Assembly (NCBI GenBank): GCA_963556695.1
Contig: CAUWAG010000007.1
Coordinates: 3,782,001 to 3,846,000 of the forward strand
Source of the DNA: Anthostomella pinea
Taxonomy: Eukaryota; Ascomycota; Sordariomycetes; Xylariales; Xylariaceae
Reading direction: 5' to 3'
Length of the DNA stretch: 64,000 bases
This document shows, one piece after another, positions 1-64,000 of this stretch. Both the position numbers and the translations under genes were made by a program. Under the pieces are notes generated by a model. It saw nothing but the letters and a program-made list of their open reading frames with translations, did not search any database and was not told the DNA's origin. Within the stretch, counting starts at the first letter, position 1, and each line of letters begins with the position of its first letter.

Positions 1-780
1 GCGAACAGCAGGGTTATCTATGAACAGCTTGACAACAACTTTATCTAGTGTTGAGTAAGAACCGAAGTCGTGTATTGTGTCTGCGGATGAGAGATTATGG
101 GGAGGGAGACGGGCTCCGCGGATTGCTGGCCGACCGGAGGGACTTTAGGAGGCTTGGTCCATAGACTAGATTCGATTGGTATGGTTTATTAGGTCGCACG
201 CGGCAGGTCCGGTTAATGGCTCATGAATTTACTTTCCTGCACTCATCCCTTGTAACGCAATGCGGGCAGTTGGCCGCGAAAATACATGTTTGCCATGCCA
301 AAGACCTGGATTCTGGATGATCACGTACCATAAAGCCGCCAGGTTACTTTGGCGGTTTTTTGTTTTAGCACTGCTATTAAAGCGACGCGAGACTTCCTCT
401 TTTAAAACTTGATATACGTGTCTGCTTGCTTTACGTTCTACCAGAGGCAGCAAGTCAGGCCCTTAATGTTCTCCATTACATTTACCCACCACTGTCGAAG
501 GGTGCGGCGCGCGATTGCGGTGGACACCGGCAGGGATTCTCACCGTCAACTCTCACCCAGTACCGTGTCAGCAGGTTTATTTCATCCCGAGCCTCGCGGT
601 TCCAGTCCCAAAACCGACCACCTTCTCCCCAAGAAACATTGCTTCCGGACTAGAAGCGAGCGGGTGACGATTCTGTGTCGGTTTTGTTACGAAGTCTGGC
701 ACTTGGAAGTGAAGAAAAAGACCAGAGCAGGGGATGACGGATACGACGAACCTGAACAGCGTCAGCGGAGCCGAGCCGCG
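1..780. other. Stretch without a supported gene
   Basis: Both strands contain only short frames of ordinary composition. I see no recognisable domain, no convincing splice pair and no repeat. Confidence 0.4.
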
Positions 781-996
781 ATGAATCCAGAAGCTAGAAC
801 AAGACGTGATCAGGTGGAACAAAGGGGCCCCGAGACCTCGCGGGAGCACATGAGCGAAGAGTCTGCTGAGTACCAAGAAATTGTGAAAGAGCTCTGGCGA
901 AACTTAAGGATTGCTGAGTACAACAAAGAAATCACTCTTTGTGATACATCACCAAGCCAATCATTGAAACGTGTTCGGTTCGACCTGAGCAGGTAA
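781..996 (+). CDS. Possible small exon, hydrophilic protein, unknown
   Basis: An ATG at 781 opens about 71 codons of charged, Glu/Arg-rich sequence that looks more protein-like than the surrounding frames. The reading frame ends at a TAA inside AG|GTAATG (992-997), which is an acceptable splice donor, so this may be a first exon whose downstream exon I cannot place. There is no family resemblance. It could equally be a chance frame. Confidence 0.2.
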   Translation: MNPEARTRRDQVEQRGPETSREHMSEESAEYQEIVKELWRNLRIAEYNKEITLCDTSPSQSLKRVRFDLSR

Positions 997-1379
997 TGCA
1001 CCAATGCATACCCAGCACACGGGACTGAGGGTCTATAAACGCTCTATTGCGGGCGCAAGAGGGAATGAAGGGAGGCCCTCGGCGATAGGGAAAAGAGGAA
1101 CTCCGAGGCCAGGGGACTCAACCACGCAGGATGGTCATGACAGGGTTTGTGGACGGAGAGACCAGCGCGGGAAACCGCGACCATGGCATCCGATCCCCCG
1201 CGCCAGGGAACCGAGCGACAGGAGCTGGGAATGGCAAGCTTGCTCGTGTAGCGAACTTGTCTCCGGGCAGGCAATATTCCAATGTTTAATTGTATTTATC
1301 GTGAGGAACGAACAATATGTCTAATAAATGCAACTTGGATGCGTGGCGGGTTCGGCACGCAAGTAGAAGTACTGCACGA
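997..1379. other. Stretch without a supported gene
   Basis: No convincing coding frame, RNA gene or repeat is visible before the repeat array begins. Confidence 0.4.
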
Positions 1380-1835
1380 TTTCATACATTCCCAGTCAAG
1401 ACACAACGAGTGTGATTGGTAAGGGTTGCCATCATCATATCATTTGGGCTCCGCGACTGGTAGGCGGCACCATTGGAATACTGGTCATTGACAAGACTAG
1501 TCATTATCGGACCTGTGTGACTGATCAGGCGTAGATCTTCAATACTGGTCATAGGCCATAGTGGTCAGAGGCCATAGAGGCCATACTGGTCCGAGGTCAC
1601 ACTGGTCAGAGGCCACAGAGTCCATACTGGTCAGAGGTCTTATTGGTCAGGAGCCATACTAGTCATAAGGCACATGAGGCAGTACTAGTCGTAGGCCATA
1701 CTAGTCAAGGTAGGCGACTCGGCACAGACTGTACTACTCAAGGTGAGATCTGGTGGGACTGGTAAGGTTCTGGTACTGGTAAGGGGTCTACGTATGTGAC
1801 TGGTCAGGTGCACGACATGAGCAAGGGTGGCTCGT
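1380..1835. repeat. Degenerate array of ACTGGTCA / ACTAGTCA motifs (array 1)
   Basis: About fifteen copies of an 8-10 nt word (ACTGGTCA, ACTAGTCA, ACTGGTAAGG) occur at irregular spacing of roughly 15-40 nt. Linkers such as GAGGCCATA recur between them. No long open frame crosses the block. A second array with the same words lies at 7435-7860, and the two share longer matches such as CGAGTGTGA.TGGTAAG. It may be a decayed minisatellite, a transposon terminal region, or an array of protein-binding sites. Confidence 0.65.
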
Positions 1836-2482
1836 AGCCCTGGCGGCATGCCCTTCCCTGTCGGTAGCATCGCATCAAAGCACGCCTCACGTTTGACAGG
1901 GCGGCATCAGGCCAGGGCAGTGCTCAAGAGGATCCTGATTCGGGGTCTCTAGCCCTAGGTTGATGGAAGTGGAACTGTCGGATGCCGTTCGTTTGACCTG
2001 AGCCGTGATGGTGGGGATGCCATCCACACATTCGGCTGTGAAACTTGGGCTCACCGTCCGCCGAGTTTCAATGTTAAGGCCCACGCACCGACGCAGCCTG
2101 TAGAAGCTTGGGCACAGCCGCTTTGATCCCTCCCTTCGCCAGGTTATCATGCAGTCTCTCTAGGGAGGCCAATAGAAATCATTCGTGGATACAAATCTCG
2201 GGTAGCATTTGTCCAAGGCTAGGATGATTTGATAAGAGCCGGAACGGGCTTACGGATCATGGGCATATAGCGCCTCGTCAAGGAGTGCGCATTTTCAATT
2301 GTGCAACACAGCATAGCCTCCTACTATTACTAATAATAGGGCTGACATGATGAGCTACGACAGATATTTACGATTGTTTTAGGGACTTATAAGGCAGCGT
2401 CGGAGTAAAGACATAGTCACAACGTGCTTCATCATAGCATCGACAGAAGTCTTACTCAACAACATAACAAGACCTGGCTAAG
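1836..2482. other. Stretch without a supported gene
   Basis: Short minus-strand frames (1887-2150) have no recognisable domain. I see nothing else in this stretch. Confidence 0.35.
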
Positions 2483-2886
2483 ATGGAACAAAGCACCGTA
2501 CATTCTCCCGTGAGGGCCGCACTTTGACCGCGCTAACTTGCAGCAGGACGTTAACGCGAACGCCGTTGGCAACCAATTCAATAACGAACCAAACCCTATG
2601 TCTGAGGTCCTATCGTGGTATAAGCGACTGGCGGAGAACCTTATTCGAAAGCAGGCCACCTTGACCGCGGCCTACTATGAGCTGGAAGAAAGGTACGAAA
2701 CGCTGCAACAGCAGGTGCAAAAGCGCACGGGCGAGGGGGACAAGAACTGTATTCATAACACCCCGAGACATCAAACACGCGGCTGTGCATGCCTGCCCAA
2801 GAACTGGCGAAGGATATTTTCACACGGGCGGGCAACGGACCAGTAAATCCGGGACCGATTGGTCGGGGCCCCAAGAAAGGAGATGA
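2483..2886 (+). pseudogene. Orphan coiled-coil gene, probably broken
   Basis: An ATG at 2483 gives nine codons ending at a GTGAGG donor (2510). An acceptor follows at 2543 after a good GCTAAC branch site. The implied intron is only 34 nt, shorter than the others in this window. Exon 2 encodes a strongly helical, heptad-like segment (about 2544-2745) rich in Glu, Gln and Arg, including the short run YYELEERYETLQQQV. After about 2745 the continuation is ambiguous. Two other frames (to 2886 and to 3115) both look plausible, which points to an indel. I recognise no family. It resembles the other small coiled-coil orphans in the first 30 kb in style but not in sequence. Confidence 0.3.
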
Positions 2887-3228
2887 TTCAGTCGCCAGCG
2901 ACTATGTGGCACATCCACTGCAGCTGCGCACCACCTCCAGACCCTTCACATCAATAACACCAGTGCAGCATACTTGCCTCGCTTCTGGCCTTCCTGCTGT
3001 GCAACAAAGCCCAACGCTGTTCTACCCAGTGATTTTGGCGCAGGACCAACAGTCTTGCCGGGCCTACCTCGCGGGCCGCGGTGGGTTTCCACCCGCAGAG
3101 CTAGATGAGTGTTGAGGCCAAAAGCTGTCTAGCAGTCGTTTGGGCAGTTGAGACTTGCTTCCCGCCACGTACGTGCGGTGGCTCACTACCGTTAGCTGTA
3201 TTCTCGCTGCCGCGTTTGAGAGGTGATC

Positions 3229-4475
3229 TCACCGGGATTCTGAGATATGGAAGAGCCCCCAAGTCACAAGGTTGGCGAACATGAGGGTGCAGGCGGCCCA
3301 CGAGATTGCGAGGAGCTTCGTACCCCCACGAGCAGATATTCCCATACTCTTGCCAGCATCATTGATTCCAGAAGCCCCTTTTACAGCCACCAACGTGGTG
3401 ATCACACTGGCGACGGCGAGCGACAGGCCAGCAAGTCCAGCAATGACCACGTGCGCTATCACGATCTTTTTGAATCCTTCCCACTCGCGTGTACGAAAGC
3501 GCAGGGAAGTAGCCACTGTAAACAGAATCGACAAGCCACAGAACACGCAGCTGACGATGTAAGAAATATATACGGCCAAGAGGAGACTGTTTATATATCC
3601 GGTCGCTTTATAGACAGCGTCGAGCGGGAAATCTGCAATGCTAGCATGGCGTAGAACGGGAAACTCGTCGGTAAGGATTCTCGAGACGTTTATCCCACCT
3701 ATAGAATCTCGTTAACTAGCGGCGTGGCATGTACGACATCGTGCTATTTACCTGCTGCTTTCAATGGCGTACAGTCGGTAGTATTATATCGAGGGTGTGG
3801 CACTGTGGCGTTTGGAGCATAAAGGCCTTTACAATAATTGGTGACGTGTAGTGAGTACCATTGCGGAAGATGAAACGCCTCGGTAAAATTCTTGAGGCCA
3901 TTACCTATAAGATCGCCGATATCGTCAACCGTCTCGTTCCGAAACGAGTTGACAGCGTCCCCAATGCCACCCGTGATGTTGTCCGCATTGCTGTCCTTAT
4001 CATCGCCCACTCCCTGGGCAGAGTCGACGGCGTCGTTGACACTATTTGTGATGCTGTCCGCATTGCTGTCCTTATTATCGCCCACTCCCTGGGCAGAGTC
4101 GATGGCCTCATTGATGCCATCTGTAATGTCGTCCTTGCCGTCATCGTCGCTGCCCTGGAAACCGTCAACAGCGTCCTCAATATCATCTAGACCGACAGAG
4201 CCGGTAGGAAGTTTCCGCAATTCGAGGGCAGACAATGATCGCTTTGCATGCATCAGGTTCAATCCGAAACGAGATATTTTAATCTTACCCCGTTAGTCCC
4301 ATCATCCCCTTGATGACATTAGACATACGGAGATCATGTGATATTCCTCAAGCTGCTTTGGGTGTGAGCCGGTGCCAGCAAATAGCGCGATGCTCGCGAG
4401 TACGAAGGCGACAACGGGAACCAAGATAGATAAACCGGTTACCCAATGGGGAGATTTGAGACGACTGGCCTGCAT
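3229..4475 (-). CDS. SUR7/PalI-like membrane protein with repeated luminal loop
   Basis: The model has three exons: 4475-4329, 4283-3752 and 3698-3229. The introns are 45 and 53 nt, with donors GTATGT and GTAAAT, branch sites ACTAAC and TTAAC, and acceptors TAAG and TATAG. The joined frame is 382 residues. An N-terminal membrane segment (about residues 10-32) is followed by a long extracytoplasmic loop. The loop ends in the sequence WYSLHVTNYCKG, which matches the W..Y.C.G signature of the SUR7/PalI family. Three further membrane segments follow in exon 3. Family members sit in the plasma membrane and act in eisosomes or pH sensing; the specific role here is inferred only. The loop contains near-perfect 25-residue repeats (DNA period 75 bp, about 3960-4140) rich in Asp, Asn and Gly. 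The upstream in-frame GTG at 4520 is not used as the start. Confidence 0.8.
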
Positions 4476-5275
4476 TATGAGGCTGCGAGAACGGAGTTGT
4501 CGCTTTTTCGAGCTCGGCACGTGAGGAGCTAGGTTCGAGCCTGTTGCATATGGGCTTGCATTCTTTTCAATTGCCTACATATATAAGACAATCTACAAGG
4601 AAATCGTGCGTATTTGTATGCTGACAATCTCGTTCGACTGTATATTTAGCAGGATACCGAAGCCCAGGTCCTGGACTCCGGCTACGGGCCGGTTCTTGTA
4701 GGGCTAACCTCCCTAATACCGGGCAGGCGATATTGTGCGGGGTCATGGAATGAACATCTAATCTCCCCCACGAGCACCGTCTATGGGAAAGACCTTGGAC
4801 GCAAATTTACTAAAACGATAGCACCGCCTTGTCAAGTGTTCCGATGGACGCCTGGGACCTAGATTGCACCCCTAGAAGTGTCCGTGCCCCGGTTTCCGGT
4901 TCCTAGTGTCCATCCCGGTTCCCGGGGCAGTAAGGCCGTCTGCATTTACGTTCAATGAGTAACATGTTTAAACCTAATCCTCGAATGCAGCACACCAAGC
5001 ACGGCCGGTCGATGTCATCACTAGGTGACGGGAAACTGGTTTAACCTACAAACGATACCTAGGGAGTTGATAAGGTGTGAGGACTAATGAAGCGAGATAC
5101 ACTTGAATGGCCTAGTATCTAGGCCTTTATACTCTAGCAACGTAGAAATTCGTCTTTTATCCACAAAATTTCTACATTACGCTAAACATGTAGCCATACT
5201 TCTTTCCGTATTAACATAAGGCAGGCCTTCGATAAAAATGAAAGTTATTTGGTTCGGTATCCTTGCAGGCTGTAT
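4476..5275. other. Intergenic, two hairpins
   Basis: No coding signal is visible. A perfect 7-bp stem with a 3-nt loop (GGCCTAG/CTAGGCC) lies at 5109-5125. A 9-bp inverted repeat (GTAGAAATT/AATTTCTAC) lies at 5142-5175. Both are just beyond the 3' end of the next minus-strand gene, so they could be part of its 3' region. Confidence 0.4.
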
Positions 5276-5954
5276 CTAACTCCGCCCCAGTTTATTGCCT
5301 GCTCTTAGTTGTCTGGGTGGCTGATCCTCTCCGCAGATCTCGGTAGACGCACTCTCGGGAAGTTTCCGCCGCTCATCGGATGTTGATGACTGCAACTGTT
5401 CTTGAGGATTTCCGTAGAAAGACTCTGTCGGCTCTCGTAAGCCATCGACTCGGCCTCCAACTGATGCAAGGTTTCCGGCGTTACCCTCTGACCCCTGCTC
5501 CTCTCTCTGAAGCTCCTCAATGCGCGTAGCGAATGTAGGTTCAGCGCCAGCAGCGTTGTTCGTGGGGGTGAGGTGTTTGGCAGCTTTATTTCGGGAATGG
5601 TCCCTTTCAGAACAAAGCTTTTCGATTTTGCGTCCAAGTGTGTTGTTGATTTCGCGTGCGAATCCGAGTTCACGCTCTAACCAGGCCACCTTCCTAAGTA
5701 CCTGGGAACACCGATGGTGGGCCAGGAAGTTGTGCACTTTTTGCATTGTGTTCCACATGCTGCGCAGATCATCTAGAGCAGCTTGGAGGGGATCGACTTG
5801 GGGGTTCTCTTGTAAAGGAGTTCCTGGTTGTTGTATCGGGCGGAAATAGGGGGGATGAAAGCCAGGGTCGCTGGTCTAGGAAAGTTAGACGGAGCCTGAG
5901 GACATTGAGAGTCACCAGTTTACATACCGGGAAAGCATTTTGGTACGAAGCCAT
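5276..5954 (-). CDS. Orphan coiled-coil protein, 208 aa
   Basis: The ATG at 5954 gives a 27-nt first exon ending at a perfect GTATGT donor (5927). The 52-nt intron has a CGTCTAAC branch site and a TTTCCTAG acceptor (5876). Exon 2 runs 5875-5276. The earlier TCCTCAG acceptor is excluded because it leads to a stop, so the frame itself selects the TTTCCTAG site. The predicted protein has a Pro-rich N-terminus (residues 10-40). A helical, coiled-coil region follows (about 45-130), with runs such as WLERELGFAREIN. The tail is Ser/Glu-rich and polar. There is no signal peptide, membrane segment or known domain. Its function is unknown. Confidence 0.7.
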
Positions 5955-6336
5955 GTTGCCTTGGATGATCACAGTTGAGGATGGAAATCAAAACAGACCA
6001 CAGTTTGTGTTACAATGGCGCAACTGCAAAGTGTGATTGATTGCACAATAATAAGTTGCTGCCGTGGTCTTATATGGGACTGCAGTAGTCCGTGTGTTCC
6101 CGCATCTAGACTATATCCCTTTCGTTGGTAGGTCGGTGTAGTGTCCACTCCGGCCTCCGACGGTGGCAACACTCGGAATTGTAGGTAATATTTCGTTTGT
6201 TCGCCCCGACAGCGGGTGACAGGGCCCGGTTTAGCGTTATCCTGCCCCTTTTAAAGGCCAGGGTATTATCTTCCATGGGAGCACGGCAGGTTCACGTCGC
6301 GAATCGGCTGTTCCGTACCCGTGTCAACCCATATTT
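5955..6336. other. Stretch without a supported gene
   Basis: This is the upstream region of the coiled-coil gene. No motif is recognised. Confidence 0.35.
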
Positions 6337-6400
6337 TGGCAAGCTTCCAGGCAGTTAAGGCGTAACGCCGTGTCGCAGATACTTGGGTTCGAACCGATTG
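6337..6400 (+). other. tRNA-like relic (A-box and B-box like elements)
   Basis: CAGTTAAGGCG resembles a tRNA D-arm. It is followed about 35 nt later by GGTTCGAACC, a near-perfect polymerase III B box. I cannot fold a full cloverleaf or find matching acceptor strands. This is therefore at best a decayed tRNA or a tRNA-derived SINE head. Confidence 0.2.
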
Positions 6401-6615
6401 ATCACAGGGAGAGTGATCTAAGGGATTGTCTGAGGGAGAGTGTTCCGAGGGAAAGGGACCGATGACAGGGCTGGTTGGTTGTATTTGTAGCTTGATGACA
6501 CAAGGGCAAGACCGACCGTGTCGACTTGCAGCACGACCCGTACTGCCACCGCAAACACTTCACGACGCGGTGAGGCGTGCTGAAGGACCAGGACGTGTAA
6601 GGCGCACCGCAGGGA

Positions 6616-7030
6616 GGATCTACCGCCCATTGGGACGATTGGCAGTTGACCCTCGTGACCGAGGGCAAGCTTGCCGGTCTCTGGGTTGATCTTGGCAAAC
6701 CCGATTACCTGCGCAATGCCTACACCAAACGAACAGGCCTAATCGACCTCATCTCTACGCATCTGCTCCTCTACCGCATTGAGGCCAACTTCGCCGCCCC
6801 GCAGTGCACGAAAGAGGATGGGTACAAGTGTGCCTGGTCCTTTCATCTCGGGAACCGGGACGACCCCACGTGCAGCCTGGTGGTCCGCGAGCACAAGGGC
6901 TGGCCTGGCCGTAGCGTACTTTTTCGGTGGTAAAATGGCCAGCACAGAGGCCATCCAGCTGCTCGAGTGGCTTGCGGGTGACAACTGCCCGCACTCGTGT
7001 GACGAAATACCCTACGGGAGACATGCTTGA
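6616..7030 (+). pseudogene. Remnant of an unknown protein gene with a frameshift
   Basis: From about 6616, just after a plausible acceptor CACCGCAG, one frame encodes a protein-like segment with regular Trp, Cys and aromatic spacing, including WSFHLGN and REHKGW. At about 6903 the sense moves to another frame that continues with AYFFGGKMAS and ends at a stop at 7028-7030. The change needs a 1- or 4-nt indel and no intron fits. The upstream exon or exons cannot be placed. I do not recognise the family. Cysteines are frequent in both parts. Decay of a once functional gene is the simplest reading. Confidence 0.35.
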
Positions 7031-7434
7031 CGAGGAGACTTGTGAAATTCAGAAAATGGAAGGCTCTATATCATCCCGTGTTGTATAATAATTGTCGGGC
7101 ATTGAAAAGCACTACATTACTACAATGATTATGAACCGTTCTCATTTAGAAGGGCAGATTGCATCCGGATACAGCTGCCATAGCCATGGTTTGGGACGTG
7201 GTTCATCCCCCATAACTGGAAATGGATTCAACGGTGTGGGCACATTCCTTTGTCAACTGGGGCTGGTCGGTCTTATTTGAGCTTGGTGACCTAAGGGCAA
7301 TCATTCTTTGAGGGAGTGCACGTCCGTGAAACTTCCCAGATGAAGTAAACACGTGTAATTCGACACTGGAAGGCCACCTACATCGTAAAGTCCGTGACTA
7401 GGAGATAGCACGGTTAATTACATGTCGTGTAAAA
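7031..7434. other. Stretch without a supported gene
   Basis: One short frame (7092-7280) has no recognisable feature. Confidence 0.35.
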
Positions 7435-7860
7435 GATTACTGGTCACGATGACACGAGTGTGACTGGTAAGCTCTGCTATCATAGTACTGGTCGGGGCCT
7501 ACCATTTTAATACTGGTCGTAGGCTGTACTAGTCAGGAATGTGCATTGCATGACTGGTCAGGTCTTTCTTACCAGTCAGGCAAAGGTGGGCCGTGACCGG
7601 TAAGGCACGCTTTTCCTACCAGTCAAGTAGAAGCGGCCGCGACTAGTATGTTTTCCTACCAATCAAGTAGAAGGGGTCGCGACTGGTAAGGGGAGCCCTG
7701 ACTAGTAAGGCCTACTATTGCCTTACCGGTCATCTGTGTGACTAGTACGTTGTACTAGTAATCCCTACCAGTCGGTAGGGGATTCGTGGAACTTGTAAGA
7801 TGCATGATCGTAGCCTTGCATGAGCGTGACAAGCGTGTGTGACTGGTAAGGTGCACCTAA
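7435..7860. repeat. Degenerate array of ACTGGTCA / ACTGGTAAG motifs (array 2)
   Basis: About a dozen copies of ACTGGTCA, ACTGGTAAG, ACTAGTA and their complements occur here, with the longer phrase GTGTGACTGGTAAG at both ends. The vocabulary is that of array 1 (1380-1835), but the two blocks are not collinear over their whole length. TACCAGTC also occurs, so the motif is present in both orientations. Confidence 0.65.
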
Positions 7861-8964
7861 AAATATGCAGCCACCGTTGCCCAATCATAGACCCCATGGA
7901 TAGATCCTCGATCAAGGCATTCCGGGTCCCAGGTCGTGGTCATGTCGATCTACCACGTCCCCTTCCAGGTCCCGGGCCAAGGCAGTCGCAAGTGGGTTTC
8001 CTAGAAACAAGGGGAAGGGCCTGCCATCTCGTATGGGGTCTTTAACCATTAGATATCAATTAACAATCTCTGTAAAACGCCGACTTTCCCTGCAAAGCCC
8101 ATAGGCTAGGTACAAACTGTAGCCATGATGAACGTACAATCTTGTGCCGCTTTCTTAGGACCTTTTTTTACCTGTCCGGGCGGGTGATACAATGGTCAGA
8201 GGTGTCCCAGAAATCCTACCGCTTCGGCCTGAGCTGTAAAAGCCACGCTAACAGGCACCCGGGAGTTACTTTTATCTATTTCCTTCGGCTGCTCTGTTCG
8301 GCTACGATATATTTGGTAGTCGCCCGAGAATCAGCTCATGGTCATGTGGCGCCACCCTCCCTAAACGCCCACAGATAGTAGCCAGTTGACTTTCCTTATC
8401 CCACGAGGATAAACGCTCACCCTTCTTACGTCTGGAGAAAGGCTAGGAACTTCTCTTAGTGATAATAACAGTGACATTGTCCTTCTCACTTAGCCTTCGA
8501 CTGACGGAATGTATATGCATATAAAGGTAATAGTTGGTGCTACGTGTATAGCGCCTCCTTATTCTTAAAACGTAGACGTAGATTCGCGCTAGATTTACCT
8601 CGCATCAATCTAAGGCTCCGAGTTGTGAACGACAATCAGGATTCTTGTTGTTTATGATGCTCGTTGTTATCTCACGCTTTTACCACTGCTACAGAACATT
8701 TACAGTTGGTCTTACGCAGATAATTAAAATCTATATATGATACGTTGTATTGTTAAACAGTAGCCTTGCTATAAGATTTATTGTAACAAGTGTAATTCCT
8801 AGTAGTCTGCGCTTTATTTGTGTTAACACTTACTCGTGTATACCGAAGAATAGCGACCGATGGTAAAGATGGTAGAACAAGCCTAGAATAAGAACCCATT
8901 TCAAATAACATAGTGGAAACCAATGTTGAACCAGCAACATACCCTCTGAGATCTCACCACTATC
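7861..8964. other. AT-rich stretch without a supported gene
   Basis: From about 8400 to 8960 the sequence is clearly AT-richer than its surroundings and full of stops in all frames. No gene or repeat is visible. Confidence 0.4.
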
Positions 8965-10740
8965 TCATTCGCCAACAAACCGCAATTTAGGCTTCGTGGT
9001 GATTGGCTTCTGCCCGACCATTGTTCGCCTTTCATTAACTTGCTCATCTATAAAACTTCGGCCAAACATGTTAATGAACGTGGACCTAGTCCAGGCCCTA
9101 GGTATGCTTGGTCCTTCACGTGTTATGTAGCCCGAGCTAAACGTGATAGGGAAGGTATATTTATTCTTTTGGAAAGCGCTCGAGATGGACAGGATGGTTA
9201 AGTCGTTCCACATGCAACCAATCAGGCTCTTCCTGTCTGAGGTCCTGAGGGTCATCGCGTTGCCGGCTTGTGTAGATTCGAATCGGGCTCCCTCATCTGC
9301 GTAATCTGAACGTAAGACCAAGATATGTCTCTCCTTGGTTGGGTCTTGCGGATGCAGAAGAATCGGCAGAGCGACGTCCAGATACCACCCGCAAGACATC
9401 ACTATCTTGCCTTCAACAGGTTGGCTATTGCCAGGGTCTCGTTCAACATCCGGGTCATTCGCCAGCACTATCTTATCCCAGCCAGGGCTTTCCTCCGCCA
9501 TATGACTCTGGGATGCAATCTCTTCTCTATCTCTCTCAGGGTTATTGCTGAACACGCTTTGTTCCCTGGCTCCATTCAGGGTCGCCAAACCAATGTCGTT
9601 GCCGGGAGAGCCCAAGCGGCTGTGGTGGCTGGGAGAGTCACGGCGCGGGGTGGTTCGGGGGTGTGATGTGCGGTATCCATGATACGCCTCGTACAGGTCT
9701 GCATCGCCGTAGAAGCTCACCTCTAGCTCCTGTAGTGCCCCCGGGCACTTCTCCATCCATCCGCGTGCAAACTGCAGTAGGCTTTCGGACGTTGGCTTTG
9801 TCTTCTCGTGTTTACAGTGAAACTCCAGGCGGAATAGCACGTCCATGAAGTCACACCCATACCACTTACACTCGCTGATCAGAGCCTGCCACCCAGGCCG
9901 AGACAATTTCTGTCCTATGATGTGCTCGGTTTGTGGGCATAGGGCACGTCGCAACTCATGGTCCTCAGCAGCGGACCCTGGTGATGGGCTACTTCTGTTT
10001 AAGGGTGGCGGTGAGTGAGGTGCATCCCTTGGTGCTGGGGTCCTTCTGCTGTTGGAAGATGGCGGTGCGGGGGGTGCATCGCCTGGTGCTGGGGTACTTC
10101 TGTTTAAGGGTGGCGGCGAGTGAGGTGCATCCCTTGGTGCTGGGGTTCTTCTGCTGTTGGAAGATGGCGGTGCGGGGGGTGCATCCCCTGGTGTTGGTGG
10201 TCGTGCTTCACCCTCCCTTTTGATTGGATTAGTCTGCTCATTTGAGGCTGCCGGGGCTGCTGTATCCTCTGGTGACGCCACCGGGGGGGTTGTATCTGTT
10301 GGTGCCGACGATGGGGTTGCGCCGCCCTCCTTCGAGGGCGGCACACTGCTGTCGGGAGTTGTGCGAGAAGTCTCCGCGGGGCCCCTTTCGCTACCAGAGC
10401 TGCTCGGGGTCCCGCCGGCACTAGCAGTGTCTGCACCGCTCATGCTCACATCTTCGACCAGTGCTTTGTCTTTGGACTCGGCGTAGCGTTTAAACTTATT
10501 AAGCGCGCTTGTGAGTGTTCGCTTGCTTTCAACCCATTCCAATGGGTACGGTGTATCCTTTTCCTCAACACTTGAAGGGTACTCTTTGTTGACAAGTTTG
10601 TGCAAGGCATTGAGCAAGTCTTCGGTAATATCTTCCGCAAACGAATGCCCAGAATCATTCTTGAACCGCGTCAACTCTCGGATCCTTCTTTGCTCTTTGG
10701 CTTCGTTGAACTTCACGTTTTGAGTATTTTCGGAAGCCAT
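8965..10740 (-). CDS. Orphan low-complexity protein, 591 aa
   Basis: This is a single uninterrupted frame from an ATG at 10740. Residues 1-90 are charged and helical. Residues 95-260 are a Pro/Ser/Ala/Thr-rich, surely disordered region. It includes two copies of a 35-residue unit (DNA period 105 bp, about 10000-10209) with the core APPAPPSSNSRRTPAPRDAP. Residues 265-360 are more folded-looking and contain conserved-style Trp and Cys. The C-terminal 150 residues (from about 440) form a compact hydrophobic and aromatic region of likely beta structure. There is no signal peptide and I recognise no domain. It is divergently transcribed from the DUF3723-like gene across about 410 bp. Its function is unknown. 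Confidence 0.75.
   Translation of the reverse strand: MASENTQNVKFNEAKEQRRIRELTRFKNDSGHSFAEDITEDLLNALHKLVNKEYPSSVEEKDTPYPLEWVESKRTLTSALNKFKRYAESKDKALVEDVSMSGADTASAGGTPSSSGSERGPAETSRTTPDSSVPPSKEGGATPSSAPTDTTPPVASPEDTAAPAASNEQTNPIKREGEARPPTPGDAPPAPPSSNSRRTPAPRDAPHSPPPLNRSTPAPGDAPPAPPSSNSRRTPAPRDAPHSPPPLNRSSPSPGSAAEDHELRRALCPQTEHIIGQKLSRPGWQALISECKWYGCDFMDVLFRLEFHCKHEKTKPTSESLLQFARGWMEKCPGALQELEVSFYGDADLYEAYHGYRTSHPRTTPRRDSPSHHSRLGSPGNDIGLATLNGAREQSVFSNNPERDREEIASQSHMAEESPGWDKIVLANDPDVERDPGNSQPVEGKIVMSCGWYLDVALPILLHPQDPTKERHILVLRSDYADEGARFESTQAGNAMTLRTSDRKSLIGCMWNDLTILSISSAFQKNKYTFPITFSSGYITREGPSIPRAWTRSTFINMFGRSFIDEQVNERRTMVGQKPITTKPKLRFVGE
10000..10209. repeat. Two tandem 105-bp units inside the orphan gene
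   Basis: TGCATCCCTTGGTGCTGGGG recurs at 10021 and 10126. The flanking 105 bp are near-identical apart from scattered substitutions, so the reading frame is kept and 35 residues are duplicated. Each unit is itself made of two related halves. Confidence 0.75.
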
Positions 10741-11154
10741 TGGTACGTGAGAAGAGCTGTTCTGCTAGGTGCTTTTGGCTGGAATGTGAAATCAATAATG
10801 AGGCAGTTAGACAATAGCTTCATGCCAAAAGGTTTAACGAAATCTTGCGCCTTTTAAACACGTCTCTGCACCGAGCTGTCGATGTTATCCACCAAAGGTT
10901 GGATTTAAAAGTCCCCACAACCAGGTATTGGTAGCATCGGCAACCCCAGTTTTTGGATTTAGGTTCACTACACGGCTGCAGAGCAGAAACCTGTTTCTCG
11001 GACCTCTTCAAACACTGCCTAGCCTAGTCCTAGGAGTATGAGGTTTCTTGCGTGTTTTACGAGAGATTAGCATGTTGTCATTTATGTTCCTTCCACACGA
11101 AGCGCTGATCTTCGAACCTCCCTTTGTCTTCCTCGACTTGGCCAACGCGTCTCC
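10741..11154. promoter_or_regulatory. Divergent promoter region
   Basis: These 414 bp separate the start of the minus-strand orphan gene (10740) from the start of the DUF3723-like gene (11155). They must contain both promoters. No specific operator is recognised. Confidence 0.4.
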
Positions 11155-14120
11155 ATGGCAGATGCAAACCTCATCGGGATCATCAAGGTCCCATTGTGTG
11201 CTTTCACCTACCAGACTGAAGTAGGTAGGGAAGAGTCTCCGATCATCGTGAAGAGACTAGCCAATGTATTTCGCAGGACACGTTGTAGGTCCAATCGATG
11301 GGAGAACCACGTGCAAGGACGTATCAACAGTAACACCTTAGAAGCAATACTGGCAGCTCTCGGCCGCACAGAAGAACAGCTCTATTCAACTGTATACGCG
11401 GGGGATTACCCTCAGGTCTACCTGAAGAGGCAAATCCTTTGCCTTGATGGAAGACATAGGCTGGCGGCAGCGAAGAGGGTTTTCGGTAACGGGGTATAGT
11501 GGCCGGTGAAGCTCTACACTACCCCGCCAGGTACGCACCATCGCGCCAGGGTGGATCAGAAGAGACTGACGCAGACAACAGGACCGTGTTTCCTTCACCA
11601 GACAACATACTCCGACGGGGAGATATACCGCGGGAAGAGGCTCTGTCAGCTGGCCAAGCAAGACCTCCTGGCTCGGGAATGGATAGTGCAACTATCATCG
11701 AGCAAGCAGCCGATTATTCGGCAGCTGTCCAGGAATATCGAGATTGTAGAAGCACTGGATAAACTCCTGCCGTACCCGGGGCTCTGGACGGGGCTGAGAA
11801 TTGGCAACCTGCATAAATACCTTGCACTGCACTGTGTCGAGCAGATTCTCAACTACCTCGGCCACATAGATCACGTCTGGTCGACAATAACGGTCGGCAT
11901 CATGCCGGAAACGGTTGACAACAGTTCGGTTGGCGTCCTGCAAGGCCGTGCCCCGTCCATCGCAGCAGACCGTATGTACATTGAGCATATGTTCAACCAG
12001 AATCAGATCTTCGTCCGCGTTACCGACCCTGCAACCCGCAGCCGGCTATTAGACCGAATCCTGTCGTTGGACAAGATGATACCCAGCATAGGGACATTTG
12101 AGAAAAGCATGAAGTATTTCGAGCTGGGTGCGAGAATTCTGAGGCGCGAGCTGTTGGGAGACCAAGAGAATGTCGACCCTACAGCCAATGTTCATCCGGG
12201 GACCAATGTGAACCCGGAGGCCGAGGAGCCCACGCTCCTCCAGAGACTCAAGTGGCAAAGTCCAATGAGCCCTACCGTCGAGGTGGCCGAGGGGGTCTTC
12301 GTGGAATCTACTGTCATGACTAAGGAGACAGCACTCAAAGCGCTCTTCCTATTCTCCCTGCGGCACTTCCCCTACTTAGGACCTGATCCGCCGCTCCAGG
12401 ATGTAAAGGGCGAAGGTATCGTAGCGGGCCTAAGCGACCTGCATTCGCTTCATCTCCGTGCCCGGGCCAGGGAATTTGGGTTCGTGTTGAGTATGCTCGA
12501 TCAGGAGCTGTGCCAATTAGATCCCCTTGTCGTAGACCCCATGAGCACAAAGCGACGGTCTATGCCTTGGAGAGGTGGCAAGCCCTTTGTCAGTACGTTC
12601 TTTGAGCTACGACCAGTCGCATTTCTTCCTACTCTAGACGCAGCCGATCCACGTGCCGGCGTTACCCCGGCGTTCGTATTAAAGCACTTCATGGATGCAT
12701 ATTTCGGCGCTTCTTCCTATGCGGTGGACGTGCCGTACTCTATGGACGAATCCGGTATGTCGTCACATAGTCTGCCAGTGCCTTCAGCGCAACCACCCTT
12801 CGGCTCCCCACGCTCGGGAGAAGGCACAGTCCATTTGCCACCGATTGGATCACAATTCAGTAACAAGCCAAAGGAGCACCGCGGGCGAGCCGTAGAGGGG
12901 GCTCAGAACGCCGGAGAACCGGCAGGGGATGATAGCAAGGAAATACCGATGAACGGCGAACTCTGGACGAGGTCCCCGAACGCGCCTACTTTACGAGAGT
13001 CCATGGACCAGTTCGACGTTCAGCTCCCTGATCGATCAGTTCAACGCTCCCCGATCTTCACCCCGGAACCTGAGGGCGAGACACAAGAAATTCTGGAAGC
13101 TATTGCAGGGCAGTCAAGCCTAGCTGGACATGCGAGCTCGACAGGCTTCCGTCCTGATGTGGCAATTGACGCCAGCGTATTCATGGCCCCTACGCATCTG
13201 GGCCCGAGGCCTAGGACCTATCTCAAGAAGGAGGATAGGAAGAAGGATAAGAAGGATAAGAAGGATAAGAAAGATAAGAAGAAGAGAGGATTGAATAGAA
13301 TCCGGAAGAAATCCCTCCGCGAGCCACTGGTTCGTCCTGGGCAGCAGTCAGAGATTGACGGTCCCAACTTCACGTTCCGGTCACGCAAGAGACGTGGGAA
13401 TACTCCGCCCATACCGGAAGGACCCAGTCACAGCCCAATCTTTCGCTTGTGGGATGCGCCACGGGAGCTCAAGAGAAAACATACTACTGCAATGGCCGAA
13501 GACCCCTGGGTAGACATACGGCCGGCAAAGGACCCCTCCCAGGGAAAGAGACCAAGATTGCATGGGCCCCATGGGAAGGCTGGGACCAAGCGGACGCTTT
13601 CTCAGACAGGGGATGGTTGGAAGTCTATCATACGGCGACAGAGCAGCAAAGGCAAAGGCAGGGAGAGCATGCCGAGACCGCGGCGGGACAGCGATAATGT
13701 TCCGGCAGATCCTCGGCGGGACGACCAATCTGTTGAGCGTGGAAGATCACCGCCGGAAGACACAAAATGTCACGAGGGTTCAGGCGCGATAGCAGGAAGC
13801 CAGACTCCATCTTCTACTACCCAGGTCTGATAGACCAGGATATGCCCTTGAAATGCAGAATATAGATGCTAACATGATGTTAGGGTGCCTCCGGCTCGCG
13901 ACTGTCTCGTGAGGGCGGTGCTTGGCCCCAACAAGCCAGAAGCAGTAAAGAGGTGAGAGAAACTTCGGGCCATACAGAGGAACATCCCAAGCGTGGAGCT
14001 TTTGCTCAAACGAAGGACGACTACCCTGTGGACGAAGACTGGTCTAGTGATACGGAGATTCCAGTCCCCACTAGGGAGAGGTCGGCACCGGCGTCTCCAG
14101 AAGATGACGGGATTTTATGA
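11155..14120 (+). pseudogene. GRHR-motif (DUF3723-like) protein gene with one in-frame TAG
   Basis: The ATG at 11155 lies in good context (CTCCATGG). The first 114 codons end in the motif LDGRHRLAAA, the signature of a fungus-specific family that I match to DUF3723. A TAG at 11497-11499 interrupts the frame. The same frame then continues without loss to 13824. From family memory, this position lies in a Trp-Trp motif before the conserved V.LY. TAG replaces what is most simply TGG, a TpG-to-TpA change of the RIP type. A 59-nt intron (13825-13883, branch GCTAAC, acceptor TTAG, but an unusual GTCTGA donor) adds a 78-codon acidic tail ending at 14120. The region at about 13225-13290 encodes a Lys-Asp repeat followed by a basic NLS-like stretch. 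Counting the TAG codon, the reading is 968 codons. Function is unknown; such genes recur in fungal giant transposons (Starships). A base-calling error is the alternative to loss of function. Confidence 0.75.
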
Positions 14121-15037
14121 CGCATCGGGAAAGTAGGAACAAATAGCAAAAGGCGTATCAATAAAGCCGACATCGTGATCTATTTTCGCGGTCGAGTTTT
14201 ACAAGGCAATATATCCATGACGTACTCGACTCACGCTGCGGTTTTAACATTATACCGTATCTAATCTTAGAAGGTAATTAAGAATGGACTTATTCTTCAC
14301 GTAGATCACTTAAAGCTTGTAGTAAGTAAAAGCATCTAGTAAAACGATAGGAACAGCATAAAGACTGTTAAAACTTAGATTATAAAGAAAGATCGTCACA
14401 CTTAGTCTCGTATGCATGAGATAATAAGGAGTGATACCAGGGCTCAAACCGGGGTCGAAGTCTTAGTTAATAACCCTAAAAATCCAAAGCCCAAACCTAT
14501 ACCCTGTGTGCTCTATAATGTAAAGTTGAGCAAGAATAGCCCCAACTTAATTGACTCAGATAGTATGAAAACGAAACCAGAACTAGAGCTATCTTTGCTT
14601 CCGCCAGAGACCCCTATCGGCCATCCCACCAAATCACGTTATAAGCCCATGCTATAGTTTAGGTCCGGCCAGTCTGCCGTCGACGTTTATTTGTTCGTCC
14701 TGACCTCCCGCTCCTGTCGGGAGTGGTCAGCGTTGGGCTATGCCAGCTTAAAGATAAGCTTGAACATAAGACAGGCCTACCAGAGTATAACAGCAATACA
14801 CGCGAACCCGGCAATAAAAATCGCTCTCAAGAGGTCCATGATGCCGGGGTGTCTTGCGCAAGGTAGTTTGACGGGCGTAACCCTTTTGGAATAGGCGGGT
14901 GTAAATTTCGAAATTCAATGGGGGACGGCGATATAGTGGGGCGTATATGTAGCCGGACGCAGCCTGGATCTGGGCAGTGCGAGGGTGAAAGGGAGCGAGC
15001 CAGGGCCCGGGTTTCGGCATCCTGGGCTGGTGCTTGG
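14121..15037. other. AT-rich stretch without a supported gene
   Basis: 14150-14420 is strongly AT-rich and full of stops. Short frames at 14412-14657 and 14748-15020 show nothing recognisable. This is possibly decayed repeat DNA. Confidence 0.4.
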
Positions 15038-15604
15038 CTACAGCTCGCTGTAGATGCGAATCATGTCGTCAATCGTGGTGTGGGCGCTGATGCGATGCTC
15101 CTTGGAACCACTCCATCTGCTGTGTTTGTACTCCTCGAAGGCGGCTGCGACGAAGCCAGCTATCCGCGTCACTTTATCGTCCTGCCGCTCGATCTCTTGG
15201 AGGTAGCAGACGTTTTGTTGGGTCAGCAGCGCAATGGTCTCGTGGTTTTCGGACTCCCTCCTCCTATGTTTCAGGATGTGTTGTCGCAACTTCTTGTTTT
15301 CGCTCTGCAGCGCGTTGATCTGATCTTCGGACCAGCTGATTCCCCTTTCAGCGGGGTTGTGTGTGGCTTCTTGGATGGGCTGCAGCACGCGCCGTTGTGA
15401 CAGTGGCAACGGCGGCGTCGCCCCTAATACTGGCAGGGCGGGCGGCGGCTTGTCGCGTGGCGGCGCGGCAGCGTTAGGGTCCGGGCGCATGATGGCCTCT
15501 GGTCCCTCCGCTGTTTGCGACTGTTGCTGTGCCCGGGGTGTAGTGCTTTGTTTACTGCGGCTAGCACAGCAGTCGCGCAGATAGTTAACCCACTGTTCCC
15601 TCAT
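15038..15604 (-). CDS. Orphan coiled-coil protein, 188 aa
   Basis: This is a single frame from an ATG at 15604. The first 80 residues are Ala/Pro/Gln-rich and disordered. Residues about 92-150 form a long heptad-patterned helix (for example INALQSENKKLRQHILKHRR) whose basic part slightly resembles a leucine-zipper stem. There is, however, no canonical bZIP basic region ahead of it. The last 35 residues are a mixed helix. There is no signal peptide or membrane segment. The next gene, 15802-16247, lies in the same orientation and is also a small coiled-coil orphan, so the two may be co-regulated. Its function is unknown. Confidence 0.65.
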   Translation of the reverse strand: MREQWVNYLRDCCASRSKQSTTPRAQQQSQTAEGPEAIMRPDPNAAAPPRDKPPPALPVLGATPPLPLSQRRVLQPIQEATHNPAERGISWSEDQINALQSENKKLRQHILKHRRRESENHETIALLTQQNVCYLQEIERQDDKVTRIAGFVAAAFEEYKHSRWSGSKEHRISAHTTIDDMIRIYSEL

Positions 15605-15801
15605 GGGTCACTTATGTATTGAAGTGTTATTATGATGGGCTGTCCTCTCGGGCGTTTACTCCCAGGAAGATTTATAACAAGTTTATAAAGCAGGAAATGC
15701 AGCGTTTTAGTTATTTATGTCCAAGTCCTAGGCATCGGAATAATGGCACCAAGATCCTGGAACTGGTCCAATATACTATCTGCTGGTTCGTATCCCCCAC
15801 G

Positions 15802-16247
15802 TCACTCGCTGTCCTCGTGGCCGAGCATAAGCTTCATGTAATGAATGACCGTACGAGAGAAATCACTCAACCCCTCCCTTACTTTTTCGATACAGCCTTT
15901 CGTCTGATCGACCATTTGCAGGACTTGGTCCAGCTTCTCCCACGCTCTATTGCTTGTCCTGGTTGTTTCTTCCATTGCCGACTCTAGCTTGTCCATACGG
16001 TTGCACATCAAAACCAAAACACTGACGCGGAGTTAGCAAGTAGCTTTCAGGGGCAATAAAGATATATCCGTTACTTTTGGATGCTTCCAATCTGGCTGGT
16101 ACTGGAGTTTTCCGGTTGAAGGTTTGTTGGCTGCGGTGGAGGAACCGACGCGGACAGGGAGAGGTCGAGGGAAATCGGATCCTCTGGCATAAGATCTAAC
16201 CAACTCCCGGGCCCCCAAATGAAATTGTCTTGAGCTTGTTCCTCCAT
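15802..16247 (-). CDS. Orphan coiled-coil protein, 130 aa
   Basis: The ATG at 16247 opens exon 1 (to 16075). A 53-nt intron follows (donor GTAACG, branch TTGCTAAC, acceptor GCGTCAG) and exon 2 is 16021-15802. The join keeps the frame (393 nt). The N-terminal 55 residues are acidic and Pro/Ser-rich. The C-terminal 75 residues are a helical coiled coil with runs such as NRMDKLESAMEE and EKLDQVLQMVDQ. No signal peptide or membrane segment is visible. The function is unknown. The splice signals and the frame both support the model, although nothing independent confirms that the gene is expressed. Confidence 0.65.
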
Positions 16248-17817
16248 TGTAATTGGTGCAACTGTCGTGTAGAAACCCCTATCTTACGGATTGGTGTTTG
16301 GTCACTGGTCCTGCTCTTATACTTACTACTAACCGATTTTATCCCATCGCAACCCGTCACGCTCCCTGGAACAGGACACTGCCCGGATCCGGGTTTTGTT
16401 TCTATTTTAATACTGCATCCATCCTGCTTAAAACCCTCCCGGTAACCCTATCACGGCCCTCGAGGAAGCAGATAGTAGGTGAGCATGTTTGTCCTTGGCC
16501 TGCTCGCACTAATGGGGAGCGCAGCACGCGGTTTTCCTGGCACGCCCTTTATTTGCAATTCAAGCCCTGTATTACAGTTGGTTGCCGGGGTCTCCAATGT
16601 CTCAGCTGATTAGTCGCAGCCATCGATCTCTCTAAACTGTGACAATTAATAACTGCTTCTCAAATACGACAACCCCCTTGGTGAGGACTGCCGCGCGCTA
16701 CTGCAGTCTGCAGATCTTGCTTACGAGCCGATCACGTACTCTTTCCCACCCCTGCGTTGCGCGGGTTTGGCGAGGACCAGCTTTCTCCTACCTGCCGGTT
16801 CGCCGAATGGAGGGGCCGATGTTGTGTGGTCAGCCCCCACTACCCTCTGTGTGTTCCTCGAGTAGCTAATGCGCCGCAGGAGCTGTTCAGGGCAGGCGGC
16901 TTGCGTCAAGGCCGAGGTCACCAATGGCACCGGAGATCTTTCGAAGGAGGCTGAGCAGGTAGGCGCGATTGAGTGTGTGGGACATCCCGGAATGAACGAG
17001 ACAAAACCCGTCATAGCCACTGATCTGGCTTTGCCAGGCGCCTCGCGGCCCAGCACGCTGCCGATTATGACAGCCTCTATCATGCCCACCACGATATCGT
17101 GGAGGGATGTAAGCGCACAGCCTACTTCAGAGCATAATGTCCATGCATGCCCTTCATCTAGCCTGGCCGCGGAGAACTATTTTTGTACGGGAGGGACATC
17201 GCACCCCGGTGGGACTGCGCCGGCTTGGCCATCTAGTAGCTACAACCCCCCAACTCCGTTACTCACCATCAATACGATGACCCCAGCTCGTCTGTGGGCG
17301 AGCGGAAGAGCCAATAGTTCGTTAATCCTAACATAGGTCGGCCCGGCCAATCGCTCATATGTGCCATTGCTTGTTATGCTATTTTCAGCTTAGGACAGGA
17401 TGTAAAAGCTCGTATCGCAACTCGATTTAGGCCATCTTATACGAGAGCTCCAGTGTTTGGGCTGACAGGCTGAGGGATTCCCCGGGGGAGGATGTGCTTA
17501 TCCCTTCAATGGTTTCTTATTTTGATTGCATTCAACGATCTGCCGGACTTTATACGAACTCTGCTGTGTTTTCAGAGTCTACTAGATAACACTGGAACGC
17601 AAGTATGCTACAGTTGATGGTGGGGTATTTTAACACGTGTTTATGTTGAATTTTATGTGATTTAAGCGTTGTTTTCAATTTGCTCTATAAGGAATTGGCC
17701 TCGCCAATTATCGTGAATCCTGAGAACATTTCCCAACTTTGTCACCCTTCTTTTGCGCGTCTGGGTTATAAACAACTGGCAATGGGTAACTCTCCATCTA
17801 AGAAAGTATTAGCTACT
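16248..17817. other. Long stretch, possible minus-strand relic near 16720-17336
   Basis: On the minus strand, 17336-16721 has hydrophobic patches and a GTGAGT donor-like site at about 17270, suggesting a decayed multi-pass membrane protein. No motif is secure and no consistent gene model could be built. The rest shows nothing. Confidence 0.25.
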
Positions 17818-18135
17818 TTAAAAGCCCGCATGGCACTGTATGCTTACAACTTGCGCATATTCTGGTGGGGCAACGCGCCGAGAATTATAAACGTAGGAGC
17901 GATGGCCATTCCATAGCAGCAGGTAGGCTTCAAATCGACAATCCGTATGAAAATCGTGAATCTTTTTCAGTAAGGTTGCTCGCCGTTTTAGTATCTTGGT
18001 ACTTTGCCGTTTCCTAGCCTTTTGGGTTTGCGTGAGAGTCAATCGTGGGCAAGGCGAGGTCGAGGAGTTCACCTCTAGGCAGGCTCCCTTTGGGATGGAT
18101 GGGTCCTCGATCCTAATATCGCTTGTTTTCTCCAT
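17818..18135 (-). CDS. Small MADS-box-like protein, 105 aa
   Basis: The ATG at 18135 opens 105 codons. Residues about 37-90 run KARKRQSTKILKRRATLLKK, then a helix and a short beta-type stretch ending WNGHRSYVYNS. This layout (basic helix with R-rich face, LLKK, a conserved D-C pair, then two hydrophobic strands) resembles a degenerate MADS/SRF domain of the type found in small fungal proteins. The N-terminal 35 residues are polar. If the match is right, it binds DNA as a dimer in the nucleus, but several key MADS positions differ. The call is moderate. The orphan at 18517 is divergently transcribed from it. Confidence 0.45.
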   Translation of the reverse strand: MEKTSDIRIEDPSIPKGACLEVNSSTSPCPRLTLTQTQKARKRQSTKILKRRATLLKKIHDFHTDCRFEAYLLLWNGHRSYVYNSRRVAPPEYAQVVSIQCHAGF

Positions 18136-18516
18136 GCTGAGGTTTGAACTAAACGCTTCTGCCTTTTACGGTGATTGATAATAGTGGTTGGAAACTCATG
18201 GCATGAAAGTAGATACAATAAATACAAAACCGGATTCCTCTGCCTTTGGTTGTCGGATTAGTCGTCGCACCTAATACCTGGGTAAGGAGCCCGCAATCCG
18301 GATACGGGTCGTGACACACCAAGACCTAGGTCCAGGATGAATTACCCGCATCCCTCGCATATCCCAACCACGGATTATAAAGAGAAGGGCTTTGTGCGTT
18401 TAATAATTAAGAATTACATGGTAGATATCACGGGCCGGACAACAGCCGCTTTAACCACTTGACAGAATCCTGGCAAAACACCATTCCTACCAACGTTTTC
18501 ACGTCGCATCATCATA
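18136..18516. promoter_or_regulatory. Divergent promoter region
   Basis: These 381 bp lie between the starts of the MADS-like gene (minus) and the acidic orphan gene (plus). No specific site is recognised. Confidence 0.35.
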
Positions 18517-19674
18517 ATGGCAACAACCGGCTCGAGCGACGTTTACGACACAATCCTCAGGTTTGGAGACTACTACCAAAGGAGATACTTTCTTGAGACG
18601 AATGCAATGAGAACAGCGCACAAGACGCTGAGTCCGGAAGACGTTGCTTATTATGAGCGAATCCTCAACCAGGCAGACCTCTCTAAGGTCTTTGAAGACC
18701 AGCTGAACCGTGACACCGGCTTTTATTGCAGCGTGATGAATCAGATTCAGTCCATCTTGCGAGTCTGGGATGCAGTTCTTAGGGAGAAAATCCGCTTTGA
18801 CGCAGAAGGCTGGCCGTCGACTAACAGACAATTCATCGAGTCGTTTCTTTTATGTCTACGCACTGTCCCCGGCCAAATGAGGATTGGCTATCTCGGGCCG
18901 TCTGGAGACCATACTACGGGCGCATACAGTTATCCAGAGGGACTCCCGATAATTCTCAGCGAAGAGGAGCCACCCCACGAAAGGGACAGCCAGACATTAT
19001 CCCAGTCTAGCAGCGCTATGTCATTCGGGGAACTTACTGGGGTGAACTTTCCTGCCGCGGTTACTGAAACAGGGCCATTTGACAAGATAGAGGGTCAAGG
19101 TCTCCAAGGCTCACCTAGTGACACGGCTTATGATGCTCGCACTCTCCGCCCGAGGGCCAGAGATCACGAGGTTATTTCCGTTTCGAGCGACGACGGCGAC
19201 GACAGTGACGAAAGCTTTCGTCTTGTTTACGGTACCCCAGTCCCCCTACCCCAAGAGAACCAGTCCAGCAACTACACCTGGGACGGAAATATGGCCACAC
19301 TGGATCCGAGTGAGCTGCTGTTTGGGGATCTCGACTACCCGATTGGCGATCTAGGAGTAGAGGAGATTTTCGATTCCGGTTCCCCTGCTCAAATGCCCTC
19401 CCTGGAGGCCAATGATCCTTGGTCAGGGTCCTCTGGTGTGGATATAAGCGATACACAGCCACTGCTAGGCACCATGCCACAGGAGGAGGGGGATGGAAAA
19501 CGACGGTCTAAAAGACTGCGACTTTCCAAGCCAGGGCTTCTAGTTCCAAAAAAGCGCAAATTTTCAGAGCTCGAGAGTCTCGAAGAACGCCGCAAAGCAA
19601 CACCTTATGCAGAGCATCGGTGTATGGCTAAGGGGCGGGCCCGTCGCCAGCAAAAGACCGCCTCTCCTAAATAA
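18517..19674 (+). CDS. Acidic orphan protein with NLS and SUMO-interaction-like motif, 385 aa
   Basis: This is a single frame from an ATG at 18517. Residues 1-130 look folded and helical with conserved-style aromatics. Residues 140-330 are acidic and Ser-rich. Within them, VISVSSDDGDD (about residue 225) has the hydrophobic core plus acidic tail of a SUMO-interaction motif. Near residue 330-350 two basic clusters, KRRSKRLRL and PKKRK, form a bipartite nuclear localisation signal. The C-terminus is basic. A nuclear role is therefore likely, but I recognise no enzyme or DNA-binding domain. The base composition is normal and there are no breaks. Confidence 0.72.
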   Translation: MATTGSSDVYDTILRFGDYYQRRYFLETNAMRTAHKTLSPEDVAYYERILNQADLSKVFEDQLNRDTGFYCSVMNQIQSILRVWDAVLREKIRFDAEGWPSTNRQFIESFLLCLRTVPGQMRIGYLGPSGDHTTGAYSYPEGLPIILSEEEPPHERDSQTLSQSSSAMSFGELTGVNFPAAVTETGPFDKIEGQGLQGSPSDTAYDARTLRPRARDHEVISVSSDDGDDSDESFRLVYGTPVPLPQENQSSNYTWDGNMATLDPSELLFGDLDYPIGDLGVEEIFDSGSPAQMPSLEANDPWSGSSGVDISDTQPLLGTMPQEEGDGKRRSKRLRLSKPGLLVPKKRKFSELESLEERRKATPYAEHRCMAKGRARRQQKTASPK

Positions 19675-19937
19675 ACGAACCACAGGACGGCATAACTCCT
19701 GATGTACTCACTCGTTTTTCAGATCTTGTTGGTTTTTCTTTGGCTCTTTGGTTTGCTGGACCTGAGACTGTCGTTGGGAATTGTCACGTTGGATTTTAGC
19801 TATATCATACTAGATAAATACCACTCTTTACGCTTAGCGGTTTTCTTTTACGTGCCAAGTAACACATTTAACCATAAGAATGCCTCTAGCCAAGTATAGC
19901 TATCTCCCGTGAAGGCAAGTCCTTGATCTAATCTACC

Positions 19938-20914
19938 TTACACTGGCTCCGACCGAATAGGAAAGGATGAAACAGAGGTCAGCTGCTCTCGGCTAGACTG
20001 TAAGAGGTAGTCCGCATAATCTGTCGACCCAATGTGAAATACACCACCCCTGCTGGCCAATGTCCTAGGCGACCCCGACGAACCAACGAGAGTCCTCGTA
20101 TTGCTTGGCGCATCTACGCTCGTTCCTGTCGCGAGAGAAACTCGCTTGATCAAACCAAACCTTCTCGCTTCTAGAAGAATGGGCTGTCGGGCTTCCATAA
20201 GCAGACCAATATAGTTCAAAACCTACTACATTAGCCATAAGAGTCGCATAGAGAGACTGACTACGTACCAATAGCTGGTCAAGGGGAGACTTTCCCAGCA
20301 AGCTAAGAAAGTTGGCACCAAAGCCGAGGGCGTGCCAGGCAATAGCATAGTTTCGTTTTGTCCTGTCTGGTCGGTCTGTACTGTAGCAGAATAGAAGCAG
20401 CGCAAGTGACATCCGGTGGATTGTACAGCCAGCAAGCACCCACCAAGGCGAACCTGGAATGGTCTGGGGAAACCGGCCTACAATCGAGAGGCCCGTACTA
20501 AGGACGAATGGAACACTGGGAGCGAGTGCTGCCTTCAGGTCGACGGTGACTGCTTCCAGATAACAGACAACCTATGCCTGTATTAGCGATATATCGGTTC
20601 CGAGGGGTAACCTCATAAAGCTTTACCTCGCCAAATTGACTGCTGACCAGAGCTGTCCAGACAGCCCAAGTCACCATGGTAGCATTGGAGACTTCCAGGC
20701 CGACTCGGCTGGCACGGGCCAGTGCAACGCATATGGTGATAAAAGCTGCGATCCCGATGGCAGAGCGACAGGCGTGGAGGGTCAAGCTCGCGTCCGGGTG
20801 AATGCAGGTGACCCATTGTAAAACACGTTGTAGAGTGGATGAAGCACCGACTAAGAACGACAACAAGCCACCAACAAAAGCCACTATCGTTTGCTTGTCG
20901 ACATGGCAAGCCAT
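19938..20914 (-). CDS. Multi-pass membrane protein, unknown family
   Basis: Exon 1 is 20914-20627. A 55-nt intron follows (donor GTAAAG, acceptor CATAG) and exon 2 starts at 20571. A second intron (about 20226-20184, 43 nt, donor GTAGGT, acceptor ACAG) is needed to reach the frame that gives a credible C-terminal tail ending at 19938. It is less certain than the first. The joined model is 292 residues. About six hydrophobic segments are visible: three in exon 1 (for example around FVGGLLSFLVGASS) and three in exon 2. A Ser-rich cytoplasmic-type tail follows. If intron 2 is wrong, exon 2 ends at 20065. There is no signal peptide. Function is unknown. Confidence 0.6.
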
Positions 20915-21249
20915 CTTGCGGCTTATGAATAGTAATAATAATAATCGGAAGATAGGAATAGCCTAGCAGGAAAATGAGAAGTATGCCGTGCGGTTGCAAG
21001 TCGACCATGAAGAATGAGCAGCCAAGACCGTGTTGCGAACACAGCAGAGTTATATATCCATGTCTCCGCACCCTTGCTCGCCATGGAAAGGCCTCCGGAT
21101 CATGCAGAATCCAGGGTGTATGAGAACGGCGCAGCACGGGTATGGGGGCCTGTCCGGCGACGCGTGGGCGAAGAATGATCGGCCAAAGCCTTGTTCATTC
21201 CTCTGCTCATGCCTCTTCTTCACTGGCCGATCCGATTGCAAGAGCCCAG
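20915..21249. other. Stretch without a supported gene
   Basis: This is the upstream region of the membrane-protein gene. No motif is recognised. Confidence 0.35.
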
Positions 21250-21635
21250 GGGTTTAGCTTTGGGTGTTGTTCCGAACCTTCTTCTCAGACGAGTGCACCC
21301 TCCAGAATTCACCCAATAATCCGGGGGACTGGGTCATCCGCTTCTCAACTAACAAACACCGTGAGGATCTGGTGAAGCCTCAGAGTCACGGGAGACCCCG
21401 GATTTCGATAACGGTGTGGTCCATGATATGGCTATTTGGCGGAGAAGTTGGCCTTGGGAAATTGGTCTTCTGCGGGCCCGATCCGGACGCTCTTCGCGGA
21501 GGAGTATCTTCAGCTTCGTATCAAGAGTTCCTCCAGGAAGGGCTCCTTCCTTTCTAGGAGGCTGGGGACCTTTTCATGCAAGATAACGCGAGAATTCATA
21601 ATTAAGGCGCCACTCCCGAGTGGGTCGAGAGCCAT
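21250..21635 (+). mobile_element. Tc1/mariner-type transposase relic
   Basis: One frame (from about 21282) carries FFSDECTLQNSPNNPGDW, the first catalytic Asp block of fungal Tc1-like transposases. It continues with PRISITVW and a GGVSS..YQEFLQEGLLP block. Next, in another frame, comes FMQDNARIHN, the second catalytic Asp block. A stop follows directly (about 21604), then GATPEWVE. The N-terminal DNA-binding region and the third catalytic residue are absent. The relic is frameshifted and inactive, and the LINE sequence begins about 21640. Confidence 0.75.
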
Positions 21636-21639
21636 GGTA

Positions 21640-23146
21640 CGGCGGGCGGAAAAAGCCCGCAAACATCATTTCCTCGGCAGGAAAGGCGGAAGTCAGTGCC
21701 CGAGTGGGAGGGCACATTGCCATGATACAGCGAGCCCTCACCATGGCAGCGCGTGCGGTGCTCCCCATATGGCGGACCAACCCTACCTACACGGTCTACA
21801 GAGACGCTGGACTCCCAACGGCGGAAGCAGCTCTGGGCCAGGCCCTGTGGCGCTTTGCGTACAGGCGGCAGAGTCCTTCAAGGCATGGTTTCGAACACTG
21901 CCCCAGAAGATGTGGTGATGTTCTCGGACGGATTAAAGGACAAAACATGCATAGGATACGGCTATGCGGTCTACCAAGGCGGGCAACTCCTCGCCTCAAA
22001 TAAGGGCCGCCTACACCCGTGCTCCATCGTATTCGATGCGGAAGTAGTAAGAGCCTGGAAAGGGCTCCAGTGCGTTACCAAGGCCCCTCCGGAGCTGAGC
22101 CAGCGCCGGATCTGGGTATGCGTGGATGACACAGGGGCGATCTGGGGGCTCCGCGGCGACGCCGCGGTCTCCTGCCAGTGGGCCTACCTAAAGTTCCACG
22201 CTGGGGCGGGAATCCGGAACGTTACTGACAAGTGGTGTCCTGGCCACTGCAACGTCCAAGGCAACGAGCTTGCAGACAAGCTGGCTAAGGCCGGCTCCAA
22301 GCTGCCTGTCATCGACAGCGACTGCACCCCCACAGCCTACGGCATCAAGTCCATAGCGCGAATGAAGGGAGTTGCGGCTCGTGAGAAATGGTGGGACAAG
22401 GCACAAGCAACACTGTCGTCTCGCTACAAGGACTGGAACCTTGGTTATCACCTGCACTGTTACGAGGAGCTACAGGTGCTTACAAGGCCAGCACTACATC
22501 ACCATCTCGCCATCCGCACAGGGCACGGCGACTTTGCCTGGTAACACGACAAGTTTGGACACCCAGACGCCATCCGTGAATGCTCTTGCGGGAGAGCAAA
22601 AGCCCCGGAACATATCGTTCACTGCCGGAAATCCATCAAGCAGTTCAAGAAATGGCCCCTGGGCCCCTCCCGGCAAACTACCAGACCGGAACGACAGCGC
22701 TACTTCTGTAACATTATGGACAATCCTACAGGTTGCCGTGAATTACTCGTAGTTATAACATTATATAGTGGCATCTACCCTCGTCACTGAGAGCAATAGG
22801 TTTTCCTTTTGTTTAGGTGGCGTCCGGGGCATCTACTTTATATCTCCTTCCTTTGTGGTGCACTTGCACGTGAAGCAGGAGCACCGACTCTGCAGAACTT
22901 GCCTTACAGCGCGAATCAAGTTATTTGAATTTGGGGATATGCTATGAAACTAAGCATTGGGAACGACGTCCGCACCATCCCTCACCCAGAGGAGGGGGTC
23001 ACGATGGGAACCGCTGCTTAGATGCAGTGGCTGTTTACGAACGAGACCTGCTAGCTAGGCAGCTGTATGTATATGTATAGTATGAGACCTAGCCTAGCAC
23101 GCCCGCGCGCCCTTTGAACAACAACAACAACAACAACAACAACAAC
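21640..23146 (+). mobile_element. 5'-truncated Tad-type LINE: RNase H region and (AAC)n tail
   Basis: The segment opens in the linker between reverse transcriptase and RNase H (VLPIWRTNPTYTVYRDAGLP, about 21760). The RNase H domain follows in frame 21753-22544: FSDG (first Asp), DAEVVRAW (Glu), CVDDTGA (Asp) and WCPGHCNVQGNELAD (final His/Asp). A TAA at 22542-22544 interrupts before a zinc-knuckle-like tail (CSCGRAKAPEHIVHC). A non-coding 3' region then leads to ten AAC units at 23117-23146, typical of a LINE tail. The 5' truncation is normal for LINE insertion. The copy is dead. Confidence 0.8.
23117..23146 (+). repeat. (AAC)10 microsatellite, LINE 3' tail
   Basis: Ten uninterrupted AAC units follow GCGCGCCCTTTG. 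Position and orientation fit the simple-repeat tail of the LINE fragment. Confidence 0.85.
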
Positions 23147-24866
23147 CCCATTGAAGCCAGGAGTACGGCTACTGACGAATGGTCTAGGACCGATCAAGGT
23201 CGTTTTACTAAGAACTATATGCCACCTGGTTCACCTGGAAATGGTCTTTGTGTATGGGTCTTCTAGTGGTGGCTTAGCCTGGTATTAAGTTACCACTTGT
23301 TGTAGCACAGCTATACCCCGGGGATTGCAACATCTCCGATGAAGAACAGCTCATTGATGTGGGGTTTAAGGCATCACATGAGTTCTCTTGCATGCTTACG
23401 TGTCATTCTTGATACGCCAATCATAGCTCCAATGCTGTCCCAACTCTCTGGGAGCCCCTGCACCTGGCAGCAAAAGCATCTTGGGTGTAAGGGGTCCGGT
23501 TCGACATAGTCTAAACTTGAACTACCTCCTATATAGGTCTTTGCCCGGTTAATCTAAGATCAGTGGGGGTATTGCCTGCTGAAGAGTCGTGATCGTCTAG
23601 CACCCCTCCTCCCTCCTCCTCCCTCCTAATCTTCAATGTCTAAAGCCAGGATAAAGGTCGTTAACAAGCGAGGAAAAACTTGGCTTGCGTAACCAAGGCT
23701 TATATACCCCGTATTTACTTAGAAATGGGACTTTGAAATTTATATAAAGCATATTGCATATTGCATTGATCTGATAAGATTGACATAGTACCCACGTCCA
23801 AGCTTATATTCCAATCATTTCCCAAGTCCACCCGTAGTCATTCCTTCCCGTTGGTTCTAATACAAACCTATTTATCTTATATATGCATATGTGGTCGCCA
23901 AGGGCAGCCGCTCTTGCGGTGTTTGCAGGTGTACATCACGTAAATCAGTTGGAAACCTTTCCTTCCACCTCTAGTTCAGCGAGGCTTTTAACAACCAAAT
24001 TGACTTTTAAAGCAACTTTGTTCATTATACTGTCACGGCGTGTAGCTCCAAGCACCTAGGTATCCAGGCTACTTGGTCCTACCGCCCTGTCGGCTCGACG
24101 GTCATCGGCCGGGGAGTCTGGTACAAGTTTCAACAGCATCACGCTATTAGATGTTAGTTTCAAGGCCATCTTCGACAGGCATGAGTTCATAGCCGACAAG
24201 TCCTGTTTAGGTTCCTAGAGGCTACCTTTTGCATTTGAAGGCCACACCAGAGACCCCCATTGATGTTGATCAATGAGTCGGGCGCCCGTATTCAGTCTCT
24301 CCACCAAGCCTCACGCCGCCCAGCAGGTTCCCTCTGGCCAATTGGTACTTCGTTGGCCCTGTCTTGTGGTATTTCTTCGTGGTTCCGATCGAGGCTCCGA
24401 CATTCGGGTGAGCAAGATCGTCGGCTTGAGAGCCTTTCCCGTAGTTCTCGAATCTTGTTCGTGACAGAACATGCTTGTTTTATCGGTGCCTTAATGATAG
24501 CGGAGTCGATGGAGCAGCGCGCAGGAATTGATCGCAGCTGAGCGGCCGGCCTTTGGAAGACGCGAATGCATTGGAGGCTAACAGGTACTGTGAGCAGTCC
24601 ACGGCTACCATGGGTGGATTGTCTCAACGTACTGAACCTTGGGGTCAAAGTCGGAGCCGGCGCGGCAAGATGGCATACTTGCAAAGTTGCGAACATATCA
24701 GGACGAGAGATCAGGTCAAAAGTGGGCAAGTCGCGACCATGGACAAAGCAATGAATTAACTCCATTGTGGTTTATAGGTGTACGAGCGTACGGCGAGGAA
24801 CGCGTCTGGCACGAAAACGTGAAGAGCATGGCTCTGCCTGGCGTGTGAGTCCTTTCACAGGGGAAG
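23147..24866. other. Long stretch without a supported gene
   Basis: 23600-23900 is AT-rich. CTCCTCCTCCCTCCT at about 23608 is a short pyrimidine run. Frames at 24292-24765 on the minus strand have no recognisable domain and may be 3' flank of the next gene. Confidence 0.35.
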
Positions 24867-26933
24867 TCAGGGGTCTATCTCTCGTACTAGAACGACAGGG
24901 TGTCGGCCCAGGGTCGTCAACCACCTGCCAATGATATCCGGCCACAGTGTCCCTAGGCCAACAAAATGGTACTGCCGGCCTGTTCTAGCGAGCAGGGTTC
25001 TTGCATAACTACAGAAGACATCCGACTGTGTTGTAGCCCCGCGCCGGGCTTCAAGCTCACTGGTCGAGTAGGAGATAATCATGTCTGTGTACCCAGTGGG
25101 AAGACACTGTTTGGACACTGCAAGCGCGGCCTGCCATGCATCCAAAGCAGGTTCCACCTGCCCTTCCAGGTGAGTCACCATGGCCAGCCCGAGGCGGGTA
25201 GAGAGATGGTGTATCCTGCCGTAAAATGTGGCAGGGAAAGTAGTGTCGGCCAGCCGCTGGAAGATGCTGCGAGAGACCTGTAGCGAGCTCCGGTCCAAGG
25301 AATCCCCCTTCATGAGAGTATGCATGCACCTGAACAGGTGCGCATGTGCCAATGCGAGCTCGACCAGTGCGACACCTCTTTTCGTTGCTCTGGTGGCAAG
25401 GTGCAGATCAAGCCGCTGTATCGCTTCATCATATTGGCCAAGCTCACAAAGCACAGAGCCGAGAAGTGACGTGTTCTTGCTGTTGTCATGCGGTAGAGAT
25501 GTGAGGATCCCATGAGCTTCTTGGAACCGACCTTCACACCGGAGGATCCTGGCCTGCATAAGACTTACGCGCCCGCTTTGGACACCTCCCAGCGACGACA
25601 CACGGCCGTGCCAGGAGGGATCGAAACTTGCCAGGTGCTCCCAAGCGGACGCCAGGGCATTAAGACAGATGCATTCCCGGGCTTGAAGGAGGGAATTTTC
25701 GACGGAAAATGCATGAGATCGGTGGTCAACTACGGGGAAAGGGGCATTCTGCCGGCTTGGCTCTTGGTACAGATGGGCCAGTTCGGACCTCCTCACGTCA
25801 AGCATTGCGACCAGGAAACCCCGCTCGACGGCGTGGTTCACTACAGAGACTGCGTCCGATGCGATCGAGATGGCTTTGGATTTCCACGGCTTATCGCGGA
25901 AGTACGAAGTTGACAAGCATGTCTCGATTAGCTGCACGAGGCATGTTTGGTCGACCAGCGTGGCGATCTGCAAGTCACCCAGGTAGGAAAACAGGTTCTC
26001 GACCTGTGGTTGCAGCGACTCGCACTGATCCATGTAGCTGAGTATGCGGGTTATATTAGCAACTCGGAAGCGCGTTCGAGACATGCCGCTGCCTTACCTC
26101 GCAGGTTCAAGACCATAGTACTTGGGGAAAGCGTGAGCGACAATCCTGCAAGCTTCGACAATCCAACCCTTCTGTTCAAATCGTTCCCGTAGGAGGTCTG
26201 CTGTGCAAGGATCCATGGTGATTCTGCCCTCTAACCTGCGTACAAAGCCAACATACTCCAGGCGGGCCAGGGCCTCATTGAACTGCTCGATGTTGGCGAT
26301 CGAAGAGTGTAGCCTGGGCTCGACGCCGACAGGCTCACCGTTTGTACCCCATGTCAGTGACGGCTCTCGTGCACGACGGATGATGCTTGTCGACATGGTC
26401 GGCCCTAGGCATCGTATGATGCTTGCTAGATTCTGACACTTGGGTTCGAGTCTGTCCAGGATCCGCGTCAGCCAGCCACTCATTGATCGGTTGCACGGGA
26501 ACGTGCTTGCCCGCATGATGAGCTGGAGTCGGGATTCGTCGGAAGCACGGTTGAGGAGGAAATCTAACACCTCACGGCTACGAAGATTACGATGCGCATC
26601 GAAGGTAGCGTAGAAGATGCCAGCCAGAGCAACAGGCCCGCCACGGCTGAACGACGAGTGAATGAGGTCAGCTCTCGGGGTTTCCAGGGTGCGCGCATCA
26701 AGTGTTCGTTTTAGGACATATGCCCTGGAATAGTTCTCCTGGTTCCCCTGGAAAGCCAGGAGCGCATCCCGGACAGCGCGCTCGGCTTGTAAGAAGTCCA
26801 AAGTATCAGGGATGTACTGTTGACACTGGAAGAACGCATCAGCTAACAATCCACGCACGGCGTAAGGCTGCTGCTGCATAGCAGTCGCTATATCCAGGGT
26901 ACCGCCGTTGTCGCATATACAAGCTAACTGCAT
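24867..26933 (-). CDS. Winged-helix plus TPR part of an NB-ARC/TPR-type receptor
   Basis: Exon 1 is 26933-26098. The 60-nt intron has donor GTAAGG, branch TTGCTAAT and acceptor ACTCAG, and exon 2 is 26037-24867. The join keeps the frame (668 residues). Around residues 195-280 the sequence has the winged-helix pattern that follows NB-ARC in fungal STAND receptors: ALARLEYVGFVRRLEGRITM, then RIVAHAFPK and CESLQPQVENLF. The remaining residues, about 290-660, are TPR-like helices (for example EGRFQEAHGIL and CELGQYDEAIQRLD). There is no P-loop or NACHT/NB-ARC nucleotide-binding core upstream, so either the receptor is truncated or the missing half lies elsewhere. Such proteins act in self/non-self recognition in the cytoplasm. 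A diverged copy of the tail lies at 42090-42325. Confidence 0.7.
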
Positions 26934-27537
26934 GGCTGGGGTAGGTAGGATTGGGTGCCTTGTTCCTTAACACGCCGGGTACAACCACCTGGCGTTGTGA
27001 ATGAGAAGCGGAGAAGAGATTGTGGTGTGGGAGGCTCAGTAAAAGCGGGACTAAACTGGCAGGGGGAATGCAGAGTTGTCTTGCTTATATAATCTTTTGC
27101 CGTTTCGAGACTAACCTAGTACCGCAATACCAGCGACACCTTGTCACAGCTATCTTGCGCGAATTGATCGGTCGGTCCTAGTAATCGACCTGGAGAGGAT
27201 CCGCCCTCACCGCTAGATGGCAGACGAAGCCCTGTAATATGACCTACTCTGGGTACCTATACAACGGGTCGTACTGTGGTCGGGCGTAAACACATGAGTC
27301 CTAGGCTAGGATGTAACGCATCCGACGGCCCACTGAGAGGGGCGGTTGGCAATGGATATAACTGTGCGCAGTTATAAGAAAGCACTTCAGACCGAATTGT
27401 AGCTGGTTCTGTTACATGGCCTTCATTTCTAACACACGTTTGACAAAGGAAGCCTTACTTATCAATCCCCTTCGAGTCGAATCAGTAAAATCACACTGCT
27501 CTAAATCCTCAATCGATTCTCACCATTACCCTGCAAG
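26934..27537. promoter_or_regulatory. Divergent promoter region
   Basis: These 604 bp separate the receptor gene start (26933, minus) from the Cys-rich gene start (27538, plus). No specific element is recognised. Confidence 0.35.
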
Positions 27538-27870
27538 ATGTCAGCCAGTCCAACCGGGTCAGCCAGTACAACCGGTAAGAAGCACCTAAAAGAGTAAAGA
27601 CAAGTGGATACTAAAAGAAGCAAAGCCAACCAATACGAACGAGTTCTAGACATGGATAATTCAGCTGCTCAATCCCTTACACACAGCAATTCAACGACTT
27701 CGGGTTCTGCCTGCGCCGTTTGTTGTAAGGGCTGTGGTTATGGTACCTGTAAGGAACTTACCTGGCAATGCGAAACAGCTTGGGGTAAAACATGCTGTAT
27801 ATTAGGTGGTGTCTGTATTGTGATTGGAGGTCTTGGTCTATGCGGTGTGTGTGACCAAGTGTGCCACTGA
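27538..27870 (+). CDS. Small cysteine-rich protein, 85 aa
   Basis: ATG at 27538, exon 1 to 27574, intron 27575-27649 (donor GTAAGA, acceptor TCTAG), exon 2 to 27870. The join keeps the frame. The N-terminal 33 residues are Ser/Thr-rich. The rest holds twelve cysteines, including two CC pairs, and a Gly/Ile/Leu/Val-rich segment (GGVCIVIGGLGLCGVC) hydrophobic enough to insert into a membrane. There is no N-terminal signal peptide, so it is not a typical secreted effector. The layout recalls cysteine-rich transmembrane (CYSTM-like) stress proteins, but this is an analogy only. The minus strand carries no competing gene. Confidence 0.6.
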
Positions 27871-28295
27871 TTGTTGAGTGGCACTGGGGTACCTCGACTA
27901 TGGGGAGTTGTGCATGATTGAGACGTCCTCGAGGGAACTGCCGGAAAACCAGCCATCCGGCCATTCAGTCATTCGTCACCCAGTCTAGTCGACACTACCC
28001 CACGGTGTGGGGAGCATGGTATGAGCAGGACTGGAGTGGCAGGGGGAAGGGGTATAGACCTGTTAATAACATCCGTTTGGTTACTAGCCGATTCGAGACT
28101 AGGCAATTCCGCCGCGCATAGATGATAGCGGCCCGCCGCATGTAGTCTGGCTTCATCATATCGTATACGGGGTCATGGGCATCTCTGTTTTCCGCAGAAC
28201 GCTGGGGACAACCTTGCTGGTGGTTGCAACTACAAGAAGGTCGACCTTGACGCAGCTGCAGACCACCCTGGCAACAACTTCCTACCCAACTTCCC
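27871..28295. other. Intergenic stretch
   Basis: No gene is supported. This is the presumed promoter of the 28296 gene. Confidence 0.35.
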
Positions 28296-29018
28296 ATGGC
28301 TGACGAATCATGGTTGGCGGAGATGGCGCTCTCTAAACGAATCCGTGACCGCGGAGGAGACCATACTAAACTCATCGAAATTCCATCATGGAAAGTCAGG
28401 ACCTACGCAGAACATACCCGCAGCTACGAAATCCGAGTTGCGGTTCAGGGACACCCACTAAACAACAAATATTACGCACTATGTCCAGATATCGGCCATC
28501 TCTTCCATGCATCCTATCCTACTTGGTCCATTCCAGTGCCCAAGGACGACGCCGATCGACTTGCGCATTGGGCCTCTTTTTCAATCCCCAAGGATGTGTT
28601 CCTCGTCTGGGCAGAGAAACACTCGATGCCCGACAAGACGAGCTGGAAAGACATCCGGGTGGAGACATCAACGCATTTGATACTGGATGCAAACGACCTG
28701 GAACGATACAAGATTGTGACGGCCGAGAAACTCAAAGAGCTTGTCTCCTTATTCTTTGCAAAGCGCGTCGAACGGCATACACGTAAGAAAAGTCGACGGC
28801 ATCAATACAAGGCCCGGCAATTGCTCTTGACGGTTATGATGGAACGAAAATCGCATGCAGCTCTCGGCACTCGGTACCCCGCGAAGCTCCGTATCGATAA
28901 TTGCTTGATCTTTCAAGATGACCCTTTTGGCCGGCCACTGGCAGCGAATCGCTTTCGGGGTATTCGGTTTGGACCGGGCAGGGGTGTCAAGCCGCTTGGT
29001 ACATCGGGCCGTGCGTGA
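28296..29018 (+). CDS. Orphan protein, 240 aa
   Basis: This is a single frame from an ATG at 28296 in good context (TTCCCATGG). It is a basic protein with a mixed alpha/beta pattern in residues 1-150. A basic cluster, RHTRKKSRRHQYKAR (about 165-180), could be a nuclear localisation signal or nucleic-acid contact. The last 60 residues are Arg/Gly-rich. There is no signal peptide, membrane segment or known domain. It is convergent with the minus-strand gene ending at 29139. Function is unknown. Confidence 0.62.
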   Translation: MADESWLAEMALSKRIRDRGGDHTKLIEIPSWKVRTYAEHTRSYEIRVAVQGHPLNNKYYALCPDIGHLFHASYPTWSIPVPKDDADRLAHWASFSIPKDVFLVWAEKHSMPDKTSWKDIRVETSTHLILDANDLERYKIVTAEKLKELVSLFFAKRVERHTRKKSRRHQYKARQLLLTVMMERKSHAALGTRYPAKLRIDNCLIFQDDPFGRPLAANRFRGIRFGPGRGVKPLGTSGRA

Positions 29019-29138
29019 TTGCTGTATTCCGGAAGACTGCGCACGCACACGTTCGGCATGACAGGTTTCAGTGTTGAGGTTGGCGATGCAACGGAGATCA
29101 TGCATTTACTGTCAATGGTGCTGGGTAAGGAATGAGAA

Positions 29139-29868
29139 CTAATGTACATCCGCTTCCGCCTTGACGCGCTTGCTGCAACCTTGAAGATCAAGATCACTAT
29201 CGCCCGCGCGCTTTCCTGTTTTTGGCTGTTGAACCGTGCGATATCCCCTGTGAAATGCTTCTTCGTGCAAGCTCTCAGTCAGGAGAACGAGAAATTCTTC
29301 CACGTCCCTCAAGGAGTACTCTTCGCCACCAAGCTTGTGTTCAGTGCTGCCATAGGCGACCGCCGATATGTATTGAGAGATACCAGCCTTCAACCTGTGA
29401 GTGGCGATAGTCATTTCGCTTTGAAGTATCGCAGAGTAGAACCGTACGTGGCCCTTTTCCAGTTCCGGATAGTTCGTAACCCGACTTATTTCGAGCTCTT
29501 GGATGCGCGGCCAATTCGTCAAGTGTCTGCCGTCAATACCCGACAGGTCGTCGGAAAGCGCTTTGGACAACTCATGGTACTCGCTGACGAGTTCGGCTCG
29601 TTGTTTCTCGGTTAGCCGCAACTGGTCGGCAAGATAGGCCATCGGCAAGTCTTGGTCATTAGGACGGCCCCCCCTGGATCACGTGCTCGGCCTGTTGGCT
29701 CCGGAGTTGCTGCATACGCTCGTTTTGGTGTCTTTTCAGGGTGTCCTGGATCTGAACGAGGTGCTCTTGTCGGAGTGGTTCATGTTCATCCTTGATCTCC
29801 TCTGAGGTGGCAACTGAGTCGGGGCTGCGAGGCACGGAGATGGTAACAGGACTGGATGGTGACGCCAT
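29139..29868 (-). CDS. Orphan coiled-coil protein split by a G7 homopolymer
   Basis: The ATG at 29868 opens a frame that ends 70 codons later, just past a run of seven G on the sense strand (plus-strand C run at about 29667-29674). Removing one G would join it to the 29648-29139 frame and give about 242 residues. Both halves look like one protein: a Ser/Pro-rich start, a coiled coil (RQEHLVQIQDTLKRHQNERM), then a helical domain and a basic NLS-like end (GKRAGDSDLDLQGCSKRVKA). A homopolymer miscount in the assembly is the simplest explanation. A true frameshift is the alternative, and no intron fits. Function is unknown. Confidence 0.6.
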
Positions 29869-30461
29869 GATGCATGCTCTGTGAGAGCTTCGGGGGTTCG
29901 TGCGGTGTTGTGGGTAGATGTCACAGTTTGATTGCTAGTGACTCTAGAACGATTGACGAGAGAAACTATGAAGCTAGCTAGAAGACATGGTCATATATAT
30001 AGGGGTCAATCCTGTGAGGCTATCTAGCGCCGTAACATACCTTTTCACCTTATAAGTATACTGGCAGCTTGTCGGGGCGAAGTCAGCTTGAACCCTTTCC
30101 TTACTAGGATCAAGGTTCGAATCGTGAATTTGACAGCAACTAGCGTCTGCCTCACCGGTTGGTCTCACCGACCGGTCGGCTGCGTGGACTAGCTAGGTAT
30201 CGTATCTCAGATCGTTTGCATCACCCGCATGAGGGGTCGTACAAACCTCATCCCCCCTCCCCGACCCAAGAAGGGTGGGATCCTGCTGGGAGTTGCATGC
30301 GTCAGTAGGCACGACATTATTGGTCTTGCATTGCATGTGCCTACACAAATTACATGGGATATTGGCTCATGACCTCAGACGTGTTTGCACTTCCTTGACA
30401 CCTTCATAAAACCATGCTGGCACCCACTTATCCCGACGTTAACGTGATGTAGCAGCCCATC
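29869..30461. promoter_or_regulatory. Divergent intergenic region
   Basis: These 593 bp lie between the minus-strand coiled-coil gene and the plus-strand 30462 gene. A GGTTCGAATC box at 30113 resembles a polymerase III B box but no tRNA can be folded around it. Confidence 0.3.
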
Positions 30462-31001
30462 ATGTCTGTTTGTCCTGCGACAGATCAAGCGCACTCACAA
30501 ACCGTCTCGGACCTTGTTCAACAGGTACTCGATCATCATGACATCAGGAAGGTGGCCGAGGGAGGGGTTTTGCAAATTCACCTTGGGTGTATCAACAAAT
30601 CGGTCTCCATAAACGTGTCTCCCCAAATCAGACCCAAGTTGAAGGTTCAAGAAGACGAATCCCGCCTTCTAGCCTCGGACCATCCCATCTCTTGGGGTAG
30701 AGGGCCTAATGAGGCAAAGAACATGGAAGCACACCGAGCCGCGTTGGAGGCCTTTCTGAAGAGCGGGTCTACTTCCGACTCCTTGACCAATAAATGCAGC
30801 TTTGTTGAAGCAGTAAGTGCGAAAAAATCCTGTCGCCTACTTGTTCTTATTGATTGCAGCAAAGATGAAGCGGTGGCTTGCGGCAAAGGTTCGGCTTCGA
30901 CGGGAGAATCAGGTAGCGAGTTAGTTGGACCTCAGGTGGAAGACCGAATTGGCACCCTTAGCTCCCCTTATGAAAAAGTGGTCGGCGTGCGATCTGATTA
31001 G
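30462..31001 (+). CDS. Possible orphan protein, 179 aa
   Basis: This is a single frame from an ATG at 30462. It contains a helix with DLVQQVLDHHDIRKV and a hydrophobic stretch CRLLVLIDC. Composition is normal and there are no breaks, but there is no domain I recognise. Plausible splice donors inside (for example AG|GTACTC at about 30522) mean the real structure may differ. This is a weak prediction. Confidence 0.4.
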   Translation: MSVCPATDQAHSQTVSDLVQQVLDHHDIRKVAEGGVLQIHLGCINKSVSINVSPQIRPKLKVQEDESRLLASDHPISWGRGPNEAKNMEAHRAALEAFLKSGSTSDSLTNKCSFVEAVSAKKSCRLLVLIDCSKDEAVACGKGSASTGESGSELVGPQVEDRIGTLSSPYEKVVGVRSD

Positions 31002-31382
31002 TGCGGAAACTTTCAATCCCGGTCCGGCGCTAGACCGTGTATGGTAGCGGGACTGGCTGGCTCTCCAGGGCTCCTGGCAGGCTGGCAGCACACGGACCAA
31101 CCTTCGCGTCATGAACTTCTCTTCCACCTCCTGGGTGCGCCGCCACACAGAAGCTTGAATGCTGATCGCGTCTCTGATTTAATTCGCTCACAGTAAATGC
31201 ATGTGCTACTCGACGGATTACCTAATGCTGCCGCCTTACCAGCCAATGAAATGCGGCCAACTGGCCGCTCGGGCCACCCTCGTGGTTGAAAAGGGGCTCG
31301 CCCCCTGGACTGGCATGGGGGTCACTGACGCGATAACATGAACGAAGCGACGAGCATAGAGGAGAAAAGGACTGTATCGGAT
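31002..31382. other. Stretch without a supported gene
   Basis: No gene is recognised. This is the 3' flank of two convergent frames. Confidence 0.35.
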
Positions 31383-32474
31383 TTACCAAGTGACTACTAG
31401 AATCTGGTTTGGATGGCGTATAAGCTGCTTCATGTCCTCACAGCTCACAAGCAGATCTCGCTCCTCAATAGGGTCAAAGCCAACAAACTTCCCAACAACG
31501 TCCTCGTTCTCTCGCCCACCCTCAAATCGAAACTCAAGTGTCTCCCCTTCCCCGTTAACTCGCACATGCACTGAGAGGAACTCGCGTACCTCCCACAATG
31601 TCGCCGAGATACTAGGGTCGACGTCCTCTTGCCGCAGCCCCTCCCGGACATGAAGCCCTTCTAGATCCAAGTCATCGCATGCCCAATGTCGCCTATTGAT
31701 ATAGAACGTGTAGGTCTCATCGTCCATATCTACTTCGACACGCTGGATGCGTAGCGTAGCTTGGCGATCATATGGCGGTGCTTCGGGCACCTGGTCTCGG
31801 GGCTCTGGAGTGTGCTCCCTCTCTAGGGCAATAGTGAGGTCGATTGGGTTGTTGCGACTCCCATGGGGGTGTGCTATAGAAGGTGTCTTCTCTCCCAGGA
31901 ATATTTCCCAGACACGCTCATCAGAGTCCATCTCGTCAAGAGAGGGGTAGTCGTTGAACAGATCGGATGGTTCGCCCAAGTCCATTGAGGAGCCGCTAAT
32001 GGCGCTCCATGACTCAGAGGCAGCAGTGTCGGGAGCTCCGTTTAGGCTCATTGTAGGGTCGTCAGGAATGATGTTCCAGAAATCAGGGTTGCGGCGATCG
32101 TCGGGGTCAGCGTCGAACAGGTCCCGTGAGAAGTCGTCAATGGCGCGCCATGAATCAGAGGCAGCAGTGTCGGGAGCTCCGTTTAGGCTCATTGTAGGGT
32201 CGTCAGGAATGATGTTCCAGAAATCAGGGCTGCGGCGATCGTCGGGGTCAGCGTTGAACAGGTTCCGGGAGAAGTCGTCAATGGCGCTCCATGAATCAAA
32301 GGCAGCAGTGTTGGGAGCTCCGTCTAGGCTCATTGTAGGGTCGTCAGGAATGAGGTTCCAGAAATCAGGGTTGCGGCGATCGTCGGGGTCAGCGTCGAAC
32401 AGGTCCCATGGGAAGGCAGGGTCCCCTGAGAAGGCAGGGTCCCAGGAGATATTCTGGTGTCGGACTTGACTCAT
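31383..32474 (-). CDS. Repeat-bearing orphan with PIDLT motif (paralogue of 35169-36035)
   Basis: This is a single frame of 363 residues from an ATG at 32474. Residues about 10-155 are three near-identical 47-residue repeats with the core DLFDADPDDRRNPDFWN. An acidic segment follows with NPIDLT (about 215), the core of a SUMO-interaction motif. The C-terminal 130 residues are a beta-rich domain with YDRQATLRIQRVEV and VHVRVNGEGETLEF. The same motifs occur in the same order in the gene at 35169-36035, which lacks the repeats. The two genes are thus diverged tandem paralogues of an unrecognised family. There is no signal peptide or membrane segment. Nuclear action through SUMO binding is an inference from the motif only. 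Confidence 0.75.
   Translation of the reverse strand: MSQVRHQNISWDPAFSGDPAFPWDLFDADPDDRRNPDFWNLIPDDPTMSLDGAPNTAAFDSWSAIDDFSRNLFNADPDDRRSPDFWNIIPDDPTMSLNGAPDTAASDSWRAIDDFSRDLFDADPDDRRNPDFWNIIPDDPTMSLNGAPDTAASESWSAISGSSMDLGEPSDLFNDYPSLDEMDSDERVWEIFLGEKTPSIAHPHGSRNNPIDLTIALEREHTPEPRDQVPEAPPYDRQATLRIQRVEVDMDDETYTFYINRRHWACDDLDLEGLHVREGLRQEDVDPSISATLWEVREFLSVHVRVNGEGETLEFRFEGGRENEDVVGKFVGFDPIEERDLLVSCEDMKQLIRHPNQILVVTW
32010..32420. repeat. Three tandem 141-bp coding repeats
   Basis: The word TGA.TCA.AGGCAGCAGTGT recurs at 32010, 32151 and 32292, an exact 141-bp period. The copies differ at only a few positions, so the expansion is recent. The period is a multiple of three, so the reading frame of the gene is preserved. 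Confidence 0.9.
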
Positions 32475-32596
32475 AGCGGTTCAAGTGGGTGGTCGTGTGA
32501 AAAGTGAGGGTAAAGAGGGAGAGTTCATGCAGCGAGGAGAGGGGGGATTTTCGGGTTTAAATATCACTCTATAGCCCCTGGCTCGGGGGCATCCTT
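32475..32596. promoter_or_regulatory. Upstream region of the repeat-bearing gene
   Basis: Contains TTTAAATAT at about 32558, which could serve as a TATA element for the minus-strand gene. Confidence 0.3.
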
Positions 32597-32932
32597 CTAA
32601 CGCTGTCCCCGTGGGGCACATGGCCGTCGCACTCGGTCATTGGTAATTCCGCCTAGCGCCTCTGAGAGGGAGCTGCCCCTGAGACGTGAACTTCGGAACC
32701 AGTTGGGGATGACAGGTGCTCCCCCTGATAGCTCATCGAGAGTTCCAAGACCAACAAGTAGATGGAGGAGGATCTCCACCCTTGCGCACCATGGTTGCTG
32801 AAGCACTTCAGACATGAGACAGACAGCCTCGGGAGCTTTGCCAAGGAACCCGTCGAATATCTCCATTACAAACAGAACGCGCTCGGAGTAAGTTCTCCGG
32901 TCAAGCCTCGAGAGACGGTCTGTGATATCTCC
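32597..32932 (-). CDS. Possible partial gene (3' exon), unknown
   Basis: After a good acceptor (TTGGTAG at about 32939-32933) the minus strand reads an open frame of about 111 residues. It has helical, protein-like sequence (DRRTYSERVLFVMEIFDGF and VEILLHLLVGLGTL) and ends at 32597. No upstream exon could be identified. I recognise no family. It may be a relic. Confidence 0.25.
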   Translation of the reverse strand, partial: GDITDRLSRLDRRTYSERVLFVMEIFDGFLGKAPEAVCLMSEVLQQPWCARVEILLHLLVGLGTLDELSGGAPVIPNWFRSSRLRGSSLSEALGGITNDRVRRPCAPRGQR

Positions 32933-33207
32933 CTACCAACGGTAATCACCGGGGTGGGATATCCTCGGTCTGAAGTCCCCAGCAACCCTTGTATTGCGAA
33001 CACGACTCGAAGCCGTGGACAATGTGCCAGCTTGGCGTTTTCGAGTCTGCGGTGGTGGGACTCGGGTCACAGCACTGGGTGGGCTGTCAAGGGCACAATG
33101 GACAGGGTCGTGCTGAGATGAGTTGCTGGCGGATGCGTCCTCCTCGGTTGAGCGGTGATCCTCGTCTGGTTGGTGATCTTCGGTTGGTTGGTATTCTTTG
33201 GTTAGCT

Positions 33208-33594
33208 GGTCACATGCTCGGCCATCCTCTGTTGGCTCGTCTGAAGGATGATGATGGGGTGGTCGTCGTACGTGGGGACTGGTTGGTCCTGCTGCGCTGG
33301 ATCACTATCCTCGCATGGGGCGTCGTGCCTGGTTGGTCCCTCGTGATTGTTCTGGGCAGGGAACTCAACCAACTCAGCGTCCAGTCTTGAATCATGCTGG
33401 GATGGGTTCTTATTGCTTGTCCTGTCGTTCTGGATCTGGATTGGTGCAATTGTTTGGGCTGCGTTACCGGTGTTGTTGTCCCGTTCGTCAGCTCTGGCCA
33501 GTCTAAGATGCTGGACGTGATGGTGACCCTGGGCGGGAATGTCTGGAACTACGGCCTCTTGTATGGGCCGTGGGACAACGGGAGTTGGTCTCCG
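33208..33594 (-). CDS. Possible partial hydrophilic gene without a start
   Basis: The minus strand is open for about 128 codons with Gln/Asn/Asp/Pro-rich sequence (such as QNNHEGPTRHDAPCEDSD) ending at a stop at 33208. There is no in-frame ATG near the 5' side, but acceptor-like AG sites precede it. It could be a disordered tail of a lost gene or chance low complexity. Between 32933 and 33207 nothing is recognised. Confidence 0.22.
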
Positions 33595-34194
33595 CCTTCA
33601 CGAGCCTGGGCTGAAGAGATGTATGTCTGGGTTGGATGAATGCCCCGAATAGGGCTAGGATTCGAACCAACGATGTCCGGCGGGGTTAGGACATCCATAT
33701 ATAGGAGATGCTCAAGATCATATCGGGATGACCCAGGTTTCTCTTTCGGGGCTTGCTTGTGTTGTTTCTTGGTAGAATCGTGTTCCCTGAAAATATCTTT
33801 GCGGTTGGCGGCTACCATTCTAGCGGTTAGGGATCTTATACATAAGAAGGGCAGTACAAGCAGGGTCTTAATAACGATAATTAAAGGCGAGAAGCTGTAA
33901 AGAGAAGAACAAACATTGTATTTAAAAGAACTATGTGTAGGTTAGTAAGGCTCTAACTATCCCTGTTGCCGGTACAAGGGGACGACTTGGAAGTACAAGC
34001 CGCCAGCAAATCCATTCTTCAAGGTCCATGCGGAAGCTTTCGAGGATATCGTAGGGGACAGGCTTCTCATTGCTATTGTAGCGGTCGATACAGGCTAAGA
34101 TATATGAGTTGATATGAATAGGGGAGGGTCCTGTTAATAGTCTGAGCTGCCGTGCGAAGCTATGAATATTGCTGTGATTGCAGCGTAATCTACT
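33595..34194. other. Stretch without a supported gene
   Basis: On the minus strand, GGTTCGAATCC at about 33660 resembles a tRNA T-arm, but D-arm and acceptor partners are missing. A frame at 33931-34395 has no recognisable domain. Confidence 0.3.
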
Positions 34195-34350
34195 GCCTCG
34201 AGTCGCCTTCGGAGGAACGTTTGCAGTAGGAAACCTCGGATCTCGTGCTGCGCCTCGAATCGCCTCTACAGGAACGTTTGCGACAGAAGATCCAGATCTT
34301 TGGCTGTATCCCGAGTCTCGTGTCAGGAACGTTGATACAGTAAGATCTGG
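34195..34350. repeat. Three imperfect copies of a ~55-bp unit
   Basis: The pattern CGAGTCGCCT...AGGAACGTTTGC...GATCT recurs three times (about 34197, 34255 and 34311), with the last copy shorter. The copies are diverged, so the duplication is old. Confidence 0.55.
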
Positions 34351-34364
34351 TTGTTGTATCTGTG

Positions 34365-34475
34365 TGAAAATCCTGCTGTGGGCTAAGTGGCCCAAAATGC
34401 CCTATTGGCCTTGTTGGTGCACTGCCACCTCCTTGAACGCCACGGTGGCTTGCGTGCTATTCAACAAAACCACGG
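34365..34475 (+). mobile_element. LTR-like fragment, inverted copy of 46340-46450
   Basis: About 100 bp (AAATCCTGCTGTGGGCTAAG through GCCACGGTGGCTTGCG) matches the reverse complement of the segment near 46340-46450 with only a few differences. The shared block lies inside the putative solo LTR there, so this is probably a fragment of the same retroelement. Confidence 0.55.
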
Positions 34476-35168
34476 TACGGCGGAGATGGCCAACACCAAA
34501 CTGGGAACCGATCAGGGGCACCTGAACAGAAGAAAAAAGATACAACACTCTGAATACAATACACCAATAATCACCCTCTAATCACTGAACTCGTTTGATT
34601 ATAACAACAACCTTCATTTAGCTTGTATACGTTATTAAACAACTATTAAATCATGGCAAGCTCGGCATAACATCACTTTTTTACGGCCTTGTTAAGCTAT
34701 GGGCGTTATATCCCTTAAACGAACATAATGTTGGATCTATGCGATTCCAGCTGCAAACCATCTATACCAAGACCCACATGTATGATTAGATAAGTGATTA
34801 GATACCGGATTGCGCGGTCACTTAGCCAGACCTTGTCACGGCGAGCGTACTGAGGAGCTGGGACATGGCCGGCAGCAAGCAGCTATTACTCTATTGACGA
34901 GAATATCAAGACTAGAGAGGAAAGGAAGAGAGAGAAAGCTAGGTACAGCTGGAGGCTGTCCCTTTAAGAGGATCCTCCTGTCAGATCCTTCCCTTATTGG
35001 GAGGTATCGGCTTATCATGTGGGAAGGTCTGTGCAGGCCGTCACAACGGCTAATCTATCAAGTATAAGGGACTTCAATAAGTTGTAAATATCACATGGTG
35101 AATTGCAAGTGGGTGAAAAGATTCTATTCTTATTGGACGATATCGTCTCATGCCTGTACTATAATGGT
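34476..35168. other. Stretch without a supported gene
   Basis: 34560-34750 is AT-rich. No gene or RNA is recognised. Confidence 0.35.
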
Positions 35169-36035
35169 CTACCATGGGACAGCCCAACTTTTGGTTGGGT
35201 GAAGCAATAACTGGTTTATGTCCATGCGGCTTGGACCAAAGCTTTCCCCCTGTACAAGATCAATGGCAATGAATGAATCTTCTTCCCATTGAAGTTTGAC
35301 AGTCTCTCCTTCGCCATTTACTCGTACATATACTAAGAGAGAATCCAGGCGCTCAGAAAGACGCTTCGATATGGCACTGTCGACTTCACCATCCCGTAAA
35401 CCGTCTTTCGACACCCCAAGCCAGCTCAGAGCGTTCGGATTATCCCATTTCCAGCGCAGCCTTTCAAAGCGGAACGTGACGACTACATCTTGAAGACGGA
35501 CCTCGACACTGTCGATTCGTAACATCGGTTGGCGATCATAAGACGAGCCTTGATGTTTCGGACCTCTGCCTCCGCAGCGCTTGAGTGGTCTTCTTGCGAC
35601 TTTTGTCTTTGATGGACGGCTGTGAACGTTCGGGGCGGCGGCAGGCTTGAGCCTATGAGACTGGGCTCTGCGTCCCGAACCTCGAGCTTGGGGGTGTCTG
35701 AAAGGCCTCATTCCCTGTTCCCCTGCTGAAGAGGGGTGAATATCTGAGCCGTCGGTAAGATCGATAGGGTTGTCAGGACTCCCATCCGCTGGAACGGGAG
35801 TCTCATCGGGTGTCTCGAATAGATTCGCCCAAAAGCGCTCATCAAGATTAAAGTGAAAGAAGTCGCTCGAAGGAACAGTGTAGGCAGGTAGCGCGGGCCA
35901 GTTGTCGGGTACCACGGGGGCGTGGTCGGGAGGAATGCCCCAGAAATTGCAGTCGACATGGTCGTCGTCGCATGTATCGAGAATGCAGAGAGAAGATGGC
36001 AGTTTAGGGTCGGAAGCCCAAGGGTAGCCTAGCAT
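35169..36035 (-). CDS. Orphan with PIDLT motif (paralogue of 31383-32474)
   Basis: This is a single frame of 288 residues from an ATG at 36035. The acidic N-terminal half carries NPIDLTDGSD (about residue 88), a good SUMO-interaction consensus with trailing acidic residues. A basic Arg/Lys-rich linker (about 105-160) could be a nuclear localisation signal. The C-terminal domain repeats the paralogue's landmarks: YDRQPMLRIDSVEV, then VYVRVNGEGETVKL, ending in a Trp. It lacks the 47-residue repeats of the paralogue. It is divergently transcribed from the sirtuin-chromodomain gene across about 1.4 kb. The family and function are unknown. Confidence 0.72.
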   Translation of the reverse strand: MLGYPWASDPKLPSSLCILDTCDDDHVDCNFWGIPPDHAPVVPDNWPALPAYTVPSSDFFHFNLDERFWANLFETPDETPVPADGSPDNPIDLTDGSDIHPSSAGEQGMRPFRHPQARGSGRRAQSHRLKPAAAPNVHSRPSKTKVARRPLKRCGGRGPKHQGSSYDRQPMLRIDSVEVRLQDVVVTFRFERLRWKWDNPNALSWLGVSKDGLRDGEVDSAISKRLSERLDSLLVYVRVNGEGETVKLQWEEDSFIAIDLVQGESFGPSRMDINQLLLHPTKSWAVPW

Positions 36036-37447
36036 TTTTTTGAAGGTAGTCCGTGGTGAATGAACTGGATGGTTTTTTCTGGGAATGAAGAAAGAAAGAA
36101 AAGGAGGTAAGATAGAGATCAGGGCGCGAGCGACGGCCGCCTGCTTTAAATATTACTCCCGAGCACCCTAGCACATGGGAGCGTCTCGAATCCCAGCTGC
36201 CGTTTTCGTCCTCGCCTCAACGCTTTCCATGCGCTCCAAGGTACAGTACGCTTGGACAAGGGGCTTGACCTCCGTGGATGCCAGAATTCTTGCCCTCCGC
36301 AGTGCCTGGTGCTTCTAAAAATGGCTTGGGCAAGCTGTCAGTCGTACGAGGAGCCTTACCAGTGGACAGCCTGTCACAGAAATGATCCACATCGTCAGCA
36401 CTGCCGCGAGGCTCTCATTTTGAACGGGGGAAAGCGGCAAGAATGAATTCGCCATCCGATACCTGCGTCAAAGGACCCAAGCGAGACGGGTCAAGGCAGG
36501 CGGCCTCCGAGGTGCTCGGAATCAGTACTCTCACCAGCCAGCACAAGTGTACTGAAGCCGTTCTCCCGAGACGAAAGCCAGGGTTGCTGGCTACCTCCAG
36601 TAGGGCACTCCCATGTGTATATATGTAGTCCTGTGCTCCCTTTCGCTAAGTCGGCCTCTGTTTCTCTTCTCTCTCCTTCTCCTCATCTGCCGCCATCTTT
36701 CCCGATCTCTCCCCTCTGCTCCATTTAAAGTCGATCTTCTTTCAAGCTCCAAGTCCGTTTCGAGCACGCCCACCCTCAACGTCGGCCCGCGACCACCTTC
36801 TCTGCGGTGAGCCCAGCCTCCACACCCATCACAACACCCTAAGCCCTATTCCAACCCGATATCCAGCCTCATGACTCTATCGTCTGCAACCTGCCAATCC
36901 ATTCCATTGCACTTGCGGAGACTTCCCTTTCTTGCAGCTCGGAGTGAGTACATACCCACGCTCACGCCGCTCCTCTGCCTTCTCGTTTCTTGCCAGCAAC
37001 AACACCCTGGCTGACGGCGAGTCCCAACCAAACACCACTCCCGTCACGCTGCCGCCCGAGGCATCACCTCCAGAACTCTGACGGCCTTCCGCACCACGCC
37101 TTCCATCTATGGCGCGCGTCGCCCGGTCACGGTACGTACTCTCTCCTCGTATCGTACTCCGCCTGGCATTTCTTTTGGTCAATCCTCCACTCTGACTTTA
37201 GTCAGTGCCAAGTCCAGTACTTGCTACATCAATACCCCATCTACGACCTTCTCTTCTACGCCCTAAAGTCTCTCGCTGTACGTACATCTTCCTCTTCACC
37301 CCTAGCCTTTGAGACTTCCGCACCTGCTGCCCTTTCAGCACTTCCTGCATGACCACTCGTCGGCCTGTCGTACCGCGCTGACCCCTGCCGTTTCCAGGCA
37401 CGCATCACCCCAGGTTCCAGTGTCTCGTTGATCAGGTACCAGCCAAC
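36036..37447. promoter_or_regulatory. Divergent promoter and probable 5' leader of the sirtuin gene
   Basis: This region separates two divergent genes. A pyrimidine-rich tract lies at 36650-36722 (CTCTTCTCTCTCC type), typical of fungal core promoters on the plus strand, and a TATATATG stands just before it (about 36615). GTACGT donors at about 37131 and 37277 suggest introns in a long 5' leader. No clear upstream coding frame is seen. Confidence 0.4.
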
Positions 37448-38841
37448 ATGGCCCACGTACCTACGCTCGACCTTGTCTCTCAAAGTGATAACGAGGTTCG
37501 CGGAGACCCACATCTTAGCACCCTACTTGACGCATTCTGCTTGAAGAACGGGCTCGTCGTAATTGCTGGGTCAGGAATATCCACTTCAGCTGGAAGTACG
37601 TATTAATATCCTGCTGAATTGGAATACTAGTACTAAGACATGTTTTAGTCCCAACGTTTCGTACTAAGGATGGCCTGTTTGTCCAGCTGAAGCAGACATA
37701 CAGGCTGAAATGCTCTGGAGAAGACCTCTTTAGTGCCGATGTATTCAAATTCCCCGACAGAGCCGCAGCGTTTCTTGACATGATCCGACAATTATATGGC
37801 CAATGCAAAGAGGCTGAACCTACGCCCTTTCACTTGCTATTACAGTCAATAGCAAGAGAAGGAAGACTTCTACGGCTATATACGCAAAATATCGATGGCT
37901 TAGACACGCGGCTGAAGGAGCTCAGCACCACTGTCCCCTTGACAGCCACCAACAACGCATGGCCACTGACCATTCAGCTACATGGCAGTGTGGAGTTCAT
38001 GCAGTGCGAGAAGTGTACCAGTGTGGTCTCACTGTCCCCATGGGCCCATGGTGAAGATGATCTTCCAAATTGCACAGGTGATTGTGCACAGGATCGACGT
38101 CGACACGACATGCGGATACAACTACGGCCCGCCGTCCCTGGTCGCCTACGACCAAGAATATCGCTATACAACGAAGAGCCATATGACTCTCAAGCGATTA
38201 GCCGAGTCATCGACCATGACACGAATATCTTATCACCCGGTCCTGTGATCGTCGTTGGTACGACACTGAAAGTCCCTGGCGCTTGCCAACTTGTCCGCAA
38301 TCTCGCCAAGAAGGCCAAGGCAAACGGTTCACCCGTGATCTGGATCGCGCCCGATCGTCCGTCGAGTAATTTGAAGGGCCTATTCACGCTTATAGTCCTT
38401 GCGCAAGCAGACACGATTGCTGCAAAAGTCCTGGCCAGAACTGCTAAGACCGCATGGGATATACATAGTCTCCTCGATTGGCGTCAAAACCCAGACGACC
38501 TAGAAAGGATGCAGATACTTGTGCGATGGCCACCGGTTGGCGGAGAGGAATACGCACCGTCATATGCAGAAGAAGATGCCATACAGGAGGGCAGCCCGGA
38601 GCTCTTGTACCAGTTCTGGTCGGACAGGGGCGGACGCACCGAGGCCATTATACAAAAGTACCCCTCCCTCAACGGCCGCTTGATGTTCCACGTGTTCAAG
38701 ATACGAGATCAAATTCAATCTCGGTATCAAGTACAGTGGGTGGGATATAGTGATCAGGAAATGACATGGGAGAGCGCAGAGTACATGCACCAAGTTGCTC
38801 CTGAGTGTGTTCTGGCTTACCAAGAAAAGCGCAATATATAG
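37448..38841 (+). CDS. Sirtuin (Sir2-type deacylase) fused to C-terminal chromodomain-like modules
   Basis: Exon 1 is 37448-37595. The 53-nt intron has donor GTACGT and acceptor TTTTAG, and exon 2 is 37649-38841. The join keeps the frame (446 residues) and falls inside the NAD-binding motif. Sirtuin landmarks in order are AGSGISTSAGIPTFR (about 42-56), YTQNIDGL, QLHGS with the catalytic His, a zinc site CEKC...C...C, RPRISLYNE and VVGTTLKVPG. All catalytic residues I can check are present, so it should use NAD to deacylate lysines. From about residue 350, a shadow-like chromodomain segment (ILVRWPP...SPELLYQFW) is followed by a clearer chromodomain. The latter (about 396-442) reads FHVFKIRD...YQVQWVGYSDQEMTWES. 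Chromodomains bind methyl-lysine on histones, so a targeted histone deacylase is the inference. The gene is divergent from the PIDLT orphan. Confidence 0.85.
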
Positions 38842-39310
38842 ATATAAGGTCTAGCGATTAGGAAATCGTGGAACAAAAAGCACAGGGCACTCGACATTCA
38901 GCATTCGACATCTATATCTGCGTCAGCCCATAGTCTGCAGTCGAACAGGATATCCATGGCATAAGTTGTTTGCGATGGTTCCTCAGCGACTTAATATTAT
39001 GAAAGTATTGTTTCCGCGTCTATCTTTCACTCTCCTGGCAGGTATATGATATCGGTAACGTACACAGGATCCCTGTTTTCGCTACTCCTCTGCCTGATTA
39101 CTGTTTTGGCCCCATATTGAGTAGCTGCATGCGCACGGGCCACAGGACCTCAACCAGGGCTTAACAAGTTAAACCCAATTTAGTGACTTCCGCAAGAACG
39201 CTTGGGGGAACGTGGATAATGCCATGAACATCGCTGTTAATACCATTAAACAGAAGGTGAAACGTGTTCAAACGGAAAGTGCTCATAAGTGGATACACAT
39301 AGCCGGTGTC
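38842..39310. other. Intergenic between convergent genes
   Basis: This is the shared 3' region of the sirtuin and kinase-like genes. Nothing is recognised. Confidence 0.4.
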
Positions 39311-41598
39311 CTACCCCATGTTAATCCATCTCGATACGTTCCTCGAAACAAGATGAAGCTCTTGCGTAAACAGGTTTTTGACTCCCTGACATTTCACCCC
39401 TCGTTTCCTTTTTCGTGTCTGCCTATTAAGACTAATAAGACCGAGCGGTTGACGGTTTGGGAGTTGTGCCCTCTCGAAATCGACGACCATAATGCATCCA
39501 CTTCGCTCGTCATATAACATATTCCGCAGTTCTGCATCGCAGTGAAGAACGCCCGACTTGTGTAGTGCAACGTAGGCTTGGGTAGCCGTCTGTAGGATAT
39601 CGGCTTTGCCGATCTGGTCGGTACACTCGAACAATGGCTGCCCAGCCCAGCTGAGAAACAGGAAGTGTCCAAACACACCACTGTCGTAATAGTACGGAAG
39701 AGCCAGGTTTATCATGCCGAGACATACAGGGACGTGCTTCCCCTGGATGGGCTTCAGTCGGTCATATACCCTGCCTTCATGCTGCAAACGTCCAAGGTCC
39801 AATGCTTCCATTCCCTTGGCGACGAGGGTGTAGCCGTGTGATGAAAGCCGCACCTTGAAGAGCGCGCCGAGCGATCCACCCAGATAGAGAGGCACGCAGT
39901 CTGCATCACGACCGCGGTCCTTGGCAAGTTGGTTGCGGATAAGGCCAAGAAATTCCAGCCGATCGATGTGTTTTCGCCCGTGGGAATGGTAATTAGGACA
40001 AGTGTCATCCACTGGCCCACCATACGCCAACCCCAAAAGGCACTGCTGAGTGCAGAATGGTCGATCTTGTATTTTCGGTTTCGTCACTTGGCCTTTCGAC
40101 TGTTGCCCTCGGCCTTGCTTCGTGCTAGGGGGCTGAGGTTCTGACGTGGCTGCATTCCTACCAGAACGCCTGGGTTGGTTCGGAGTGGGGGAATGGGCAC
40201 GCTTATCGTCGTCACTGCTGTCGTTATCGTCCTCGTTCCGAGGTCCAATGTCGCTACCTGGTTGCTTGCAGCCCGAGCGGGTCCTGATCGGCGACCTCTG
40301 GAAGCCCTTCCAACGCTGGGGCTTGTATGGGGTGCCGCGCTTCTCCTTACGTACCGTCACGGGGATATCCCTCAGCACGTCGTCATACTCGACGGCCCAA
40401 AGATCAAGGCCCGCGGCTGTGTCGTGCCAGGACGCTGGGGGCGGTTCCGCGCCGATGGCTTGTAATATGAAGGCAAAAACCTGGGCGACAGCCGTACGAT
40501 GCAACCTTGTCTCGTCGCCGTCCACAACGTCCAGGTCGGGTACGCATACCGAGTAGTAGACGATAGTGGGATCATCTGGAATAGAGAGGAAGATGAAAGC
40601 CTCTCCTGTACATACGTATCCGTACTGAATACCCTTGCCGATCATATACGAAAAGAGCTGGGTGACGACGGCAGCGACCAGTGTCCTCGACGCGAAAGCG
40701 AAGCCGTCACCATGTTTATGAATTGTATCCCGTTCGGGCTGGATCTCGGAATCTAGACCCGTAACTATCTCGTCCCGGGTGAGCTTGTGTGGGGGCTTGT
40801 ATTCGATGGCCACGGCGGGGACGTTTCGGCCCTGCGAGGTCCTGTATATGCAGAACTGGTCCGCCCGGTTACCCTTTCCTCTTGCCTTGTGTCGGGTGGT
40901 CTGCCTCGGGGCTGGTGCTACAGCGCCAGCGTGCCACTGCCAATAGACATGTGCTCCAAAGGTGCCGATATAGAGTCTTTTATATCGCCGAGGTTCGTGT
41001 GGCTCTCGAATGTGATGACTCCCTGTAAACCAAGACGGGATCGCAGTGCTTCGTCCTCATAGGCCCCTTCAACCAGCTTCCTTACAGCATTTTCGACAGT
41101 GTCGCGTTCAAAATCCCTCAGGCCCAGCTCACTACTAATGGGCCGAATCAAGGATGTGACGTATTCTAACTGCTTCGAGGATGGAAAGATGGGTTGCGTG
41201 GAGAACGAGGATCTGGTTGAGAGTTAATGCCAAACTCCTTCTTGTTCTGCTGCGAAGTTGTCCCATGGGACAATCCTCTTGGGATAGATTCGTCCTGTCG
41301 GATTAGTCGTCTCGCCTTGTGTAGTCGAGGAGCGGTTGATAACTGGCTGAATGGCAAGACTCAGCAAGTGGCAGGCCTCGAGGTATTGCTGAATTGTCTG
41401 TGGCAGTGGTTCCTTGGCGCGTTCTTCGGCACTTTCGCGACGCTTCTGCTCATCTTCACGCTGGCGCTGTTCAGTCAACAAGCGGTCTTCAGCATCCGCG
41501 CGTTGTCGGTCGGCCTCCTCGCGTTGTCGGTCGGCTTCCTTGCGTTGGCGTTGCTCATCCTGAAGTAGGCGTTGTAGCCTCAAGATCTCGTCGTCCAT
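39311..41598 (-). pseudogene. Broken fungal kinase-like gene
   Basis: Three blocks belong to one fungus-specific protein. Block 1 (41598-41227) is a Glu/Arg/Gln coiled coil ending IVPWDNF. A TAA (41224-41226) follows in the same frame. Block 2 (41223 to about 40915) carries RDFERDTVENAVRKL and VTFESHTNLG. A frame change by one or two bases near 40915 leads to block 3, which starts near 40890 (ADQFCIYRTSQGRNVPAVAIEYKPPHKL, shown here only as a marker split across residues) and ends at 39311. Block 3 has a protein-kinase-like fold with HCDAELRNMLY (catalytic-loop position) and VVDFERA (metal-binding Asp). The TAA would arise from CAA by a CpA-to-TpA change. No intron explains the frame change. 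It is probably inactive. Confidence 0.7.
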
Positions 41599-42089
41599 GA
41601 AGAGCTGGAACCAATCCAACGTCTCGTTTGCTTCATGAAAAAGAGGTTGGTAGTCGGCAAGAACAAGAATGGGGATGATGAAAAGATACTGCAGACATGC
41701 AAGTAAACAGAGGGCTTGAAACTATCTACGCACGGGCATCTGCGTTATGTGGGACCAATGCACAATTGGAGGAAGGATTAGGCAAGATTAGGCACGACAG
41801 GGCGGCATGTCCAGGTAACTGGGGTAAGCCTCCTGGACCCCTCTTTCCATTATTTACAGGCCTCGACGGCATGCGGGTCTGCTGGCGGCGCCTCATCTCA
41901 GCGAGCAGCTTCCATTTGTGAAAAAAGGAAGCAAAAGTGAAGGTGTAGATGGATAGATGATGACGATCCTGGTGTTGGTGATTTACGCGTTGGTGGGTCA
42001 AACGCGCTGGGCCGTGGTGGAGTGGGCCACAGAGGGGTGATTGATGTTAGAATTCTGTGTAAGTGCGACTCTCGATGGTGTAGTCACTT
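41599..42089. other. Upstream region of the kinase-like gene
   Basis: Contains the presumed promoter. Nothing specific is recognised. Confidence 0.35.
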
Positions 42090-42325
42090 CACAGGGGAAA
42101 TCATTGGTCATTTCTCTCGCACAGGAATGACAGGGTGTCTGCCCAGTGCTACTAGCCCCTTGCCAATAATGTCGGGCCACAGTGTCCCGAGACCAATTAA
42201 AATTTACTGCCGGCCTGTACCAGCGACTAGTGCTCTTGCATGACCGGCGAAGATATCCGACTGTGCTGTAGCCCCCCGGCGGGCCTCAAGCTCACTGGAG
42301 GAGCAAGAGATGATCATTCTATGGC
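42090..42325 (-). pseudogene. Duplicated tail of the NB-ARC/TPR-type receptor gene
   Basis: The minus strand matches the last 75 or so codons of the gene at 24867-26933 (plus-strand 24853-25080) at roughly three bases in four. The reading is collinear: SSELEARRGA corresponds to TSELEARRGA, and GLGTLWPDIIG is identical. A TAA replaces a Tyr codon about two thirds of the way along. Only the extreme C-terminus was found, so this is a relic of segmental duplication. Confidence 0.72.
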
Positions 42326-42741
42326 GATCATGGGCTGGCCCAGATCCATTTGGTTCAGATTATTGGGTTGGCCCCGTGTGTTGTATTGTCTTGTCCTGCG
42401 CTCCTTGAGCGTGCAGGAAATTTGTGATGTCTGCCCTCTGGGCGGGTCAGATGCCGGACCGGTCTACATTTCCGGTCCCTATTCAACACATGGTGATGGC
42501 ATTTGGAATTAGGTGGCCGGAAAGCAGGGGTGGCTGGAAAGTAGGGGTCCGACGTCAAATAAGTGGGACAGATAAAGATAAGACCCCTCAACTTCGATGT
42601 CTTAGTACAAGCTGAACCTGCGCCAGCTACCTCGAAATCACATCACCTATGATAATGTGCCGGCCTTCTATCGTGAGTAGACAGAGGCACACTGGCTGTA
42701 TCTCCGTTTTTATATTCAGTGAGCCGGAATGTTCTGCGACA
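42326..42741. other. Upstream region of the hydrolase gene
   Basis: No gene is recognised. An in-frame upstream ATG at 42649 exists, but the predicted N-terminal extension lacks coding character. Confidence 0.35.
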
Positions 42742-44775
42742 ATGGAGAAATCTTCAACAACGACCGATCAACCGCTAGCCGACTCTCGGTTCAAGCGATG
42801 GCCAGCGAAGGTTGTCTGTACTGTGTTGCTACTCGTCTTGCTCAGCCTCTATCGCGACCTACGGAGCGTATCTTACGATGGCTTCCATCTTCAGTACTGC
42901 GCTGCCCTGACTGGTAGCTGTGCGAGGAAAACCCCCTACGGTCGTTTTCCACTTCCCGACGACCCGTTCCATTTCATGCCTTGCACGAACGCGACTCTTC
43001 CTCCACCTCTTGATGACCCAACCCCACAGCGCACCTGGGCTCGCCTCCTCGATCCGGATGCTAGACATTGGAGCTGGGGCAACAGGACGAGCGAAGACAT
43101 CCTGCGGGCTGGAGATCCATACGCTCAGCGTGGCATCTACTTGTGCGGCTACCTCGACGTTCCGCTCGATTACACCAACGGCTCAGACAGCCGCATCGCT
43201 CGGCTCGCTGTGACGAAGTATCAGGTATCTGGCCTTGTGCATGCCGATGAAATCATTAATATTGAAGCGACGCCTTGTCCTGGGAGTAAAAGCGAGAGAA
43301 CGATTGTTATTGAGCCAGGCGGCCCCGGCGGAAGCGGCACTTCGTACACGTGGCGAGTTGCGGAGGAGGTATCCCAGCGCCTCAGCGATAGACGGTTCGA
43401 TGTTCTGGGATGGGACCCTCGAGGTGTGAATGCGTCCTTGCCCGCCATTGCCTGCTTCCCATACAATGCTGACCGAGATCGCTGGTCTCTGCTTACGGGA
43501 CAGTACCGGGAAGTGACTGGATCGCCTGAGTCTCAGCTCGAGCTGGCCGACGCAATGAACGAAGCGAGATTCCGTGCGTGCTGGGAGCGTCACGGGGACC
43601 TGCCGCGCTTCGTTAGCACGGCCTTTGTTGCGCGGGACTTGGAAGAAATTCGTAAAGCACTCGGTGAGGATGAGTTGACAGGCTATCTTGTCAGCTACGG
43701 TACCGGAATTGGCCAGACCTATGCCAACATGTTCCCAGGCAGTGTTGGTCGTATGGTTCTTGATGGCACGGAGTATGTTCGCGACCATCGACTTCTTGGT
43801 GGCTTCGGATGGACCGCATTGGACAACGCCACCGATGCTTGGCACGACGGCTTTCTTGGTGAGTGCCTACATGCGGGACCTGAGCATTGTGCGTTGGCTC
43901 AAACGAAAGGCGACGAGCCGGTTACTCCCGAAGCGTTGGAGCATCGGATGGACAGCTTGATCACTTCACTTATCGCTCGACCGATACCGGGCTACACTGC
44001 ATCGAGCGGACCGTCGCTTATCACATATTCGTCGGTCATCTCAGCTATCTACGGAGCCATGTATAACGCCCAAAGCTGGCCGGCGCTGGCCCAAATGCTA
44101 TATGAGCTCGAAGATGGCAACTCTACTCTTGCTACAGAATTTCTCGAAAGAGCCCAGTGGGAGTACGACCCAACACTGCCATCCCCACCATCACCAAAAC
44201 CGGCATCCGATGAGCTCGGGTCACTAGTCATTTGCGCTGATTCCTATGATGCCCTGGAGCCACCTGAGGGTCTCGCATGGTGGGAATCCTTGTGGGCTAA
44301 CATGACAGCTCAGGCCTGGATATCAGGAAACTCGCGTTTCTTCGATGTTCTGCCTTGCCGCCACTTCTCTACCTACTGGCCGAACCCGGCAGAGGTGTAT
44401 CGCGGGGATCTGAACAAGACCTTGAAGAATCCAGTGTTGCTTATCGCGGAGACATACGATCCTGCTACGCCCCTGCGTAACGGCAGAAGGCTTGCCAATG
44501 AGATGGGTGCCAATGCTCGACTGATTGTCCACCATGGATACGGGCATGCGTCCAGAGATAGGTCTACGTGCACGGACACGATCGCGAAAGCGTATATCAA
44601 TGGCAAGGTGCCCGGTGAGCCTGAGACGGCTTGCTACGCTGACGAGAAGCCCTACCTCTATGGTGTTACAGCGGTGGAGGGCGGCTCAGCAGGACCTGAC
44701 GTCCGTGACCTGGTCGCCATGTGGCGGGAGCATATTCTAGAGCTATCCCAATGGAACCTGAGGCTTGTGTCTTAA
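42742..44775 (+). CDS. TAP-like alpha/beta hydrolase with N-terminal signal anchor
   Basis: The ATG at 42742 gives 677 residues without introns. A hydrophobic segment (VVCTVLLLVLLSLY, about 22-35) after a basic stretch is a signal anchor, so the enzyme domain faces the secretory lumen or outside. The oxyanion-type block EPGGPGGSG, then WDPRG, precede the nucleophile motif LVSYGTGIG. Here the usual first Gly of G-x-S-x-G is replaced by Leu, though Ser and the following Y-G-T are kept. The acid and base follow in the TAP-like C-terminal domain at ETYDPATPL and HHGYGHAS. Several N-glycosylation sequons are present (for example NAT and NGS). Relatives cleave tripeptides or other small peptides from N-termini. 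Its position 2 kb from a peptide synthetase suggests, but does not show, a role in peptide processing or resistance. Confidence 0.8.
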   Translation: MEKSSTTTDQPLADSRFKRWPAKVVCTVLLLVLLSLYRDLRSVSYDGFHLQYCAALTGSCARKTPYGRFPLPDDPFHFMPCTNATLPPPLDDPTPQRTWARLLDPDARHWSWGNRTSEDILRAGDPYAQRGIYLCGYLDVPLDYTNGSDSRIARLAVTKYQVSGLVHADEIINIEATPCPGSKSERTIVIEPGGPGGSGTSYTWRVAEEVSQRLSDRRFDVLGWDPRGVNASLPAIACFPYNADRDRWSLLTGQYREVTGSPESQLELADAMNEARFRACWERHGDLPRFVSTAFVARDLEEIRKALGEDELTGYLVSYGTGIGQTYANMFPGSVGRMVLDGTEYVRDHRLLGGFGWTALDNATDAWHDGFLGECLHAGPEHCALAQTKGDEPVTPEALEHRMDSLITSLIARPIPGYTASSGPSLITYSSVISAIYGAMYNAQSWPALAQMLYELEDGNSTLATEFLERAQWEYDPTLPSPPSPKPASDELGSLVICADSYDALEPPEGLAWWESLWANMTAQAWISGNSRFFDVLPCRHFSTYWPNPAEVYRGDLNKTLKNPVLLIAETYDPATPLRNGRRLANEMGANARLIVHHGYGHASRDRSTCTDTIAKAYINGKVPGEPETACYADEKPYLYGVTAVEGGSAGPDVRDLVAMWREHILELSQWNLRLVS

Positions 44776-45086
44776 GGGGTAGGGGGATGAGACTCAGTTC
44801 GAGCATGCAATGTCATCATCGGGGTAGGGTACAGACCTAAGCTTAGGTGATACCAGAATCCCATACGAACCCTGGCCTACCAAGCTATGAATACAAGATT
44901 TTACAGTATAAGCAACATGGTAATGTGATGTGAATCAGCCAATGACCATCTATTCCATTACACTATTATCAACGTCACCTCCAACTGGAGCGAGTTTATC
45001 TTTGCCATACGCGGTGACATCACTTAGCTTCACATACGGCAATATACGGCGCAGACACCTGCACAGTCAGTCAATCATTACACGAC
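44776..45086. other. Intergenic stretch
   Basis: This is the 3' flank of the hydrolase gene. Nothing is recognised. Confidence 0.4.
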
Positions 45087-45404
45087 TTAGGGCTCCTGTG
45101 GGGGTTTACTGCTGAAGAATAGGCGACCAGTTGTAGCGTCATGAAGCACCGTCGTAGCTCCAGGCAGGACCTCGGCCAGCCTGTCCTCAATGGATTTCGT
45201 GATTCCATATGCACCGTCTGGCCTCTCGACAAGCTTCAAAGCAGTGGTGGGCGTATCCTTGTGGTAAGGGTCGTTGTTCGCAGCAAAGAACTTGATCGAG
45301 TCTGGAAAGGCAGCGACCAGGATGTTGCCATCGCGGTCGACAAACATATTATCCAAAGCGTACCCGACGTTGATTGCGTCGAACTTGGTCAGGTTTTTAT
45401 TTGG
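45087..45404 (-). pseudogene. C-terminal fragment of a paraoxonase/arylesterase-like gene
   Basis: The minus strand reads about 100 residues with the paraoxonase tail pattern: YALDNMFVDRDGNILVAAFPD, then YGITKSIEDR, then TTVLHDATTGRLF. This is the last blade of a six-bladed propeller calcium-dependent lactonase/arylesterase. Everything upstream is replaced by LINE sequence beginning at about 45405, so the gene is truncated and cannot fold. The very end (after GRLF) also departs from the family. Confidence 0.55.
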
Positions 45405-45930
45405 CAAATCTCTCCCCAGCAGGGGTGGTGTTTGCTTCTGCTTCCGCTACGGCCGTGGCTACTGTCTGAAAGGCTCCTGCGATCACCTGGGCGCCCATCT
45501 TTTGCACCCTGTTTACTGCAGACATTAGGGACCCTCTACAGGCGTGTGCCCATACGTTAGATGCGTAGTCTACCACTGGTGACACCGTTGCAACGAATAG
45601 CTGTCTGGCGGTGGCAGGGGAGATGGATGTCAGGCGCTTCAGTGCCATGGCCGCTTCGAGACCCTGCGGGGCTGCGTTGACGATATGTTGCTTAAACCGG
45701 AGCTGTGTGTCCATGACTACGCCTAGGGTCTTGGCGTTCTTGGGTACCACCTGGGCCCACTTTACTGTGAACGGTCCGTTGTCTGTCTCCCGGGGTTTCC
45801 TTGTAGAGTGAATGATTGCCGTCTTGTCTTCCCCAAAGGTAGCGCCGCTCCGTCTCTCCCACGCTGTTGCTTGGTCGATTAAAGATTTAATGCCCTGGTA
45901 TTTTGAGGCTGATGACTCCCAGTGACCCAT
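45405..45930 (-). mobile_element. Tad-type LINE reverse transcriptase fragment
   Basis: The frame 45930-45397 carries the C-terminal reverse transcriptase and thumb region of Tad-like LINEs. Landmarks are WERRSGATFGEDKTAI, KTLGVVMDTQLRFKQHI, ARQLFVATVSPVVDYASNVW, NRVQKMGAQVIAGAF and TVATAVAEAEA. The YxDD-containing core and the RNase H half are absent. It adjoins the paraoxonase tail directly. The LINE at 21640-23146 begins at the point where this one stops in the protein, so they could derive from one family. Confidence 0.8.
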
Positions 45931-46200
45931 GCTGGGTCCAGGTCATGTTATCCACGAGAGAATTGTCCTCGGAGCCCATGGATTCAAGCCACTTGCCTCT
46001 GTGGGGTGATAAGCGAGCCTCTGCCAGAGACTTTGGCTCGTGAGCCTCGTGAGCCTTGGTACTGAGGTGAAAGAGACATTTTGTGTATTGTTCCTGCAGC
46101 TTCAAGGCTTCCCGCCGAACTTCAGGGAGTCGTATTCGATGCTTTAAGTGGGTTCGTCAATAGTTGGCATGCCATGGAAGAATAGGAATTTGTCTCGTGT
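45931..46200. other. Possible LINE flank
   Basis: A minus-strand frame (46105-45887) with KLQEQYTKCLFHLST is protein-like but unrecognised. Confidence 0.25.
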
Positions 46201-46620
46201 TGTTTAAGAGTGGACTTGAAGGGGGGTAATTATGAGATTTCAAATTGTTCTATTCTATTCCTTCTAGTAAGAAAATACCACAAGAATATTCTGTCTTTAT
46301 ATACAGCGTCTGCAGACCCCAATGCTGTCTGCTGTTGAATGGCGCGCAAGCCACCGTGGCGTTCAGGAAGGTGGCAGTGCACCAACAAGGCCAATAGGGC
46401 ATTTTTAGGCCACTTAGCCCACAGGAGGATTTTAACACAGACAACAACAACACGGATCACACTAGAATTGACGTTTTCACCCATCTAAGAGACCCTACGC
46501 ACTGTTTGACATCTGCAAGCAGCATTGGTGCCTATAGGCAGCGAGGCTGCCTATCCTGCCAAGCAGGCAGATTATAGGCAACAGCAGTTGGGACCCCTCA
46601 GGATGACTCATAATCCAACA
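46201..46620 (-). mobile_element. Putative solo LTR
   Basis: Read on the minus strand, the segment starts TGTTGGATTATGAG (from 46620) and ends CTTAAACA (at 46201), giving TGTT...AACA termini. A TATATAAAGACAG-like promoter lies near 46300. No coding sequence and no clear target-site duplication is seen. About 100 bp of it recurs inverted at 34365-34475. A short hairpin cluster lies at 46529-46580. Confidence 0.45.
46529..46580. repeat. Nested inverted repeats inside the putative LTR
   Basis: An outer stem TGCCTATA/TATAGGCA (46529-46536 and 46573-46580) encloses a perfect 8-bp hairpin TAGGCAGC-GAG-GCTGCCTA (46535-46553) and a smaller CCTGC/GCAGG hairpin. Stem 1 and the outer stem overlap by two bases, so they compete. 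Confidence 0.6.
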
Positions 46621-46805
46621 GTAATGGGACATCATCTGTAGTGCTCTCTCCCTCTATCCAAGCTGCATTCTGCTGTTAGCTGCCATTCCTTAGTCTCTTG
46701 TATTGGCCAACAACCAACTCCGTTATCTTCCCCCAAGTATGAAACAGTGCCAGGTCACGATTCTCGTGCCAATGCCTAATTGTTATCCGCCCTGGCCTCG
46801 ACTGC

Positions 46806-49800
46806 TCATGCCGTTTCCCCAGAAAATGCCGCGCATAGCTCATCCATAATGTGCAAAGCCCTGCCCTTGCTGAAGGCCGACCCTGACATAACTTCCAAAC
46901 TGAAGCTCTGCCGGTCTTGCAATGGTGTGCCGTAAAGCCACAAGAAAGCTGGATTCACCGGCAGATCCAAGTCGGGGTGGGCATCTAACACGCTTCCGGC
47001 CGCGGTGGGCATCCCTCGTAATGTGGGCCGGTCTCCGATGTTCTGGAACTGCGTGGTGCAGCCCGAGGTAGCCGAGGAGAGGGCGAAGTCAAAGCCCTGG
47101 AGGTTAGCGCTCACGGCTTCGTGCGGTAGCCCATCGATGTACTGGCGTTGGACGGCCGCAAGAACGTATGCCCGACTATCGCTGCTGTTGGCGGCGGCGG
47201 CGGCTACTCGGACAGGGACCGTATTGATACATGGGCCGATGACGTCCTGGAGCGAGGTAGACAGCGTCGAGCGCGTAGAGACCACGCGACCAAAGACTAC
47301 GTCGGAATCATGCTCAGACAAGCCAGAAGCTCTTGCCAGAGCAATTGCACAGGCAGCGGTGAATATTGTAGCTGGTGTGATTTCCGTAGTCACCCGAGGA
47401 GCGCGGACAATCCGCTCCAAAACAGCTGGGGGGCCATCGCACACAGTCTCGAGAGGCAGGTCGAACGCTGCCGTCGGGGCTGTGGTGCCATCCAAAAGGG
47501 CTCGCCAGTATTCTCGGGCCATGGTGTCGCCGGCCGCGACGTGGTCAATGTAGCCGGCGAAACTGGGGGGTGGTGGAAGTGCCTCGCCCCGGTAGAGGGC
47601 GCTCAGGTCACGAGCGATGTGACCGAGGCTGATCCCGTCGTACATGGTATGAGACATGCTTAGCACGAGGCGCACACCGACACCGGCTTTTCGGAGGACC
47701 TTGACTCGTAGGAAATGGGTTCCAAGTACTGCGGCAGTTCTGATCTCCTGCTCGCGGTCCACCTTGAAGATTTCTTGGATGTCTTCGGTCGAAACATCAT
47801 GTCGCTCCACTGAAAAAGGAAGGTCCTCGAAAACTGCTTGGTAAAAGCGACCATGCACAGAGACAAAGACCGATCGGAAGATGTCGTGCCTGTTGAGCAA
47901 CTGCGTACAGCTCTGCGCCAGCCGCTCCTCGTCTACTGTCGGCAAGAAGTCGATATAGAACTGATACCACGACCTCCGGGGCACGCGGAGCGCATCTTCG
48001 ATGTAGGCCTTCTGGGTTGTCGTCACCGGCCACACATTGGAAGGCTTAGCAGCCTGGCATTGCACACGCGGCAGGATTTCGCGCTTGACAAAGGTGCTGC
48101 CCTCTTCACCCAAGCCTAAGGCCGCAAAGGGCATGACAAGGTGTGGGATAGATCTGGGAGATACTGCAGTGGAAATACATTGGGCTGCGAGTCCCTCGAG
48201 GTTCGGCGTGGTAAGAACTTGGGAAACGGTTAGCGAGAGTGCTTCACTCCGCGCCATCGACACGAGTTGCATGGCTTTGATGGAATCGCCGCCAGCTCGG
48301 ATGAAATTATCGTCGATGCCGAGACTTTCGGGTTGGACATCAAGTAACCGCGCCACCAGGTCATGAATCTTGGCTTGCGCGGGTGTCTCTGGGGCGCGCC
48401 TCTGCATATGCTGCCTTCCAATATTCATATCCTGCCTCTTCATGGATGCGCCCTTCTTGCGCAGTGCTATGCGGTCTGTTTTCCCAGATGCAGTCATTGG
48501 AATACTGCCAACGGGGACATAGGCTGCTGGTATCATGTAAGACGGCAACGCCTGTGTAAGTCGGATGTTGGCCATCTCCGTCGCGTCTAGTAGCATTTCC
48601 GCCGGAACCGTGGGGCTGCTTTCGTCCTCGGTGAGACACAGGAAAGCCACAAGCATGGGGTCGCTTGTCCCTATCGGCGTAACCATCTCGGCGACGACCT
48701 GAGAAATGCCGGGCAGGGAAGCAAATGCAAGCCGGGTATGGTGTTCCACCTCCCCAAGCTCCAAGCGCTGTCCCCGTATCTTTATCTGAGCATCCTTGCG
48801 GCCCATGAAGGAGAGAGTACCATCGCTGTTGTACCGTCCGAGGTCTCCCGTGCGGTAAAATCTGCCTTGCCAGCCCGGGAAGCCAGACGCGCTGCCACGA
48901 AGAAGCCAAGGCGGATCATCGATAAAGGCCTGCGCTGTCTTGTCGACGTTGTTCAGATAGCCCTGTCCTACCAGCGGACCACCGAGCCACAGCTCCCCCA
49001 CGGCTCCGATGGCGGCCAGCCTGTGCTCCGTTCCACTCGTGTCCACAATCCACGTTTGTGCCCCTACTCCTCTCCCGATTGGTGGTTCACCGTCACTATG
49101 CGGCTCTACCGGTTGCACAGTTGCTACCGGCGTGCATTCTGCCGGACCATATGTGTTAATCACGCGGGCCTTGCCTTCCCAGTAGGCTGCATCGGCGGCG
49201 CTGAGTGGCTCGCCGATAAAGCTGACAGTCTTGAGATCGGGCAGATACGACCCCTGCAGCAGGCGAGCGACTGTCGGCGTCAGGTGTGCGTAGTTAACAT
49301 GCATCTGTACGATTGCCTGTGCCGGATCCTGCCGCCGCTGATGCTCGGACGGGATACAGAGGCACCCGCCAGCGCAGAGCGTCTGCAGTACGTTCGACCA
49401 CGAGACGTCAAAAGCGTAGGACACAAAGTCGTACACCCGAGAAGCACTGTTGAGCTCGAGTGAGTGTTGTTGATAACGCACGGCGCTCGCAAAGTTGGAA
49501 TGGCTGATTATTGCACCTTTCGGCGTACCAGTGCTGCCGGACGTGAACACGACGTATGCCGTAGATGACGGATTCACTGACGGCAAGTCCGCCTCGGCTG
49601 TCGAATGAAGAACCGCGAGCCCTTCGTCGACTACCATGACCGGCTGCGCCAGGTGCATAGCGTCGTGTTTGTTCCCAGCGGACGAGAGGATGATACGCTG
49701 CTCGGTTTGCTGAACAATTGATCCAAGGCGTGCCAGAGGCAAGGTTGCATCTAAAGCAACAGAGGCGGCACCTGCCTTCATCACACCCAGCTGTGCTACC

Positions 49801-52800
49801 GGCATCCACTTCGACTTCTCGAAGAAGAGTGGCACTATGGTACCGGCTACACCACCTCCCGATGTTTCGGCTGATAAAGAGCGTGCCAGCTGGGTCGAAA
49901 GGTCGTCGAGTTCCTGGTATGAAAATTCGCCGTCCCACGCGCAGACGGCTGGTACGCTGGGCTGCCTTCGTGCTACCTGTCCGAACAGGTCATGGACGCA
50001 GGTCTCAATGCTTTCCAGCGGTGGATTCCAACGGCAGATGTCTTGCAGGTCTTGGGCGCTGGCCGTGTGAACACTCGAGACAGGTTCACCCCTGCGACCC
50101 TCGGCGCATAGCTGGCGAAGAATTGTGGCTAGTTGCTGGCCCATCCGTTGGGCGGATATTTGGTCAACGACGTGGGAGTCGACACTGATACGGAGATGCA
50201 TGCCCCGCGCCCTGAGCTGGCACTCAAGCATCAAGGGGTACGTATTGAATGTGGCGAAGTCATCGTATTCGTCGCCCCCAGCATCGGGCCGTTGGAAGAG
50301 CAAATACTGCGAGTGGTCCCCCGCCCGAGACTCGGGCTGCACAACGAGCAGCGTCTGGAACTTGGATGCCTGTTCGCAATCAGGGTCCAACTGCTGGATG
50401 CGAGGCAGCCCCGCCTGCTCAAACGGCGTCATATCGATGCCTTGTGCCTGAACTCGTCGCAGAAGGTCCTCAATGCTTGTGTTCCGGTCTATCACGATCC
50501 GCAGCGGAACTGTCGCGATCGTGGGCCCAACGATCAATTCGATGCCCGGAACCGGCGCCTGGCGACCCGACACAGTCACGCCGAAGACAGCTTCGGCTGA
50601 GTTGGTATAAGCGGATAGAAGTATGGCCCAAGCTGCTCTGACCACCGTTGAAGCTGTGTAGTCGCCTGTCCACTCCAAGTCGTCAAGCTCAAGCTGCAGC
50701 ATCTGATCCGACCGCGGCTGGTAGCTGGGAGAGGGCGAAGTGAAAATAGGCTGGGCCTCGCTGCCCTGAAGCTGTCCACGCCAGAACGATTCTACGTCCT
50801 CATCAGGCTGCTGCCTTATGTATCGGACAAAAGTCTGCATCGGGGTGGAATCCGGTATGGGGTCGCCTTGATACGCCTTTCTCAGAGCCTCCTCGACGAG
50901 TGCCAAAGACCATCCATCGAAGAGCGCGTGGTGGATACTCCACACGAAGTAAGCCTGGTGTTCGTCGTTATGGTGGCTCTCTACGAATGCGAAGTGAACC
51001 AGCGGCGTGCCCGAAGCGACAGTGTCGTGCTCGAGTTCTCGCATCATGCTCGCTACATCGCTTTCGGAGCGCCATGCCACACCGTCCTGCTCGATGACAA
51101 CCTGGGCGAGTCCCATGCCCGGCAGGTGAGTAATGCGAGTACGTAATATGGGCGTCGCCGCCACAACTTGCTCCCAGGCCCGGCGGAACCTCTCTGGATT
51201 GACATTCCTGCCCAGCAAACGAGCCTGTCGGAGGACATAGTCGCCGGGGCGACGCATCGTCAGAGCAAGCAAACCCTCCTGGAGAGGCGTGCAGGGGAAG
51301 ACGTCCGCAATGTGGGCTTCGTCAACTCCACACAATGACGCCGCTTGTGCCCTTACCTCCTCAGTCTTCATACGCTCGTCCAACAAGGAGAAAGGCTGCA
51401 CGACGATCTGCTGGTGTGGCGGTGCCACCATGGGGGACCTTTTGTCGAGCTCATGCGCGAGATCGACCAGTACTGGCCACTTGAAGATGTCTGCTACCGA
51501 GAGGCTCAGGCCACGCTCACGTGCAGCGGCCACCAGCCTCATGGCATTGAGTGATTCGCCCCCCACGCGAAGGAAGTTGTCGTCCGGCGAGAGACGGGCG
51601 GCGTCCATCCCCAGCACGGTGGCCCACATCTCAAGCAGCAGCGCCTCGGTGGGCGAGGGTGCACGCCCATTGCGACATTTCCTCCCGGATGGCTGTAGTT
51701 CAGTGAGCTGATCAAGCGTGAGCGCTGCACCCATCGCTCGCAGCCGCCGACGGTCAGTCTTGCCTGTTGCGCCGACGGGCATGTGGTCGACGGGGATGCA
51801 AGCCGTGGGTATCATGTAGGCGGGCAGGGAGTCCTTCAACCGGTAATCGAGCCCTACTGTCATCTCCAACCCAGCGGCTCCGTCCTTCCGAGCGACACAT
51901 ACAAACGCAACAAGCATATCGTTGGTGCCGTCACGCGGACGGATCATGTCGACGAGCACCTGCACCTGGTGGCCGTGTTCCGCTGCCAGGCTGTCTCGGA
52001 CATGGGACTCGATCTCACCCAACTCGACCCGCTGGCCGCGGATCTTGATCTGGGAGTCCCTGCGGCCGATGAAAATCAGACGCCCACTGTCGCCACCGCG
52101 ACACTCGTATCGTACAAGATCGCCTGTGCGATACAAGCGGCCGCGTCGGCCTGGCCAGTCCGGCCCCCCACACAACAACCACCGCGGATCGTTCACAAAC
52201 GTTGCGGTCGTCTTTGCCTGATCGCCCAGGTATCCCATGCCGACAAGTGGCCCCTCCAGCCAAAGCTCGCCAACCACTCCCAACGGTGCGAGCCTGTCCG
52301 GATTGTCAAGGCTCACGACCCAGGTGATCAGACCTTCTCCGCAGCCGATGTCATTGTCCGACGACGACAAGTTGAACGGAGCCATAGTCGCTTTGACGGA
52401 GCATTCCGCAGGCCCATACGTATTCAAGAGCCCCGGGTGGTTCGCCCAGTCCCCGAGCGTAGACTTGGTGAAGGACTCCCCGCTCAATAGGATCTGGCGG
52501 AGTTGCGGCAGTTGCCGAGGCTTGAGCAGACGTAAGATCGATGGAGTGAGGTCTATGAACGTGGCCTGGCTAGCTTGTAGGGAGCCGATCATGTCATTCT
52601 TTCTCTCTTCGTCTGAAGGGATGCAAAGACAGGCCCCTGACGTAAGTGAATGGAGCATATTTGACCATGTTACGTCAAAGGCGTACGACACAAAGTCGTA
52701 CACTCGGAGACCTGGTGAATACCCCAATGCACCCTGCTGGTAGCGGACAGCCGAAGCAAAATTCGCGTGCGTGATCATGGCGCCTTTCGGCGAGCCGGTG

Positions 52801-55800
52801 CTGCCCGATGTGAAGACGACATACAGCAGGTCTGATGGCACCGATGTTCGGGGTGCGGACTGACCACGGACGTCATTCTGAATTCTGTCTAGAAGCGTCC
52901 AGTCCAGGAGAAGCAGCTCATCGGTATCAAGCAGGGACGCTGACTCTTTGTTCGACGGCGATGATATGACCAGCTTTGGCCGAACTTGATTCACAATCGC
53001 GCGAGCGCGTTCCACCGGCTGTGTCGAGTCGAGAAGCACCGATGCGCCCCCAGCCTTCATGACAGCCAGTTGGGCGACGGGCATCCAGAGTGACTTCTCA
53101 ATGTAGATGGGGATGATTGTGTTATGTCCCACCTCATGTTGAACAAGATAGAGGGCCAGTTGAGTGGAGAGGTCGTCAAGCATTCGGTACGTTAACTCGC
53201 CATCCCATGCAGAGATGGCAGGGGCCTCTGGCTGCGCCCGAACAGCCCTCGTGAATAGGTCGTGGACTAACGTAGTGGCGGGCTCGGGTACAGCGCAATT
53301 CCAGCCCCAGATTCTCCGCAGGTCCTGCTCGCTGACCGTTTCGACGTCACGAACCATGCGCTGCGAGTGGGCTGGAGCGCTCAACCATCTCAGCGCGCAT
53401 TCGAATTGTTGTAGCATCCTTGTGACGAGGTCGTTCTCGACAGCTTTGCAATCAAAGTCGGCACGAAGCCGTATATCGGAAAGGCCGACGAAGCATCGGA
53501 TCGTGAGCGCGAGCGGACGGGTGGGCAGGAGCAATTTCTCGACCCCCTCGATTTGTTGCTTGCCTACTACCTGCAAACCCCCTTCTTCGGTGCCTTCCGT
53601 TGCAGGAAGGATGATAGCAACAAGGGTCTGGAATTGACAAGCACGCGCAGCCTCCTCACTAAGCAACCGAACGCGCAGAAAGTTCAGGCTCCGGTGGCCG
53701 GGATGACCGGATTTATTTGTATCCAGGCGGTCGAGCAGGTCCGAGACTTTTACTTCGCGATTGAGCGTGACTCGGGTGGGTAACGACGTCGCGAGCTGCT
53801 GGGACGTTGGCTCCGAGTCGCAGCATAGAAGCCCGAAACACACGTCGTTGGAACTGTCATGGGCGGCTTGGACGCTCGCCCATGCGGCCTTGACTAGTGA
53901 CACAGCTGTAGAGGACTGGGGCCAGCTTATGTTGCAGATCACACACTCGACTGAGGCGTCAGCTCGAGGTTGGTGAGATCCCAGCGGCAGCGGAGGGAAC
54001 ATGGTCCCGTCGAAATGCTCGAATTGACTCCTCCAGTGTACTAACTCGGAGTCCTCCTCGCCACCGTGGGTGTTCCTGAAGTATGCATGGTAGAGCGAGG
54101 GGATGTGGCCGTTGGTGTATGGTGCTGGTGACCCTGCGCGGTCCAGGGTGCGAGAAAGCGTCCCGATGAGGTATGTCATGGCCGATCCCAAGCAGCCGGC
54201 AATGTTTTCAGCAAAGCCTGTACTCATGTAATCACCCCTGTACTGGACACTGATGTCCGTCTTGTCGTCCTCCAGCAACGCACTCAGGAGAAGGTCGTAC
54301 TGCGCATGTGTATGTTAGTTACGGCACGTGTATGAAGCGGACTGCACCGAAAATAGACATCGCGGCACATTCGCCAGGATCTGACTCCGACCGCCAGTCC
54401 GAGTATCTCGGCGTACAGCTGTCATTTTACTGGCGTTCAGACCATCGCCTCGCCTGCCTAGCTAATGTTGTGATTTACGGACGAGCAGAGTGCAACTTAC
54501 CTCGTGAGGATCTTCCTCTCTGACCTCCTCCAGACGCAGCCCGTGCTCGCAACCGTACTGATAAACCTCCCGCACCGTGATAGCGGTGTTGAACAGAGGA
54601 CCGCTGACGCCGATTGCGTGCTGGACTTCGGCAAGCGAGGTGTGTTGGTGGCCGAGGTGCTCGATCGTCTGCTCGCTGATTGCCTGTAGCACGTCCTCAG
54701 TGCGTGTTATGCCGAGGTTGATCCGTGCTACGAGCATACTGATGAGCGGGCCCACGATAGACTCGATGTTGTTGATAGGCGTGTCGCGTCCCGAGCAGAC
54801 GTACCCGAAACACACCTCCTCCATGCCCGTGAACTGCGAGAGCACCAGGGCCCAGGTGAGCTGCAGGAAAACGGCACGGGTTATGTCCTGCTCCCGACAA
54901 AAGGACGCGACCCTGGCGGTTGTGGCTTGGGGGAGAGTCACGAGGCCATATGACCTCCTGCCATCCGTCCGGGGGGCGTTAGTGATGGACAGGTCGCCGA
55001 GGAGCTCGCATCTCCGCGCGCCGGCCAGGTGGGCTTGCCAATAAGTCAGATGTCGCGACATGGACTCACTGTGCTGGATGTGGCTTACTACCTCTCTGAA
55101 CAGTGGCGGTTCTGGCACTGACTCTGCGCTTTGAGTGGCGTATATCTCGGCCAGGTCACGCAGCAATACGGGGATGGAGGAAGCATCAATCAAAGCGTGG
55201 CTCATGTCGAGGCGGCACGCGACATCGCCATCATCATCGCCTACGTCGCAGACAGTGATGGCGCATTCGGGTCCGCAAGCAGACGTCCCCAATGCCACAT
55301 CCATCTCTAGTAAATACTCCGTCGCCGACTGCGGTGCAGTGGTGCTGACACGGGTACAGCTAGGCTCTGGGTCGCGCAGAACGATTTGGATATCGCGTCC
55401 TGTGTCCGGGTGGGTGGCAAAGATGGTCGCAAAGACCGAGTGCCGGCGGGCGACGGCTTCCCACGCAGCCACTAACCTCGCGGCCGACATGCTTGTAGAG
55501 CGCTGGTTTGTCGAGGATGGCGCAGAGCTACACCGCCAGACCCAGCTGTTGTGGTATGAGGCAGTGCCTTTCTTTCTACTCAGCAGGATGCCCTCCTGCA
55601 AGGGAGTGCACGGGTAGATGTCCTGTACGTTTCCCGCCCCGACGCCGTACGTTTTCAACTGCTCTGTTAGCAGCGAGTCCAGTCCCGCGTAGGTGATGGA
55701 CAGCAGGGAAAAGTCAGCTAGGGTGAGGCGCGGTGGTGCCTCGAGGAGATCACGCGGCGCCGCGCGCAGCGCGGCAGGCAAGAGACGTAGTAGCCAATGC

Positions 55801-58800
55801 TCCAGGCGATCGCGGTGCCGCATGCGAAGATGTGTTGTCGTGGAGACACGCGCACGGCCATCCTCGATCACAATGTTGATCTCAATAAGAGCCATGCGCT
55901 GGTAATCGGCGCCGAATTCGCGAATGTCAACAGCGCGCTGCCGCCTGTCCTCCCGTCGCAAGAGAGCGTCGGCGTTCTCCAGCTGCTGGAACACGCCGCG
56001 GTAGTTGAGAAGGAGTTCTACATTGCGGTGGCCAGCGAATACCTCACGCCCGGCGGCGCTGTGATAGCGACAGGCAATATACGGCCGACCCTTTCCGGGT
56101 ACCGCGGCCCGGGTGTCTTTAGCGTGGCAAACGGCCTCGACGAGAGACTCGTTGGCGGCGCATGGCACCTGCATAGGACATAGAGTGGTAAACCAGCCCA
56201 CAGTCTCGGCCAATTCCACGTCGGCATTAATCAGCGGCTCGCGGCCGTGGCCTTCGAGGAAGACGGCGGGAACGGGGCGGTCCGCGAAGGCCTCACGGAA
56301 TGAGTGTACCAGGGCGCCAACCAGCACATCCAGAGTTTCGGTACGCATGCTCTCGTTGCTGCGGCCGAGCAGGAGAGCTGTGGACTCGGCGTCCAAAGTG
56401 GATTCGTAGATATCGCTGTCCGCAAAACGATTATCCCCTGCCTCGAGACCCCAAAAGTCCAGTTGCGCCGCTTCGACGGTGTGCGGCAGAACCTTTCCAG
56501 GCTCCAGCGTGTGGCCCTCATTGCGTTGCAGGCGACACCACGTTTGGTATGACAGGGGCGCCGGGGGCAGACGCGGCGAATCGGCCTCCTCCAGGAATCG
56601 GCTTATATCATGCCATATGACGCGCCACGATACCAGGTCGATGATGATGTGGTGCGCGCTGAGTAGCAGGCTCTGGTCTTCGTCCTGGCCGTTGAAGAGG
56701 TCCGCCGCGAATACAGGCCCTTTCTGGATGTCGAGCGAGGTCTGTCGGGCTTGCACTATCCGTTGAAGGTTGCCGCCAGAATGATACGGATGCTCATCGA
56801 GCGTAAAGGCGCTATGGTCGGATGCGACGACTTTCTGCTCCCAAGCCAGGCTGTCTTCGCGCCGCCGGAAGCGCACGCGTAACATGCTGTGGCGTTGCAC
56901 AACCGCTGCCAGTGCCGTTCGCAGTGCTTCCATTATCGTGGGCCGGGTTACGCGCAACAGGAAGCTCTGTGTGTAATGATTGAGGCCGTTTGGGTGTGCG
57001 TCGAAGAACAGCTGTTGCATTGGTGACAGTGGCCAGGCCAAGCCCTCGGCATCTTCTTCATGAGATACGGCTGCAATGGTTCGTACCACCGCCCTGCTTT
57101 GACTGGCGAGGGCTTTGATGGTGCGTAGTCGCAGTACATCGCCGACTGTGATGTTGATATTCTGTGCCCTACAACGAGAGACGACCTGCATAGCCGTGAT
57201 AGAGTCGCCGCCGAGGCGAGTGAACGCAGTGTCGGTCGATATCTTGTCGTCTGAGATATTGAGCACGTCGCTCCAGACCTGGAGCAAGATCTGCTCCGAC
57301 TCGGTTGCTGGCAGCATGCGTTCCTTCCCCTGGCTCAACCCTGCATACTTCCAGAACGCCGCCGAGGCTGCTTCGCGGAGACTGCGCCGGTCCGTCTTCC
57401 CGGTTGCAGTCGTGATAAAGCGCTCGATTGGAATATATGCCGAAGGAATCATGTAAGCTGGCACTACCTCCGTGAGCGCTTGCTCCCATGCAATAGCGGC
57501 CTTGCGAACGAGCTCCACCACGTTGAAAGAGGGTATACCATCGCGGGGACTGACCAGTGCAACCAAGACAGGGTGTATGCTGCCCTGCGGCAGGATGACT
57601 TCTGCGATGACGTGGGTTCTCCTCTGGTCCTCGAGAGACAAGCTGCCGCGCAGGTGGTGCTCAATCTCCGACAGCTCGACGCGCTGGCCGCGGATCTTGA
57701 CTTGGGTGTCTTTACGTCCAACAAAGGACAGAGAGCCATCGTGGCGATTGTAGCGTACGAGGTCACCGGTGCGATACAGACGGCCCTTCCGGCCTGGCTC
57801 GACTGAAGTATAGCCGCGGTGAAGCAACCACGGCGGGTTCTCGATGAATACCGCAGCTGTTTTCTTTTGGTCGTTGAGGTAACCATGTCCAACTAAGGGA
57901 CCTTCGATCCACAGCTCCCCGACTGCTCCGACCGGCATGAGTCGAGCTCCGTCCAGGCTGACAACCCAGGTACAGGTACCGAGACCGTGGCCGATCGGTG
58001 GGTTCTCCTCTGTGGATGACTCAACCTCTTGCATGGTGCTGGTAACCGAGCATTCAGCCGGCCCGTAGGTGTTGATGATAATGGCCCTCTCGCGCAACTC
58101 CTGGACAAGCGAACTCTTCAGCTCCTCGCCGCTAAAGTGTAGGACCTTGACGCTTTCTGGCAGATGCTCAGATGAAAACCAAGCCACCGAAGGTGTAAAG
58201 TGCGCGTAGTTGACCTTGTACTTCCGAAGTGCGCTGGGGATGTCTTGCTTCCGCTCTTCTTCTGACGGAATGCACAAACAACCACCGACTGTAATGGTGT
58301 GGAGGAAGTTGGACCAGGCAACATCGAACGCATAGGAGGCAAAATCGAAGACCCTTTGGCCTGGTCGGAATTTTAGGGCGTGTTGCTGATGTTCAATGGC
58401 GCTTGCAAAGTTGGAGTGGGTGATCATCGCACCCTTCGGAAGACCCGTACTACCCGAGGTGAATACGACGTAAAGTCTGGCCGAGGATGCGACGAGTGGT
58501 AGTTCCGGCGTGTCCTCACTGGTGGAAAGCTGAGCAAGCGCTGCCCAGCCCACCACTATGACCGGCTGCCTGGACAGGCCACGGGTGGCGGGCTCGTTCG
58601 CTACAGATGTCAGGATGAGTCGTGGATCAAGTTGATGGACGATCGACCGAAGCCGCTCTGCGGGCTGGGTCCTGTCCAGAACTACCGACGCTGCGCCTGC
58701 TTTCATCACCCCAAGCTGGGCGACGGGAGCCCACATAGATTTTTCAATGTGTACTGGTACAATCGTGTTCTGGACGCCATGCTCGACCAGTCGATACGCT

Positions 58801-59874
58801 AGCTGCGTTGAGAGCCTGTCCAGCTCGCGATACGTGAGCTCCCCGTCGTGGGCCGATATGGCAAGCGCATTGGCGTGGTTCGCACGATGCCAGCGAAGAG
58901 ATGATGGATGGGCGTGCCCGACTGACGTGGGACTGTCGAGTTCCATCTCCAGATATCGCAGAGGTCTTGCAGGTTCGCAAGCCGCAGTTCTGATGTGAGT
59001 CGGCCTTTTTCGGAGGCCGCAGTGTAAATACCGTGAAGAATGTACTCGTATTGTGAGCGCATGTGCTGAAACATCCCAACATCGACTGCGGCTGAATCGG
59101 TGAAGAAAGAAATCTGTACTTCGTGATGCAGGAGCGTGAGAGCCAGCACTGCATGGTAGTGCAACATTGTTGATTCCCCAGAGTTTTGCGGATCGACCAC
59201 TCCCGCTGCAAGGGTCAGTGACAGCATGAGCCCTACCCCGGCATGGCTAACGTATTGCAGGCATCCGGCAGTGTCAGCAGGGATTTGGGCTTGGACATTC
59301 TGTAAGAAACTGTGTACATCCGAGTTCCAATCCACGTTGATGCAGAACGCTACATCTGCTGCCGAAGATACAGGTGCTTCCGCAGCCCCCCCGCCATCCG
59401 GTACCACAGTGAAGAGCACGTTATTTGAACCAGGATAAGATGCCATGAAAATGGCCAAAGCAGCATAACTAGCCGTGGGCCCCGAGACCACAGCATTAGA
59501 TGCCAGTAAAGGAATCCTAAAGCTGAGGTGAGCCCCAGTCTCATGGCCGGGGCAAATCTCCAGAGAACCATTGGCCCTGTGATGATTCCCAGAGTGGCTG
59601 GCGTACGTGGAGCACGGGAAGCTTGAAAAAACACGAAAGGTTAGGATGTAATTGTATATTTCAGGTCCACTTTCAAATACCTGTTGGACGCTGGAACCTG
59701 ACCTGGTGCAAGTCCCAAGGGATCACTGCAGTGAGAAACGATCTTCTGGGCTGGCTTGGTCTGGACGTAAACCTTAGACTCGCCCATTCTGGAACCGTGA
59801 TGGGCCAGGGGAACCGCTTCGGCTTGCGAAAACAGCTTCAGGGAAACTCCCACCTCGCTGTTAGTGCTGGTCAT
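46806..59874 (-). CDS. Trimodular nonribosomal peptide synthetase (one apparent frameshift)
   Basis: Three exons: 59874-59681, 59621-54501 and 54299-46806. The introns are 57 nt (donor GTATTT, branch CCTAAC, acceptor TCAAG) and 201 nt (donor GTAAGT, branch ACTAAC, acceptor GCAG). About 4,269 residues. Domain order with landmark positions: C-terminal half of a C domain; A1 (FTSGSTGLPKG, ~58450); T1 (LGGDSI, ~57205); E1 (HHIIIDLVSW, ~56640); C2 (SHALIDASS, ~55190); a second half C domain (MFPPLPLGS, ~53990); A2 (FTSGSTGSPKG, ~52800); T2 (VGGESL, ~51555); C3 (HHALFDGWS, ~50920); A3 (FTSGSTGTPKG, ~49535); T3 (AGGDSI, ~48285); terminal C domain (SHTMYDGIS, ~47645), the type that releases cyclic products in fungi. 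The product should be built from three residues with the first epimerised to D. The frame slips by one missing base near 58880, between LFAGIVR and NHANALAIS, and no intron fits. Elsewhere the frame is clean over 12.8 kb. Confidence 0.9.
54300..54500 (-). other. Long (201 nt) intron in the synthetase gene
   Basis: GTAAGT donor, CGTAACTAACATAC branch region and TGCGCAG acceptor. The join is in phase 0 and restores a continuous C2 domain. It is about four times the usual intron length in this window. Confidence 0.8.
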
Positions 59875-61312
59875 CGTTTTGACGGCAGTTGGACTGAAAA
59901 GACAAAGAAAGGAGAGAGGAAAAAATGAGGCAAATGTATGCAAGTGTTTGAGACACGCCTAAATGCTGCGTTAAGGAGACCTTTTGAAGGGTTAACAGAT
60001 GAACTCATTTGTATGTCTGGACAGGCTTCATCTAGTCGCCCTAGCACGTAAGTTTATATAGAGGGTGGGAACAATTTCGAGGGTAAGACCACAGTGGCCC
60101 GACGACCCATTGATCTACGTATCAATCCATAGCTATTATGTGAACACAAGACATCCATCTTGATTTCATCCTTCAACCTGCATGATCTTCATCAGAGGGA
60201 GTATGCAAGCTGTGTGTGACCTTCTAAAAGGAGATGCCGGTGCATCTACCCCTAAGCCTTTACTTCGTGTTCAAAGCCTAGATATCTGTATCCGCCTGCT
60301 GAGAGTGGCTACGGAGAAAGCTATGGTGCTGCATTGTACACGAAGAGACTTTTTGGGGCTTCAAGGCCTTGGCTACGGCTAAGTACTTGCCTTTCTTTCC
60401 ATAAGCTTTACCATCTTGGATACCGGTAGGGATGACTGGGGTTGACTGTGGTGCTCCGGGACTGCAACGAAGGATTCCGAACGGTCCGGGACTTTACACC
60501 GCTATATGCAGGTCAGAGGAAACTGAGGGGCCGGTGTGCTTTCTAGTCCCACGCCGAAGGGTAGCTATAAGTTCTTCTTGCTCGTGTTCTGGTGATTGGT
60601 GGGTATTGCTTGATTGGAAAAGACTCTACTGGAAAGTTATGGCGCTCTGCCTTTTGTTCAAAGGCTAGTGGATGGATGCCTAGGTTGTGTGAGGCAACCC
60701 GTATTCTCAGCAATCACATTTCTAGGGATACACACCGGTGAAGTCAGCTTCTTGCGGGTACACTGACCTGACAAAAGTCTCCGTACGCCCTATATATTGG
60801 CATATGTGCACACTGTGGATCCACTACAGCAGATGAGGCAATAATATGGTATTGATCTAAACTATGACTGGTCTCGTGTCCAGCCAGCCAAGAGTCTACA
60901 AGTTGGCCCTGAACAGAGAAGGTATTTATCTACCAAATATAGTGGGGTTGTACCTGCAAGGGACTTCCGGTGTTTGTCCTCCGTTGGTCCTGCCGACAGG
61001 CTTCCAGTGGCCTCCATGCCGGTTGCCTCATCTGCTGTAGTGGATCCACAAGCTAGTAACTCCTGGTTATTGTCTGATTTGAGCTAACCGTCAGCGGTGA
61101 AGTCTGTCCTTTGTATTCTGTCTGTCTGGAAGGCTGTTGTGCGTGCCTCCTATATAGAACGATCACGGACCCCTATCTAGCGTCGGCCAGGGTGTGTGGA
61201 GCCTAGCGAGTTACAGCTGGGGTGCGCCCTCACATATATATTTGCTTCTCCTCAGCGTTATACTGCCTTTGCCAGATTTTAGAAGAGCAGCTCCCACCAG
61301 CCAGAAACCATC
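59875..61312. promoter_or_regulatory. Shared divergent promoter region of synthetase and exporter
   Basis: These 1.4 kb separate the divergent starts of the NRPS and MFS genes, so they hold both promoters and probably the cluster's regulatory sites. TATATA elements occur at 60055 (for the minus gene) and 61236 (for the plus gene). No pathway-specific regulator motif can be named, and small frames inside show no coding character. Confidence 0.45.
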
Positions 61313-63046
61313 ATGAGTAACGCAAAATCCAACAGTTTTCCGCAGGCCTCCTTGGGTGTTCCGGCTGCCTCTTTGGCTGACCCAGTGAATGTTCTCCCTA
61401 CCTCCATCTTGGATCATAATCCTCTTCCCGTGGTAGCTCTGGAACACGCTACCAGCGATTCTGACGATCCATCGCTCCCGCTCAACTGGAGCACGACTTG
61501 GAAATGGCTCGTTGTCGTCACCATTTCGGGTATGAGCTTCATTGTGTATGTTCCCCCCAACGATATTTCTTTCTTTGATTGTCTGGACCCAGGTAACTGA
61601 AACTGGCCGGTGTAACCAAACAGCAATCTTTCAACCGTCATTTGCGCACCTGCGAGTATCCAGATCTCCGAAGAGTTCAATTCCCACAGCAGCTTCCTCG
61701 CCATCTTCTACATTACGGTCTGGAACCTCGGAGAGGCCATTGCGCCCCTGTACATCGGCCCACTATCGGAGCGGATCGGGCGATTACCCGTTTACCATTT
61801 CTACAATGTTCTATTCATTATATTCACAGCTATCACCGGCTTCAGCACTAGTATTGGCATGATCATCGCCTTCCGGTTTCTGACCGGCACTGTTACCACT
61901 TCGATTTGCTTGAACCCTAGCATTGTGGGTGATATGTTTGCACTCCAGGGCCGTGGAGCTGCGATGTCTATTATGAGCCTGATGCCTCTTGTGGGCACCG
62001 CCGTTGGTCCTATCGCTGGTGGCTATGTCACGCAGCGTCTTAGTTGGCGCTGGACGTTTTGGCTCACCGGTATCCTCACCGGCGTCGTTGAGCTGGCCAT
62101 GCTTTTTGTCTTCCGGGAGACATACCTGCCGCGCATCCTTCGTCAACGGGAGAAAAAGACGAAGGTCCGTTCCAGGGCTGTGGCTGCGCCGGCGACAGCG
62201 GAAGCCAGAGTGCCTGTATATTTGCTGCCTTTGGCTGGACTACGCTTTGTCCTCCAGCCGTTTGTCATTCTCTTTGGATCTCGAGCCGCCACGGTCGTTG
62301 CGCTATACTTATCCATCATTTACTCGTATCTCTTTCTGCTTGCGGCAACGCTTGCCAGCGTTTTCCAAGAGATATATCTCTTCTCCGAAGCAGGCTCGGG
62401 TCTCATCTATCTAGGGCTAGGTTAGTCCCCTCTATCCTATCATCCTTCAGGCCTCTTGCTTCCGATGCTCCCCCCACCCACTTCACACAACTCTGGCTAA
62501 TACTGTATGCCCTGTACAGCCGTTGGCATGTTCATTGGAACGTTGTTCTGCCGCTTCACGCTAGATCGGTCCATCGTCGGCTCGGCAGATTCACAAGACC
62601 ACGGCAGTCACTCGTCGGCCACGGTCACAATTCAATCAGAGAAAAGACTGTTGCCGGCTATCCCAGGCATGGTGATTCTGCCCGCAGCGCTGTTCACGTA
62701 CGGCTGGACCCTAGACGCGCGGGTTCACTGGTCGGTACCGACCATGGCGACTGCGCTGGCAGGATTCTGCCTTTCAACGACTACCATTCCCGTCATGAAC
62801 TACCTCGTCGACATTTTTGGCGACCTTTCCGCATCGGCCATTGCTGCAGTGTTGCCGCTGCGCTACGTCATCGGTACTTTCCTACCTGTTGCTGCCCCTT
62901 ACATGTATGCCCGGCTTGGCTATGGTTGGGCCAACTCGCTGCTCGCTTTCGTTCTATTGTTGTGCTTGCCGGCCCCCCTGCTGCTCATCGTCTCGCTCAA
63001 GAAAAACTCTGCCCTAGCAAAACTTTCTCATCTGGTTGGGGGTTAA
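61313..63046 (+). CDS. MFS multidrug-type transporter (DHA1-like)
   Basis: Exons are 61313-61545, 61624-62420 and 62520-63046. The introns are 78 nt (donor GTATGT, acceptor AACAG) and 99 nt (donor GTTAGT, acceptor TACAG). The joined frame is 518 residues. After a polar N-terminus, NWSTTWKW leads into membrane helix 1. The loop motif GPLSERIGRLPVY matches MFS motif A. RFLTGTVTT lies in the next conserved helix, and GPIAGGYVTQRLSWRWTFWL matches the antiporter motif C region. Twelve hydrophobic helices can be counted in two halves with a basic central loop (about 290-310). Proton-driven efflux of small molecules at the plasma membrane is the family role. Facing the NRPS, it most likely exports its peptide. 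Confidence 0.85.
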
Positions 63047-64000
63047 GCTGCGGCTTCAGAAGTGGAGATCAATCAGGATCGTGATAGGTTATGAGTGACA
63101 AGGGGGCCCTGCCCCTGCAACATCATAGACACCTCTGTATCTCACTGCATTAATGCGTCCCATAATGTCAATTAATTTGTACTTGCCCAACTGCGCAAGA
63201 CGCGTCCTGTTAACTCCCCTGCCAAACCATAGAACACAAGGCATCCGAGGCGACGGTCAATCTGACTTGAAGAAGCGCAGTGACTAGTCACCATGCATGC
63301 CTGCACAAGGTGTTACACCGGAAGAAGTCATCATGGTTCATTAACTTTGCCTAGCATGCAGAATGGTATGCGTGACACGCAGAATGGTATGCGTGACACG
63401 CAGCAGCAAACGAGGTATTGATTGAAACCAGGTCGCTTGTCAACTGACAACACGAAGCACTGTATACAACCTACCGGTACTGTAACGCTGTTGCTTTGCT
63501 CTACCATTTACATTATCCGATGGTTGGGGGCTGAAAAATCGTCAGGGTTGAAATAAGCGTTGCACGTCCACTGAACCCGGACGTGCGTAAAACCCCGCAC
63601 TATATTTTTGCAATCCTGCGGCTAGGGCTAGGCTTACCATGATGTGGCTCTATCCGGGTAAGGTAGCAAGGGTAACGGGCAGGTTGGAGAGTTGGAAGGA
63701 GTCGGTCCGGACTTAACTATGGCGGGCCGGCGATCGTGCTTTGCGACTACCAATCAGAAGATTGAGTCACCACACCCATATGTAGGTCCAAGACTCACTT
63801 CCAAAGGGAAAATGCATTCTCCACTCACCCATGTAGCTTTTTCGCGACGCTGGACGACCAATCAATCGAACCGGGCTTACCTGCCTCATCAAAGCCCTTA
63901 GGAAGGGAAAGCGTAATCCCCCGGATGCCGTACTATCGCAACGGAGGCTTGCTGTGCGGAAATTACAGGCCTCATTTTCACAGACCGGTGACATAGGCCT
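63047..64000. other. Stretch without a supported gene
   Basis: Apart from one small tandem duplication, only short frames are present. The last 300 bp (minus-strand frame 63994-63767) has no recognisable domain. Confidence 0.35.
63360..63401. repeat. Perfect tandem duplication of 21 bp
   Basis: AGAATGGTATGCGTGACACGC occurs twice in direct succession. No function is apparent. Confidence 0.85.

Follow-up and report, generated by a model that had tools for sequence, protein, structure and literature searches.

Several chromatin proteins, among them SUV39/Clr4, CDY and CMT3, carry a catalytic domain and a chromodomain in one chain, the catalytic part being a writer or having a crotonase-like fold. 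These proteins contain no sirtuin and are not deacylases, and in this they differ from the protein described here. Fungal Hst4/HstD-type sirtuins form a class with H3K56 deacetylase activity, and the deacetylase of the Neurospora HCHC complex is not a sirtuin. HCHC (HP1, CDP-2, HDA-1 and CHAP) is described as coupling HP1 to a histone deacetylase, and thus a chromodomain reader to a deacetylase, at H3K9me3 chromatin (PMC13297926). Loss of HstD (Hst4) in Aspergillus terreus is reported to raise both H3K56 and H3K27 acetylation (PMC10454297). By analogy, HCHC is the nearest functional parallel to the protein of this study; the likeness is functional and not a sequence comparison, and HCHC divides among separate subunits what is here a single chain.

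The window, that is, the whole stretch of 64,000 nucleotides that was analysed (C5:3782001-3846000), holds one intact gene of Anthostomella pinea whose spliced translation is 446 residues long. Genome-wide matches were drawn from 16 contigs. The features of the gene, in window positions, are these:

37448, plus strand: start codon ATG of the gene model.
37448..37595, plus strand: exon 1, residues 1-49 and the first base of codon 50; N-terminal LDL motif and GSGIS loop; aligned with exon 1 of the genome's own Hst4.
37568..38274, plus strand: SIR2 domain (PF02146, 80.6 bits), residues 41-258; it starts in exon 1 and has the intron inside.
37571..37573, plus strand: codon of Ser42, GAGIS to GSGIS; Ala in 48/48 aligned relatives.
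37596..37648, plus strand: intron, 53 bases, GT-AG, GGA A/gt..ag/TC CC.
37649..38841, plus strand: exon 2, with the remaining sirtuin, the junction and both chromodomain modules; one open frame, the TAG stop ending at 38841.
37654..37656, plus strand: codon of Thr52, IPDFR to IPTFR; Asp in 48/48 aligned relatives.
38452..38637, plus strand: module 1, residues about 318-379, with an incomplete aromatic cage.
38683..38829, plus strand: module 2, residues about 395-443, with cage residues F396, W413 and Y416.

The fusion of a sirtuin to chromodomains in a single polypeptide is real. The spliced translation is identical at 446/446 residues to the deposited A. pinea protein P0001 (Uu.00g130350.m01), and the initial annotation was right to describe one frame with a clean intron ahead of a chromodomain-type C-terminus. 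Gene models of this genome are described as resulting from ab initio and homology-based prediction (PMC10763133), and the main text of that paper makes no mention of RNA-seq. The sirtuin-chromodomain junction lies inside exon 2 with no stop in frame. Of 20,000 mononucleotide shuffles of the 405-base chromodomain part, 19 were free of stops; of 5,000 shuffles of the exon-2 coding stretch (37651-38838), none was. In each half the second codon position has the lowest GC content, a pattern also seen in three control frames from the window. A gene-model artefact was ruled out by the position of the junction in a single stop-free exon, by the identical deposited model and by a decayed second copy with the same order of domains. 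This copy has a separate location in the genome, which rules out an accident of assembly as the source of the fusion.

The reading that we prefer, at a probability of roughly one half, is that of a sirtuin tethered to chromatin, its catalysis weakened or altered, in which tandem chromodomains of the Xylariales type would replace the Hst4 tail.

Both domains are recognised by Pfam in the 446-residue protein, SIR2 at 80.6 bits (cut-off 24) and Chromo at 31.0 bits (cut-off 25.1; residues 406-443, within module 2), in line with the domain composition first proposed. NCBIfam returns general sirtuin models only, far below their cut-offs. The sirtuin part of the full-length structure model is mostly confident (10-residue means of 61-97 up to residue 310), and the model matches solved sirtuins, best of all 1m2j (E 7.4e-16). 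The initial annotation had credited the protein with all sirtuin landmarks, and the motifs that it named are indeed present: GSGIS at residues 41-45, TQNIDGL at 128-134, HG at 161-162, cysteines at 169, 172, 191 and 195, and LYNE at 222-225. Aligned with 48 of the other 119 listed relatives, the protein is seen to keep the catalytic residues H161, Q129, N130 and D132 and the zinc ligands C169, C172, C191 and C195. The set is nevertheless incomplete, as GSGIS departs from GAGIS and IPDFR has become IPTFR, so that both cofactor-loop motifs are missing in their usual form. A pattern check found GSGIS or GGGIS, or IPxFR without the Asp, in P0001 alone among all fetched proteins, and a replaced Asp of IPDFR in none of the 119 fetched relatives. 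Since homology is clear, the missing motifs lower the claim of ordinary enzyme activity and not that of descent. The decayed sister copy (L041) likewise reads PTFR, and the Asp-to-Thr change is thus probably old.

In human SIRT6 the residue matching Thr52 is D63, flanked by PRO62 and PHE64 (PMC12686607). The D63H substitution is reported to abolish deacetylase and demyristoylase activity (PMC10646311) and D63Y to reduce catalytic activity significantly (PMC7051178), Thr not being among the D63 substitutions compared in the passages concerned of these two reports. Because Thr52 and Ser42 occupy invariant positions and SIRT6 D63H abolishes deacetylation, ordinary deacetylase activity of the sirtuin half is doubtful. 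This bears on the possibility of a fully active chromatin-tethered deacylase, a one-chain equivalent of HCHC with Hst4-like activity (H3K56ac, perhaps H3K27ac or H3K9ac) at methylated nucleosomes. The retained catalytic Asn, Asp and His and four cysteines would suit such an enzyme, as would the acetylation changes reported on HstD loss in A. terreus (PMC10454297) and the HP1-deacetylase coupling described for HCHC (PMC13297926). Nevertheless, D52T and A42S fall at positions invariant in 48/48 aligned relatives, and the SIRT6 D63 mutants lose activity, so we consider full activity possible but rather unlikely.

The C-terminus is predicted to form two chromodomain-like modules, which appear as two units of three strands plus helices in a separate model of this part (mean pLDDT 84.3); the plural "modules" of the initial annotation is thereby upheld. 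The chromodomain fold, a three-stranded sheet packed on a C-terminal helix, is present in the model, and the motifs VQWVGY and TWES occur in this part of the protein. By sequence alignment only, module 2 has an aromatic residue at all three cage positions, F396, W413 and Y416, which we take to correspond to HP1 Y24/W45/Y48. The same positions hold Y/F, W and H/Y in 39 related rows. The cage of module 1 is without the third aromatic, and module 1 alone gave no Pfam match. Foldseek, run on the C-terminal model, placed the tandem chromodomains of CHD5 and CHD1 in its top rows (E 5.9e-3, with TM-scores of only 0.25-0.35) and returned nothing at E 0.001 or better. The modules might instead be protein-binding or dimerisation units like the HP1 chromoshadow domain and not methyl-lysine readers. 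We hold this to be very improbable in view of the three aromatic cage positions and the TWE of module 2, and of its best sequence matches, which are chromodomains (CBX7, E 0.007; Pfam Chromo). Residues W319 D320 also align with the WD of the Hst4 tail, and the junction was therefore placed at about these residues.

These results divide the proposal that one polypeptide would both read methyl-lysine and remove acyl groups. The fusion is borne out, and module 2, its cage positions aromatic as judged by sequence, may read methyl-lysine. Acyl removal is not supported in the form proposed, Thr52 standing in place of an Asp found in 48/48 aligned relatives, and the role of a silencing factor is putative.

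Comparison with other proteins places the two halves in separate families. The search with the full protein scored 7999 candidates, and the best 120 of 520 matches were listed. The 119 listed besides P0001 are all sirtuins and show 36-45% identity over 60-82% of the query; at least seven bear the name hst4. Chromo is absent from all 119 of these (precomputed Pfam), as the initial annotation had expected of fungal Sir2/Hst proteins. Similarly, SIR2 was found in 0/57 tandem-chromodomain proteins by precomputed Pfam, the chromodomain-pair searches having scored 25 candidates and, in the second search, 438 of about 220-700 residues. The survey for the same fusion thus found the other half on neither side. 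Within the reach of these searches the fusion is alone of its kind among listed deposited proteins, and a sirtuin of another class or a protein of another size could escape them. The open-access literature searched, partly titles and the starts of abstracts, yielded no sirtuin-chromodomain fusion, which is a weak absence, and no evident paper or established name for the Xylariales tandem-chromodomain family. What is new is a combination of already known domains, and not a new class.

The sirtuin half resembles the fungal Hst4/HstD-type proteins in motif order and in its four zinc cysteines. Furthermore, the place and phase of its intron match those of the genome's ordinary Hst4 gene, L042. The two differ in that Hst4/HstD-type proteins have GAGIS and IPDFR, and no Chromo in 119/119 listed, whereas the window protein has GSGIS, IPTFR and Chromo. 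Among the listed sirtuins, P0005, a metagenome protein of 390 residues, comes closest to the window protein in identity, at 43-45%. It has a late FTLxV...AD stretch in common with the window protein, keeps GAGIS and IPDFR and is without a chromodomain; it is possibly an intermediate relative.

The C-terminal half resembles the stand-alone tandem-chromodomain proteins of Xylariales (P0121-P0177), and a joint alignment with these indicates homology across the whole pair of modules, which lie about 80 residues apart. Module order and spacing, the Y/F-W-H/Y cage of module 2 and the degenerate module 1 are the same. P0121 matches residues 312-446 (E 1.6e-7 over 93%) and has an N-terminal region without Pfam match where the window protein has its sirtuin. 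The stand-alone proteins, at 28-36% identity, end in GGR and a basic tail that the window protein does not have.

Other loci of the genome bear on the history of the fusion. The decayed copy L041 comprises a sirtuin, module 1 and the start of module 2, and is broken off early in module 2. It has a TAG at the sirtuin-chromodomain junction and HR for HG, and is 38% identical to the window protein over residues 45-401. L045 keeps both modules and has 343 bases at 88.9% in common with the L041 gene, including a remnant of the sirtuin tail. That L045 might be a kinase-chromodomain fusion was ruled out, as its APH-like frame hits a stop shortly before the chromodomain segment. The L040/L054 fragment is a 562-base piece 94% identical to window 37806-38367, frameshifted, with a 1-base insertion and a 13-base deletion:

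L054:4714-5263 (C7:3636713-3637262): the L054 fragment, with no matching flanks.

Short gene-fragment duplications are seen both in this 562-base piece and in the similar 343-base piece of L041 and L045. At least five stand-alone tandem-chromodomain genes are present in the genome (L048-L051 and L053; C5:196k and C9:0.75-0.96 Mb), and across 1.08 kb the L050 and L051 regions have 95% identity; chromatin-reader genes have undergone local expansion. Beside L049 lies a frame that looks, on inspection by eye, like a Tc1-type transposase.

The modules of the window protein, L041 and L045 form one group (support 100/99), and the simplest reading is therefore that the fusion architecture is older than the divergence of the window gene and L041. 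The sirtuin tree sets the window protein apart from the two other sirtuins of the genome (100/100). Without L041 it is placed with Xylariales (57/41), with L041 among non-Xylariales Hst4 rows, and its branch is long in the trees. The AU test does not reject a tree in which the fusion modules group with the core Xylariaceae-like set (22 rows against 5; p-AU 0.142), and it weakly rejects one in which they form a clade with only the stand-alone copies of this genome (p-AU 0.026). A horizontal origin found no support, given a long window branch that shifts with the inclusion of L041 and the p-AU of 0.142 for core-set placement. Because its intron is common to L042, the simplest origin for the sirtuin half is a spliced gene of the Hst4 type. 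It is most simply a duplicated, fast-diverged Hst4-type paralogue, a view that the intron supports and for which the tree place among Hst4 rows is unsure.

Comparison of the window gene with the L054 fragment gave 19 coding differences, 8 of them nonsynonymous against an expected 70% (P = 0.010; transition weight 4; 19 sites in part of the sirtuin half only), and this deficit favours a maintained gene. Recent repeat-induced decay of the region was rejected, as the RIP indices show nothing unusual across 16 bins (composite -0.20 to -0.70; -0.43 for the gene). The surroundings of the gene in the window are as follows:

11500-13827, plus strand: DUF3723 gene (190.6 bits).
39314-41056, minus strand: downstream open frame of 581 residues whose C-terminus is weakly kinase-like, with scores under the cut-off for both APH (19.2 bits) and Pkinase (16.4 bits).
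46809-54314, minus strand: nonribosomal peptide synthetase frame of 2502 residues, with two AMP-binding, two condensation and two carrier stretches.
54465-59246, minus strand: further long frame.
61616-62422, plus strand: MFS transporter frame.

The last three of these are possibly a biosynthetic cluster. DUF3723 matches number 16 in the genome, 14 on C9:0.5-1.4 Mb and 2 on this part of C5; the match at C5:3793284-3794492 has one internal TAG. DUF3435 matches number 61, some of them nearby (C5:3699k and 3889k). Since DUF3723 and DUF3435 are linked with Starship giant transposons, this is possibly an accessory mobile region. In such surroundings the gene could be a decaying, lineage-specific product of duplication and shuffling with an open frame and no function. 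The broken relatives L040/L054 and L041, the chromodomain fragment L045, the lost invariant residues, the long tree branches and the DUF3723 gene with DUF3435 copies nearby would all agree with this. Such decay is quite improbable, however, for a gene with 446 codons free of stops, intact splice sites, conserved zinc cysteines and catalytic residues, the same GC minimum at second codon positions as the control frames, present in either half, and fewer nonsynonymous differences than neutral.

Returning to the preferred reading, in which catalysis by the tethered sirtuin is weakened or altered, we propose that chromodomain 2, through F396, W413 and Y416, would dock the protein on a methyl-lysine mark, for example H3K9me3 or H3K27me3. 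Module 1 may provide fold support or contacts without reading methyl-lysine. The sirtuin domain, thus held at methylated chromatin, is predicted probably still to bind NAD, because the fold, N130, D132, H161 and the zinc cysteines are kept. Deacetylation would be weak or altered, because the invariant Asp of IPDFR is Thr52. At methylated chromatin the protein may then assist silencing in response to NAD, or compete there with the ordinary Hst4. Since Hst4-type enzymes act on H3K56ac, and in A. terreus on H3K27ac (PMC10454297), such rivalry with the resident enzyme is a concrete possibility. A bolder and unlikely version is a pseudo-sirtuin that acts as a chromatin adaptor, in whose history the NAD-binding fold persisted, the Asp of IPDFR disappeared early and a methyl-lysine reader was joined on. 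Instead of deacetylating, it would sense NAD or compete with Hst4 at the methylated chromatin of a repeat-rich accessory region.

Methyl-lysine reading and acyl removal are usually coupled through complexes of separate proteins, and a single sirtuin-chromodomain chain would be a natural minimal version of such coupling. With its invariant Asp lost, the A. pinea protein would also be a natural case in which to ask whether chromatin can make use of a sirtuin fold that lacks ordinary catalysis.
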